Origin: Ianthella basta
Taxonomy: Eukaryota > Porifera > Demospongiae > Verongiida > Ianthellidae
Direction of reading: 5' to 3'
DNA: 64,000 bases
NCBI GenBank assembly: GCA_964019415.1
Contig: OZ025886.1
Location: 3,295,701-3,359,700 of the forward strand
A model generated the notes under the pieces. The model searched no databases. It was not told the origin of the DNA and worked only from the letters and a program-made list of their open reading frames with translations. The stretch's first letter is position 1. The number at the start of each line of letters is the position of its first letter. The position numbers and the translations under genes were made by a program. Of this stretch, positions 1 through 64,000 are shown in pieces.

Positions 1-2780
1 CACCCCCCCCCCCCCCTTTTCTAATGAGACAGAAAGAAATTGCTTGGGACCAAATATAATCAATGAACTGAACTTGGGCTTGTATCCCTGCATGTTCCCC
101 TAATAGAATGAGAATATTAGTTTGCGACTATTTGGAGTCATTGGTGTATGTGCTGACAAACCATCCTCTGTGCCATTAGGCGTGCAAAACTTGTTTAAGA
201 CAACCTTCACTCATTAACGCGATTCTGAGTTAAAAAGGCTTACCATTTGTTGATGGGCATGAGAAAAGACCTTTGGGTCAATTTTGAGTCAATGGTCAGA
301 GAATTGGTGGGCAACCCTACCGCTGTGCTGATTGCATATCGTACCTTGCCAACCTTTCCTCCTTGCTCATGGGCATGCAAAAGTTGTTTGGAATCTGTTG
401 GAGTATTATAACCGAATTTGTATTGTTAATCCTCTCTTCCTTCTAATGAGGATGAAGAAGAACCTTTTGGACCATCTATAGCTTTCGACCAGATTTATTG
501 GCTGACACTCTTCTTCCTTTGCTAATGGGCATGAGAAGATATAATTTAGGACCATGTAGAATCATTCAACAAATTTGTTGATAACAATAGGCCTCTAAGA
601 TCATTGGAGTCATTGCATTTGTAGACAACCATCCCACCTTGCTAATGGCAAGGGAAAGGACCATTTTGAGCCATTGACCTAAATCTGCATTGGCAACCCT
701 CCCCCTTGCTAGTGGGCATTTGAAGAGTTGCCTGCTGGCATTTCGTTTCCTTGAACTGAAGCTGAATTGTGGTACTCTCTTTGTGCTATTTGGCATGAGA
801 AAGGTCAGGTTCAGATAAAGTCATGTACCCAAATTTATATTCTCAACGAATCTTTCTTATAATGGACATGAGAAAAAATCTTGGTTACCATTGGAGCCAT
901 GTACCCTAGTTTAAATTGACAGCCATCTCCCATGCAAAGTGCTTGAGAAATGTTGTTTAGTACCATCTGGAGTCATTGAACATATTATTGGCTGGCATCC
1001 TTCTCTTTTTCTTAAGGAAAATGAAAATGTTATTTGCGACATTACTTCAATGGGAATGTGCTTTTCGGACCATTTGGAATCAGTGACCTACACACTTGCA
1101 GGCAACTGTTCCACTTTGCTAATGGGCATCTTGAAAGGTCGACCTCTTTAGGACCACTTGGAAACATTAATGCTTAGGGGTTAGCCTCGCCACCTGTTCA
1201 TGTGCACGAGAAAAGGCCTTTGAGACCATTCAAAGTCAATTATCAGAGTATTAGTTGGCAACTCTACCCCAGTGATGATTGCAAGAGAAATAATTTGAAG
1301 TCATTAATCCGAAGATGGTTTGGTAACACTCCACTTTACTAGTGCTCGCATTTGGTTTCATGGATCCAAAATTTGAGTTGGCAGCCCTCCCCCTATTGTT
1401 CATGAGTAAAGTCAATCAGGACCATTTGCAAACATTCACCCGCTTTCTTATTTGATTGGAAAGATGTCGTTTAGGAACATCTGGTATTTACTTGGGTATC
1501 AGCTAGCTTTCCTTGCAATGAGCATAACAAAAGTCGTTTGGAACCATTTGGAATCATTTCCATTTGATTGACAAACCTACCCTTTCTAATTGGCTTTAGA
1601 AATGTGGTTTGGCACCATCCGAAGTCATTGACCAGGCTATCACTTAGTATCCTTCTTCCTTTGTTAAGAGGCATCAGAAGATGCTATTTGCGACCATGTG
1701 GAGTCATTCATTTATTTTCTCGATGAGTATATGTCTTTGGGACCACTTAAAGTCAATGACCAGCATATTTGCAGGCAACACTTTCACCTTCCTAATGGCA
1801 TGAGAAAGGACCATTATGACTCGTTCACCCGAGTTTTGGTGGTCAACCGTCCCCTCTTGCTAGTGTTCAATTGTTTGCAAACATTCGGTTTCGTGGTTTC
1901 GAAGTTGGATTGGAAGCACCCTGTGCCATTCTAAACGAGAAATGGTGTTTAGAAACTTTTGGGAACATTCACCCGGGTTCCAATTCAGAACTATTCCCCC
2001 TTGTAAATGAGAATGAGAGAAAGCCTTTGGGATCATTTGGAGCCATAGGGCAGAGCATGGGCAGGATACCCTCTTTCTTGCTAAATGCACAGGCAATAAC
2101 AATTTGCAGTCATTGAATAGAATTTGAGTTGGTAACCTTTCCCCCTTGCTAACTGGTATGTGAAAAGTCTTTTGAAAGCAACTGGAGCCATGGACCCTAG
2201 TTAGTGTAACATCCCTTTCGCTTTCTCATTCAATTGGAAAATTGTAGTTTGGGACCATCCTGAGCCATTGATTAGTTAATCGGTTGGCTCCCCTTGCAAG
2301 CGGGAATGGCAAATGTTGTTAAGGACCATTTAAAATAATTGACCTGAGTGTAGGTTGGCAACTTTTTCTCTTTGAAATTAGCATGAGATAGGTAGGAATG
2401 GCAATTGGGTGTACTAGCACCCCCCCTCCCCCCATAATAATGGTCATGAGAAAAGTTGCCTTGGTTCATTTGAATGAATTGACCTCAGTTTCAGCTGGTG
2501 TCTATACAGCTTCGCTAATAGGAGTAGGACAATTAGTTTGGGACCATTTGGAGTCATTGACGTATGTGCTTACAAACTATCACCGTAACTTTGGGCATAA
2601 GAAAGAATGTTTATGACCACTTGGAAACATTAGCGTTATTCTGAATTTTGGTATCCTCGCACCACTACTTGATGGGCATGAAAATAGGCTTTGGGAACAT
2701 CTAGAATCAATAATCAGAATATCGATTAGCAACCTACCTTTGTTCTGATTGCGAAGTATCAGGTATCACTTATCAGAAAT
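1..2780 (+). repeat. Degenerate satellite field, forward orientation
   Basis: The stretch is built from diverged monomers of roughly 70-105 bp. Recurring blocks are TTGCTAATGGGCATGAGAAA, then GGGACCATTTGGAGTCATTG, then a GTTGGCAACCCTCCCC-like block. Monomers are too divergent for a clean period and no coding signal survives. Short open frames here are satellite frames, not genes. Homopolymer C runs mark the start and about position 2420. Confidence 0.75.
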
Positions 2781-3420
2781 TATATCGAATCTGGGAAAGC
2801 CAATAGCCAGAGTCTACTGTAAAGATACCCAGAAAAACAAACATGTATACTAAAAGGAATAATATATTTTACGTGCAAAATAGAGTAATAAATTAATAAT
2901 AATTAGATAGAATATGGTAAATAGATAAAGACTGTAACAATTGGTATAATTATACAATGTACAATATCTGTAATTATAATATAACCAACATCATGATCAT
3001 GAGGGCAGTGTTCAAGAAGTGAAACAAGTAGAATAAAGCATACAAAATGACAATACATATTGAGACTAAAGATTATCAGACAATCGTGCTTAATTGACAA
3101 ACGACAATAAAATCAAACAAGAGCACCTATGCAGCATTGAAAGATAAACATGCAGAAAATTCAGCGAACTCAACTAATCCTAAATATCATGTAAATAGCT
3201 CGCATTCCCTGCTGATGACTGCTGCGTTACCACGTTGCAAGAGATATTAATGTGACAAAGAATGTGATGGACATGTGATGACAAAGTAGTTCACAGAGTA
3301 TGTTTCATGCTTAATTCATGCTGTCAAATGTTTACATTACCATGCATAATAACTGTGCTCATTCATACATTGGAAAACAGAGCAAGGCATACTTTACAAA
3401 ATTGACTTAAATGTCAAACC
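2780..3420. other. AT-rich spacer between satellite orientations
   Basis: This stretch of about 640 bp lacks the satellite blocks and is AT-rich. I see no gene, RNA or transposon end. It separates forward monomers (left) from reverse-complement monomers (right), so it marks the inversion boundary of the satellite field. Confidence 0.5.
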
Positions 3421-6400
3421 AACTTCGGATACACAAATGCACTATACAGATGGCCATTAACAAGGTGGAAGAGTCGCCTGCAAGTGAGCAAATAAATGAA
3501 TACAAATGGTCTTAAAAGCATATTCTCAACAAAGTAATGAGTGAATGATTCCACTTGGTCATAAATAGCATCATCTCATACTCTTTAGTAAAGAAAGAAG
3601 GATGGCAGCTTCTAATCTTGTTAGTGTCTTTAGACTGTCCTAAACGGTATTACTCAAGCCTATTTTCACGTGGGGAGGTTGTTAATCTAAACTGGTGTCC
3701 ACAACTCTCAATGGTTTCTTAGGTCTTTTCTGGTGCCCTGCAGAAGGAAGAAAGGGTTGACAATACTAATTTAGCTTCACGTCTTCAACTTAGTACAAGC
3801 AACTATTCAATTACCCAATAACAAGGAGGGATGGTTTATTAGCCACATTCCAGACAATGACTTCAAATAATGTGTTCTCATGCAATTTAGAAATGATGGT
3901 TGCCAGGCCATAAACAGGTCAGTGTCTCAAAATTGTTCCAAACGCCATGTTTCATTTTCAAGTGGGGGAGCGGGTGCGAACTCGAATTCAGGTAAATGTT
4001 GCCTAAAAAATTCCAGTAAGCCTCTCTCATTAACCCAAAAGCCTGTTCACTCATCAATAAGCTAAGAGGAAGGTATATTCTCATCAAAGTAATGAGTGAG
4101 CGATTCCATTTGGCCGTAATCAACATTATCTCATGCCCTTTAGCAAAGGGAGTAGGATGCTTTATCTCATGCCCTTTAGCAAAGGGAGTAAGGATGCATA
4201 ATTTCATGCCTTTTAGCAAAGGGAGAAGGATGCATTATCTCATGACCTTTAGCAAAGGGAGAAGGATGCTTGCTTATTAATCAGATTAGTGACTTCAAAT
4301 GGCCCCAATTGACATTTCTGAACCCAATTTGCATGTGGGAGGGTTGTCAATTTGAACTGGGGTCCATGTCTTTAAAGGGCCACTGTGGTCTTTTTTCGTG
4401 CCCATTAGAAAGAAGAGCAGGTTGATGTTACAAATTTGGCTCCATTACTCATTAGCTGGATGCAAACGCCTGTTCACTTACCAATTAACAAAGAGAGAAG
4501 TCTGCCGAACAACAATTGAGTTGATGAGTCTAAATAATGTTTGCGCATGCAATTAGTATGGAAGGAGTGTTGCCAGGTCTGAAGCAGGTCAATGACACCA
4601 AATGGTCCCGAAGCATGTTCTCATGGAACTAATGGGTGGATGATTCTACTTGCTAATAAGAACAGTATTTCAAGCGTTTTAGAAAAGGGAGTAGTATGCC
4701 AACCGATAGTCGGTTTAATTACTCCAAGTGGTCCCAGATTTAGAGGTCGTTTCTTTTTCCAATCATTAAGAATAGTGGATGAGAATACAGTATGTTCCAT
4801 GAATTCAACTGATCTGAAATGATCGTTAACTTGCCCATTACAATGTGGGAGCGTTTGCAAACCACATTCCAGATAATGATTCCAAAAATCTTTTACCAGT
4901 GCAATTAGCAAGGAAGAAGGGTTTTCTGGCAATAATCAGGTCAGTGCCTTTAAATTGTCCCAAATGCCTTCTCCCATGCTCATGTACAAGTTGGGGAGTG
5001 AGTACGAACTCAAATTCGGGTAAATGCTTCCTAATAATCCCAAACGATTATTCTCATGGACAATAGCACAGGGGGAGTGATGCCAACTCATCTTTGGATC
5101 CACGAAAAAAAATGTTAGCAAGCGACTTTTCGGTTGCCCAGTAGCAAGGTGGGTGAGTCGCCTGCAAGTACGCAAGTCAACGACTCCAAATGGTTCCAAA
5201 TCATGAAACTAATAAGTGGATTCCACTTACTCATAAAAAATATTGTCTTATGCCGTTTAGTACGGGGAAAAGTATGCTAGCCGATAGTGGGGTTAGTGAC
5301 TCCAAGTGGTCCCAGATTCAGACGTCATGTCTCTTTTCCATCTCAAGGAAGTCAGGTGATAGCTATACAAATTGGTTCCATAAGTCAAATTAAATTCAAT
5401 CGACTGTTCACTTTCCCATTAACAAGGAGGCGGGGGAGGGGGGGTTGCAAACCACGTTTCAGTTAATGACTCCACACACTTTTGTCTATGCAAATAGCAA
5501 GGAAGGAAGGTAGTCTGGCCATAATCAGGCCAGTGTTTTTTAATGGTCCCAAATGCCTTCTCCCATGCACGCTTATAAAGGTGGGGAGGGGGGGGAGGGG
5601 GTTCTGCACTAGAACTCCGGGAAATGCTTTTTAACAATCCTAGAAAGACTTATCTCGTGCCCAATAGCAGAGAGAGTGATGCCACGTAAACTTCAAATCC
5701 ACGAACCAAATGCTAGTGATGCACTTTCTAGATGTCCATTAACAAGGTGGGATAGTCGCTTGCAAGTACGCAGGTCAGTGATACCTAATGGTCCCAAAGG
5801 CATAATCTCTTCAAAATATTAGGTGAGTGATTCAGCTTGATCGCAAAGCCCTAACTCTTGCCCTTTGGCCAAGTGAGTTAGATCCCAGCCGTCACTCCAG
5901 TCAATAACTTTTGGTGGTTCCAAACAACACCAAACAAAACACTTTGCATGTGGGAAGGTTATCAATCCAAACTGAATTCCATGAGTCGAAATGGACCCAT
6001 AGTCTTTTTCTGGTGCCCAGTTAAAGGAAGAGAGAGTTGACAAAAGAAATTTGGCTCCATTACACTAATTCAGCACAAACCACTATTCAATTGCCTATCA
6101 ACAAGGAGGGAGGGTTGACTAGCCACATTCCAGCCAATGATTCCAAGTAGTTTTTAAAAATGATATTAGCAAGGAATAAGAGTGACATATCTGTAATGGG
6201 GTCAGTGTTTTCAAATGACCCCAAATTCCTCCTCCCATGCCCATTTACGAGGTTGCCAGCAAGTACTCATGTCAATGACCAAATGGTCCATAAAGCGTAA
6301 TGGCATTAAAATAAAGAGTGGATTATTCTACTTGCTCACAGATAAATTATCTCATGGCCTTTAGTAAAAGGGAGAAGTATCCTAGCTGATAGTCGAGTTT

Positions 6401-9400
6401 GTAACTCTAAATAGTCCAAGATTTACTGGTCCTTTCTCTTGCCCTTCATAGGAGAGAATGAAATGACAAAATTTTGGGTCCTTTGAGTTTAATTCAACCC
6501 AATCAATGATTCACTTACCCATTAACTAGGAGTGAGGGTTGGTAAACAGCATTTCATTCATTGACTTTTAATAATCTCTGACTAAGATCTTAGGAAGAAA
6601 GAATGGAGGGTTGTCTCCCCATAATCGGATCAGTGTCTCTAATGTTTCCAAATGCTTCATCCCAAGATTATTCACAAGGGGGGGGGGGTGCCCATTGTAA
6701 GGAAAGGTTAACAAACCAAGCCAAATCTGCCAACACAAATGAGGACGCCAGACTTGACGTGTAGTCGGAAGACATTTTTAATGTACAGGTGATCAAACCT
6801 TTTTTTGCCAAGCAACCTATCATCCTTTAAGTCTGGCTATGATAAGCATGAGAAAAAGAAACACAGAGCGTACGAGGAGCAAGTCATCCAGATCGAACAC
6901 GGATCTCCAGCTATGACTCCCCCTTAACACAAACGACTGCTAGGTGGGAGAGTTACCTGCAATTACACAGGTCAATGACTCCAAATGATTCAAAAAGCAT
7001 ATTCTCATCAGAATAACGGTTGAATGATTCCACGTGCTCACAAAGAATATTATATCATGCCCTTTAGAAAAGAAAGAAAAATGCCAGCCAATAATCAGGT
7101 TAGTGACTTCAGTTGGCCCCAAACGACATTTCTCAAGCCATTTTTATGTGGGAGGATTGTCAATTTAAAACGGGTCCATCACTTCATTTGATCCCAGTGG
7201 ACATTTCTTATGCCCATTAGAAGGAAGAATGGATTGATGATACAAATTTGGTTCCATGACTCCAACTAAGCACGCACGACTGTGCACTTGCCCATTAACA
7301 AGAAGAAAAGGTTGGCAAGCCACATTCCAGTCAATGACTCCAAATAGTTCTTTCTCGTGCAATTAGCAAGAATGGAAAGTTGCCAGACTATAATCAGGTC
7401 AGTGTCTTTAATGGTCCAAAATGCCGTCACCCAAGCCTGAACAGGTGCATTTTTTTTAATAATACCAAACCATTTCTCTCATCGCCAATATCGCGGCCGT
7501 GTTGATGCCAACCCAACTTCGGATCTACGAAACCAAATGCTAGCAAGTGACTATTCAAATGCCCATCAGAATGGTAAGAAATTTGCCAGCCAGTACGCGG
7601 TCAAAGACTTCAAATGGTCTGAAAAGCATACTCCAAATGAAATAATGGGTGAATGATCCCAATTAGTCACAAAGAACATTGTCTCTTCCCCTTCGCATAG
7701 GGAAAGGTTTGCCTGCCCAAACTTAGGTCTGTTTTTCTTATGGTTTGAAATGCCTTATCCCATGCCCGTGCCAATGCACAAAGGTGATGGTACTAAACTG
7801 GAACTCGGGTGAATGTTTCCAAGTGGTCCGAAATGCCTTTTCACTAGCCAAATAGCACAGGGCGAGAACTTCCAACCCAACTTCAGATCCACAAAGCCAA
7901 AGGATCTGATCCAAAATGCTTACTAGCAAGAGGGGATCGTTACCAACCCAAATTCAGGTCAATTTTCCATTTGTCTTTTCTCTTGCCGTTTGCGAGGTTT
8001 GCCTTCAAATTCGCAGGCGAATGACTACAAATGATCATACAGGCGCATTTTGGTCAAGATAAGGATGCCAGTCTATAGTCTGGCAATGACTCCAGATGGT
8101 CCCAAGTGACATTTCTTCATCAAATTTGCATGTGGGATAATAATTACCCATGCAATCAGCACAGGAGTAGAGGGTTGCAAGCCAATACTCTGATCATTGA
8201 CTACAAATGGTACCTATTGTCATGCCCATCAAGAGCCAGTGAGGCTTCCTAGCTCAAGTTAGCGTTAATTATACCAAGTTGGCATAAATAAACATTCTTA
8301 TTCCCGATGGCATGGATAATGGTTTGCCAGCTTAAACTCTTATCGATTATTCCAATTGCAATTTGACCCAGACAACTTTTCTCATGCCCATTTTTAATGG
8401 AGGCTTGTCTACACTAGTATCGTAAGAACCCAACTCATGCTAAGTGCTTACTTTTTTCGTGCCCATTAGTAAGAGGAGTTAGCCGATACCCTAGTCCATG
8501 ACTGCAGATGATCCCTAATGACTCTTTCCAGTCCAATCTGAAAGCGTGGAAAGTTGCCTTCCAAACTTGAGTCCAAGACTTTAAACGCTCCTAGAGGTTC
8601 TTTCACATGCCGCTTGGCATACTTAGAAGGATGCCAGCTAATAATAATCTGGTGAATGACTCCAGATCTCAAACGTCTTTTCTCCTGCAAATTAGCAAGA
8701 GGGGGAATGGGGTTGCAATCCAAACAGAGGTCCGCGACCCAAAATAGTCCTAGTGGACTTTTCTCATGCTCATTAGAAGTAGGAGATGGCAGACAATACA
8801 GGGGGATTGATGTCAACGCAACTTCGAATCCACAAAACCAGATGCTAGCAGGCAATTTTAGAGATTCTGATTAGCAATGCAATTTGGAGGGTTACCAAAG
8901 CCAAGTTTCAATGACAGCAAATAGCCTTTGCATATTCAAGTAGCAAGAGGGGATTGTGTGTTCATAATCAATTCAGTTGCTCAAAATGATCCCAAATGCC
9001 TTCTTTCATGCCTATTTTTAATGGGTGGGCGTAGGGGAGGGAAGACTTCTGAACTGCATTTCGCCTGACTGTTTCCAAATGGCTCCAAACAATTTTTCTC
9101 ATACCCAATATCACAGGTGGAGGGTTGCCAACCCAACTCATGTTCTACAAAACCAAATGCTAGCAGGCAACTTAACAGATGCCCATTAGTGAGATGGGAG
9201 AGTTGCCTATAAGTCAATAACTACGACTAATCCCAAAAGCATACTCCTATCATGAAATTGGGCGAATGCTTCCACACAGTCTTAAATGGCATCTTCTCAT
9301 ACCCCTTAGAAAAAAAAAGATTCCAGCGAATAGTCTGGTCAATTACTCTAGATGGTCTCAAACAATATATCGGGCCAATTTGCATGTGGTAGGGTTGTCA

Positions 9401-10013
9401 ATCTAAATTGGGGTCTAAAGCTCCAAGTGGTCCCAGAGATCTTTTCTTGTGCACGTTAGAAAGAAGAGTGGAATGACAATACAAATTTGAGTTTATGACT
9501 TCAACTAAATTCAGACTCCGTTCATTTCACCATTAAAAAGGAGGGAGGGTTGGCTAACAACATTTCGATCAATGACTTGAAATAATTATTACCCATTCAA
9601 TCAGCAAAGAGGTTGCCAACCAATGCTTTGATCAATGACTCCAATTGGTCCCAAAGGGTTACTGCCATGCCCATCAACAAGCAGTGAGGTTTCCTATTCC
9701 TATTAAATTCGCGTTAATGATTCCAAGTGGTCTTATTAATCTTCTCAAGCCCATACTCGTATCAATTGCTCCAACACAGTTTCAAACCAATATTCCCAAT
9801 CTAATTACTGAATGTGGTGGGATACCCAACCCAAGCTTCATGTAAGTTGCTTCAATTCGACCCAAACAATGTTTCTCATGCCCATTATGAATGGACGTGG
9901 GTTGCCCATCCACACTAGTACCGTTACAACCTATATCCTGCTAATTGAAAAAGAGAGAGTTGCCATCCTACAGTCGGGTCAAAGTCACCCTTAAAGCACC
10001 ACATTTACATCTC
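3420..10013 (-). repeat. Degenerate satellite field, reverse orientation
   Basis: The same monomers as at 1-2780 occur here on the opposite strand: CTCATGCCCATTAGCAAGG, GGAGGGTTGCCAACC, CAGGTCAATGACTCCAAATG and GGTCCCAAA follow one another dozens of times with 70-100 bp spacing. G-runs near 5435, 5585 and 6680 are within monomers. No conserved protein is encoded. Confidence 0.75.
4128..4271 (+). repeat. Local 36-38 bp tandem repeat, about 4 copies
   Basis: Four head-to-tail copies of a unit containing CTCATGCCCTTTAGCAAAGG followed by AGTAGGATGC are visible. They are much more alike than the surrounding satellite monomers, which indicates a recent local amplification of one monomer segment. 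Confidence 0.75.
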
Positions 10014-10345
10014 CCCTATCACCTTCTAGCTAGTCACTGAAATGCTCCATTAACCTCTTCTTCACGTCAATAGTATCAGTAAGCAATTTGCCATCTTTTC
10101 TCTCAATTCCAACTATCAGTCTACTTGCACTCTCCTTCTTCGCTTTCTACTAGAATACCCTTAGATTTTCCGGAAAGTTCGCTTGCAGCTTTTTTCCACA
10201 TCTTACCCATTCAGCTTCCTTCACCTCCCTTACCACACGTTTTGCCTCCGTCTTTGCTACCTCATAATCTTCCCAAGCTCTATCTGATCTTTCTCCTAAA
10301 GCCTTCTTGTACATATTTTTCTTCCTTCATTCCATTTTCACCAGA
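10014..10345 (-). mobile_element. LINE fragment (region upstream of the RT domain), minus strand
   Basis: The reverse complement encodes a degenerate lysine-rich helical segment, with KKNMYKKALGE early and AKTEAKRVVREVKEAEWVR later. It aligns by eye with the plus-strand LINE at 43,700-43,900 (KKDLYRKALNEK ... AKKEAKRVVQEAKERNWIR). In the family this segment sits between the endonuclease and the reverse transcriptase. Frames are broken. The piece interrupts the satellite. Confidence 0.65.
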
Positions 10346-10374
10346 AGGTACTAAATCACATTACCAATGACCAT

Positions 10375-11288
10375 TAGCAAGAGGGGAGAAATTTTACCTT
10401 GCATTCAGGACTTCTCAATCCTAGTTCCGGCACACGCCACCAATAAATGTCAAAGGAGGTTTATTCTGACTATTAGCAAAGGAGGAGGGTTTGCAGCCTG
10501 AACTTCATCCCTGGCCTTTAAAGGTACCATATGACTTACTCATGCCCATAAGTAATGATTTGCAGCCCGAAATCAGGCCCTTATTTCCAAAAAATGCAAA
10601 ACAAATATGCTTGTACCTATTAGCAAGGGGGGTGGTTAGCACTCCATATTCTGATCCTTACCTCCACGATGATAAAACAACTTTTCTTGTGACAATTGGG
10701 AAGGGGAGAAGATTTGTAACCCAACTCGGTACACACCTTTGATACAAGTTAAAGGACTTTCTCATCACCATTAGCTAAGAGAGGATTTGGAAACCTCCTA
10801 ATGATCCCAAGAGACATTACTCATGCTCATTGGTAAGGGCAATGCTCGTAAGCAGCGTAAATTTGGGTGACTATACCTCTAAAAGCCCTTAAATGACATT
10901 TCACATGATACCAATGGGATGTACATGCCTAAATACCAGATTCAGGCATTAACCTCCAGATGGTATCAAGCAAATTTTCTCATGAACATTAGCAAGGGGA
11001 AACATTTGCACTCCAGGCACTCAAGGCATTTACCTTTAATAGCTGCTAAAGGACTCTTCTCAAGCCCATTAGTGTAGAGGTTTGCAACGAAATTCAGGCT
11101 CTTACAACAAATAGGTGTCCAAGGACTATTCTCATGACCATTAGCAAGTGGGCAGAGTTTGCACTCAAAATTGGGTACTTAATTATATAATATTTTCTAA
11201 AGTATTTTACTGATGCCAATCAGTAAGGTGGAAGGGTTCCATTTAATATTCGGGCCATAAACTCCAAAAGGTAGTAAACTACATTTGT
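10375..11288 (-). repeat. Satellite, variant monomer, reverse orientation
   Basis: Monomers of about 75-90 bp contain TTCTCATGACCATTAGCAAG and GGAGGGTTTGCA blocks. They are a subfamily of the 3420-10013 satellite. The last 14 bases (11275-11288, TAAACTACATTTGT) reappear with one change right after the retrozyme array at 12671-12684. Confidence 0.7.
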
Positions 11289-11473
11289 TCAAAAGTGACT
11301 CTTGCAGTTAGGCCCCTGCAAAGGCTAGGTTTGTTGCTTGAAAGATTACTGGGTTTACGCCACCAACCAACTACACCAGTATTGGTGTTACAGTTGGTTG
11401 GGAGACCCAAAAGGCCCTATTAAGTTGGTAAGTTGGCAACCAGTGATTCCCTTCCCCCTTACATCCTACAAAG

Positions 11474-11532
11474 ATGGAAGACCCACAGACAGCTGTTTCG
11501 CCCTAATTGGGGCTCATCAGTGTGGCACACTG
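11474..11532 (-). ncRNA. Hammerhead ribozyme, unit 1
   Basis: Read on the minus strand: CCACA stem I strand, CTGATGA, stem II GCCC/GGGC with loop CAATTA, GAAA, ACAGCTGT, cleavage after the GTC (between 11488 and 11487), then TGTGG. All invariant core bases are present. The sixth stem I pair is lost (TGTGGG instead of TGTGGC), so stem I next to the core is 5 bp. Confidence 0.85.
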
Positions 11533-11847
11533 ATGGTAATAGGATGAATGCCACCTCCATATGTATCCACCACAAGCTAAAACACTTGTGGTTTCAACAC
11601 ATAGAAGCAGCATAAAATTAGGGGGCAGCCTCAGCCAAGAAGACGGCTGGAGTCGGGGTTGTTCAAAAGTGACTCTTGTAGTTAGGCCCCTACAAAGGCT
11701 AGGTTTGTTGCTTGAAGGATCACTGGGTTTACGCCACCAACCAACTACACCAGTATTGGTGTTACAGTTGGTTGGGAGGCCCAAAAGGCCCTATTAAGTT
11801 GGTAAGTTGGCAACCAGTAATTCCCTTCCCCCTAACATCCTACAAAG

Positions 11848-11906
11848 ATGGAAGAGCCACAGACAGCTGTTTCGCCCTAATTGGGGCTCATCAGTGTGGC
11901 ACACTG
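11848..11906 (-). ncRNA. Hammerhead ribozyme, unit 2
   Basis: This copy has the intact core with a perfect 6-bp inner stem I (GCCACA with TGTGGC), stem II GCCC/GGGC and the palindromic stem III ACAGCTGT. The predicted cleavage is between 11862 and 11861 on the minus strand, exactly 374 nt from the unit 1 site. The two sites delimit one monomer. Confidence 0.88.
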
Positions 11907-12220
11907 ATGGTAATAGGATGAATGCCACCTCCATATGTATCCACCACAAGCTAAAACACTTGTGGTTTCAACACATAGAAGCAGCATAAAATTAGGGGGA
12001 AGCCTCAGCCAGAAGACGGCTGGAGTCAGGGTTGTTCAAAAGTGACTCTTGCAGTTAGGCCTTTGCAAAGGCTAGGTTTGTTGCTTGAAGGATCACTGTT
12101 TTTACACTACCAACCAACTACACCAGTGTTGGTGTTACAGTTGGTTGGGAGGCCCAAAAGGCTCTATTAAATTGGTAAGTTGGCAACCAGTGATTCCCTT
12201 CCCTCTAACATCCTACAAAG

Positions 12221-12278
12221 ATGGAAGAGCCACAGACAGCTGTTTCGCCCTGATTGGGGCTCATCAGTGTGGTGTACT
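12221..12278 (-). ncRNA. Hammerhead ribozyme, unit 3 (truncated unit)
   Basis: The core CTGATGA ... GAAA and the GTC site are intact; the stem II loop is CAATCA. Inner stem I keeps CCACA/TGTGG. Just outside, the unit is interrupted by the junction with the inverted copy, so outer stem I is lost. The predicted cleavage is between 12235 and 12234, 373 nt from unit 2. Confidence 0.8.
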
Positions 12279-12460
12279 GACCAGTGATCCTTCAAGCAAC
12301 AAACCTAGCCTTTGAAGGGGCCTAACTGCAAGAGTCACTTTTGAACAACCCCGACTCCAGCCGTCTCTTGGCTGAGGCTTTCCCCTAATGTTATGCTGCT
12401 TCTATGTGTTGAAACCACAAGTGTTTTAGCTTGTGGTGGATACATATGGAGGTGGCATTC

Positions 12461-12545
12461 ATCCTATTACCATCAGTATGCCACACTGATGAGCCCCAAT
12501 TAGGGCGAAACAGCTGTCTGTGGCTCTTCCATCTTTGTAGGATGT
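12461..12545 (+). ncRNA. Hammerhead ribozyme in inverted unit 4
   Basis: On the plus strand, GCCACA precedes CTGATGA (12486-12492). Then come stem II, GAAA and ACAGCTGT, with GTC|TGTGGC cleavage between 12518 and 12519. Further out, CATCCTA (upstream) and TAGGATG (downstream) can pair as an outer stem I, leaving 13-nt internal-loop strands on both sides. That geometry would allow the loop-loop contacts known for natural type I hammerheads. Confidence 0.87.
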
Positions 12546-12684
12546 TAAGGGGAAGGGATCACTGGTTGCCATCTTACCAACTTAACAGGGCCTTCTAGCT
12601 TCCCAACCAACTGTAGCAGCAATACTGGTGTAGTTGGTTGGTGGTGTAAACCTAGTGATCCTTCAAGCAATAAACTACTTTTGT

Positions 12685-13815
12685 CATGACCATTAGTAAG
12701 GGGGAGGATTTGCACCCCAGATTCGTATAAATGCTTTTACAGGCTTCTAAAGTACATTTCACATGCCATTAGCGAGAGAGGTTGGGTAGAAAGGGTTCTC
12801 CAATACCAGCTTCATAACAGGGTTGAAAACCTTGCCGACGTTTCTACCAGATGCACTAGTCTTTTTCAGGGCGAAGGTTGGTTAGCACTCCATATTCAGA
12901 CTTTTATATACTTCCAAAATGAACCAAATTACTTTTCTTATGCCCATTAGCTAGGAGAGATGGCTGACAACCCAAATTGGGGCACATACCTCAAATAGTT
13001 GTCTAAGAATGTCTCTCATGACCATTTCAACGGTGGAGGGTTTGCAACACAATTTTGGTCTCTTACAGCAAATAGGTGCCGATGGTGACTTTCTCATGAC
13101 CATTAGCAAGTAGGGACCATATGCACTCCAGCTTGGCCCTTACCTCTAACAGTTTCTAAGTACTTTGCTCATGCTCATTACTCATTAGGTTGGGGGAGGG
13201 TGTATACTAAGAATTCGTGCCAATACTTTCCAAAAGTAGCAAACTACTTTTCTCATGACCATTAGCAAAGAGGGTGGGTTTGCACTCCAGATTCCCGCAC
13301 ATACTTCTAAAAGCGCCTACGGTACTTTTCTGATAATTATTAGCAAGGGAGGGGGAGGCTGGTTAGCACTCCATATTCAGACCCTTTCCTAAAAAATGCA
13401 CCAAACGACTTTTGTAGTAACTATTAGCTAGGGGGAGGGCTTCTACTCGAAATCCAGGTTCTTACCTCCAACTTGTAGTGAATTAGTATTCTGATGACCA
13501 TTGGCAAGGGAGAAGGGATTGCAACTCAAATTCAGGCATTTACCACCAAATGGCACCAATGAGCTTTTCTCATGTCCATTAGCAAATGGGGAATGTTTGC
13601 AGCCTTAATTCAGGTGTTTATCACTTAATGCTCCTAAAGCACTTTTTCATGTTCATTACCACTGGGGGATCGAGGTTTGTATGCCAATTTCAGCCCCATA
13701 ACTTCAAAAGGTATTAAACGACATTTCTCACGATCATTAGCACGGAGAGAGCATTTGCACTTCAACTACATGCGGGCCCTTACCTCTACTACTTCCAAAA
13801 CAACGATTTGCATTC
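12685..13815 (-). repeat. Satellite, continuation after the retrozyme array
   Basis: Variant monomers with TTCTCATGACCATTAGCAAG and GGTTTGCACTCCAGATTC blocks resume at the base where they were interrupted. No gene is seen. One Penelope-type terminus (12795-12880) interrupts the monomers. Confidence 0.7.
12795..12880 (+). mobile_element. Penelope-like terminal fragment
   Basis: The sequence contains AATACCAGCTTCATAACAGG, then GACGTTTCTACC and CTTTTTCAGGGCG. The order (ACCAGCTTC, GTTTC, CTTCAGGGCG) matches the left terminus of the Penelope-like remnant at 14678-14745. It is a short orphan end with no coding sequence. Confidence 0.5.
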
Positions 13816-14177
13816 ACAGCTAAGATGAGCATAAAATCAGAGAGTGGCTTAGCTACAGGCATGAGCATAACATCGGAGTGTAAGACATAGCTAATGCAGT
13901 GAGCACAAAGAAGAGTGTGAGACTTAGCTCAAGGAGTGAGAAAAAGATCAGAGGAGTAAAGATATAATCAGAGTGTGACAGTTAGCTCGAGGAGGTAGCA
14001 AAAAGAATGTAAGAAACAGTTTGAGATGTGAACATTAATTCAGAGTGCGAGACTTAGCTACAGTGAACATAAATTCACAGTTTGCAACTTAGCTTGTGCA
14101 GTGAGTGTGAGACTAAGCTTGAGGAGTAAGGATAAAGTCACAGTGTTTGACTGAGAGGAGTGTAAACGGGGAAGTGA

Positions 14178-14322
14178 ACTTTTAGCACAGCACCAATTTC
14201 AATAGGTTAATGGATGTTTCAATCCGTAGATCTTCTTCAGCTGTAAAAAAAGAAATGAAGTGTGACCAGTCACAAGATCTATGAATCGAAACATCCTGTA
14301 ACCTATTGAAGTTGATGCTGAG
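14178..14322. mobile_element. Foldback fragment resembling Penelope termini
   Basis: The arms TTTCAATAGGTTAATGGATG and the complement of CATCCTGTAACCTATTGAA pair. GATCTTCTTCAGCTG sits on one arm and AAGATCTATGAATCGAAAC on the other. The GTTTC plus CTTCTTCAG layout is the same as in the larger Penelope-like ends nearby. No protein is encoded. Confidence 0.5.
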
Positions 14323-14677
14323 CTCCTAATTCAATACCCTGCCCATTTTCATGATTACCACACAGCAATGAACCTCTATATAATTTGAAGAGTGTGTAAA
14401 CAACCAGAATATGAGACTTCTGCAACGAGCATGAAATCAGAATGTGAGATAGTGCTCAAAGAGTGGGCACAAAATCAGAACATGAGAGATTTAGTATAAG
14501 GAGTAAGCACAAAATCAGAGTGTAAGTCTTAGCTAATAGCAAGAGCATAAAAAGTCAGATTGCAAGACTTAGCATTTGCAGTGAGTACAAATAGCCAGTG
14601 AACTTGAGGAGTAAGCATAAAATCATAGTGTGAGAGTTAGCTTGTGCAGTGAGCATGAAGGGGTGTGCTTTCTCTTA

Positions 14678-15536
14678 GTACCAGCTTCAAACAAGAATGA
14701 ACAATTGATAACGTTTCGGCCAGGTAGCAATGGCCTTCTTCAGGGCGGAAGTACAGAAACTAGTACAAGTTTTGATACTTATAAAAAAGCATGTAATCAT
14801 AGGCTGATTTCATCTGTTTCTCCTCCCAGCCACATCCCACCCAGGAGCAGGATTGATCACGAGGTGGAACCAGGAGACAATGGCACACAGCGATCCCCAC
14901 TGGAACCAGCGAGGACGTCAGGCTGGTCTGCAGCAAGTATGGTCTGAAGGCAATTTTCAAATCCAGAAGTTCCCTTTGGCCTGCACTAACCAAAGTCAAG
15001 GACACATTGCCAGCAGAGCAGTCCAAGGTTGTTTATCAAATCCCTTGCAGCTGTGGAAAGACCTACATACAATGGAGAGACGACCAGGAGGCTTGAAACG
15101 AGGATGAAAGAACACCAGGATGCTTGCTGCAGGAGATTGCCGGACAAGTCAGCTGTGGCAGAGCATGCCTGGGAAACACCACCACCTATAGACTATGGAG
15201 GCACCAAGGTTATCAACCGAGCCTGTGGACTTTAAGAAGCTCCAGCTCAAGGAAGCCCTCCATATCCAGATGTCAATTGAGGAGCTCCTCAACCGAGACA
15301 TTGGACTGGAGGTACTGTACAGCTGGCTGGCCACCCTGAAGCAACAAGACATGAAAGGACTGCGGCCAAACCTGAACTCATGACAGCTAGTGGCACTATA
15401 TTTTGACAGACTATGATTATGTGCATGCTAAAATTATCAAAAAGTTGTACTAGTTTCCTGTACTTTCACCCTGAACAAGGCCAGTGCCACCTGGCTGAAA
15501 CGTTGGCAATTATTCATTGCTGTTCGAAGCTGGTAC
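14678..15536 (+). mobile_element. Penelope-like element remnant with inverted termini
   Basis: Left terminus 14678-14745 (GTACCAGCTTC ... AACGTTTCGGCCAGG ... CCTTCTTCAGGG) and right terminus 15469-15536 (CCCTGAACAAGGCC ... CTGGCTGAAACGTT ... GAAGCTGGTAC) are inverted copies of about 68 bp. The interior encodes only the C-terminal GIY-YIG region; the reverse transcriptase is missing. Penelope-like elements are known for complex terminal repeats of this kind. The copy sits in satellite 2 and is dead. Confidence 0.75.
15000..15382 (+). pseudogene. GIY-YIG endonuclease domain of a Penelope-like element, frameshifted
   Basis: The reading VYQIPCSCGKTYI begins at about 15030. After a +1 shift near 15070 it continues as ETTRRLETRMKEHQDACC and KSAVAEHAW. 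After another shift near 15230 it ends with KLQLKEALHIQ and a tail that stops at 15382. The first block is the VY-QI-PC-CGK-YIG form of GIY-YIG used by Penelope endonucleases. The R-x3-R and K-EH residues of the second block and the conserved E of KEALHIQ are also present. Two frameshifts make it a pseudogene. Confidence 0.8.
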
Positions 15537-16418
15537 AAAAAGAAAGTGCGCCTGACATGACTGAGCCAGCTGAGAAGCTCCCTCTTCAGTGAGCATAAAC
15601 TCAGAGTGCATGACTTAGCAAAGGGTGAGCAGAATAATCAGAGTATGAGACTTAGCTTGACCAGTGAGCATAAAATCAGAGTGCGAGACTTAGCTTGACC
15701 AGTGAGCATATGTAGAATCAGAGTGTGAGACTTTGGCTACAGGCACGAGCAGAAAATCAGTGTGAGGCCTAGCCATAGGCGTGAGGACAAAATCAGAGCA
15801 CAAGATTTAGCTCACAAAGTGAGTTCACAATCAGAGTGTGAGTCTTAGCTAGAGGAGTGTGTAGGTAATCAGTGTAGGGTAGCTACGCCATTTCCGGGAC
15901 AGCGCCAATAACCGGACACTCCGCAAAAACGTACGTCGTACGAAACAGACAGGCAAAACTTACAGTTAACGCTATGCTTGGTTAATACTTGTACTAGCTG
16001 GGTTTAATAATCCTCAGACAAAACGGGACGAGTGCCCTTTGTTCGGCGGCTGGACACCGATTCCTTCTCCCTTATCTAGGGTAGCTACGCCATTTCCGGG
16101 ACAGGGCCAATACCCGGACAATCCACAAAAATGTACGTCGCACGAAACAGATAGGGAAAACTTCCAGCTAACGCCACTCTTGGTTGATAGTTGTACTTAG
16201 TCAGGCGTCCCATGACCCCTCCTCACTAAAGGGTCAGGTTAAGTCTAATATATTGACTTGTCCACGCGGAATGCAATTATGCGCTGCGGAACGTAATTAT
16301 TGCGCAACATTATGCCTCGCTTGTGGCCGCAAGTACGTGCGACACGGCTCGTGACACTTACCTGATCTTTCATAATAGCCGTCAAAGGAGCGACAGCAAA
16401 GACTGTAGATGTCACTTC

Positions 16419-16754
16419 GGGTCAGGTGCATTATCCGGACCAAGGTGAATTTCACAACAGCTTAGCCTTGGGCGCTCGCTACAACTTAGTCTTGGGCGCT
16501 CGCTACAACTTAGTCTTGGGCGCTCGCTACAACAACTTAGTCTTGGGTGCTCGCTACAACAACTTAGTCTTGGGTGCTCGCTACAACAACTTAGCCTTGG
16601 GCGCTCGCTACAACAACCTAGCCTTGGGTGCTCGCTACAACAACTTAGCCATGGGCGCTCGCTACAACAACTTAGCCTTGGGCGCTCGCTACAACAACTA
16701 AGCCTTGGGTGCTCGCTACAGTTAGGGTTAGGGTCCGGATAATGTACCTGATCC
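16419..16754. mobile_element. 336-bp hAT-like MITE with internal minisatellite, 8-bp TSD
   Basis: The 22-bp terminal inverted repeats (starting GGGTCAGGTGCATTATCCGG, ending CCGGATAATGTACCTGATCC) have two mismatches. The flanks GTCACTTC (16411-16418) and GTCCCTTC (16755-16762) form an 8-bp target duplication with one mismatch. The insertion interrupts the RecQ exon between motifs I and Ia. Its interior is almost wholly minisatellite, ending in GTTAGGGTTAGGG. Confidence 0.8.
16461..16720 (+). repeat. 24/27-bp minisatellite (LALGARYNN-type), about 10 copies
   Basis: The unit CTTAGCCTTGGGCGCTCGCTACAA is repeated. Early copies are 24 bp and later copies 27 bp through an extra CAA. Both lengths are multiples of three, so frames stay open on both strands (GARYNNLAL-type on plus, CSERPRLSC-type on minus). 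I read it as non-coding. Confidence 0.9.
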
Positions 16755-17062
16755 GTCCCTTCGACCGGCAACACCAGGCCGTACACTGTTGGTGGACATG
16801 CGTAGCACAGGCTCTTGCCGAAGCGGGTCGGCAAAACGGCGAAAACATCCCTCACAGAAACGATGCCAGACACAACCTGAAGTTGCTCTGGCTTCATGGT
16901 AGAATAACCAATGCGCTGAATGCCTTCCGTCGCAGCGTATAACACTCTCTGGTCCATGCCTGGTCTGCTGCCATTTGCGAACACGCGAGCGATAAATATT
17001 TCACACCTTTCCTGCAATCTGATTGGGCACGCAATCATTGTGGCGTGCTGCACAAGTCAATA

Positions 17063-17785
17063 GAGAGTTTAAGATTGCCGTATACGCCTAACCTCAAACG
17101 TCCGTATGACGTCACCACGTTACACGTTCTCGTACACATAGGCGTGGAAGAAAAGTAACTTTAGATTGGCGTGTAAAGAAGTACGTATGTACGACGAGAT
17201 TACAGGGTCCAAAAGTTGGAATGGAGGCAAAACTCAGGTTTGTTCAGCTGTAGACTGCACTGTTAGAAGTGACACACATTCGTCTTTCCATTCCAAGGAA
17301 GTCTGGAAGAGACCACGTACGAAAATAGCAGCCCCTACTCTTGAGGCAACAGCGACGAAAACGACTTGAACCTTTTGCTGGGCAATTAGCAACGTCTTGC
17401 CAAGGCACTGGCCACCTGATTGAAGGCATCCAGTGCGAAAGCCTGCACAGAAAAAGGCTAGGAACAATGTAGTTAGCGCAAGACTTACCATCTCTCATAT
17501 AACGCAGTTTTACTCTGCGAAAGACTTCGGATCCCACGTAAATGGCATTCGAATAGCTGCACAAGATGTTATTGTACACAATTCAACTCACAAAACGGCA
17601 AACAAACAAAGAAGAGCGAAAAGCGCGGCCACCAAAATCCTTACGGCTAGCAAGGGGTCTAGCCGTTAAAAACGTGGCACGGATACGTGAGAGCTAACGT
17701 GAGCATGGGATCACGTGATATTTTAGTAACGTTTCGTGACGTTTTCGCCTTTGCCGTTAGGCGTAAACGGCAATCTTATACTCTC
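17063..17785. mobile_element. TA-flanked TIR element (about 723 bp) nested in the MULE-like element
   Basis: The left end GAGAGTTTAAGATTGCCGTA and the right end, which inverts to GAGAGTATAAGATTGCCGTT, form TIRs of about 30 bp reaching GCCTAAC. They are flanked by TA at 17061-17062 and 17786-17787. The body is homologous to 38930-39600 (shared AACTTTAGATTGGCGT and GTTAGAAGTGACA blocks), which makes it a dispersed family. No transposase is recognised. Confidence 0.65.
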
Positions 17786-18247
17786 TAATGTATTAGACTT
17801 AACCTGACCCTTCCGTGAGGAGGGGTCACGCGACGCCTGACTAAGTTGTACTAGCAGGGTTTAATAATCCACAGCCATATCGAGACGAGTGCCCTTCGTT
17901 CGGCGGCTGCACACCGATTCCTTTTCCCTTATCTTTTCCGGAGCGTCAAGAATTGGCAGGAAGTAGGAGGAGCTAAGAATTGCACTTCGATTGCGCGCCA
18001 AATTCGAACGGTTGGCCCGATCTGCTTACGAAACGATACATTGAACTCATTGGTGATCGAACTGCATGCGCTGCAATACAAACTAACTTCTGTGCTTGAG
18101 AGAAGTTAGTAAAATTCAATACATAGTTACTGCAGTTGCCAATTGCCGGACAGCAGCAAAATATTCATACTTTGGTTGCTGATTTAAATTCACAGACGAT
18201 AGCTAGGCAGAGTGAAGGCAGATATACATGTGTAGGTTGATACTGGA

Positions 18248-18340
18248 GAGGCGGATGAAAAATTTTGCATCACGTGTGGAACTGATGAAGAGGGCACTTG
18301 GATTTGCTGTTACAGTTGTTCCAAATGGCATTATCTTTGT
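18248..18340 (+). pseudogene. PHD-type zinc finger fragment
   Basis: The 31-codon frame EADEKFCITCGTDEEGTW continues ICCYSCSKWHYLC and then stops. The spacing C-x2-C ... W-I-C-C-x2-C ... W-H-x2-C matches the core of a PHD finger, with C replacing the usual D after W-x-C. Stops bound it on both sides. It lies in the non-coding body of the outer TIR element, so it is probably a captured or relic zinc finger. Confidence 0.5.
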
Positions 18341-18641
18341 TGAGTAGGGCTATCTGACTCTAGCAATCTTGTCCAGTTCTTTGGAAGTGCGCTGAATGTT
18401 GATCCATGGTTGCATTACCAATCTTATCCACTTAAACGAAGTTTAAATGAAAGCACCGTAATTCCTAATGCCTGTCCCACTTTAGGAAAATATGTCCGGG
18501 AGTAGGGAAAATGGCGGGTGCGACTGAGGGCGGTGTCGCTAGGCGATCTCGACGAATCGGCTCGTTTTCTCGACACCTCTAAAGGAACAGATGTTTTTCC
18601 GGTAAATGAAAGCGGTTTTTCTGCTAGAGTACACCCTTTCC

Positions 18642-19065
18642 TAGTCTAGCCGCTAGACCCTACTTTGTCATCGCGCGCGGGGGCGGAAGAAAAGTAGGGT
18701 CTAGCAGAATGTGTAAATTCCACACATCGCGCTAACCAATGAGATCGCTGCTGCTTCAGATCACAGCAGCAATTATGGAGACACCGGCGCTTATTGACCA
18801 AAGTAGAGACAGAGCGGCAGTTGTATTAATACGTTCGCTGCAGGCTGTGAAGCCCGCGATCGTCAGGAAAGCCTAGGCGACGGCGTTTCCCACCCTCTGG
18901 TCGTCGTTTTCTCTCGTTACTGAGTAGTATTCGTCGACGTTGTTCGTTCTTGATAAACGCCCAGTAGCGCGTTGATTGCTAGGTGTGGAATTTACACATT
19001 CTGCTAGACCGTACTTTCTTCCGCCCCCGCGCGCGATGACAAAGTAGGGTCTAGCGGCTAGACTA
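18642..19065. mobile_element. 424-bp MULE-like MITE, about 90-bp TIR, 9-bp TSD
   Basis: The arms beginning TAGTCTAGCCGCTAGACC and ending GGTCTAGCGGCTAGACTA pair over about 90 bp, including GCGCGCGGGGGCGGAAGA. A perfect 9-bp duplication ACCCTTTCC flanks it (18633-18641, 19066-19074). The terminal TAGTC is shared with the 16198-17843 element. It contains no coding sequence. Confidence 0.8.
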
Positions 19066-19129
19066 ACCCTTTCCTGACTTTTCTCACTGGTTTATTGTTA
19101 GCTGTCCCGGAAATGGCGTAATTACCCTA

Positions 19130-19445
19130 TGAGACGTCGCAACGAGCATGAAATCAGTGTGAGATTTCACTTGACCAGTGAGTAGTCAGTAATCAGAGTT
19201 CGAGACTTAGCTACAGGTGTGAGCATAAAATCAGGGTGTAACAACTAGCCAATGCAGTGAGCATAAAATAACAGTGTGTGACCTAGTTCGAGGAGTGAGG
19301 TAAACAAAAGGAGTAAAGATAAAATCAGATTGAGTGCGAGACTTAGCTCATGAAGGTAGCAAAAATAAGGGTGAGAGACAGCTTGAAGATGTGAACATAA
19401 AATCAGAGTGAGACAGAAAGGCATGAACAGATCATAGTGACAGGA
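19130..19445 (+). repeat. Satellite 2 resumes
   Basis: The same GAGCATAAAATCAGAGTG and GAGACTTAGCT monomers as at 13815-15876 resume directly after the right end of the transposon nest. The nest was therefore inserted in one satellite array. Confidence 0.75.
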
Positions 19446-20169
19446 CACTGCTCTGTAGAGGCCTTAAGGCAACGTCAGCGATCTATGCATCAGCAGCATT
19501 GAGCATACCAGTAAACAAGGGGATAGACTATCAGGCAGCTATTTTGCAATGGGTCATCTCTGCCAGTACCGCCAACACCGATTTCGCCAGCACATCAGTG
19601 CCTATCATGCTGGACATAGCATCTTTATCTGGCTGCACTATCTCTCCGATGGTGATCTTCCAACCGGGAACCAGCATTGCCTAAGCTGTATGCAAAGGAA
19701 CTAGAGCTATTTAGTGATGTTTGAGTGAGTGTATGACACAGTCTATTAGATAGCAGCACTCACTTCACTGTATACATATTTCAATGGATGATTGCCCAAG
19801 CTGGCCTCAAAACTTGAAACACTTGCAAACCAGTCTGTGGCACTGTAGCAACTTGATATATCTTGCAGGTCATCAGCAATGCTGCATCTCCAACCATCTG
19901 AACTATTGAACTTTCACAGCATACCCACTACAACGCAAGTATTTTGCATTTAGGGGCACAGGTGTCCCATAAGTTAATTTAAATCGAAATACTTGTAGTG
20001 GAAAATATTACTTCAAGTAGCAATGGCCATTCAATATACATGCCAAAAAGCATAGGAACAATTAATAGTGACTCAATGCATTAATTGACACACCACATTA
20101 TGAGCAGTTTAAGCCTGCAATCATTTGACTGAAAAACATCTCTAAAAATTACGTAGCATTACATCATTG
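19446..20169. other. Intergenic region downstream of RCL1
   Basis: This holds unique-looking sequence, including a 61-codon plus-strand frame at 19499-19684 that I do not recognise. It also holds the presumptive 3' UTR of RCL1 just left of 20170. No repeat or RNA gene is evident. Confidence 0.4.
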
Positions 20170-20320
20170 CTAAACCATTACTTTTGAGTAGTTAGAGAAG
20201 CCAACTCCCAAGCATGACACAGACACCTGTAACTGTTCCAGGTTGCCTATTTCAACTGTAGTACCCTCCACTTTATATACTATGTTGAAGAAGGCTTTCA
20301 GATGCTGAAGAAACTGGATC
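20170..20320 (-). CDS. RCL1: RCL1 last exon
   Basis: The acceptor ACATACAG precedes ATCCAGTTTCTTCAG. It encodes IQFLQHLKAFFNIVYKVEG ... SCLGVGFSNYSKVMV and a TAG stop at 20172-20170. Length 151 nt, completing the codon begun in the previous exon. Confidence 0.9.
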
Positions 20321-23300
20321 CTGTATGTGATAAAAACATAGAATAGTCCATGACAATCCAAAAGAAATGTACAATTCTTAAGGGCAGCAGTACTGGAGTC
20401 TAGTAAAGCTATACTTAATGAAGGGAACTCACGCTGCAATTGTCAATTGTCCTAACTGTACTTTTGAAACATCCTTCTGAGTCAATGCCATAAATAGAAT
20501 GGTTATGCACTGATCCAGTGAGTTTGTGCAGCCACCCTATAGTAAAAAACAATGACAGTTGTTTACTAAGGTCACTTGCACAATTGTTACACATTATATG
20601 AAATGGTCTCTGTAAGTGTGAACGTTGTAGACAGAACAAGGTATAGCATGTAGCTCACACCCGGGGAGGCCTTGAAGCATGATGCTACTTTACAAAGCAC
20701 CCAGAACAGTACAGACACAAGCAATAATGGAGAAATGAAAAGAAAAGGGGGGGGGGGGGGGGGGGGGGGTGAGAAAACATACGTAAATAGCAGGATCTTG
20801 TCCTAAGTGTCTATAACTGGCTCACTATTCAAAAGAGTGTCATTGTGTCAGAATCAAATTAATAAATTGTTTTTAGGAAACAAGCTGTGTACATTCAGGC
20901 CTGGATCATCCAGTTGAAAGTGTGCATTAACCATTTTAATGCACACTGAAGTGTGTGCATTTAAGTGATTAAACCTTCAGTCATGTGACCTGTTATAAAG
21001 GATCCCATTGGCTGCAGGTCACATGATCAGCATTAACCTTAATTAACATTGAGTAATATTTAGACAACAGTTGGGAGAGCGTTAAGCTGTTTAATCTTAG
21101 TGCTTGAGGTTGATGTAATAAAGGTCAAGGTTACATAATACACAAGCTAAAGGCAAGTAACTTTTACTGATTATTTAAGAGAGCTATATTTCAACTGTGT
21201 AATGCCTGCCAATGTGTTCTAAATGTTTAGTGCTAATCACATGATCTCAGGCCAATGGTATCCAAAAGAAACCTATTCTAAAGTGTTGTTAATTATGCAC
21301 TAATTCGCCCAGTTCAGTGTCCATCAATTTATTGTCCCACCATGCACAACACTGCAGATAGTGACCAGATTTCTTCTGTGTACCTTCCAAAGCTATCATA
21401 ACCTTCAGGGCAAAAGTTCCACCCAGAGCGCCACATCTCCAGCTGACATCTCCAATATGGTAGTAGCAACAAGTGGCCAGCAGTTTCACTGTTCTGGACA
21501 AATCAAAAGGCGCTGTCACTCACTCCATATACCATCCCCATGTGGGCTACTTCTGCTCTTCGGCAAGGATGCAAAAATGCCAGTGGTTGACTTATGCGCC
21601 TTCTATCTGTACAAATGTGCCACACGTTGTGTTATCCTATGGGAATTTACATCAGCCTTTGGGCTTCGCTTTTTACAAGGACGAAAGCCAAATTAAACAA
21701 TTCATCCAATGCAAAATCAACTAAATTCCTCATAGTTCATAGTTATACTGAGTCTCTATCTACTGTGACCTCTTTAGCATCCCTGAAATAAATAATTTAT
21801 ATTTAATGTTATGCACCCCCTAGCTACCACTGAGTTGAGGCTACTGAGTTTTGTTGCTTCTCAAACCCCCATCTATGTACCTATCTGAAGACCAAATTAC
21901 ATACAATATCAATACAGAGGAACCACTCCCACGAGTAGGAGCCTCTGTTTGCTTCTAAGGGGTGAACCAACCCCTTACGTACCACTGTGCATAGCACCTC
22001 TTGAAAAGCAAGAGTGTGACATAGACGTTTCTGGTAAAGGAAGTGGCCACCTCCTGTGACAGGCATGGGCTACTTACTCCCTGTGGAGAAAATGATGGCA
22101 TTTTAGCTAGCACAGAGAGTACACCTGGGGAAATGGCCCATCACCCTTGTCATGTCTAAAAAGGTGTAGAAAATCAAACAGAAAAAGAGAAGGAAATAAG
22201 AAAAATGAGACCAGATTCTCGGCTCCTTCACTGAACTGGCAGCAGACGTTTGTCAGGAACGCCAGATTCATTCACTGGATTCATTTGTATGGATGAGCCT
22301 ATCACGATAAGTATTGCCATACTGCAACCACAGCACCATATGCACGGTCTGACATGACATCATTCTGTTACACGTGTGACCATGTAGAGTTGAGGAAGTG
22401 TCCATAGACAATGCTCACATTATCTACATTCAGCAAGCTAAACTACAATGTATTATGTATTTACTTGCACTGTATAGGTTAGTGCAATAAATTGTTACTT
22501 GTTCTGTCCACATATCCATCACACACACCACGATTGTGCAAATTCCACACTCCTCTGCTAGCAGAAAGCCAGCTGGGAGCTAGTCTGTTGTCATCGTCAG
22601 CACTATCTTGGGTCAAAATGGTTGTATGATGTGGAGTGCTCTTCATCCCAGCTGTCTGTCTGTTTTATCAAAGCTGTACCAACTGCCTTGACACTGCCAT
22701 TTTGATTACGTCATTTAGTACAACAGTACCAAGACCCTGTACACTGGTCCCTTGGAGGATGCAGGCTTACTGGTGGCATGCTTAACACATGATTCCAGCT
22801 TAGTCTGGCTTCAACCCCTGGCTAACCCCGTAAAACGTCTTCCTGTCAGCCAGACAAGTCAGTATTAAAAGGAAGAGTACAGTTACTGTATGTTCGCCTA
22901 CAGCCAGTTTGCCTGCATATTAAATGTATGCTCTAGCTAACATAATTATATATATATTCAGAGTGCATGCTGTGGTGTTTGCCACAAGAACAGCCAGGGT
23001 TTGAAATATCCTTTGCAGTTTGCTGTCTACTTCTGCATGAGTACTCCCTATCAGACATACAATAATATCAAGAGTACATCAAACAAGCACGAATCAAAGT
23101 ACGTACCATGGCAATTTCATCCAGCAGCAGTCGTGCTGCACGCTTGCCAAGGTCTTCTGGCAAAGGAACATCCCTCTCCTCCTTGGTAGCTACCACAGAT
23201 GAAGCTTCTGCAGCATGTGTCACCCCTGTGGTGCTTTCTGACACCAACAGAACACCATATCCACTGGATCTGCCAGTAAACAAGGGTTTGATTCAAAGAC

Positions 23301-26300
23301 ATACAGTGCTTACAGCACAAAACTCAACACTGTTGCTTACATGGGTGATTTGCTTCCATTCATGTGGTCCATGTAAATAAAGACATCTGGAAGATAGTTG
23401 TTCAGTACACCTTTGGCACCATCCACCAGTTGACTGCCCATAACAGGGGATACCTTGACGCAATAACTGTGCAATCATAAAGGATTCTCTAGCTTGTTCA
23501 ATACACAGATTCAACTATATGTAGTATCTGCAATTGGGCTTAGTACAGTAAAAGATACGATATTCCACGTACTCGCTTCACTTTACCAGGGTCGATAAAT
23601 GACAGTGGTTTAATCCTTTTCACAGTTGGGCATGAAAAGAAAACCTCACCACCTCCAGCGGGTGGCACTCCTCGCTGATTAATCTGCAAGATGGGTGTGG
23701 GTGGGGGTGTGACACATATGCAGCAAAGCAATTTGGGCAAATTGAGACAAAAAGTGCATAATTTCAAATCAAGGCAATTGAATGTCAGTTAGGTAAAGTT
23801 CACCTTTAGTTCCAGGCCATCACTAGATGGGAAAATTCTCTTCAGCAAAGGTAATGTACACAAACGGTAGTAGTCAGCCTAAGTTAGGAAAACAGTATAA
23901 TACACTGTTAACACACTAGTCAAATCAGCTATGAGGAAATGTAGATAGTATACAAGATTTGATTTCAATTGAAACTGTTGAGGTAAGAGATAGGGACCTT
24001 GAGATGAATAAAGATAATAGACAAGTAGTTAAGAAAGGCTCAGAATGAGGAAAGGAACGAGCTTGGTGAGTCCCACCAGCATGACTCTGTAATGAACTGA
24101 CGAAACTTCTGGGGGGAAAAAAAGGACAACAACAATGGGGAAGCATAAAGTGGGGAGAGAAAGCGATGAGAATGGGGAGGTGAGATGGAAAGAATACTTT
24201 CTCACTAATTTAGACCAGTGGCCAGCTGCAGCAAAGGGTGAGCAGGAAAAGATTAGGAGGGGAGGCTCAGGCAGGGATTGTAAAGAATAGGCAATGCCAG
24301 ATGTGGGTGCAGTAAATAGAGAGGTTCTGAAGGCAGGTGGTGAAATAGTAGCAGAAAGGTAGCTTAGAACTGTGAGCAGAGCATGGATGACTGGCATGGA
24401 GCCTGAGGATTGGAGGAAAGCACTATTGGTCTAGCACATCTGCAATGAAAGAACTATTGAGGTGTTATAGTCTGCTAAGAATACGTACAGTACTTTGGAA
24501 GGTGTATGCTAAGGCACTGGAACAGAGGATGAGATACAAAACATAATAGAACATTCTGAGAGAAGCTGCAGCTACTCTCAAAATGCTCTTTTAGTATGTT
24601 TGGATGGAGTCAACAGATTGAATGTAAGGACGATGGTTAATGCTCCTCTGTGTAACAGTCTTTACTTGTTTTTGTCCTTTTTTGCCATCCCAACATTCTT
24701 ACAGATTTTGTTGAAAATTTGTATTATTTCTAGTTTCTGTACTTTTTATGGTGGGCAGCTAAGCTGAAGCAACACACTTAGTCTCAACCATAGGGCACTG
24801 GTGCAGGCATTATACCTTATTCTGTAATCCTGGAGCTCAAGGTGTGGGCTAGCACCTAGGTTCCATGCTAGCCCAGCGAGAAACGGCGACTGGAAGCCAA
24901 CCATGGCAGGGGAATGCACGAACACGAATGTCCTTCAAACGGCACGCAAGCTAACTGCTGCAGCTGCTCACAATGGCACCAGTCACTCTGGTTTCATCCA
25001 GTTGTATTACGTCATTCAAAAATGGCGTCGCCCCCCTTGCCCAGCACGACAATGACGGAAGTCCTGGAAAGTGCCGTCTTCTGCACTACGCTGCATTGCC
25101 TTCTAACCTACAAAGGAATACAGCCAGTCAAATGTGGTGCAATATGGTGCTAGAAGTATTTTCACAGATCCTTTGGTTTGTGTGTTACGGCTGCCAGAGA
25201 TTAATAAGAATAAGAATAAGAATAAGAAGACAAAACGTGGAAAATGTCAAGGGCGCTCTCTACATGTAGGTGCACCTTCGCTGGGAAATAAGGTTAGCTA
25301 CATGAACTGTTCAGTCCCCGCTTCTTCATGGGAAGCTTCGTTTGCCGGTTTTCTGTCCTATTCAGGAGTAGCGCGACTTTTTGTTTGTAATACAGTATGC
25401 AAACAACAACCGCCATCCCTACATAGACTGCACTACTGTGCTGTCTGATAATCTGATTTTTGGCTGGTTGCATTTTGTTGTAGGTTAGAAAGTGGCGCAA
25501 TTCAGTGCAGAAGACGGCACTTGACACGACTCCCTCATTGTCATGCTGGCCAAGGGGGCCAACGCCGTTCTTGAACAAAGTGGATATAGATCCAGCAGCG
25601 GATTTCACATGACCAGCTAGTAACCAATAATTATTGTTGGTTGCCATGGCAATGCCAAAAACATCAAGGAAAAGACTGGGGTATATATATCGTATATACC
25701 CCAGCTAGCCAAGTCATAAATTTACCAGGAGCTCTGGGCTCTTATTTTCAGCCAATCCGCTTCATGTCCAAAGTTTACTTTATTTTAAAATTGTTGTTCA
25801 CTATTCACACCTTTTGCATCGAGCAGCTGCTGTCCACATTGCATGCATCACTTTCTCACAGCATGTGCATGTGTCACCTTGTCATGTCATGCCAGTGTAT
25901 GCTCATGGCATCCCATGATTGAGCATAATTTGCTTGTGTGCATGCTATGTTCATGCAAGAAAGGAATGATGGATGTAAAATCATTAAGCAAGAAATGCCG
26001 GGAAGTGGCCATTTCTCTACTGAATACAACATGTTTCCACTGCTGCACAGTACTGCAACAAGCTAAAGCATTTCCATGCAAGCGGGGCATTCTCTACAAC
26101 ACTTACAGTGGCTGCCTCGACTCCATTCTGCAGCTACAGCGAATTCAAATAATATTTTCCGCAAGTAGTCCAAACTTGGTAATGTTTGGCGTACGTAACT
26201 ACTTACTGCAAACCTGTATCCAGTTGTGGAATATCTTCAGAGGCCCAAGACGTCGGAATGACAGTTGCTGCACTGAAACGTCCTTCGCGTAGGCCTCATT

Positions 26301-28748
26301 GCAGTCAGAAGTAGCTATGTAGTTTATACTAGTTCATCTGGCCGCGGCAACAACAAGAGCAGCGCTTTTACAAAAGAATCCTTCCGAGTTCTTGCGCATT
26401 CCTTCTGATCCACTACACGCTTGGCAACGAAATGTTCGAGGGTTCAGTGAATCGGCTACGTTCTTCTTAACTTTTGAAAACAATAAGCCAATTATAGTAT
26501 GCTAAACCGGCCTATAATTATAACTTATTGTCTTGTGGTGGGGAGAGCGATGTCCAATGGCGTCCAGCGTCTCCGTCAGCGAGCTAGTTGGCTCTGTGGT
26601 GGGAGAGCAATATGCAGTGGTGGGCAGCGACTCAGTCAGCAAACTAGTTAGTTTTGCGTTGGGAGAGAGCTTTGACTCTTATGATGAACGTATTTTGAAG
26701 GTCAAAGCTTTCGAGAAAGCTATGTCAGTACAGCTTACTCAAAGGCACACCAGAACACTTGAGGCAGCCTGGATTCGGGAAGAGAGTTGCTAAGCATGTG
26801 GAAGTTGCCAAGGCAGAGTTGATCCACTGCAGCATCCATTTTGCCTGTGTTTGGTGGGAAGAAGACTTCAAGCACAAGAAAAAGGAACTGGACAAAGGAC
26901 ACACCAGAGGTAGCTAGCTAGCTACATATGCATGCAACAAGCTAGTATAGTTAGTAGCTAACTGGAGATGTGCAGGTATACTTATAGCTAGCTAGCAACA
27001 TGGATTCTCCAACAACTATCCTATCTTTGAGGATAGTAATGATACTGAAGTGTGTGTGTAGGCATGGAGGAGTTGACCTTTATGACCAGTAGTTACAGCA
27101 TCATATCACTGATTGTTGTGCCAGTATGCACATGCTCATAGCTAAGCAGGGAGGCTTACTGGCTATACCTTGTATAATCTGATAATACACACTGATTTTA
27201 CTGTTTCTTGGCAGCGTCTCCACTAATGGATGATGCTGGATTACTGGCTGCCTCTGTATCCACCACAAGTTAAGCATTTGTGGTGTATTTGTCTATTCCT
27301 ATTCTTTGCATTTTCAGACTAAAATTCATTACTCATTATATTATCATTATCATTACAGCAGTCTCCCTTTTGAGATACCCCTTGGTGAAGGACTACCCCA
27401 TGTATAATATTGGTTTTGCTAGTCACAGATGCATACAGTACACATGTACCAGACACCTCCTTTGAGAAGACTGTCTTAGACCGGTCCCTGAGGGCGATCT
27501 CTCAAAAAGGGGACTACTAGAGTATATTATTCAGCCAATGCAGTAGGGGCACTGAGAGAGCCAGCTTTTGGTAACAAAGAGTTTGGCAAAGAGGCCCCAT
27601 TGACAGTTTACAATACAGTGTTGGTACCTACCTTAGTGTACAGATCTGAGGCATGGGCACCACCCCTTTGAAGAAACATGGAGCACACAGACTCTTCTTC
27701 GATCTGAACGTGACCAACTGCAGCTGCTGACCTTAAGGATTGCAACAGTGAAAGGATCCTGACAATTCCCCTGTTCCCTATCACAATGCAGTTCCTCCTT
27801 GACAGCTGCTTCCAACACGCCCTTGTACACATGATAGCCGTGCACCATCGCCTCCACGCCATGACATGTTTGCTTGCCAAGTCCACATGCTCCCTCCACG
27901 ACCTGTTCTTTTGAAGCCTTCGGTTAAAGACACATCATTATCACGGCTAATAGCAACGTTTATTGAAGTGCTTGTTATTATTACCTTGTTGATAAGAATA
28001 ACAAACACTTCAATAAAGGTCACTATTCTCTGATCTACAAAAATTATTTCTGCAAAAATTTGCGGAAAGCCAATCTGTGAAAATTTACTCCTTGCAAATT
28101 TGGTGCAATACAATATCTATCAGTCTAGCATCTACAGCGGCTACAGCAAAGAGCTGCCACTGTGGTCCTTCCCAGCCCTCACATACTAAAGCACACAAAT
28201 ACACAATTGATTGAATCACAACACACTTCAATTTTTCACTTACTGAAGTGTCAACTGTTCCATTAGTGATCCCATGAAGGGTGATGCGAATTTGATGCTT
28301 TGCAAATGGTGCAAGCATAAGGAGAGGTTCAAGAAGATACCCAATAGATCCTTGTAAGCTGCAATAGTGCTCCAAAGTTCCACCTTCCAGAATGCCTGGA
28401 ATGTAAAGCAAGCTAGTTCCTGCACAAGCAAAGGGCACGTGAGATGCTTTAACCAACTTCACTGGAATCTGATATACTAATGCAGTAGTGAACGTCAGTA
28501 TTTACTCTAGAGTCACAGGTAATTATGTGGGAAGAAGCGGAAACCTGGAGGGACCTCGCAACGCTGGATAGACATCATCCACAAAGACCTATCCAATATC
28601 CACAACTGGAAGGAGCTTGTGAAGGACAGATCTCAATGGCGATCAACTATCCACCAGTGTCACTTGCCAACCAGCGCTGTAGCTACAGACGAGTAAATGC
28701 CTAAGATCTCGTCCAACGTCCAACCATGGACAAGGAGTTCAGAGAAGG

Positions 28749-28796
<48 letters not shown>

Positions 28797-29780
28797 TGTA
28801 TGTCTGGTGACAGTGGTGTGTGTGCTGAGGTCACTGAGGTGTATGACATAATGTCATGTTTACCTGCTATGAGTGACAGAGCAGCGACCAAAGGGAGCAA
28901 GTATTTTGAGTTGGGGCAGCGGCCCCACGTTTTTTTTAACTCGAAATACTTGTTCTGCTGACTTTCATAGACTCTCTTATTTGTTGCATTAAGTTAGCAT
29001 GCAGCCTCTGTTTTCTCACCCTGGTACTTCAAAGATACTTCAAAGCAATTTCGTTATGAGAAACGTAGGATGATATATCTAGAGGGCAGCTCTTAGAAGG
29101 CAACTAATTGTGCATTGGACTTGATATTGTATACTTCACTCCCTTTGTTGTATGGCTTCCTCATGCAACAAAGTAAAGTTCGGTCATGTTGGTTTCGTAA
29201 ATTCATGTGACATCTTTTCACTTTGAGCCTAAACAAGCCAGTTATCACACAATCTCTCAGGTGTTTACGTAGCCAATTCATCGCACTCGAATGCTTCATA
29301 CATAATATTATATGATTTTGATAGGTTAAATGCTCAAACTGTGGACAACAGGCTGGGAACCAACTAATAGGGTAGGTTCCGCTAGTACCACAAGTGCTAT
29401 AATTTTGCTGGGTATACACTTTGCAGATTTGCCATTTTTGTGGAATTATTAAATTCAATGCTGGAGCTAGTGGTATTGAAATAATAGCAGTTGTGTAGAA
29501 TTGTATAGTTCACTTGCATACAAACAAACATCACCATCCTTACACAAACAGAACTACTCTGCTGTCTGATATAATGGATTGTTGGTGGTTGGTAGACAAT
29601 AGCAGTGCACATGGTTGCAAGTGCAGAGTGATGTCACTTTGATCAAGCTGTGACAACATGGGGCCATTGGTACTTACCTGTTTCACTCACTTCAACTGTA
29701 GATCCATTCGTGATGCTGTCCAGCAACCGAATCAGTCCTGCTTCACATTCTACAGAAGTGATGTACACAGATTTTACAGC
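20170..29780 (-). CDS. RCL1: RNA 3'-terminal phosphate cyclase-like protein (RCL1), 8 exons, 5' end missing
   Basis: Eight exons were assembled by eye on the minus strand: 29678-29780, 28244-28419, 23804-23878, 23559-23683, 23341-23466, 23107-23269, 20433-20536 and 20170-20320 (stop TAG). All have AG/GT borders and every junction is in phase, giving 340 codons against about 373 in human RCL1. Diagnostic blocks in order are LIRLLDSITNGSTVEV, EGGTLEHYCSLQGSIGYLLE, RGVPPAGGGEVFFSCP, DPGKVKRVRGIS, LPDVFIYMDHMNGSKSP, LPEDLGKRAARLLLDEI and HLKAFFNIVYK, ending in SCLGVGFSNYSK. RCL1 acts in the nucleolus with Bms1 in the pre-rRNA cleavages that yield 18S rRNA. Family members lack cyclase activity. 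The N-terminal exon (usually with GCNFFRQRL) was not found within the window. No frameshift or stop suggests decay. Confidence 0.9.
20433..20536 (-). CDS. RCL1: RCL1 exon (second last)
   Basis: It encodes GGCTNSLDQCITILFMALTQ then KDVSKVQLGQLTIA, matching the family's GGCVDSTNQ ... QDVSKVLLGPL region. Acceptor TTTACTATAG, donor GTGAGT; 104 nt. Confidence 0.88.
20537..23106 (-). other. RCL1 intron (2.57 kb) with poly-G tract
   Basis: The intron holds unique sequence with a G23 run at 20747-20769 and no recognisable gene. Frames at 21289-21724 and 21881-22066 have no family resemblance I can see. A short ATATATATA run lies near 22950. Confidence 0.6.
20747..20769 (+). repeat. Poly-G homopolymer (23 nt)
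   Basis: An uninterrupted G run inside an RCL1 intron. Its length may be an assembly approximation. Confidence 0.95.
23107..23269 (-). CDS. RCL1: RCL1 exon
   Basis: It encodes SSGYGVLLVSESTTGVTHAA then ... LPEDLGKRAARLLLDEIAM. Donor GTACGT directly after ATG; acceptor CTGGCAG; 163 nt in phase with its neighbours. Confidence 0.9.
23341..23466 (-). CDS. RCL1: RCL1 exon
   Basis: It encodes YCVKVSPVMGSQLVDGAKGV then LNNYLPDVFIYMDHMNGSKS. I chose the acceptor GATTGCACAG over the nearer GCGTCAAG because it restores RGISYCVKVSP, matching the family's RGMAYSVRVSP, and keeps phase. 126 nt. Confidence 0.88.
23559..23683 (-). CDS. RCL1: RCL1 exon
   Basis: It encodes INQRGVPPAGGGEVFFSCP then TVKRIKPLSFIDPGKVKRV. 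The glycine-rich PPAGGGEV segment is a family signature. Acceptor CATCTTGCAG, donor GTATCT; 125 nt. Confidence 0.9.
23804..23878 (-). CDS. RCL1: RCL1 short exon
   Basis: Twenty-five codons, ADYYRLCTLPLLKRIFPSSD then GLELK, match the family segment around TALPLLKQFG. Acceptor CTAACTTAG, donor GTGAAC; 75 nt, phase 0 on both sides. Confidence 0.87.
24040..24570 (+). mobile_element. LINE fragment, degenerate, start of RT region
   Basis: The plus strand keeps shifted pieces such as WMTGMEPEDWRKALLV and a stretch parallel to the LINE at 43,900-44,330 (GAGTACAGGGATCG-like to APEDWQRAIIVPIHKK). PEDW-(R/Q)-A is the segment preceding RT motif 1 in jockey/CR1-like LINEs. Several frameshifts and stops occur. 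It lies in an RCL1 intron, antisense to the gene. Confidence 0.65.
24600..25290 (+). repeat. Dispersed repeat family copy A
   Basis: It shares long blocks with 51,800-52,680: GTGTAACAG ... TGTATTATTTCTAGTTTCT, then TCCTGGAGCTCAAGGTGT, then GAATACAGCCAGT and GGTTTGTGTG, ending in an AATAAG microsatellite. No coding potential is apparent. It sits in an RCL1 intron. Confidence 0.65.
24970..25645. repeat. Inverted repeat (foldback) over copy A
   Basis: About 180 bp at 24,985-25,165 (CATTCAAAAATGGCG, AAGTGCCGTCTTCTGCACT, CTTCTAACCTACAA) recurs inverted at 25,455-25,640. The AATAAG microsatellite and TACATG-rich sequence form the loop. Part of the right arm also occurs at 29,510-29,600. Confidence 0.7.
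25200..25230 (+). repeat. AATAAG microsatellite
   Basis: Five near-perfect hexamers. The equivalent microsatellite of the related copy at 52,660 is where the RLE retrotransposon inserted. Confidence 0.9.
26533..26911 (+). pseudogene. FAR1-like DNA-binding domain fragment (MULE/ZSWIM type)
   Basis: The frame reads ALGESFDSYDERILKVKAFE then AMSVQLTQRHTRTLEAA. After a frameshift near 26780 it continues KRVAKHVEVAKAEL and CSIHFACVWWEEDFKHKKK, ending near a donor-like AGAGGTAGCT. The pattern (F-S-Y ... R-x-T-R-T-x-E-A-A ... basic-x-Y/F-x-C-x-H/W) is that of the FAR1 zinc-finger domain found at the N-terminus of Mutator-like transposases and ZSWIM proteins. Truncated and shifted, so a relic. An unrelated host exon is possible. 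Confidence 0.5.
27225..27290 (+). mobile_element. Possible diverged retrozyme fragment
   Basis: TGTATCCACCACAAGTTAAG then CATTTGTGGTG closely resembles the retrozyme segment TGTATCCACCACAAGCTAAA / CACTTGTGGT (11571-11595). The preceding CACTAATGG ... GGATTACTGGCTGCCTC is weakly similar to CACTGATGGTAATAGGATG. The ribozyme core itself is absent. Confidence 0.35.
27601..27660 (+). mobile_element. LINE RT C-terminal scrap
   Basis: The plus frame reads VYNTVLVPTLVYRSEAWAP, matching the (L/V)Y-x6-PTLLYGSEAW segment after the RT domain of LINEs. It is only about 20 codons long and abuts the HIRAN-like fragment. Confidence 0.5.
27640..27895 (-). pseudogene. HIRAN-like domain fragment
   Basis: The minus frame reads GYHVYKGVLEAAVKEELHCD then REQGNCQDPFTVAILK. 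A second frame continues VGHVQIEEESVCSMFLQRGG. The order E-x-L-x-C-x-R-E-x-x-N-x-x-D-x-(F/Y)-x-V-A then VGH-(V/L) then FL-x-x-GG is that of HIRAN-like domains common in invertebrate genomes. One frameshift breaks it. Its origin (host gene or transposon) is unclear. Confidence 0.5.
27953..28022. repeat. Perfect-armed hairpin
   Basis: TTTATTGAAGTGCTTGTTATT pairs with AATAACAAACACTTCAATAAA around a short loop (ATTACCTTGTTGATAAG). It lies in an RCL1 intron. Transcription-level function is unknown. Confidence 0.75.
28244..28419 (-). CDS. RCL1: RCL1 exon
   Basis: It encodes TSLLYIPGILEGGTLEHYCS then LQGSIGYLLEPLLMLAPFAK. Acceptor GCTTGTGCAG, donor GTAAGT; 176 nt. It matches the LYYQPGLLYGGSVEHDC segment of RCL1. 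Confidence 0.9.
28536..28690 (+). mobile_element. LINE 3' coding end remnant
   Basis: The plus frame reads RWIDIIHKDLSNIHNWKELV then KDRSQWRSTIH, the C-terminal RW-D-I-x-K-D-L ... W-x-x-L-x-x-DR-x-x-WR signature of LINE ORF2 proteins. It is followed within 60 bp by a GT microsatellite. Confidence 0.65.
28750..28796 (+). repeat. GT dinucleotide microsatellite
   Basis: About 23 uninterrupted GT units lie directly downstream of the LINE remnant. Confidence 0.97.
29420..29640 (-). repeat. Dispersed repeat shared with 25,380-25,480
   Basis: GCATACAAACAAACATCACC and the CACTGCTGTCTGAT-like block align with GTATGCAAACAACAACCGCC ... ACTGTGCTGTCTGAT at 25,396-25,450. Both copies are in RCL1 introns. 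No coding potential. Confidence 0.55.
29678..29780 (-). CDS. RCL1: RCL1 exon (first one identified)
   Basis: It encodes AVKSVYITSVECEAGLIRLL then DSITNGSTVEVSETG. The LIRLLD-ITNGS core is diagnostic. The acceptor TGTTTTTTAG is strong and the donor is GTAAGT. The loop before ECEAG is shorter than in human RCL1. An internal acceptor (TTCTGTAG, near 29751) is a possible alternative. Confidence 0.8.
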
Positions 29781-30630
29781 CTAAAAAACATAACAAGACT
29801 ACGCAATACTTGAGCACAAACTGTAGGACTTAAGATACACTAGTTCTTGAAAGTGAAAATCCTTATTACTAGACTTGAAAATTAGAATGGAAACATACAT
29901 AACTGGCTACCGGTTGATAGGATGGAGTGACTCGCCTTGTTGCCAGTTGTCTCCCCTTCACACTAAATTACAGCTGGGTATACTGTCTTCGGGTGTTCAA
30001 TGTATCGTTGACACTAAAAGCTTAGACCCCAGTGATTAGCTCCTGCTTTGTTCTGGGATTCACCTGTCACCAAATGAACTCCTTCAAATTGTGCCGAAGG
30101 TTTTGATAGCATTTAGGTCAGGTGACTCTGGTGGAGTAAGCCATCAGTTGATTTTGTTTGCTCCTGAGAATCTCTTTGCATAGTTGGAACACTGTATAGG
30201 ATCATTATCTCAAATGAAACGATGTCCACCAGGATAAACAGCTCTAATGAAGGGCACAATACTGTAATTCAGAAAATTTTCGTTGTTAAAATAATTTTGT
30301 GGTTAGCTCAAACCACGAATATTTATCCCACGAAACACAGTGTAGCTGCAGCAGCAAGGTTCTCTCATGAAAGTTGTAGAGAACCGTACATAAAACAACC
30401 ATATGATCGATCAAGGCTGTGTATGTTCGCAAAGTACAATGGAAGAGGAGTGGTGGAACGGGTGGAGACGTAACAGTGCTTCCCTTGCAGAAGTGCAGTA
30501 GACCAGTTCTGCTTGGCTCTGGCATAGATAGATAGATAGATATATTAATTTACAACAGGAATGCTGCATCCACCAAGGTGGGTTTTCATGCAGGTCCTGG
30601 GAACAAGGTACAGACAGACACATAATACAA
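29781..30630. other. Upstream of identified RCL1 exons, no gene recognised
   Basis: Unique sequence. A GATA-type microsatellite (GATAGATAGATAGATA) lies at 30,526-30,542. The missing RCL1 5' exon could be here or further right but I could not identify it. Confidence 0.4.
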
Positions 30631-31400
30631 CACAAGATCATAGTAATAATAAATTGAGAAAATCAGTAAAATTGTATTTCTTAAATTGTATAGTGAATTG
30701 TAAGCTCATTAGTGCATGCCTGAAGGATAAGCTTTCCTTTGCTCTGATATCCTGTGGCAGCCAGTTATAGTGGTAGGCACCCTGGTACACAAAAGACTTG
30801 AACTTGTTTGTATGAGGGTGGGGGATGTGTAGTTTGTCTGCTCCTCGGGTAGGCGAGTAGAAGTGTGAGTTCTTAGAGAATTTGATGGTCAGGTAAGCAG
30901 GAGCCTGCTGAAGCAAACATCGGTGCACCTGGCACGACATTTGGTTATGACGTCAGTGATTAAGGGTAGTCCAGTGAAGCTGGTCTCTGAGGGGGGCACT
31001 CGGTGTGCGTGGGGGCTGGCTGAGAATGACTCTCATCGCATAGTTTTGTACACGCTCTGAATTCTGGGAGAGTGTCTGAATGCAAGAGTGCCACAATGTT
31101 GAACAGTAGTCCAGGTGGGGGAGCACAAGGGAGTTGTACAACATCTTGCGAATCAGCCTACAACAGCAAAGGCTTTCCTTCTGACATTGCACACGTGTGT
31201 CTTCCAACTAAGATCACGATCAATTGTTAAGCCGAGGTATCTGACAGAGTCTCTCTCAGGGATAGTGGTACCTTGTAGTTGTACATCAACCTGTTGCCAT
31301 TTGGATCTGAAGGACTGCCACCAAGTGTCATCAACTGGGTCTTGCCAATGTTCAACTTCTACTGGTTAGTGTCAATCCATGTAGCAATGTAAGCCAGGTC
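30630..31400 (-). mobile_element. LINE RT C-terminal remnant, minus strand
   Basis: The minus strand encodes RKMLYNSLVLPHLDYCSTLW then VQNYAMRVILSQPPRTPSAP (31,170-30,953). After a shift it continues with FVYQGAYHYNWLPQDIRAKE (30,800-30,720). The first is the LYNSLV-PHLDYCS-W block of the thumb region of CR1/jockey-like LINEs; the last is their YN-LP--IR terminus. A separate piece near 31,330-31,400 reads TQLMTLGG. Frames are broken. Confidence 0.75.
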
Positions 31401-31942
31401 TTCATTTAGTGAGTTTGCTACTACGTTCACATCTTTGCTCTTTGCTATTTTCAAATACAAAAATTTCCCGAATTACAGTAGCTGTTTTCTCCACAACAGA
31501 GTTGAACTTGCACAGAAATTGATGCCACATCTGGAGAGTATCTCCTGCAATTTGTATCTAGTTGTCTTATTGTCTTCGTTTAATCTTTTCCGCGAAGATT
31601 CTCTTCATGGGGTCAGTCACCTTTGACATTTTGCTGCTCCCAGTTTTTTATGGGAGAGTCATTGTTTCTATGTATTGTCAAAGGAAATTTAGAACATCAA
31701 CTTTAGTTAAGCAGTCGGCGATTTCCACTTAGTTCATCAACAAACGTCAGCATTAGAGAATCCTCTACATGTACATAAGTGAAAAACACCATTGTAGCCA
31801 ACTCCAAAGAACAAGAAAGGACAACACCACAACACTTACAACACCAGGAACAGTGTTCATGTTTTGTAAGGTTCTTACACTTTTGAGCTGTATTAATTTT
31901 CTTTATGGGCATGTACGTATTTGACACTATTCTTTCACGTAC

Positions 31943-32082
31943 CTTATCTAAGAGATATGGTAATGATTGTAGTTTGGTTGAATGCAAACTCCTTCTCCAT
32001 CTTTCCACCAATCTATTCCAAATGTGGACTACATCATGGCAAAATCCAGGGAGTGACTTAAGGTTCCTTGCAGCTAGGCTCC
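31943..32082 (-). CDS. Exon of an unidentified gene (b)
   Basis: It encodes SLAARNLKSLPGFCHDVVHI then WNRLVERWRRSLHSTKLQSL and PYLLDK, with acceptor TTTCATCTAAG and donor GTACGT. It joins in phase to exon (a) at 32153-32356: 140 nt beginning with two bases that complete a codon. I do not recognise the protein; it is helical and basic. Real-exon status rests on splice sites and phase. Confidence 0.5.
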
Positions 32083-32152
32083 CTTAGATGAAAGCACGGT
32101 AGTGCTGTCTGTGTACGGATGGTGGTGATAGTGTGTATGCTGTATAATTTAC

Positions 32153-32356
32153 CCACATTTCTATGGTGCTTTAGATTGGTTAGTGCCTTTTGCAGGTTAT
32201 ATGGCTCTGCAAGCAAGTCCACAAAAGAAGGTTTCTGGGCCTTGGGAGTCATTGCTGGGTACAAAACACCATTAAACAAGGACATAACCACTTGGCCACA
32301 GTTGTTCCCCCAGTCCTCCTTCAGCTTCAACTCAATCATTCCACAACATGGCTCAA
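32153..32356 (-). CDS. Exon of an unidentified gene (a)
   Basis: It encodes EPCCGMIELKLKEDWGNNCG then QVVMSLFNGVLYPAMTPKAQ then KPSFVDLLAEPYNLQKALTN, 67 complete codons plus split codons at both ends. Acceptor CCTTGGAGCAG, donor GTAAAT. The split GGN codon is completed by exon (b). No family recognised. Confidence 0.5.
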
Positions 32357-33042
32357 CTGCTCCAAGGTGCAGACAAAAGCAAACATCGGCCGACATTAGC
32401 CTGGGAGCTGTTTCAAAGGCTATCCACGGTTGTGTCTTTGACCACCATTTCCAATTACAGTACGGTTAGCTTCTGGCCAACGTTTTCTCGTTTGCAGGTG
32501 GTGGAGCTGGCTGTAACGTCTGGTACCACTCCACAATCATATGAAAGACTTATATCTGCATTGCTGTTCTGTAATAGCGCCAATGTATTTTCTGAGCTAA
32601 CTCTCCATAAGAAGTGCAGAAGCTGGTTAACTAGAAACATTCTCAGCAAAATTTTTAAATAGCTACTATGGATGCAGGGATGGCCTACAAAGTACAAAAA
32701 GAAGACGGCTTTCCTAACAAAAAAGAAAGGAAGCTGTCACACAGTGGAGTGTTAACCATAATCCCAACATTCAAGTGTGTAGTCCTATATGGTGCACCAC
32801 TCCTGTACGTATGTAGGTACTATATACCGTAACTGTACTAGACTATATTCATCTAGACCTGCTGTGGTGTAGGTATCAAAGAGTGCAGTAGCACTCTCTA
32901 TGTAGGGATGGTACAGGATATAGTGCTGCCCCTACGTATAGAAAGGTATAGGACTGAAATTGCTGGAAGACTACCAAACGCCACAAAATCGTGCTAACAA
33001 TGTACGGTAAGAAAGTATGTAAGGACTGTGAAGGGGGCCCTA

Positions 33043-33456
33043 CCTTGTTATGGTGCAATAGATGGTTGAAAAGGCACACATATTTGTTACCACTGTTGTT
33101 TCCAAGCACATAGACCAGCCCTTGTCCATGTCCAATTTGCATCCCATAAAAAGTCGAGAAACAAGGGTGTGCAGGCAAAACGTTTGCAGATGTAGGGTTG
33201 ATGAAAATGTATGCAATGTCAGCAAATGTTGACCTGGGTTGTTGCATGGACCAGCTCCCTCCTTGGTGCATGGACCAGCCCTATCCTTCTTCCTAAGGTT
33301 ATTTCACTGGTTGTTTCTGCCATGCTTTTCAGATACACACTGCACCATTCCTACATCTGTCCTTGCTATTGTAGGAAACGCTTTTACACACTCTTCAACA
33401 TAGAAAAAGTTCCATCCATGCTCATGGATTCTTACTGAGAATCTACTAAATGCTCC
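33043..33456 (-). CDS. Candidate upstream exons of the same unidentified gene
   Basis: Two stretches look coding on the minus strand. 33355-33456 is 34 codons, GAFSRFSVRIHEHGWNFFYV then EECVKAFPTIARTD, between AG and GT. 33043-33228 reads STFADIAYIFINPTSANVLP then ... YVLGNNSGNKYVCLFNHLLH before a GTAGGG donor. I could not reconcile the phase between them, so exon borders are provisional. An alternative is that they are chance open frames. Confidence 0.3.
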
Positions 33457-34910
33457 CTGTGAAATAGCGTTAATTGGTAAAAGGCTCAAATACAAATGAG
33501 AGCAAAGAGATGGCTTTATGGGATTTATAAACCCCCGCGCTCTGCCCACAATGTATGATTATGGGATTTGAGAATCATGCGTGAAGCAGTTGGAATGCTT
33601 CTCAGAGATTTAGAACCATCGTTTAGAGGCCCGTTACCATGGCAATGGGATCTATTTGCAGAAAACGCCTGACACAGCACCTGAAACAACAAAACCTGAG
33701 AGTATGGAACAGCAGAATTAGCTGAGGATGGGGGACCTACACCTTTGACAAGTGATTCAGCTGGTATGCAGAGTGGCAATCATCAGGGTGTTGATGCATC
33801 CTAGCATGGGTTTCATGCAGCACTTGAAGAGGCATGAATGGCTGATTGCCAGACACATGTACTGTTTATATTCAGCATGAGCATGAGGGTGAAGTGGAGC
33901 AGCTCTGTTTATCACCAAGCCATTCACTCTCAATCGCCCAAATGGTTTACCTAGCACGAGCGCTCATAGTCACATGAGTTGAGTGTCACTGAATACAGAG
34001 AGAGTTGTCATGCAGATAAGTGGCCCCCTGCTGAAAAAGGTCCCCTGGGCTGTTTTCGGCAGTGGGTACATGCTGTAACTAGTCGCCCATGGCTGGAAAC
34101 TGTCCCCCTACATGAAATAGCAATGCCAGAGCTGCTAACACCACAAAAAGGAAGAAACATGACGAAATATACTGGTAAAATGTGTGCAAATGTTGAGCGG
34201 AGCGTGTCCTATTCCATTTTGCTGTATATTCTGCTATAGTGACAAAGCCTCTGGCCACTTTGGTACCACAAGGTCTCAGCACTTATTTCCTTCTCCCAAA
34301 CATCTCTACAGGGTGGAACTCTCCTATCCCCTGGAATCCTAGTTACATAGCTACATGAACCAATATATTCTGTGCATTCTGTAGATTTGTGTGAGCTGTA
34401 CAATGCTCAATGCAATCTCGGAAAATGGTATATATTTTGGGCGTGGGCATTGCATCTTTGGACCTTCATGAGCTAGATTAGGGCACCCTTAAGGCCTGGT
34501 TGCAGAAGCAGTTTCAAGTGAAACCTCTTTGTTGCTGCTTAGCATGACTGAAGAGAACAACAGGTGATATAGCAGAAGTAGTACGATAACATACATACCT
34601 GGAATCCTTGCTATCAGACTTAGCTGCATCCAGTACCCAACCAGAATCCTAGGGAGACACTTATCCATTAAGGGGAAATGATTCAGCAACAATAATGTTG
34701 CAGATAACTGTCCGGGGGTCCACAAAGGGTAAACATTTCAGTGCCAAAAATAGTCCACCAGACTGGTTTTGGTGGACTGTTATCACCATAGACCATTTTC
34801 CCGAGGGTCACGTGCGATGACGTCACCAGCCCGGTGTAAGGCAAAAGCTGTAGGGGGCAGTATAGTAATTATACGGCGTTGTTGTAGTTATAGTCTAGTT
34901 GCAGCAACGT

Positions 34911-35145
34911 AACGATGATCGCGATGGAGGTGGATGCTCTAGGTGAATCTCTGAGGTCTACCATGGATGCGCAGTCTCTTTGAAAGAGTTTGGAGAGTGC
35001 TACGGTGCCTGTGCTGCAGTAGCTACGCAAGATATTGAAAATAACCTTTGGTAACAAGAAGAAACAGGAGCTCATCGATGCCCTTCTAGAATACGCGGCC
35101 ACGCACGGCCTATTTCTCTTCCGCAACTCCAGCAGGACCAACTGA
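34911..35145 (+). pseudogene. SAP-like domain fragment
   Basis: The plus strand reads MIAMEVDALGESLRSTMDAQ, a stop, then LRKILKITFGNKKKQELIDA and LLEYAATHGLFLF. The L-R-K-x-L ... G-x-K-x-E-L-I-x-x-L pattern is that of a SAP helix-extended-helix. In-frame stops show decay or intron boundaries that I could not place. It abuts the THAP ORF on the other strand. Confidence 0.3.
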
Positions 35146-35152
35146 TGGCACT

Positions 35153-35503
35153 TCAGAAGGTGATGCCAGTACCTTGGGCTGTTTCCTCTGCCCGCACCTT
35201 TTCTGATATCTTTTGCTCTTGCACCAGTTGCTTCTGCATTTTCCAAGCTCCTTTCTTAATGTTAACAATTGTTAGAACATAGTCCACGCCACTGGGATCC
35301 TCAGAAGGTTTGCCTTCTACAAAGTGCTTTCTGCAAATGCGCATCCCTGATGTGGGCCACCAATCGACAGCACGACGACAGCAAACTTCTTTGATCCACA
35401 ACTTCGTTCTCCCTTCATCAGAAAGGGGAAAACGAAAGAATCCATATGGACATGACGGGACATCCCGATTTGTGCAGCTGTCGGCAGCACAAGAAGACGG
35501 CAT
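35153..35503 (-). CDS. THAP-domain protein (116 aa)
   Basis: From the Met at 35503 the frame starts MPSSCAADSCTNRDVPSCPY, then GFFRFPLSDEGRTKLWIKEV, then SGMRICRKHF. This gives C-x4-C near the N-terminus, the conserved W, P (WWPTS) and C-x2-H, the C2CH zinc module of THAP DNA-binding domains, within about 85 residues. The C-terminal 30 residues are charged. The open frame extends upstream to 35614 but the family starts at this Met. THAP domains occur both in host regulators and in P-type transposases; no transposase core is seen here. Confidence 0.65.
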   Translation of the reverse strand: MPSSCAADSCTNRDVPSCPYGFFRFPLSDEGRTKLWIKEVCCRRAVDWWPTSGMRICRKHFVEGKPSEDPSGVDYVLTIVNIKKGAWKMQKQLVQEQKISEKVRAEETAQGTGITF

Positions 35504-35635
35504 GACTGACAATAAGCGCCTTCGGAAGCGCATTTCGGCTAGAATCCGGTAGTTCTGCCGCTTGTTCTTCGTAATATAGCTAGCTAAAAGGAGCCAGAGA
35601 TTTTGACTTGACATGCTTTGAGAGCAGGGTAATAT

Positions 35636-35765
35636 AGGTTAGGTCTGAATAGAATGCACGCATAGCTATCTTCCTTGCGCTAGGAGGCAGAGAGCGAAGC
35701 GACCGAAGTCATGTAACTTCGCGGCCACTTCGCTCTCTGCCTCCTAGCTAGCTATGCGTGTGCCC
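35636..35765. repeat. Long hairpin / MITE-like palindrome
   Basis: CTAGGAGGCAGAGAGCGAAG pairs with CTTCGCTCTCTGCCTCCTAG around a loop of about 28 bases, and GCACGCATAGCTA pairs with TAGCTATGCGTGTGC. Weaker pairing continues outward: TGCTTTGAGAGC at 35,615 with GCTCTCAAAGCA at 35,827. It lies just upstream of the THAP ORF. Confidence 0.75.
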
Positions 35766-35849
35766 TAGCTACTTCTTGTGCATTCATTCCTTTCTGATTC
35801 AACCCTGTATAACATATTTTGGTTCGCTCTCAAAGCATACCCAGTTTAG

Positions 35850-37550
35850 AGCTCTGGGTCAGCTTAACTACGAAGAACGAGTGGCCCAAATACGCACTCT
35901 AACATATTGTCGCTGGAGCTTTTGCCTTACACGCTCGCGGGCAGCATATCACGTGACCAATGTGACAAAGGTCTATGACAGAGCTGCATGAGACATGCCA
36001 CCAAACTTCAAGAGATGCAATGGCGAATGGCCTAGCAACTGTCACAGTTCATGATGAGAAATTTGTGATGCTCTCAATGCATGTATTTCTAATTAATGAA
36101 AGAGAGATAGTGCACACAACCAGAAGAAGGCAGCTAATGTGGTAGCTGCAATCAGTACATCTTTGCAGTAGTAGATCCTGGAAGAGGTCAGATAGTCAAA
36201 GTACTATTCCATTACTGAAGCTGATTATCCGCCCTAAATCAAGAGGTACATGGAGGAACTTGTTCTGAATCTGGGGAGTTACTTATCTCACTGCAAAGTT
36301 TTCACTCTTTCTGTTTACCTTGATCTATGCACAGTTAGCCAACAGCAATGATGTTGGCAGATTATGTTTACTGTACCTTAACCAAGCCAAATATGGGTCA
36401 GACTATCTTTTGTATGGGTCACTCTCTGGTAGCCTTTAGCCGAAGGAAGGACAATATAGAAGCAGTGGAGCTTCCCTTCAACTGTGATGCCCTGTACAGC
36501 CTATCCTATCCCCCAGATACAAGTGTACAAGCCAAGTAACATTTTCTGCTGAAGATATCTTTGGAATAAGACACCTTGCTGACTCTAGAACACTTTAAGA
36601 CAGACGTGTTGCTGAAACCCCCCTACCGGTCTTGAAAAGTCACTTCCTGCTCAATCACCAGAAAATCAATTCTTGGAGCCGTTAATGTATTGCTGGAAGT
36701 GCGATTACTGACTGACAATGGGAAGGCAACAAAGCTCAACGTACCAGACAAACAGTACTGATACTGAGTTTGGTTACCAAGGTATGGGATCATAACAAGA
36801 CATCAATAATCAGACTCAATGTCCCTGTCAATCAGAACAAGCACACAAGTTGGGATAAAGCACACAAAAGAGGCAAAAACTCAATACAGTAGAACTAGGC
36901 TATTGATTCATGAAACAACTCCTGCTTTGCTCTGCAGCATCTTGTGCCTAAGCTGCAACCAGATGTTTACAAATTACGGACCCTTTGGAGTGTCTTGCGG
37001 CAATCTGAGAATACAACTGTCTGAGGATTGATTACTTTCTCTACTGCAAGGTGAATACTAACATTTTAGTAGCTGAAATCAGTACTAAAATTAGAAACTC
37101 TTCAAGGGTGGGGGGACGAAACTGAGCTTCCAAGAATTAAGGGGAATACAAGAAGTAAGGGGGAGGGAATACTAAGCAACATAAACTTCAGCCAATTGTC
37201 CCCATTCCTGGACAGCTATAAGGGCACGTAAAACAAACTTGGTGCACCAGCCGTGTTGATTTGGCTCTTCCTACGAAGACTAACAGTTAAAAAGACTCCA
37301 GAACATTATGCATATTTGGGACAGTTGACATGTATTCCGGGACACTGGCTCACACATTGCGAGGCATAATTATCTCTCAGCTTTATTTCCTAGGGAGTAG
37401 GGAACACTCGAGCCCTGATCACAGCACTTTCAAAGGAAATGTTTATGTCTTTACTGAGCATAATGATTAAGCAACTGCAAGGGGGGGGTCTAGCTATAAC
37501 TAGCTAGTATTCACCATTCAAACCTGGTTCATCTGAATCTTCCCTGATAT
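35850..37550. other. Region upstream of CTH, no gene recognised
   Basis: Unique sequence with scattered short frames, none with family resemblance or splice-consistent structure. A G9 run lies near 37,480. Confidence 0.4.
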
Positions 37551-37659
37551 GTATAATGCGTACAGAACGTCCGCTCAGAGTAGACAGAACCAGTCTTTGC
37601 CGCAAAAAATTGCATCCTTCAAACAGCAGAACCGATTGTGAGGCGGTACTGGTATCGGA

Positions 37660-37936
37660 TGAATTGCAAGCGGCCATTTTGTGTCCAGCCAGCCGGTACG
37701 CGGTCGCAAAAGGCCCTCCACTCGCGCGTCCCCAGCAAACTTCCGGCCGTCATTTTACAATGGCCCGTTGCAAAAATGGCGGCCGGAAGTGGGCTGGGAC
37801 AAGACTAAACCCTAGGCCTTTATTATCATTCATTATAGGTCTGTGGGCGTTTATCAACGGGCACCATCGAGGTCTTTGCTGACGGCCTGACACCTGAGGA
37901 AAATAGAGGCGGAATTGTAGCTTCAACTGCGCCAAC
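37660..37936 (+). promoter_or_regulatory. Probable CTH promoter with YY1- and ETS-like sites in a hairpin
   Basis: This GC-rich stretch directly upstream of the CTH start carries AAAATGGCGGC (YY1-like, about 37,772) overlapping CCGGAAGTG (ETS/GABP-like, about 37,783). A second GCGGCCATTTTG is at 37,670. CTTCCGGCCGTCATTTTACA pairs with TTGCAAAAATGGCGGCCGG, forming a hairpin of about 21 bp. YY1 and ETS sites are typical of TATA-less housekeeping promoters. No TATA box is evident. Confidence 0.5.
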
Positions 37937-38131
37937 ATGGCTAAATGTTCTAGCCCAGGGCAATCTGCATCTGACGTAGCAAAGACAGAACTAAGTGGCA
38001 GCAGTACTTTCCCTCATTTCGCCACTAATGCTATCCACGCAGGACAAAACCCGGACCAATGGAAGAGCCATGCCGTTGTACCTGGAATATTTCTGAGCAC
38101 GACCTTCAAGCAAGAGGAGCCGGGCAAACCG
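37937..38131 (+). CDS. CTH: CTH exon 1
   Basis: Sixty-five codons from MAKCSSPGQ, containing FPHFATNAIHAGQNPDQWKS and VVPGIFLSTTFKQEEPGKP. Donor GTTAGT, phase 0. Confidence 0.92.
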
Positions 38132-41100
38132 GTTAGTGTATTATCTGTGTGCTTAGGTATATCTTGATGATATTGGTTAAAAGGTCACGTTGGGTAACTT
38201 CGCGAATGGGGTAACTTCGTAAACTTTGAATTCCAATGGCTGTAACTTCGCGATTGTACAGGCGATCTAGCTGTACTCCGGCACACAGCATGCTGACTCT
38301 ACAGTAAATCATCCACCAGGGTCCTGAGCCGCCGCGTTTCTTCCTTGCTGCGACAGGGGAACAACTTGCGCCCCGGGTACGGCAAGTTCAGCGAAAAAAC
38401 TTAAGTTTTAGTTCTATCTCACTCAGCGCATGCAAAACTGGAACAAAACGTACTTCATCAGTTATAGATAACCTGTGTGTAGGCTGCATGACGACTAGTA
38501 CGCTAGCTGAGCAGCCTCAGGCTTGATCTTTCAAATGGATGGTACCGCATCATGTATGCTGTCGAATGACTACGTTATTAACCATGTACTGTTTCATCAT
38601 CTAGTCCCATCTTCTCTGCAATGAAGCCAATTCCTTCACCATTCCTCATACATTGCAGTATAGCCGCCATTTCCACGAAGTTACCCCACCTACTATTTTA
38701 CGACCGTTGTCACATTTCTGTTGATATCTTGGGAAATATTAGCTCAATTCACTTCAGTTTTGGTGTACGCCTTTGCACTAGATGCCAGTAGCTGGAAAAT
38801 AAGTCGGGCAATCGCCGCTTTTTAGCTGTTGGAATTACGTGGTGATAAAGTAAGTTTTCACGGAGTTACCCCATTTTACCTTATAAAAGGTCATGTGTGG
38901 AAATTTTCGAATTCCAATGTCTGTAACTTCGGTATAGTAGAGCCCTTAAGATGGCATGTATGCCAAGCTCCAAACATAACCGTGTGACATCGCCACATTA
39001 CACATACATGTACACGTAAATGTGAAAGACAATATAACTTTAGATTGGCGTATACATACAGTGAGATTACATGGTCATATCGAAAAGTGGCAATGGAAGT
39101 GCAGGTTAGCCCAGCCATAGATTGCTCTGTTAGAAGTGACAACCATTTGTCTTACGATTTCAAAGACATCCTGGAAGTGACGGCATATGTAAGCAGCATT
39201 TCCAACTGTTAGCCAAGCAGTGATGAAGACAATTTTTGCTGGTCAATTATCAATGTGTTGCCAGATCTCTGGCCAACTGAATTGAGGCATCCATGAAGTC
39301 ACATGAAAAGGTTAGGAGCAACATAGCAGGTGCAAGCATTACCTTCTCTCACAAACGGCTATTTTATACAATGAAGGCTTATAAATCTACCTAAAAGACA
39401 TTTGCATAGTCTCACAAGACTTTGTTCAACACGATTCAACTTACATAAGAATGGTGAAAACCGCTGTGGTCAAAATCTTTACAGCTAGCATACAATGTGG
39501 CATGCATGCATACATACATCAGAATTAACGTGAATTAAGGATCACATGATACTTTTAGGACATTTTGTGATGTTTTTTTTACTTAAATGGCAGCTAGACA
39601 TAAAATATTTGTAGCAGAGACCTAGCATATCCGTTTGTCTATTGAGATCAGACATGTTGCTGTGTACTGTGATTTGTCCATGTCCTGTAATGACACAACA
39701 TTGTACTTGTGAAGACTATTTAAGCTGTGCATGAGCATTCTAATTTTTGTCATGAGATTAATCTGTGAGCGGTGAATTCAGCTGCTGTTTTACTCAAACG
39801 AACCTGTGGGCATCCTGGTGTTTCTCAATGTCCCAAGTCATGCCAATGTACGTGTACTCTGGCACACAGGATGCTGACTCTATGTTGAACCTCTCACAGG
39901 CATTCTGAACTTCTGTGCTTCTTCTATGTTGTGACAGAGAAGCAAATTGCACTCGGGGTACGGTAAATTCATGAAAAATGACTTTTGATTCTGCTGTAAC
40001 TCACTCAGCGCTTGTAAACTTACAACACAAGTACTTCACCAGTAAATGATTGAAACAAACTAAAATCCTAACAATAAATCATGCAGGCTAACAATTAATA
40101 ACTGGTGCACTAGGGTGCACCTACATGCAAAAATGAGTGTCATTGAAAGGAGGCATGATATAAGACTTTGTTCTATTGGCTAGCATCATCTGCTCTCAGT
40201 TCATCCCAATGCATGTGTCAGTCTGGATCTTAGTGCACTGTTACGTACGTATATTGCTTAGCCAACCCACTTCTCGCCATTATTCATATGACAGCATCAA
40301 CAGGTGAGAAGGGGTCTGGTCAGCAGCGTATTCCAGTTTGTTCTGAGCCACTGGAAATTGGTGGCTCATTATTGTACAGTTGCCATGAAAACAACATGTC
40401 ATGAGTTCTAGCTGGAATGGTGTAAGTTAGGTAACCCTAACCCTTTATCCCCAAGCAGATGATCAGCGTGCACAGCTTAGCTGCCATGTTTAGGGTCTCA
40501 CCCTTTTACTCACCTAACTGGAGGAAGCTCCAGGATTGAGTTTTAGGTGCTGATTCTACTTACTCCTGTATGCGAAGTTAACCCAGATTGTCTTAGTATT
40601 ATAGGTTTAATCTCCTACCTGACCCTGTCCGCTGGCCACCATTCATTTACCACCACCCAGGTTCTGGAAAAGACTGCCCCTGAAACCATTCCGTGGAGGG
40701 AAGGGGGACTCAATATTATGACTGCAGACCTGTTGACTGACTGTTAATTGACACTAAACTTTGCCTACACATACAGAAAGGTGATCATCCCTTAGGCAGC
40801 ATCTCGCTACAGTGGAATGATGGCGATCGTATAGTCATGTTTTGTTTTCTACTGTCACTGCCGCTGTGAGCCTACTGTACCATCACCATCACCATGACAA
40901 TGACCGTTATGGTGACGGTGATGGCAGGAAATAGAAGTGGGTGAATTGAGTGCAGATAGTGCTATGATGATGGCAACCTACTTGTAGCAGAGGGCTGATG
41001 ACGACAGAAGCTGTACTGTTTTGGAGCTGATTTCCGACTTAGTTCATAGCCACAGGAAACAATAAGACTCCTATGCAGATGTTCTTGGGAGGGGACAACA

Positions 41101-42998
41101 CACTGTAGGATGCAAAGGTGGTTCTTTAGCTTGCTGAAGGTAATGCAGGGCTCAAACAGTGAGACAAGCTAGCTACATGAAACACAATGTCAGCCATTTT
41201 CAGTAGTAATGTGAATGATAATGCATGTTCCGTTAACGTCATTGCTGCTGTTGCTGTCATTTTTACCAAAGTGTGACTGCTGACTTACCGGAATGTGGGA
41301 CAAGTATGTTTTATGTCCCAGAGGTTGGGCCATGTGTGATGCATGACCTTAAAGCATTCAAATTGTCACATGAGCATTGCAAGATGCTACAGGAAGCCAT
41401 CACTGGTCCTGGTAGGAGATCAGGAGTGCCAGGAGCAAAAGAAAGACTTAGTTCAAAGTGATGGATGATTGTAAGGATATACATTCGACAGTTTCTCTAG
41501 CGCACTTGTTCCTGCTGCCAGCGTACCTGTTTCCCATTTTTACTTATGCCAGTGACTATTATTTGACTAGGAAGGATGTCACAGAGAGCCTAATTGGTAC
41601 TGTAATGTACTACTTGATCCACATGCAAATCAACTGGAGTGTAGACAACAAAGTTGTACCTCTCAATGCCAACAATTGCCATTTCATCCTTGCATTTTGC
41701 GAAGCAAGGATCTGTTACAGCTGCAATTTGTCGCTACCCTTATACGACAGATGCAATGTGGTATTCTTACCAACTTCAGCTGGAGTATCAAGAGCTGCAA
41801 TGCCACCAACACATGCACTGGATTTTGAAGCAGCCCATTCTCCAATCTTAAGCAATGATTCCATCAATATTGGCTCCCAGATAGGTTGATGATGAGGCTT
41901 CTGTGAATACAGGTGCTATCTACTGTCATAGTAACTTTTGTCATGGCTCTTAGCTTGAATGTAATGATGCCATCTTTAAATTTTCTATTTGGACCAATTT
42001 ATTGTTGATGACCCATCTCTGTAGTGAACTCTGGCACTCTTGATTTTGGGATACGCGACGGCCTGTTGTGTTTTGCCATCTTCAAATGGAATCTGTCCCA
42101 ATGCAGAAAACTTATATACGTATCTACTGTTGACTAGAGATCAATGAAGAAGTTCAATCAATCTGACTTCAACACAGACCTCCACTTATGACATGACACA
42201 GACTCCATTATGTCATGTGTGACCTATTGCCTTATTGACAATGGGCTATTCTAGCAAGTCAAAATGCCTGCTGATTCACCCTAAGAGGAAATGCCTTTCA
42301 GCCCTCAACATTGCTTTCAGCAGTTCCATTGTTGAACCAGTAGAGACGTTTAAGCTCCTGGGGTCATCATTGATCACCATCTGCACTGGCGACCTCACAT
42401 GGACAGTATAGTTAAATCTGTCTCATGTAATGTTCACCTAATGAAGAGACTGTCCCAGGTTTCTACCTGAAAGCGCTCTGAAAGCTTTCTATTCTGCCTA
42501 CAATGCAAGTAGTTTAATTACTGCAGTTTTGTCTGGGCCCCCTGTTGCTTAACTGACTCCACCCACTTTCAACGGCTTCAAAACTATGCAGGTCACATCA
42601 TCCTCAAGGTCCCCTAATCTTCATCAGCAACAGAGGTTTTATCTATCCTTCAATGGACATTCCTCTCTGATAGACTCTGGCGAAACTATTCTCTTTAAGT
42701 CAGGAAATAGTGCAGCCTAAGTTAGGAAAGTCTCCCCTTCATACCTTAGGAATCTCTTAACAAATGTATCAGTTGTACACCACTATCGTACAAGAGGGGC
42801 TGCAAGAGGCCATCTGTGTGTCAATCAAGTTCACAAGGAATATTTGAGGAAAGCCGTCAGCTACAGGAACTCTGATTGATTCGCTATTATTGTTATGACT
42901 ATTCCAATTTCACCTTATTCCAAGTATGTAGTTCTGATTATTATTGCCGAGCCAGAAGGCGAGGCAAGTAATCGTGATGCGTTGTTGTCCCCCATTTG

Positions 42999-43032
<34 letters not shown>

Positions 43033-46000
43033 TATATGTATGTATATATGTATATCCGTCCCAGTCAACCTGAGACACCTAGATTGCGCAATAGCCCGGT
43101 GTTCTCTGCAGGCGCTCACGACAACAAAACACTCTACTTGGCCACCATCGGCTACGAAACTGCTCAACACTCCACTTCATCGATGCACGCTGTGTTCAAA
43201 TTGTGGCTAACGTCGCCAATTGCTTCAGTGAGGGCTACACGCCTGTTGGCATTCTGCCATATTGGCTGACATCATTTGCCCCTCGTGGCCCGGAACACTT
43301 TCACTGTTCCCTCGGGTGAAGCGATAACGAGCACTGTGTTAGCACAGCATGGACGGGCTTCCCTGCGCAGCTCCAAATATGTAGGTGTCGATTGCCCAGC
43401 TGCCATCCAGTGCTTGGTCTGGCTTGCTATCCCTTCTTTCTGACAGCCAGTGAAAGCAGATTACAGTTCTATTGCCCAAATGTACTTGCCCTGGTTGAGT
43501 TATAATTACGCTCATGCACTGTACTTTACTGAAATAGTTAGCTATATACATTCAAGCGAGGCTGGTTGCATTTTAATGTATGCCCTAGTTATATTCTAAT
43601 GTCACCTTACTTCATAGTGAGAAAGGCCTTAAGGCTGGCAGTAACTGGGGTGGCATAGAGAGTAGTGGGGAGGAGCAGAGCTAGACGATGAAAGAAGGTA
43701 ATGGCTTGGTGGAGTGAGGAGATGAGAGAAATGGTGCAGTTAAAGAAGGATCTGTATAGGAAAGCATTAAATGAAAAGACTTATGAGGCACGGAAGAAAT
43801 ATAAGAAGGCAAAAAAGGAGGCCAAAAGAGTAGTTCAAGAAGCTAAAGAGAGGAATTGGATTAGGTGGGGGGTGCAGTTGCAGAGGAACTTTGTGGAGAA
43901 TTAGTGAGCTTTTGGACGAAGGTACTGGCAAAGGGAAGTGTATCTTTGAGTACAGGGATCGAAAGTGGTCCATGCTGACAGAGACAATTGAAGTAAAATG
44001 CAGATGGAAGGAGCACTTTAGTGAGCTGCTGGGAGGTGAGCATTTGGAAGATGGTATGAAGGGGGGAGAGCTGAGTAGGGAGGATAGAGGAGAGGATTGA
44101 GATGCTCCAGGAAGAGATTACAAGAGAGGAAATTAGGAGTAGTGTGTGAGGACATTGAAGAAAGGAAAAGTTGAAGGAGTGTGTGATATCTCAGGAGATC
44201 TGCTTAAGGCAGGAGCAGAGGTAGTGATAGAGTGACTGTATAAGATTTACAATATGGTATGGAGAACGGGAGTTGCACCTGAGGATTGGCAGAGAGCCAT
44301 CATTGTGCCCATTCACAAGAAAAGTAGTAGAAGGAAATGTGAGGTTATAGAGGGATCAGCCTCCTAAGTATCCTAGGAAAAGCGTTTGCAAAGATTCTGA
44401 ATAATCAGGTTAAGTATTTGAGACACAATATTTAATGGAGGAGCAAGCTGGTTTTAGATCGGGTAGAGGGTGTATTGATCAAATTTTTATGATTAGGCAG
44501 TTAGTGAAGAGGTGTCTGGAGAAAGGAAAGAAGATGTTTGCGATGTTTATTGATTTAGAAAAGGCGTATGATAAGGTGTGGAGGGAGATCTGTGGATGGC
44601 ATTAAGGGAGTATGGAATGGGAGACAGGTTGCTAAGAAGCATTGTACAAGAAGAGTAAGGCCTTTGTAAGAGTAAAAGGAGAGCTGACAGAAGAGTTTGG
44701 TGTGAAGAAGGGGCTAAGGCAAGGGTGCCCACTGTCTCTGTGGCTATTTAATATTTTCTTGGACAGAGTAGTGGGGGAGGCTATGGTGGAGTTAAAAGGG
44801 GGAGTGGAGCTAGACAGTTGCCCCATACAGATCTTGCTGATTGCAGATGATACAGTAGTGATGCCGCAGACAGAAGAGGACCTGACTGACAATGCCCTTG
44901 CGCTCCACCAGATACGCATACAAGTTCATGAAGTGGAAATGCTTGAGGCAATCAAGAGACTTTGACTGCTATCAGATGCTGTCAAGTGATGGCAAGCTAG
45001 CTAGCTCCACTTTGATGGAATCACTAGTGTATGAAAAGCCATTCCATTCATTCACCTTGTGCTGTAGGAGTGCCAACACAGCTGAATGCTAGGAGTCTCT
45101 CAACAATACCTCCTTTCCCAGTGGTATTCATCAGCCTGGCCGTCACAGTCTTTACTGGGACACACAGGCCCTGCACAGTCATCCTACACCCAACAGTCCG
45201 CAAGTGTGGCCAAACCGAGCTACTAATTTTCTTTCTCCATATGCGCCACTCGTCCAAATGCCAATGCCAGCACTGGCACTTGGTCATCCAGCTGACTAAT
45301 GTAGTCTGCGCTTCAAGGAGACTAAGATCTAGTGCACCATCCTGCCCAAGCTTGGGCAAGTTCTCTATCTGCTTATTTTTCCCCACAGAGCTTGGGAGCT
45401 TAGATCGCTAAGCAATTTATGTCAGCTCAGAAACTTCAAGCACTTCTCCAGCCTTCTAAGTCAGCCAGCTCTCCAGATGAGCTACAAATAATTCTGCCCA
45501 ATGCAAATCTGATCATGACTGAATGATCCTTGAAAGTTCACCTTGCCAATTTCATCTGAGTGACACGTAATCATGAAAGTAGAATTGGCAAAACCCTTTG
45601 AGATTCTACAGGCATGATGTTTTCAAATCTGTCCTACAGAGTTAGCAGTGATTTGCCAACTGAGTTGAATGTGTCTTTCAACATTCGCTGCAGTTTTGCT
45701 TACTAAAGGTTATGAAGCGGTGTTGTTTTAGTTAACTATAGCTAAAATTAAAACTTGATGACAGGGTAGAGAATTACACATTACAACAAATAAAAGGGAA
45801 GGGGAAAATGGCAGCCAACTGGACCACAACCAGCAACCACCAGATTTATAGCTGACCCTTTAGCAGTTGAGCCATGGTAAGCGCCAGCGTCATCAATCCA
45901 ATCTGTCTTTAAGCACTGATGAGGGTGGGCTCTATACAGAGCCTCCTTTGATCCTCCCACTGTCAAGCATCGGTACTAGTAGAGATGATCTGTGTGCCAT

Positions 46001-49000
46001 GGTGACTAATACAAGGCAGGTACATAAGTACACATGATAAGGAATAAGGGGAATGGCTGCTAGTGGCGATCATGGCTCAGCAACTAAATAGTCGGCTATG
46101 GACCTGAAGGTTGCTGGTTGTGGTCCGGTTAGCTGCTGTTTTTCCCTTTGCCCCTCTTTCCTTGCCATGTGTAGTTCTCTACCCTGTTGCCATCAGCTAT
46201 TACACAATGTTAGTGCTTTCACCAACAGTGAAAAACGAGGTAAGCCTACTGGCACAGCAAGCAAATAGATTAACTTAAGAAGAAGGAACACAGTGCTGCA
46301 GGCAAGTAAAAGACCTTCCCAGCAGCAGAAGGAGCTTTTTTCTTAATACAGCAAGGTAGCACAGCATGACAAGCAAGCTGTTCAGCACGAGAGGGCTTTC
46401 AGCAGCCCAGAACGCCAACAACCAAGTACCTACACAGCGAAACAAAATACCCCTTGCAGACAGCCAGAGCTGGTCTCTCAGTCTCACAACTGAATAACAG
46501 CTAACCACTGCATAAGTGCACGACACTAGGGAAACCCAACCTGAGGAATGCAGAGTGTCTCAGAGACTGCTTGCTGTGAAGCATACACGCACAGCCAGAG
46601 CAGCCATGTTTGCAGCCACATGATTATGTCATCCAATCAGGTGGCCGTTCTTAAAATAAAGAGGAAGTGGTAATTAAATGTGAAATATAGGCACACATGC
46701 ACACTGCATGTTACATGACAATAATAACAATATGGAAAGTCATAACATAATATTAATCCAGTGCAATTAGAATTGATTAATTGGCTACCATACAGACACC
46801 CCCTGCCCTCTCTTGCAATCATATCAATTGGCACTTCAGAGGGGCAGATGGGATGGTGGTAGCTGGTTCATGAATCGATACAGGATCCATCCCATTGTGG
46901 TAGCATATGACTGCCTGCTCTTCTCTGAAATCATGCCCACCAGTCACTTGTAGACCATCTGTGCAGCTGGGCCCATGCCTCCAGTGGCAAGAGAACACAA
47001 AGGAGTAAAGGTGCCTCATTCAACTTCTCTGACTCGCTAGTCATAGGATCTTCTTTTCTTCTTTTCAACCTTCCAGTAGCAGGCCTCTAGTGAGATGTGG
47101 CAGTTGTTGGACGCATGGGGGTTAAACACCCTTACATCGAAGAATGTGGCTTGCTGCTGTTCTCCCCAAAAATCACACTTGAATGTCTAGTCTTGCACTG
47201 TCCTCTCTGTTGACAGAGGTGAATGACAGGATCACTCCTGCTAATGGTTGCATCTCTGGCTCCATCCTCACATTGGGGCGCACTTCAGTGAAGAGCTTTG
47301 CAGTGAGGTCCCTTATCTCATTGTGCCTCATGAACCTAAACCCTCCATGTGAGCAAGTCAGTGCATGCTCCACATTAAACTGGCTTCTGCAGACACTTGT
47401 CAGATAGCCTTTCAGGTGTCCATCCACATTGCAGGCCGATTGCATCGTGAAAGGCTGTCTTGTACAGGTAAAATCTGTGCTTATCAATTGGCAAGACCAA
47501 TAGCCAGCTGGATGCACCATTTCGGCAGCCAGCTTCATCATCCGCTCCATTTGTGCTAGCAGCTCCTCCAGCAGTTGTTCCACCTCATCTGCAGTGCGTT
47601 GCTTCTTCTCTTGACTGTTTGCCTTTCTGCACTCTCTCTGCTTATCCGAGGTTTCTGACTGGTGGAGATGCAATGGATGAATGATCTGCTCTGTGAGTGG
47701 ACTAGAAATCATACAGGAGGCTGCATACTCATGGTCACATTCATCCTGAGAGTTTGTCATGCTGAGGCCGTCGAGGCGGGTTGGTAGTACCGGAACATCC
47801 CTCACATTGTCATTTATTTCACATTTACTGGTGAAAGGAGGAATGAGGAGGTTACGAATAGCAGCTTTTAGTGGTGATAGCAGGTTCCTTAGGCCCGGAA
47901 CTGTCCTGAGGAGGGACTTTTATTTGTGGCTCAGCCAGTAAGTACGAGCTGCATAGGCAGCATGTGGGTGGGTTTTGACTAAAAGTTCCAGTTTCTCAAT
48001 TTCACCTGTCCACTCTTCCACCTTCTTCACAAACTCTTCAGAGGTGTCAGCAGACCCAATGACCAATCCCAGGTACTGCCTCCCCTCACTGGTGATGTTG
48101 ATACCTGTGTTACCAAAGGCATCTTGGGCTGCTTCCTGATACTGCTCTTTCACTCTCAACCAGGTCTTCTTAGGCCATTTTTAATGCCACGCACAAATGT
48201 ATGCACGGACTGGAAAGATTAAATGCATTGAGAATATGTAAATGGGGTAGCTGCATTGAACTAAACTGAAAGAAGGCGCTTCCCACTGGAACTAGCTCAA
48301 ACTATGTTTGACAAATTATATTTGAACCAAAACTGGTAATAATGCAGTTATGTATTTGTGTACCAGGACAACACTATTATGAAGATCTATTTTAATTTTA
48401 CGTAAGATGAACGAGTTGGTTGTAACCGTGTCGAGTCTAATGAAAGTCATGACTCTGACGAAATGTTGTAAAGGAAGGGAAAATTGGCACCAGCTGGCAG
48501 TCAAACCCAGGACAACTTATGCTCTAATGCGGGGTTTCAGCAGCCCAAGCCAACCAAAAGTTTGGAACAATTCGCCCTTTCTCTCCTTATAGGCTAGTTC
48601 CGAGGATGGAATGGTTCAGCTAACCTTTGCAGGTGTGTCGCTAACTGCTGCTACTTAGAACCTGCGTACACAAGTCAGTACGGAATGATGACAAGGTTCC
48701 ATTAATCTGAACGGGCGGGCTGCTAATTGCTGCCACTTATCAACCTGATACTGTGCTCCTATTGTAATTTTACGTAAGATGAACGAGTCGGTTGTAACCA
48801 TGTTGAGTCTAATGAAAGTCACGACTCGGAAGAAATGTTGGAAAGAAAAGAAAGCACAGTACCGGGTTGATAAGCGGCAGCAGTTAGCAGCCCACCTGTT
48901 CGGTTAGTGGAACCTTGTCATCATTCCATACTGACTTGTTGTACGCAGGTTCTAAGTGGCAGCAGTTAGCGGCACACCTGCAAAGGTTAGTTGAACTATT

Positions 49001-52000
49001 CCATTGTTTGGAACTAGCCTATAAGGAGAGAAAGGGCGAATTGTTCCGGCCTGGTTGGTTGACTTGGGCTGCTGAAACCCTGTGTTAGGCGTAAGTTGTC
49101 CTGGGTTTGGCTGCCAGCTGGTGCCAATTTTCCCTTTCTTTCAAACATTTCTTCCAAGTCGTGACTTTCATTAGACTCAATACTGATATGAAGATTTCAA
49201 GATACTGGTTTCTTTTTTTCAGATGATCCTCTGTTCAAAGAATCTGAAGATATGAAAGAACCTAATACTCTCTTTGTCCTTTGACCTTGAGCACATACAT
49301 AGTTGCGTAGCAGAATCAATCACAACTGATAGCAGGACTATTTGGCTTCTAGGCTTTCATCAGCTGCACACAGAAGCTAGGGGCCTATGCAGCCAAATCA
49401 ACCTGCAGTTAGTTATGATTTAACTGGTGCCTATTTTTTTCTCAGGATTATGTGCCTTTATCTAACAACATAGCAAAGATTGCCTTGTAATGCATTGGTA
49501 TTATACTCAGTTTAGAGGTTTTGCAAGTTAAGTGATGTAATGGGGGTGTGACACTGTCCTAATATTTGGTAGTGTGTGTCAGGCAGGGATCATCAAAACC
49601 TATATAAGGATCCATTTTTGCCTACTTAAAGGATAGGGAGTTTACATAAGAAAAGCCTATACTGACATATGAAATATATGTCATTTCAGTGGTACTAGGT
49701 ATGGTACGTGACACGGAAAACTTAAACTCTATCTGTGGAATTCTTTAACTGTGCCACACGACGGCTGTCAACAGATGAGCGGTCCAGCACGGACTGCCCA
49801 CAGCAGACTGGATGGAGAAATGGCAGACTGAAATGGTAGTGCGTAGTATGTAGTGCTGAAATCCAGTCCAAGAGTAGGACAATGACAGAAATCAAATTTT
49901 GGCTCAGGAAGGAGTCTTCACAACTGTCCAAACCGTCCAAACGATCAAGAACGCAATTACCCGATGGGAAAAAACGGGATGAGTACAAGACCAGCCACAA
50001 ATTGGACAAAAATTAACTATTCCCCAAAGCCGTTATCGCCTCATCGACGAAGCAATGGCCTGAATGATGAGTGTAAAGCATCGGAGTTGAAAACACTGCT
50101 TGTTGCCAGATTTTCAGTGGAGAGCATGATATACAGCGACAGAACAGTAGCAAGACTATACAGTGAACTGAGGTGGACCTTTGTGACTGCCCAATATCAG
50201 AATCATAGTTATGCTATGATGACTGACTTCGTAGCTGTATACGTACGTACGAGCTTTCATATCGACCTGGTAATTGACTCCTCGTACGTACGTAACCTGG
50301 CAGACTAGATCTGTTAAATGCATATGAACTACAAATAGGATTCTGCATGGATGCTGCACAGTACCCATATGGTTGACTGTGGACCGCGCCGTGTTGTTAG
50401 TGGGTAACCTGCAAGCTTCATTGCATTAAAGTTAAAGTATTTTCTGTGTCATGTGCTGTATATTAATTGCTTCCTCTTGTTTTTCTTAACTCAGTTGCAC
50501 AGAGTGTTGTGTTAGCTGTGTAAACCAACAGTTAGTCTTCAGTTGTATATAAAAGGGTAGACACAGTCTAGTCATGTGTGGATGAGAATAGTCAGAGTGA
50601 TGTTTGTATCGATATCCTCAGGATCCATATGATTACACAAGAGGTGGTAATCCAACCAGGACTGTGTTGGAGACTTGTGTGGCTTCCTTGGAAGGAGTCA
50701 AGTATGGTATGTTTTTGTGCGTGCATGTTGTCTGCAGCTTGAAGGTTGTGTATGTGTACAATTATCACAGAATCAAGCAACCATCCCTAAATACTTTAAT
50801 GGTTAACATAAGACATTCTTGGTGCTGTCTCACATCGTAACTGGAAGTAAGTCATCCATTGTGTATTTCATAATTAATAAGGCATGTAGAGTATAAACTA
50901 CGTAATGAAATGCCCTTATGCAAGTTTCATTTTCTTACTGCAATGTATACTTCAATGGCACCCGTGCTTGTCTGGACCCTTTGTACCTGCACTGGTGGTC
51001 AACTTCAAATGCAATTACTCTACTGTACTTGTGGTGTTGAACCCCTATGACTTGTGCCAGTTGCCTGTTTCTACCAACTACTAATACACTTACTCTATGG
51101 CACATGTGTTTGAAACATGTCTTTGTGGACCTCTAACTTGGGCTGTTTCTCTATAATTACTGTATAGTGGGAAATATTGGCGGGCATAAATTTTAGCTGA
51201 TTTGCCTTGAAAGGTGTTTGGTGGTTTTTAAATTTGGTGGATTTTGAGCCCCAAGACCGATAATGTCACGAAATGCCTTCTGCAGGTAATTCAGACTTCA
51301 GCCTTCTTGTGGTTGTTTCGGACACTGTAGCAGGTGGCGGGACCATTTTCAGCTGCATATCTCCCTATCTTTGCTCTCTCTTCAGGCGTCTAGCCCGTGT
51401 AGGAGCTGCGAGTTGCACTATGCTTCTAGCCGACCTTCACTTGCTCACCAGGCATGAGAGCTTGCCTCACGTGTTTGTTCACGTATTCTGTCTCCTTCCT
51501 TGAGAGAGCGTCACACTTGAGCACATGGTCCTTCTCTCTGTACATACTTCAACAGGGCCATCTTGTGATATTGGCTGGGTTTTAGTTTGGCTTATTTTTT
51601 GAAAACAGCCAAACTGCCAAATTTAATGCCCTGTAAATATTTCCCGCTATATGGTATGTTAAGAATTTTATACAAGAATAGTAGGAAGTAGGGAAAGCAC
51701 AAATCAGACAGAAACAAGTGAAGCTGTTACACAGTGGAGCATTAACCATGGTCCTTATATACATGCAAGAATGTTGTGCCGTATATAGTCGTATGTTCTT
51801 GAATGTAGGGACCATGGCTAGTGCTCCATTGTGTAATAGCTTTTCTTGTTATTGACCTTATTGTGCCATCCTTGCATCCTTACTATCATTGTAGCAGATT
51901 TTTATTATTTCTAGTTTCTTAGCAATTTTTATGGCGTGCAAGCTGCACATATTAAGTCGCAACCACAAGACATTCATGCAGGTATCTGACTTCATTTCTG

Positions 52001-55000
52001 TAGTCCTGGAGCTCAAGGTGTAAGGTAGCATCTACGATATGACAGTATAACATTAACATTTCGTTCCTTTTTCCAGAAAACAGTAACTGTCCTACGGTCT
52101 GTTAATTCGCTCCATTTAGAATAGAATGGTTGCAAAACAAAGCAATTTGAAGTGCAGCATGGAATTAATATAATTAGGTATAGTCCAAAGGGATTTGTGC
52201 ACTCGTAGTGTTGAATACGCGGCAGAGGTGTAAACAGCAGCCCAAATATTTGAAATCATGTGTCTCCCATGCTAGCCCACCAGAAAGAACTCAGTAACAA
52301 TAGCCAGAAGCTAACTGTGTAGTAATTGAAAGTGGCAGAAAATGCACTACATGGGTGTCCTTTGAAATGACGTGCAAGCTAACTTTGGTTGAAAGTTGTA
52401 GCGGACAGCTCCAAATGGTCATGTGACTTGTTGTGAGGCTAGTGAGCAAATTGAAGGCTGATTAAGAGGAAAACTGCTGTTTATTGTAAAATTTCATCAT
52501 AAAATGGTGTCTTGTGTGTGAAAACATCTTCTGAAAAAGCCCAGAAACCCCTATCTGTGAAACTTGCTTTCTAACCCATAAGAATACAGCCAGTTGAAAG
52601 TGCGTAATGCTGTTGCAAAAGCTTTCTACTGCTTGCAATGGTTTGTGTGCTACTCCTGTCAGAGAATAAGAAGAATAACGATCACACCTCGTGGGATCGT
52701 TTATCCCGCTTCAGTTCTCGTTGTTTAAGGTTGCCACGAAGGGGAGCCCAAGGCGGCTCGTTAGCTACTCTTGTTAACAGGCAGATCGAAGCGGAGACAG
52801 ACCCACCAGATGCCACAGCCGACCCCCGACCTAACAGAGGCCAGTACCTTTCTAAGGATCCGCTTAGGTCCTTGGCAGCCCGAGTCTCAGCGAAACTAGA
52901 GGAGGGGGATTTCAAAGGAGCGGTCAGAATCGCTAGCTCAGAGGAGACACTAGCACCCCTAGATAACACCACCTTTGCTGCTCTCCAGGACAAGCACCCC
53001 CCACCCCACCCTGACTCAGTCTACCCCCTTCTGCAGGAGGATGTTTGGCCACACCCCATTTCTGTGTCAGACAAGAGCATCTTAAGGGCCATTCGTTCCT
53101 TCCCAAACGGTTCTGCAGGTGGGCCCGATGGCCTCAAGCCTCAACACCTGAAGGACATGATTGGTCCCTCTGTCAGCTGTTGTGGCCTCCTCCCTGCCCT
53201 TGGACATTTCGTGGAACTGGTGTTGGAAGGCAGAACCCCTCCACTTTGGAGGCCTTTCTTCTTTGGGGCTAACCTCACAGCACTACAGAAGAAGGGTGGC
53301 GGCATCAGGCCGATTGCCATTGGTTGCACCCTACGTCGCCTAGCGGCCAAGGTGATGGGAGGTGAGTTGAAGGAAGAGATGAGGGAGCTCCTAGCGCCTT
53401 GGCAGTTGGGTTATGGAGTTCGGAAGGGAGCCGAAGCAGCAGTGCATGCCGCAAGGCTCTACCTGCACAACCTTGACTCCACCAAGGCCCTCCTCAAGTT
53501 GGACTTTAGCAACGCCTTCAACTCCATCCGTAGAGACAAGATGTTTAGAGCAGTCCTGGAGCTAGCCCCCAGACTGTTTCGCTTTGTTCACTCTGCCTAC
53601 TCCTCCCCATCCACTCTGTTTTGGGGAGATCAGACCATCCAGTCAGCAGAAGGGGTACAGCAGGGAGATCCTTTAGGACCCTTGCTCTTTTGCCTAACAA
53701 TCCATCAGCTGGGGCCCAAATTGATCTCTGAATTCCAAATGTTCTACCTGGATGATGGCACCCTGGGTGGTACTGCCGATGATCTCAGACATGATTTAGA
53801 GGAGGTGGTGAGAGTGGGAGCAGAAATTGGCCTGGAATTGAATGAAGTGAAGTCTGAAATTATCTGTAATTCCTGTAATCGTGACACTATTGACCCTTTG
53901 CTGCTCTCCATCCCAGGGGCCCTGGTCGTGGAACCCCAAGAGGCCACTCTTTTGGGATCTCCCATAGGTGAGGTCTCCTCCATCTCCAGCACCCTTGCCG
54001 ACAAATGCAACGCCCTGAAGACCATGGGGGACAGACTTGCACATCTATCCACCCACGATGCCATTGTCCTCCTCAAGCATTCTTTTGCCCTGCCTAAGCT
54101 GATGCACTGCTTGAGGACAGCACCCTGCTTCTTGTCTTCCAGACTCCAAGATTATGATGAGCTCCTGAAGTCCATCGTAAGTGATATCACCAACATCCGT
54201 TTTCCGGATGACAGCACCAGCTGGAGCCAGGCCACACTCCCAGTGAGGTTAGGGGGACTAGGCATCAGAAGAGCAGTGCAGCTGGCGCCATCAGCTTATC
54301 TGGCCTCAATAGCTGCCTCCTCTGATCTGGTGCGCCGTATTGTGCCTCCCCATCTTCATGATGCACCCCTCTCCAACCAGGGTGAAGCTGAGGCCTGCTG
54401 GTCAAAGGGTCACAGCCTTCCACCACCAGAAGGAGAAGCCAGGCTACATCAGAGGTCATGGGACAGCATCGTAGTGGTTTCAGTTGCTGACAGCCTCCTG
54501 CAGACAGCACCCAGCCCCACTGCCCGAGCCCGCTTGCTTGCATGTTCAACTAGAGAGTCAGGAGCCTGGTTGGAAGCTTTGCCAATCTCTCCCCTTGGCC
54601 TACGCATGGAAGACCAGACAGTCAGGATTGCAATTGGTCTACGCCTGGGAACCCCTTTGTGCAGCCCCCACACTTGCCTTCACTGTGGTGCAGAGGTCGA
54701 TGCCCTGTCAACGCACGGCCTCAGCTGTCGAAGAAGCCAGGGACGTCACTACCGCCATGCAGCATTAAATGATGTTATACACAGATCACTGTCTGCGGCT
54801 AATGTCCCCTCACGACTTGAGCCATCAGGCTTGGAACGGGCAGACGGAAAACGTCCTGATGGGGTCACTGTGGTCCCTTGGAAGAGCGGGAAGCATCTGG
54901 TTTGGGATGCTACCAGCCCAGTCACCTTTGCCCCTTCGTATCTCTTAAGTGCCACCAATGAAGCAGGAGCAGTGGCAGCAGCAGCAGAGAGCAAGAAGAA

Positions 55001-58000
55001 GTCCAAGTACAGCTGTCTGGGCCCAGCTTACTTCTTCACCCCAGTTGCCATCGAGACCTCAGGTGCTTGTGGCCCGCTGACCCTGGAGTTCCTGAGGGAC
55101 CTTGGCAACCGCCTCAGACAAGCGACGGGTGAGGAGAGTTCGTTTGCCTACCTCCTCCAGAGGCTATCTGTGGCCGTCCAAAGGGGCAACGCAGCTTCCG
55201 TCTTGGGGACTAGCTCCCTAAGCATTGATTGATTGATTGATTTAATTGAGTTGATTTGATTGATTTCATTTGATTTAATTTGATCAGTATGATTGTTTAA
55301 TTAATGTCACATATGCTTTATGTTTGACTTATAGGCTTAAATTTTGCTTATTTATTAGGATATGGTTAGGAAGTCCCTCATTTACCTCATCTTGTTGTTC
55401 TCCAATTTTCAAAAAAAAAAATTAGTATTTTAAAAGAAGAATAAGAAAACTAAATACAGAAAATGTCACGGTTGTTTTCTGCAAAAGCATGCACTTCACC
55501 ATGAAAGCCAGGTTAGTCCTGAGTAGTATACAACTGACACGCCTCAGGGGTAACCTTTTTGCATATTTTTAGCCCTATATGGGATAGCACTCATGTTTCC
55601 ACATTGACCACATACTGGCTACCTTATGCAGCAATAGCCTGCATCTTATCATTATAATTAGCTTGTCGATTCAAGAAGCATTATCCATTAGCTAAACCCA
55701 CAAAAGTTTGTTTCCAGCTCCATATTAGATCAGCAGGAATGCACAAGACCTAAGAAGGAGTATTGATATAGAAGTGCTTCTCTTGTTTAAGCCGTGCACA
55801 GAGGAAATGAGTGCTTTTGACAGAATGAGGATTGTGTAACTACGTGAAGGGCTTTCAGTTTTGCAACACCACAATTTTCATGTCATTGCTCTCTGAAACT
55901 ATCCAACTATGAAACTTCCACCTCATCTCCTGTAGCCTGCTTGCTCTCAGCTTGGGTTGAATAGCTTCCTCAGAATTCTTTGGCTTCCTCAGCTATAAAT
56001 TCACTTTCATTGGCGCTAGGTAGTGTTCGCTTCCTGATTCCGCTCCTCTTACCAATTTCACATCTTCCGCATCAACCACTCCTGGACTCAGCATTTTCCT
56101 GGTGATGACATAGTCTATAATAGACCTGTGGCCTGGACCTTTACTCTCCCAAATGAACTTATGCATGCCTTTTATGTTGGTAGAAGGTGTTCAAAACTCG
56201 TAACTAACTCATTCATGACACATAACCTTAGCAACCTTTGCGCACTTCCAATATTTGCTGCCTCCCCATGCCTCTCTCCCCAGTTGCAACATCTCTCTGT
56301 ACTGTCATATTGAGGTCACCCATTCATGGCACATAACCTCAGCAACATTTGGACCAGATAGTCACAATTTGGTACACAAGCTACGTATCATCACCTCCTA
56401 GTCCTCATAGATGTTTTGTTCATGTCTGTGAATGTGTACTCCTGTATCAGTGTAGCCCCTCTACCATCAGATCACAGCCTCACCTATATAAACCTTTTTA
56501 CTTTCACACTTCTACTCCATTACACACACATCAGTTTCTCTGAAGTGCGTGTTCTTGTCTTTGTATTGTTCTATATCCTTGCATCATCATTTTTGCAGAC
56601 AGTTTTGTTGTTCACTAGTAGTTTGCAGAGCCCATTTAAGGAGAGCCATTGCATGAATAGGCCTAACTCCCAAACCAGACCTTGCCAAACCACTTTTTAC
56701 TCGGCCTTCCACGAAAACACCACTGCTACCTCACCGACTTGCCTCTCGCCACAGCCTCACAACACTCGCAGTCCTACATTTTTCATGATCTATTTTGTTC
56801 ACTCTTGTAAGAAGATTCCATAGCTGATGCTCCACTGTGTAACATACCTTTCTTGTTTTTGTATTGTTCTATATCCTTGCATCATCACTTTTGCAGACAG
56901 TTTTAGTTGTTCACTAGTAGTTTGCAAAGTCTATTTAAAGAGAGCCATTGCATGAATAGGTCTAATGCCCAAACCAGACTATTTCTTCCTCGTTGATGGT
57001 GCTGTCAACAACCCTGTTCTATTGTATCATTACACATGATGACTGTTCGCCACTCTTGTCAATTCTATATATTTCATTGCAACATGTATTCTACTAGTAT
57101 CAAGACATCCACTATGTGCAATTGTCCTTCCTCCAGCTATAACTGCATCATCTGGACTGGCAGCCACTTCAATGGTATTGCAAACCATGAAGTCTGGAGA
57201 TCATGTTCTGTCTGTGAACGATGTCTATGGAGGTTAGTAGGATTTGGTTGAATTGATTTTCACAATCAATGTGTGGTTTGGCTCTGACATGATTGATCCT
57301 GATACCCAGTTTACAATGTACACTGGCTCATAAGTGTTTGGTACAGCAACATAAATGAATTTATCTATTTTCCCATAGTGAGGAACTGACAGAATTTGAG
57401 CATTCTAAAAGGAAATGGCATCAAAGTAGCTGGGTGTAGCTTGTTTAGCATTGTTATTCATAGTTTAGCCACAGTACATCAATACAGGTTCTGACTTCTA
57501 CGTATGTCTTTGATTCTAGAGTGGAGATGTTAGCTAGAATGTAGGCTTTTCACCAACCTGGAATGTAACTTAGAATGGCAACCAGAAACTAACAGTGCAC
57601 TAATTAGCAATGGTAGGCAAATGGTATCTGTATCTGTAATCTTATTTAATCTAGGGAAACCTGTAACCCGTAGACTACTTTTCAAGGTACCCAGAAAAGA
57701 AAGTATAAGGATAGGGGGTGATAAGACAGGGGAGCATGATACAAGTAGAGTAAAGAATGACAGACAATTGAACAATCAATTAAGTTGATGACACAAGATT
57801 AAGTGAAGTAAATGTATGACTAATACTAATAAATTGACTGTGCACATGCAGGGAGTAGAATCAGGCTGTGGTGTAAAATTTAGTTCAACGTTCATGGTCA
57901 CAGCTCATGGGATAATAAGTGAGTGCGTGCAGCAGACAAGAAAAAGTCAGGGTGCTGGATTTGTCTTAACTTGGGAAGCAGTGAGTTCCAGCTTTAAGCT

Positions 58001-61000
58001 CCCTGGAAGACAAAGATCCTCTTCCCAAAGCCAGCCTTCACTTTTGGTAAATGGAGGCCATTTGATGATGCAGATCTAGTGCCATGGCTGTGTAAGGACA
58101 CTGCTGGCCTGAGAAGGCAGGAATGGTAGGGAGGACTGGACTGTGCCTTGAGATGCAGCAGAACATTGTTACCACTTCACTTAGCTTCCTTCCTGAAGCA
58201 AGTGTGGGCCAACCCAAGTCCTTATGCATAGAGGTGGCAGACGCTCCCCAGTGACACTGGAGAAGAAGGTGTGCAGCATAATTCTGAGGGCACTCCAGCC
58301 TGGCACTTTCTGCTGCTGTACAAGTGCTCCAGATGATGTCAGCATAGGTAAAATGGGCAGAATGTAGGCGTTATAGTAGCATAGTATGGCTTCTTTTGGT
58401 AGGAACCAAGCTATCTTGCGAAGAAGGTTGAACCCTTTGGATGTTTTACTACAACAGTATGACTGCAGGTGGATGACAGCAGCTCCTCCCAGTGTCACAG
58501 GAAGCTGCTAGTATTGCTGCTAAAGAGGGCAAGCCCTTGGTTTCTGGAGCTTGCGGACCGTGCCTCCATTAAACTTGAGAATCTCCACTCCAGGATAGAC
58601 CGCCTGCCTTGATACAGAAGACGAACAACCTTGTGGATACTGTGCTGGGGCTGGAAGCCAGTTGGTGCACAGCGGTATCTATGTACATACATACAACCTG
58701 TAGCTCTATTGGAACAAGTTGCAATCTCCAACTCAGCTAGATGTTTCTAACAGAAGCATTGGCACCATATTCACACTACTTGTGTGAATATGGTGTACAG
58801 GAGGCAACTGCAAGCTACATTGTAGATATGTACGCATATCTCGGTATGACTATGATTATTACCCAAGACAGAGGAGAGCCAAGGTCATGGGTGATAACTT
58901 GATATCACATGAGGAAAGGGATGTAACTGGTTTCTATCCCATCTGATTGGATATGCACACGTTTTAAGTCCTATTCTGCAGTGCTAATCTGTGACATTAA
59001 TCTTCTTCATGCGCCATTAAAGAGATGCACTTTCTGGTTAAGGATGGACTAGAGGGTAGCACAAATGATACTTAGTCCAACGTGGTACAACCAGAGACTA
59101 CCCAACCAGGCGTCACTTGGGTCAGGTGAGGATGAGCATGTGTTGTATGTGCAAATGAAGGAGGCATCATGGAGGACCACAACAGTAGTGTCGTGGTAAC
59201 AACTAAGATGTCAAGAGGTGATAGTTGCTAGATTAAAGGATAATTGCTGCGTAGAAATGATTGAGAAGGAAAGGATAATAAGCGTAAGTACAGCAAGGCT
59301 TGATGGAAGGAGCCACGTCCAAAGACAAGGCCTGATGGAAGGAGCTACATTTGAAGACCTTAAAGGCAACCTGTCAAAACACGTCACGATCGGCGTCGTC
59401 ACTGTCTGTAGACCTAAGCCGTTTCAAAGGTCTACGGACAGTGACGATGCCAATCGCGACTTGTTTTGACAGGTTGCCTTTAAGGTGTTCGGACGTAGCT
59501 CCTTCCATCAGGCCTTGTCTTCGGACGTGGCTCCTTCCATCGGGCCTTGCTGTGTTTACGCTTATTATCCTTTCCTTCTCAACCATTTCTACGCAGCAAT
59601 TATCCTTTAATCTGGCAACAATCAACTCAAGCATGGTTTACATGGGCTGCGGAGTGAGTGGTTGCTGGCAGAGCGTCGTAGCTCAGTGGCTAGAGCACTG
59701 GCAGCTAAAGCCAGATGTCCTGGGTTCGATTCCAGGCGGCGCCACTTTCTTTGCAGCCCAAAGTCATTTCAAAGGTCTACGGACAGTGACAACGCCGATC
59801 GTGACTTGTTTCGACAGGTTGCCTTTAAGGTCTTCGGATGTAGCTCCTTCCATTGGGCCTTGTCTTCGGACATGGCTCCTTCCATTGGGCCTTGCTGTGC
59901 TTACGCTTATTATCCTTTCCTTCTCAAGAGGTGATAGTTATGTTGATAGGTGATAGCTATCACTTATTTTTCGTCCAGTGGTTGTTAGGTTCCTAGTTAT
60001 TACTGGGAGATAGCTAAGTTATCACTGGTTGATAACTTCCTTACCCTACACTAAAATGCTTTGATGTTACCATCCACTGGGACAGAATTGCAGTAACTGT
60101 AAGAAATACAAGTGGAGATGGAACTGACACTAGAGTGTAGGTGTTTGCCGTTACAGTATCTGCATACTATGGTGGTTCTATTGCTCAGAAAAGTAGGCCA
60201 TACGTACTTAGTTTAGAAACATTTTGAGAAGAGAATGTATCCCTCATCTTCTTCTTTTCAGCATACATATGTTGTACGGAGACACACCAGTGTCCACATA
60301 AGATGAAGTGTACGTATGTTCTTAGCACTGCACTCAGTTGAGTACTATCTTTATTGTTTACTGCTTGAATCCACTGGAATCCGTTTGGATTTGAATGGAT
60401 TGAAATGTATTTGAAAGAAAGATAGGCCGTCTACCGTAAGGGACTCCACGTGCACTTCTACTGTTCATGTACTGTATACACTGCTTTCTTACCATGAGCA
60501 GCTTTGTGCTCTTCATTGCAATCGTTAGTAATTTGTTGAATTACTGGGGCGATTTGCAATTTTATCTGATGCCAGTTGAGCAACTTGGTGTAAACCCCTT
60601 CCACTGTTCCCTCATGGCAATCATAAACAGTAGTTAATGCAGTTTTTGGTGTTGATCAACACTGCATTCGTCAAAATGCATGTTGCCTTCATGAGCCTTG
60701 TTTGTGTGGTTGCTTTCATTGGGTGTAGCAAGGCTGCTTGCAATTTATGCATGAATAGTTATTATTGCTACTGCACTGTATATTCCACTGATGCCTCCCC
60801 AGGATGAGAATGAAATATATACTCAAACTATCACACCAATCTATCTATTAGGACCTGAGTATTTTGATCATCTGTGACTGAAATTACAGTGATCATTTTT
60901 GCTGATGTGCAGGCACGAACCGTTACTTCCAAAGAGTTATTAGCAGTTTCAACATTGAAACCAGCTTCGTGGATGCTACTGATGCCTGCAATGTGGAAAA

Positions 61001-63688
61001 AGCTATTCAGAGCAATACCAAGGTTACTGCTGACTGTTAGCAGCATCCAGTACACATATTAATTTGCATTACCCACTGTTTCTATAGGTAGTGTGGATTG
61101 AAACACCTACAAACCCAACTCTGAAAATTATTGACATCAAAGCGGTGGCTGACATTGTGCATCGCCACAAGGTGTGTAGTTTCAAACAGTGATCTGTTGA
61201 CAGTGCTTTGCTTAGTTGTTTATATATTTGCTGTACAGGATATATTATTGGTAGTGGACAACACGTTTATGACTCCGTACTTCCAGGTAAGCTTGTGGGA
61301 ATCTATGCCACACAGATATCTTCATTCCAGTGCCCTCATACTGCAAGTGTCTTGTATTTCCTTGACAGAGACCGGTTGATTTAGGTGCAGATGTGGTATT
61401 GCACTCAATGACCAAGTACCTCAACGGTTTGTTTCTGCATGCCATAATGAGTGTCTTTATTAGTAAATTGAATGCTCACTAAATCAGGCTGGTTGGCCAA
61501 ACCCCTGAATACAGACCTTTTTGAATCGCTTGTCCACACCGCGTACTGGTATCCAGTAAGTGCTTGCACAATATTATACGAATTCATACACATACAATAT
61601 ACTGTAATTGCATAATCTAGTGTTGACATAGCTTGCAACCTAGAGGTTTTATACAGCAATAATGCTCATGTTTATGTATAATACCATGATTTCGACTTCG
61701 GTACCCAGTGCCCGGTGTGGACAACTAACCGAAAAAGGTCTTTATCAGAATGAGTGTGCAGTTTCCTGTTCTGATAGTGCTGGACAGTAATTCAATCCAA
61801 TGTTTATTTAAACTTACATGCATACATTCTGATCACATGAATTCACTGCATCTACTGTTCAGCCACTACTTGACAATGGTATGATTCCCTCCATCTAAGA
61901 CTAAATGATATTTATGTTGGCCGTTTTCATTCAACCAGTACATAAGTATGTAATCATGCTGCCACTAAGAATATGGATTCTTCACAAGGCAACGTATTTG
62001 ACTGTGCTGGGATACTGAGTGGATGCTCTATTTTTATCGACTGATTGACTTGATATAGGAGAGAATTCTAGAGTCTTTCACAGGGTACAAATTTAATGAA
62101 AACAGAATGTTTCAGCCATGGAGGACTTCTTCAGCTATTAGTACACCGTCTAACAGCTGAAGGAGGCATGCAACCCAAATATTGAGCAAGTTCATTGACT
62201 TTATGCTTTGTATGTAAACTCCCCTGATTTTAAGTTCAATGTACATGGTAATGAACCACTATATACAGTAACCTCTACAGTGTGGACATCCCTACAATCA
62301 GGACACTTTCCTTATTCCTGAAGGGTGTCCACATTATTGCCATTGTATTTAGCTCTTAAATACTATGTGAGTAGGGAATATACTCATATAAGTAAGCAAA
62401 ATAGTAGTGTTAGTGACAAATGTACTCACAAATATACTCATACGTAGTAATGTACTGTACAGATCAACGATATTCTGCATCTGAATGTGCGAAATTGTCT
62501 TCATAGTTTAACCTGTGGAAACGTGTCCAGAGAGAAGATACCTTGTGGTTGTAGTCACAGTAAAGTGGCTGGAATCAAAGGATGTCTAAGACTAAACCTT
62601 CCTAGCCTTGCACTTTGGACATCCTATAATCATAGAAATTTGGATCTTATGCCTTAGCTCCAGGCCAATGGTTTACCTCAAGGTAAACGACGTACCTGCC
62701 CTGACCCCAACTGTATGTTCACACATGTACTTGTGACTGATGTAAGTCTGTGCAACAGACACATGTATGTTGTAGCCCTACTGTGTGTCATGTATGCAGC
62801 CCTACTGTATATCACATATTACAGCTACTGTACTCAATACATTATCAATGGAAGGATCCCCCATCTCTCTTGGTAGGCCATGCTGATGTTCTGATGGGAG
62901 TTCTATGCACCAGTAATGATGAGCTGGCTAAGAAGTTAAACTTTCTGCAGCTTGGTGAGCTAAATGATGTCAAGCATGTGCAGCAAGTTGCTATTGATTG
63001 TATTCTCTGTGCTGTAGCTGTGGGCTGTGTTCCCAGTCCCTTTGATTGCTACTTGGCCAACAGAGGACTGAAGACACTGCACCTGAGGATGCGTGAACAT
63101 GAAAAGAATGCTACAGCTATTGCCAAATACCTTGAGAAGTCACCCTTTGTGGTACAAGTGTTTTATCCAGGTAATTGCTAGGACAGGACTATTGCAGACA
63201 GGGCTGCTGAGAGTGACTTGCATCCTAGCATGTTGATTACGTCATATACTATTTGACATTCAAAACTTACACTTCCACATTATTAGTATTGTACTATAAT
63301 TCAAGACTCTTACTCCATTAACTACCCCTCTTTCAAGCCAAGACCCTAACTCTTGCTTACTACTCAGTCTGAGAAGACACTCTAATACTGAATTTTAATT
63401 GCTAGGAATATGGCAGATTTGTAAGTTAATTGTGACACATACCGTATGAGTATAAAGAAAATAACAGGGAGGATTGATGTTCACCACTGCTGCATGATCT
63501 TGGTGTAACTGTGATCACTGAGTACATATAGTGCTTGTCACTTCTGCTTTCTATTGCACTGTACAGGCCTGCCTTCGCACCCTCAGCATGAATTGGCCAA
63601 AAAGCAGTGCAAAGGGTTTGGCGGAATGGTTTCATTTAGGATAAAGGGAGAGCTTGCCAACAGCAAGGCATTTTTACAGAGTGTGAAG
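37937..63688 (+). CDS. CTH: Cystathionine gamma-lyase, exons 1-10 (3' end outside window)
   Basis: Ten exons, all AG/GT bordered and in phase: 37937-38131, 50622-50706, 57137-57232, 60913-61022, 61088-61171, 61239-61286, 61369-61426, 62877-62954, 63018-63170 and 63567-63688. They total 343 codons of about 400. The enzyme is a PLP-dependent cytosolic lyase of transsulfuration, cleaving cystathionine to cysteine, 2-oxobutyrate and ammonia, and also producing H2S. Visible signatures: Y-x-R in DYTRGGNPTR, SGLAAT, DVYGGTNRYF, WIETPTNPT, the VVDNTF aspartate, and SMTKYLNG with the PLP Schiff-base lysine, then VPSPFDCYL and RGLKTLHLRM. No stop or frameshift occurs. The start ATG (AACATGG) is the first in frame. 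Introns 1 (12.5 kb), 2 (6.4 kb) and 3 (3.7 kb) are swollen by transposons. Cystathionine beta-lyase or gamma-synthase relatives are less likely given the animal-type N-terminus (FPHFATNAIHAGQ). Confidence 0.93.
38180..38880. mobile_element. MITE-like element with GGGGTAACTTCG termini (CTH intron 1)
   Basis: GGGTAACTTCGCGAATGGGG and a second GGGGTAACTTCGTAAA lie at the left. Inverted counterparts CACGAAGTTACCCCA (about 38,673) and CACGGAGTTACCCCA (about 38,858) lie at the right. Terminal motifs are duplicated at both ends, as in nested or compound MITEs. Non-coding. Confidence 0.5.
38930..39600. mobile_element. Second, diverged copy of the 17063-17785 repeat family
   Basis: Shared blocks in the same order are TATAACTTTAGATTGGCGTA, GAGATTACA-GGTC, GTTAGAAGTGACA, TGCCA-ATCTCTGGCCA-CTGA and GGATCACATGATA. 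This copy has lost its terminal inverted repeats. Confidence 0.6.
39835..40080 (+). repeat. Direct repeat of 38,255-38,480
   Basis: Both contain GTACTC-GGCACACAG-ATGCTGACTCTA, then GGGGTACGG-AA-TTCA and CTCACTCAGCGC-TG-AAAACT-like blocks. It is a dispersed non-coding repeat present twice in CTH intron 1. Confidence 0.55.
40081..42170. other. CTH intron 1, unclassified stretch
   Basis: No family recognised. Frames at 41,273-41,461 and 41,458-41,889 (143 codons, start MMDDCKDIHS) show no motif I can name. A small inverted repeat of CCATCACCATCACC with GGTGACGGTGATGG lies at 40,882-40,925. Confidence 0.35.
42180..42890 (+). mobile_element. LINE RT C-terminal remnant
   Basis: Plus frames with stops read SKSKCLLIHPKRKCLSALNI, then VEPVETFKLLGVIIDHHLHW, then CCLTDSTHFQRLQNYAGHII. 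F-K-L-LG-V-x-I-D-x-x-L-x-W followed by LQNYAGHII is the motif-E/thumb signature of jockey/CR1-type LINEs. Frameshifts abound. Confidence 0.75.
42996..43055 (+). repeat. TATG/TATA microsatellite
   Basis: A run of TATG tetramers with TATATA interruptions. Confidence 0.95.
43620..44970 (+). mobile_element. LINE remnant with degenerate reverse transcriptase
   Basis: Order of recognisable pieces: basic helical segment (43,701-43,904, KKDLYRKALNEKTYEARKKY); APEDWQRAIIVPIHKK (about 44,276-44,325); GFRSGRGCIDQIFMIRQL (44,452-44,510); MFIDLEKAYDKVWRE (RT motif A, about 44,540-44,590); LRQGCPLSLWLFNIFLD (motif B, about 44,717); and LLIADDTVVMPQTE (motif C, IADD instead of YADD, about 44,834). Deletions and frameshifts occur between blocks. 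Antisense-free, same strand as CTH. It ends near 44,890-44,970 in unrelated sequence. Confidence 0.85.
44970..45780. other. CTH intron 1, unclassified
   Basis: Open frames on both strands at 45,031-45,411 have no recognised motif. No repeat ends seen. Confidence 0.3.
45782..46195. repeat. Inverted pair of tRNA-derived SINE-like repeats
   Basis: GGACCACAACCAGCAACC (45,829-45,846) with upstream AAAGGGAAGGGGAAAATGGC is inverted at 46,100-46,150 as GGTTGCTGGTTGTGGTCC ... CTGTTTTTCCCTTT. Each unit has a GGCTCAGCAACT or complement block and a GGTTG-TGGTC block reminiscent of degenerate Pol III A and B boxes. I call these SINE-like tentatively. Confidence 0.5.
46830..48190 (-). mobile_element. RLE-type retrotransposon remnant (RT C-terminus and endonuclease), minus strand
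   Basis: Pieces in order on the minus strand: NITSEGRQYLGLVIGSADTS then VKTHPHAAYAARTYWLS (48,110-47,930); VLPTRLDGLSMTNSQDECDH (47,795-47,730); QFNVEHALTCSHGGFRFMRH then NEIRDLTAKLF (about 47,385-47,290); and TFFDVRVFNPHASNN (about 47,125). The C-F-x-V-x-HAL-x-C-x3-GGF-x4-RHN-E zinc knuckle followed by ARLDI and FFDVRVFNP fits the C-terminal zinc-finger plus PD-(D/E)xK-like endonuclease of RLE-class non-LTR elements. In-frame stops (for example after ARLDIQV) mark it as dead. Confidence 0.7.
48396..49180. mobile_element. Large foldback element, arms about 360 bp
   Basis: The left arm (about 48,430-48,765) and right arm (about 48,825-49,180) are inverted copies. Shared blocks include GAGTCTAATGAAAGTCA, GGGAAAATTGGCACCAGCTG, AATTCGCCCTTTCTCTCCTT and GGTTGATAAG-type sequence. 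The left terminus (TACGTAAGATGAACGAGT) is duplicated near the centre (48,770). No coding sequence. It resembles foldback/compound MITEs. Confidence 0.75.
49181..50621. other. CTH intron 1, right end
   Basis: Unique sequence with no recognised repeat. Palindromes of GTACGTACG occur near 50,244 and 50,285. The CTH exon 2 acceptor ends it. Confidence 0.4.
50622..50706 (+). CDS. CTH: CTH exon 2
   Basis: It encodes DPYDYTRGGNPTRTVLETCV then ASLEGVKYG, including the Tyr and Arg that contact PLP of the partner subunit in the family. Acceptor ATCCTCAG, donor GTATGT; 85 nt. Confidence 0.92.
51163..51651. mobile_element. MITE with TA-ending TIRs (about 490 bp)
   Basis: TATAGTGGGAAATATTGGCG at the left and AATATTTCCCGCTATA at the right are inverted. 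Pairing continues over GGGCATAAATTT / AAATTTAATGCCC. The ends read TA on both sides, consistent with a TA duplication. It lies in CTH intron 2. Confidence 0.6.
51715..51845. repeat. Hairpin with TTACACAGTGGAGCATTAACC arms
   Basis: AAGCTGTTACACAGTGGAGC ... ACCATGGTCC pairs with GGACCATGGC ... GTGCTCCATTGTGTAATAGC. The same arm sequence occurs alone at 32,730-32,765 and 24,640-24,660, so this is the terminus of a dispersed family. Confidence 0.7.
51840..52678 (+). repeat. Dispersed repeat family copy B, interrupted by the RLE element
   Basis: It is colinear with 24,640-25,230 (TTTATTATTTCTAGTTTCTT, AGTCCTGGAGCTCAAGGTGT, GAATACAGCCAGTTGAAA, GGTTTGTGTG-TAC). It continues after the retrotransposon at 55,434-55,530 with AAATACAGAAAATGTCACGG, matching AAACGTGGAAAATGTCAAGG of copy A. 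Confidence 0.7.
52638..55232 (+). CDS. Reverse transcriptase with C-terminal RLE-type endonuclease (864 codons)
   Basis: The first about 14 codons (from ATG 52638) are flanking repeat DNA, so this is not the native start. RT blocks: GGPDGLKPQHLKDM (about residue 160), KGGGIRPIAIGCTLRRLAAK (about 218-237), LLKLDFSNAFNSIRRD (motif A, about 285), GVQQGDPLGPLLFCLT (motif B, about 335) and FYLDDGTLGG (motif C, about 368, YLDD rather than YADD), then an LLGSPIG motif E. The C-terminus has CLHCGAEVDALSTHGLSC then GRHYRHAALNDVI (about 678-710), KRPDGVTVVPWKSGKHLVW and WDAT (about 737-760). CCHC knuckle, R-H and PD ... D match the R2/CRE/NeSL-type restriction-like endonuclease. The lineage within that class is not resolved. 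Confidence 0.85.
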   Translation: MVCVLLLSENKKNNDHTSWDRLSRFSSRCLRLPRRGAQGGSLATLVNRQIEAETDPPDATADPRPNRGQYLSKDPLRSLAARVSAKLEEGDFKGAVRIASSEETLAPLDNTTFAALQDKHPPPHPDSVYPLLQEDVWPHPISVSDKSILRAIRSFPNGSAGGPDGLKPQHLKDMIGPSVSCCGLLPALGHFVELVLEGRTPPLWRPFFFGANLTALQKKGGGIRPIAIGCTLRRLAAKVMGGELKEEMRELLAPWQLGYGVRKGAEAAVHAARLYLHNLDSTKALLKLDFSNAFNSIRRDKMFRAVLELAPRLFRFVHSAYSSPSTLFWGDQTIQSAEGVQQGDPLGPLLFCLTIHQLGPKLISEFQMFYLDDGTLGGTADDLRHDLEEVVRVGAEIGLELNEVKSEIICNSCNRDTIDPLLLSIPGALVVEPQEATLLGSPIGEVSSISSTLADKCNALKTMGDRLAHLSTHDAIVLLKHSFALPKLMHCLRTAPCFLSSRLQDYDELLKSIVSDITNIRFPDDSTSWSQATLPVRLGGLGIRRAVQLAPSAYLASIAASSDLVRRIVPPHLHDAPLSNQGEAEACWSKGHSLPPPEGEARLHQRSWDSIVVVSVADSLLQTAPSPTARARLLACSTRESGAWLEALPISPLGLRMEDQTVRIAIGLRLGTPLCSPHTCLHCGAEVDALSTHGLSCRRSQGRHYRHAALNDVIHRSLSAANVPSRLEPSGLERADGKRPDGVTVVPWKSGKHLVWDATSPVTFAPSYLLSATNEAGAVAAAAESKKKSKYSCLGPAYFFTPVAIETSGACGPLTLEFLRDLGNRLRQATGEESSFAYLLQRLSVAVQRGNAASVLGTSSLSID
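52679..55433 (+). mobile_element. RLE-class non-LTR retrotransposon, 5' truncated, in CTH intron 2
   Basis: The element is flanked by 11-bp copies AAGAAGAATAA (52668-52678 and 55434-55444) lying in the AATAAG microsatellite of repeat copy B. It contains one uninterrupted frame and a 3' tail of TTGATT-type repeats (about 55,226-55,290), an AT-rich stretch and A10. The 5' end lies inside the coding sequence, so N-terminal zinc fingers are missing. The inserted strand is the same as CTH. Absence of frameshifts suggests a young insertion. Confidence 0.8.
55445..57136. other. CTH intron 2, right part, with a direct repeat
   Basis: Copy B ends near 55,530; the rest is mostly unique. A 135-bp segment (TGTATTGTTCTATATCCTTG ... 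GAGCCATTGCATGAATAGG) occurs twice, at about 56,557-56,686 and 56,858-56,982, in direct orientation and about 300 bp apart. Confidence 0.6.
57137..57232 (+). CDS. CTH: CTH exon 3
   Basis: It encodes ITASSGLAATSMVLQTMKSG then DHVLSVNDVYGG. The SGLAAT loop and the VYGG tyrosine stack on or bind PLP. Acceptor CTTCCTCCAG, donor GTTAGT; 96 nt. Confidence 0.88.
57233..58029. other. CTH intron 3, left part
   Basis: No repeat family or RNA gene recognised. Unique sequence. Confidence 0.4.
58030..58740 (-). mobile_element. LINE RT C-terminal remnant, minus strand
   Basis: The minus strand encodes GFQPQHSIHKVVRLLYQ (58,650-58,600) and then CCSKTSKGFNLLRKIAWFLP then KEAILCYYNAYILPIL (58,460-58,350). 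It ends with scrambled pieces of the thumb and C-terminus (for example LQCHWGAS). K-x-F-x-LLR-K-x-x-x-FLP-x-x-A-x-x-x-YYNAY-x-LP is the region after RT motif E in LINEs. Several frame changes. Confidence 0.65.
58763..58795. repeat. Perfect 14-bp hairpin
   Basis: CACCATATTCACAC and its complement GTGTGAATATGGTG enclose a five-base spacer (TACTT). Confidence 0.85.
59214..59945. mobile_element. Compound foldback with three about 190-bp copies and a tRNA-like insert
   Basis: Left arm 59,222-59,408 (ATTAAAGGATAATTGCTGCG ... GAAGGAGCTACATTTGAAG ... CACTGTCTGTAGACCT) is inverted at 59,415-59,626. A third copy, in the same sense as the right arm, is at 59,757-59,935. Between the second and third copies lies a tRNA-like sequence. 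GAGGTGATAGTT occurs at both outer ends. Long plus and minus frames here result from the repeats. Confidence 0.75.
59672..59745 (+). tRNA. tRNA-like sequence, anticodon CTA (pseudo-tRNA or SINE head)
   Basis: The cloverleaf folds: D stem GCTC/GAGC, anticodon stem CTGGC/GCCAG with loop AGCTAAA, 5-nt variable loop, T stem CCTGG/CCAGG and acceptor AGCGTCG/CGGCGCC with one G-T pair and an A-C mismatch at 1-72. A box TAGCTCAGTGG and B box GGTTCGATTCC match the Pol III consensus. Position 33 is G instead of U and the anticodon would read amber UAG, so function as a normal tRNA is doubtful. It lies inside a repeat. Confidence 0.6.
59946..60912. other. CTH intron 3, right part
   Basis: It begins with short TGATAACTT/AGTTATCA palindromic pieces. 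The rest is unique and AT-rich with no recognised feature before the exon 4 acceptor. Confidence 0.4.
60913..61022 (+). CDS. CTH: CTH exon 4
   Basis: It encodes TNRYFQRVISSFNIETSFVD then ATDACNVEKAIQSNTK. Acceptor TGATGTGCAG, donor GTTACT; 110 nt. Confidence 0.9.
61088..61171 (+). CDS. CTH: CTH exon 5
   Basis: It encodes VVWIETPTNPTLKIIDIKAV then ADIVHRHK. Acceptor TTTCTATAG, donor GTGTGT; 84 nt, phase 0 on both sides. Confidence 0.92.
61239..61286 (+). CDS. CTH: CTH exon 6
   Basis: Sixteen codons, DILLVVDNTFMTPYFQ, with the aspartate that pairs with the PLP pyridine nitrogen. Acceptor GCTGTACAG, donor GTAAGC. Confidence 0.92.
61369..61426 (+). CDS. CTH: CTH exon 7 (PLP lysine)
   Basis: It encodes RPVDLGADVVLHSMTKYLN. 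The lysine in SMTK is the expected Schiff-base residue. Acceptor CCTTGACAG, donor GTTTGT; 58 nt. Confidence 0.92.
61427..62876. other. CTH intron 7, with a Penelope-terminus-like hairpin
   Basis: At 62,080-62,170, GAATGTTTCAGCCATGGAGG ACTTCTTCAGC is followed by GCTGAAGGAGGCATG, a foldback with the GTTTC plus CTTCTTCAG arrangement of the Penelope-like ends at 14,678. The remainder is unique, with no coding signal apart from exon 8. Confidence 0.45.
62877..62954 (+). CDS. CTH: CTH exon 8
   Basis: It encodes HADVLMGVLCTSNDELAKKL then NFLQL after completing the glycine of YLNG. Acceptor CTTGGTAG, donor GTGAGC; 78 nt. Confidence 0.9.
63018..63170 (+). CDS. CTH: CTH exon 9
   Basis: It encodes VGCVPSPFDCYLANRGLKTL then HLRMREHEKNATAIAKYLEK and ... 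VFYP. Acceptor TGTGCTGTAG, donor GTAATT; 153 nt. Confidence 0.92.
63567..63688 (+). CDS. CTH: CTH exon 10
   Basis: It encodes LPSHPQHELAKKQCKGFGGM then VSFRIKGELANSKAFLQSVK. Acceptor CTGTACAG, donor GTACGT; 122 nt. The remaining C-terminal exon(s) with the LAESLGG-type segment lie beyond the window. Confidence 0.92.
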
Positions 63689-64000
63689 GTACGTATGCAT
63701 CTAAAAAGGTTGTTATCAAGATCTTGTCATGAATTACAATAGTACCAATATGAGGGCCTTCCATGGCGTATTAAAGTTAGTGATCAGTTGCACATCTGAT
63801 ATCTTTTAATGTCACAATAAACACTGCTCATTGGTCTATCTACATAACCAATCATATTGTATTTCATTTAATTTGCAAGAGGCAATGTGTTGTGGGCAGC
63901 CTGTTGTATGATCATATACGTAACTGTATCATATATGTCCCAAGTTACTGATGTCCAGTTATAATTGCAAGTTTGTTATGTCGCAATGCAAAGTCAGTTG
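63689..64000. other. CTH intron after exon 10, to window edge
   Basis: AT-rich unique sequence starting with the exon 10 donor. The last CTH exon(s) are not reached. Confidence 0.5.

What the first reader, a model, noticed from the sequence alone, without database searches (positions are those of the whole stretch)
11289..12670. Retrozyme array: three direct and one inverted 373-374 bp units, each with a hammerhead ribozyme
Seen: period of 374 and 373 bp, with CTGATGA + GCCC/GGGC stem II + GAAA + GTC cleavage site in all four copies and matching inner stem I strands (GCCACA/TGTGGC). Predicted cleavage sites (11487/11488, 11861/11862, 12234/12235 on minus; 12518/12519 on plus) delimit exact monomers. 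Known: animal retrozymes are non-coding tandem repeats with type I hammerheads that yield circular RNAs. Inferred: this is a member, possibly an undescribed family, and the minus-strand transcript of the direct units would self-cleave to a circular RNA of about 374 nt.
Basis: partly seen in the sequence, partly recalled or inferred. Interest (0 to 1): 0.95.

Follow-up and report, generated by a model that had tools for sequence, protein, structure and literature searches.

The report
Ribozyme retroelement inserted from both ends
This is a short jumping element made of self-cleaving RNA (a retrozyme) in an animal genome, and the shape of its copies suggests that a small RNA circle is copied into a staggered DNA break from both sides by the enzyme of a Penelope-like element, which bears on the open question of what moves such elements.

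Summary
Window 11285-12675 has 2.66 direct copies of a 374-bp non-coding unit and a 395-bp inverted arm, with four type I hammerheads (Rfam RF00163; two above the curated cut-off, two just below) and the stated cleavage sites. It is one insertion of a dispersed retrozyme family in a 209-Mb non-bilaterian animal genome. The inverted copy is the second arm of the insertion. In all 29 two-armed insertions among 38 read, sense points outwards. In 28 of 28 scorable ones, one outer end is at unit position 1-4 and the other at 37-55. Target duplications are about 12 bp, and the two arms share one haplotype. Resident Penelope-like elements (PLEs) stop at two sites 32-36 nt apart, and 9 of 9 scorable PLE pairs also use one of each. 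That matches the published PLE 'tail'. Best reading: circular retrozyme RNA is reverse-transcribed by PLE-type machinery, primed from both strands of a staggered break at two fixed start sites. It is a new member of a known kind. PLEs were already proposed as the mobiliser; my searches found no report of this signature in retrozymes. RNA circles, cleavage and the partner PLE remain untested.

The parts
11275..11287 (.). left target-site duplication TAAACTACATTTG (overlaps the first bases of the element by TTG)
   Evidence: sequence; 12 of 13 identical to 12671-12683; the flank is itself a diverged tandem repeat, which weakens this single case
11285..11658 (-). unit 1 of the left arm (374 bp; RNA sense on minus); outer end at start site S2 (unit 1)
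11659..12032 (-). unit 2 of the left arm (374 bp), reference unit of this report
12033..12280 (-). unit 3 of the left arm, cut at unit position 249; 12280/12281 is the inner joint
12281..12675 (+). inverted right arm (unit 68 to 1, then 374 to 45; RNA sense on plus); outer end at start site S1 (unit 45)
11482..11526 (-). type I hammerhead, cleavage 11488/11487
   Evidence: RF00163 33.8 bits, under the cut-off of 34
11856..11900 (-). type I hammerhead, cleavage 11862/11861
   Evidence: RF00163 40.1 bits
12229..12273 (-). type I hammerhead, cleavage 12235/12234
   Evidence: RF00163 33.5 bits, under the cut-off of 34
12480..12524 (+). type I hammerhead, cleavage 12518/12519
   Evidence: RF00163 40.1 bits
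12671..12683 (.). right target-site duplication TAAACTACTTTTG
   Evidence: sequence

Best explanation
The feature is one insertion of an animal non-LTR retrozyme. Transcripts of such arrays self-cleave at the hammerhead and the 374-nt monomer is closed into an RNA circle (both inferred). A Penelope-like reverse transcriptase with GIY-YIG endonuclease cuts both target strands about 12 bp apart. Each free 3' end primes reverse transcription on the RNA, one at start site S2 (unit 1-4) and the other at S1 (about unit 45). The RNA is copied for part of a turn up to about three turns on each side, and the two cDNAs are joined. This leaves two sense-outward arms, a variable inner joint and a target duplication. 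Shown here: the DNA anatomy, the two fixed ends, the duplications, the shared haplotype of the arms and the same rule in resident PLEs. Inferred: the circle, the cleavage, the enzyme and the order of steps.
For: 38 insertions tallied by script: 29 two-armed, all '+ then -'; 28 of 28 scorable have one end at S2 and one at S1, the 29th (L035) runs into masked letters; by reading the same table, the 9 one-armed ones each begin at S1 (6) or S2 (3). Target duplication 7 bp or more in 35 of 37, median 12, against 8.3% of 2000 mismatched pairs. At 10 segregating positions, units of one array agree in 761 of 781 comparisons (63.0% expected) and the two arms in 469 of 482. Only 1 of 58 inner ends lies within 5 nt of the cleavage site. 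Resident PLE families A and B: 9 of 9 scorable pairs have one arm at each of two sites 32-36 nt apart, duplications 9-15 bp. A PLE protein in vitro cuts and extends both strands and starts at two adjacent RNA sites that match the PLE 'tail' (PMC11167929 parts 1-2).
Against: No PLE read here shares the retrozyme start-site sequence, and the spacing differs (about 45 against 32-36 nt). Of 10 PLE pairs read, one (L069/L070, family C) could not be scored because L070 ends elsewhere. Exceptions in retrozymes: L076 (family 2) has one end near the hammerhead and no evident duplication; L009 and L033 lack a duplication of 7 bp, and L033 seems to have a short inverted stretch starting at neither site (by eye). 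The window array itself is not uniform: 37 discordant positions of 373 covered more than once, 3 of them shared with other loci. The best circular fold hides the hammerhead. No transcript data. In the 2024 in vitro work hammerhead mutants did not affect insertion.
Confidence: 0.8

Rival explanations
1. The same two-ended PLE-type insertion, but on a linear multimeric transcript of a uniform array; the ribozyme serves another step.
For: A linear multimer of identical units gives the same arms. The Anolis PLE authors infer unprocessed RNA as the dominant substrate in vitro. The window's own units differ from each other.
Against: Most arrays are uniform at segregating sites and the two arms agree. 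The ribozyme core motifs are intact in 79 of 82 copies outside the C22 array and in 8 of 31 inside it, which suggests that spread needs cleavage.
Confidence: 0.13
2. LINE machinery with twin priming made the inverted arm.
For: Twin priming gives inverted 5' parts (recalled). A LINE-like RVT_1 frame without GIY-YIG lies in the window at 52608-55229.
Against: Twin priming fixes one end only; here both outer ends are fixed, at two different sites, in 28 of 28. No poly-A or simple tail at the printed ends.
Confidence: 0.03
3. A satellite array made by unequal crossing-over and an inversion, with a hammerhead by descent only.
For: One locus, C22:2908307-2932669, is an expanded array of 45 unit matches with mostly altered core motifs.
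Against: Dispersed copies have target duplications, two fixed ends and intact cores.
Confidence: 0.01
4. Snap-back self-priming of one cDNA made the inverted arm, as was suggested for rotifer PLEs (PMC3846280 passages).
For: In 5 of 26 two-armed loci the arms stop within 6 nt of the same unit position (hand count on the list).
Against: Snap-back would put both outer ends at the same site; 0 of 28 do so. In 21 of 26 the inner positions differ.
Confidence: 0.02

Closest known systems
Metazoan non-LTR retrozymes of corals and mussels (Cervera and de la Pena 2020, PMC7229834; parts 2-4 of 6 and passages seen)
   Same: 150-450 bp tandem non-coding repeats with type I hammerheads, GC under 50%, target duplications longer than 4 bp when present, coexistence with PLEs
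   Different: That text does not use the word 'inverted' and leaves the mobiliser open, with PLEs a strong candidate. Here two outward arms with two fixed ends are the rule
Amphibian hammerhead satellites / axolotl retrozymes (same paper)
   Same: 330-350 bp units; weak helix III capped by a tetraloop, palindromic in one of the two families; cleave better as dimers
   Different: Up to about 120,000 copies there; insertion ends not described in the parts read
Penelope-like elements (PMC11167929 parts 1-2 of 4; PMC3846280 passages; families A-C of this genome)
   Same: Inverted outward arms, tail of about 30-40 bp on one arm, 8-15 bp duplications, hammerhead, two RT start sites
   Different: PLEs encode RT and GIY-YIG; the retrozyme codes for nothing, its two sites are about 45 nt apart and no start-site sequence is shared with the PLEs read

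Membership tests
Animal non-LTR retrozyme | Short tandem repeats of 150-450 bp | tested here: met
   374 bp, TRF
Animal non-LTR retrozyme | Type I hammerhead in each unit | tested here: met
   RF00163 on all four units, two over and two under the cut-off
Animal non-LTR retrozyme | Non-coding, GC under 50% | tested here: met
   Unit GC 47.3%, longest stop-free run 95 codons in the tripled unit
Animal non-LTR retrozyme | Target duplications longer than 4 bp, when present | tested here: met
   7 bp or more in 35 of 37 insertions
Animal non-LTR retrozyme | Multiple dispersed copies | tested here: met
   At least 163 matches, 38 insertions read
Animal non-LTR retrozyme | Highly self-paired RNA | tested here: met
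   Circular fold -149.1 against -107.5 +- 6.6 for 100 shuffles, z -6.3; but the hammerhead is hidden in this fold
Animal non-LTR retrozyme | No LTR, primer binding site or polypurine tract | not tested
   No dedicated scan was run
Animal non-LTR retrozyme | Expressed as linear and circular RNA, self-cleaving | not testable with these tools
   No RNA data
Penelope-like element | RT with GIY-YIG endonuclease encoded in the element | tested here: not met
   No frame over 95 codons in the unit; present in the resident PLE-A frame
Penelope-like element | Inverted arms with a 'tail' at one of the two ends | tested here: met
   28 of 28 scorable two-armed insertions
LINE/SINE | One fixed 3' end, usually with a poly-A or simple tail (recalled) | tested here: not met
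   Two fixed ends; no such tail at the printed ends
Satellite DNA | Array without target duplication or fixed ends (recalled) | tested here: not met
   Duplications and fixed ends in dispersed copies; one C22 array is satellite-like

The most novel reading that the evidence does not exclude
A retrozyme RNA circle is held in a dimeric PLE particle with two start sites, one per protomer. Each nicked strand of the staggered break primes at its own site, so a two-armed insertion carries exactly one end of each kind. Retrozymes and PLEs thus share one two-ended insertion mechanism, and the hammerhead's role is to make the endless circular template.
Probability: 0.6. Interest if true: 0.78.

Novelty: new member of a known kind. 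Interest (0 to 1): 0.66.

Why it matters
Which enzyme moves animal retrozymes is open in print, with PLEs named as a candidate (PMC7229834). The end signature gives genome-scale evidence for PLE-type machinery, gives a strict rule that can be checked in other animal genomes, and offers a minimal non-coding substrate for studying PLE insertion. The ribozyme core is mostly altered in one locally amplified array and kept in nearly all other copies read, which hints at what the ribozyme is for.

Tried and rejected
Partner PLE: the ends of PLE families A, B and C and a genome search with the family-2 tail (45 matches, all retrozyme-like in identity, 44 of them 96-100% over most of the query; only the two loci already held were read) showed no PLE with the retrozyme start-site sequence. 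A resemblance of GCAATGAACC (PLEs) to GCAACAAACC (retrozyme) sits in a different register to the start sites and is not claimed as homology.

Hairpin between S1 and S2: TGCAG/CTGCA in families 1 and 3, AGCAG/CTGCT in family 2, TGTAG/CTACA in window unit 2. Covariation is weak, with several one-sided breaks. In one search the family-1 register was one base off, so its printed pair scores for family 1 mean nothing; the letters stand. In alignment A2 rows f1_L030 and f3_L029b were mis-cut and not used.

Rfam search of PLE loci L049-L060 found no RF00163 at E up to 0.5, so the PLE hammerheads of families A and B are read by eye. L049, L050 and L053 came from the GIY-YIG search but were not used as PLEs; a frame in L053 outside the match is leucine-rich repeats. 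The viral-contig collection has 0 matches to the hammerhead pattern. tools for viruses, plasmids and prokaryote genomes were otherwise not used.

Papers: searches on retrozyme and hammerhead (31 papers), PLE with hammerhead and circular RNA (14), PLE with inverted, pseudo-LTR, tail (146), retrozyme with Penelope and target-primed (1), retrozyme with later metazoan terms (64), PLE with nonautonomous (3), retrozyme with sponge (7), retrozyme with inverted repeat and Penelope (3), hammerhead with Porifera (0). In these listings and the papers opened I saw no report of the two-ended signature in retrozymes. The library is open-access only. Seen: PMC7229834 parts 2-4 of 6 and passages; PMC11167929 parts 1-2 of 4; PMC3846280 passages; PMC7761336 passages; all others listings only.

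Rows left out: one search used 34 loci (without L009, L035, L040 and the second L021 copy); one search used 58 inner ends of 32 loci (without L009, L015, L033, L035, L040 and the second L021 copy); one search left out L035 (masked flank); one search dropped matches under 85% identity. L014/L015, the two L021 copies and L039/L040 look like duplicates, so 28 insertions are about 26 independent ones. One search printed a cut list; the dispersed loci in the printed part were fetched.

Full report
What is there. TRF, repeat search and Rfam confirm the array. Window 11285-12675 holds two full direct units, one cut direct unit and an inverted arm (374, 374, 248 and 395 bp). Each carries the hammerhead GCCACA-CUGAUGAG...GAAACAGCUGUC/UGUGGC. 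Two of four pass the RF00163 cut-off; the other two miss it by at most half a bit and have the outermost modelled pair of stem I broken. Helix III reads as two base pairs with a palindromic AGCU loop. Weak helix III of this sort makes amphibian hammerheads cleave better as dimers (PMC7229834).

Host. The window lies in a 209-Mb genome of 96 contigs. A 21,233-bp contig carries a mitochondrial COX1 with nine TGA read as Trp and AGA at six Arg positions that I recall as conserved. That fits mitochondrial code 4 and so a non-bilaterian animal; that it resembles a sponge is recall, not a test.

Family. The unit has at least 163 matches. I fetched the dispersed loci of the printed list. A scripted tally over 37 loci finds 38 insertions, 29 with two arms and 9 with one. 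All 29 run antisense then sense on the plus strand, so RNA sense points outwards. In 28 of 28 scorable two-armed insertions one outer end is at unit 1-4 (S2) and the other at 37-55 (S1; 25 of 28 at 42-51). The 29th, L035, runs into masked letters. The 9 one-armed ones begin at S1 (6) or S2 (3). About 26 of the 28 are independent.

Target duplications. The longest common stretch across the flanks has median 12 bp and is 7 or more in 35 of 37 insertions, against 8.3% of 2000 mismatched pairs. L009 and L033 fail. In the window it is TAAACTAC(A/T)TTTG, 12 of 13; an exact match there is only 8 bp.

One template. At ten segregating positions, units of one array agree in 761 of 781 comparisons against 63.0% expected, and the two arms in 469 of 482 (34 loci). 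Two loci are much less uniform: the window (37 discordant positions of 373) and L030 (27 of 373), as old insertions would be; 3 of the window's 37 are shared with other loci. Inner ends do not gather at the cleavage site (1 of 58 within 5 nt) but do gather at unit 48-77 (17 of 58, scan P about 1e-4). Arms reach about 1.2 kb. A linear monomer cut at the hammerhead would not give this. A circle or a uniform multimer would; homogenisation inside arrays is not excluded.

Resident PLEs do the same. Of 55 GIY-YIG matches, my reading of the list finds 13 neighbouring 'minus then plus' pairs within about 3 kb, no 'plus then minus', and two same-strand neighbours. A family-A frame has RVT_1 and GIY-YIG. 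I read both outer ends of 10 of the 13 pairs. Families A and B stop at two sites about 32-36 nt apart, and all 9 of their pairs read have one arm at each site, with 9-15 bp duplications. Family C shows two stops on separate copies (L077; L069 and L078), but its one pair could not be scored because L070 ends elsewhere. Families A and B carry a minimal hammerhead after the ORF, read by eye; Rfam did not report it for family A.

Link to the literature. The purified Anolis PLE cuts and extends both target strands and starts at two adjacent internal RNA sites that match the genomic 'tail' (PMC11167929). In a rotifer PLE the tail is on one of the inverted pLTRs (PMC3846280). The 2020 retrozyme paper calls PLEs a strong candidate mobiliser (PMC7229834). 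The insertions here thus bear the PLE signature in a non-coding element. This supports mechanism but does not prove it: no PLE read shares the retrozyme start-site sequence, and the spacing differs.

Other retrozyme families. Family 2 (unit about 361 bp, about 76% alike) has '+ then -' order in 9 of 9 two-strand loci by my reading, and one end per site in L074 and L075. L076 is an exception with one end near the hammerhead. Family 3, beside L029, has about 3.8 units then 1.3 inverted, with outer ends about 52 nt apart by BLAST limits.

The ribozyme and spread. A fuzzy search finds the motifs CTGATGA, GAAA and GTC together in 79 of 82 hammerheads outside the C22 array (families 1-3 and window, duplicates included), but in 8 of 31 inside it. 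Badly decayed copies may be missed on both sides, and copies of one array are not independent. So this is a hint, not proof, that spread needs the ribozyme.

RNA fold. The circular monomer folds at -149.1 kcal/mol against -107.5 +- 6.6 for 100 shuffles (z -6.3), 67% paired. In that fold CUGAUG pairs with an upstream CAUCAG, so the hammerhead is hidden. The 2020 paper reports free hammerheads for most animal circles and blocked ones for plants and viroids, so this differs.

Verdict. Retrozyme: about 0.95. Two-ended insertion by PLE-type machinery on a circular template: about 0.8. The element is a new member of a known kind; what is new is the mechanism that its copies reveal.

Noticed in passing
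window 59672-59745 (+): tRNA-like gene with anticodon CTA (amber), called tRNA-Pyl by ARAGORN and tRNA by Rfam, near 32-bp repeats at 59488 and 59830; may be a tRNA-derived repeat.
   Followed up: partly
window 52608-55229 (+): Open frame of 874 aa with RVT_1 and no other Pfam hit: a LINE-like retroelement that may be intact.
   Followed up: partly
window 10594-13612: The insertion lies in a diverged tandem repeat with period about 78 bp.
   Followed up: partly
G000:C22:2908307-2932669 (L041-L043): Local expansion of 45 unit matches in two '+ then -' blocks, with most hammerhead core motifs altered: a retrozyme on the way to a satellite.
   Followed up: partly
retrozyme unit positions 48-77: Inner cDNA ends gather here (17 of 58), just before a strong inverted repeat at about 79-117; cause unknown.
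   Followed up: partly
L011, L014, L015, L020, L027, L045, L078: Several retrozyme insertions and one PLE sit in the same simple repeat (CTTACCTTGTCATATCTTGCC and variants).
   Followed up: no
L021:2072-4315: Two copies of one insertion face each other in a large inverted duplication.
   Followed up: no
window 16454-16720: 27-bp tandem repeat, 10 copies, open in reading frames on both strands.
   Followed up: no
G000:C1:2875200 and others: RF00163 search of the whole genome lists 18 hits, several in elements outside family 1 and with longer hammerheads; only some were read.
   Followed up: partly
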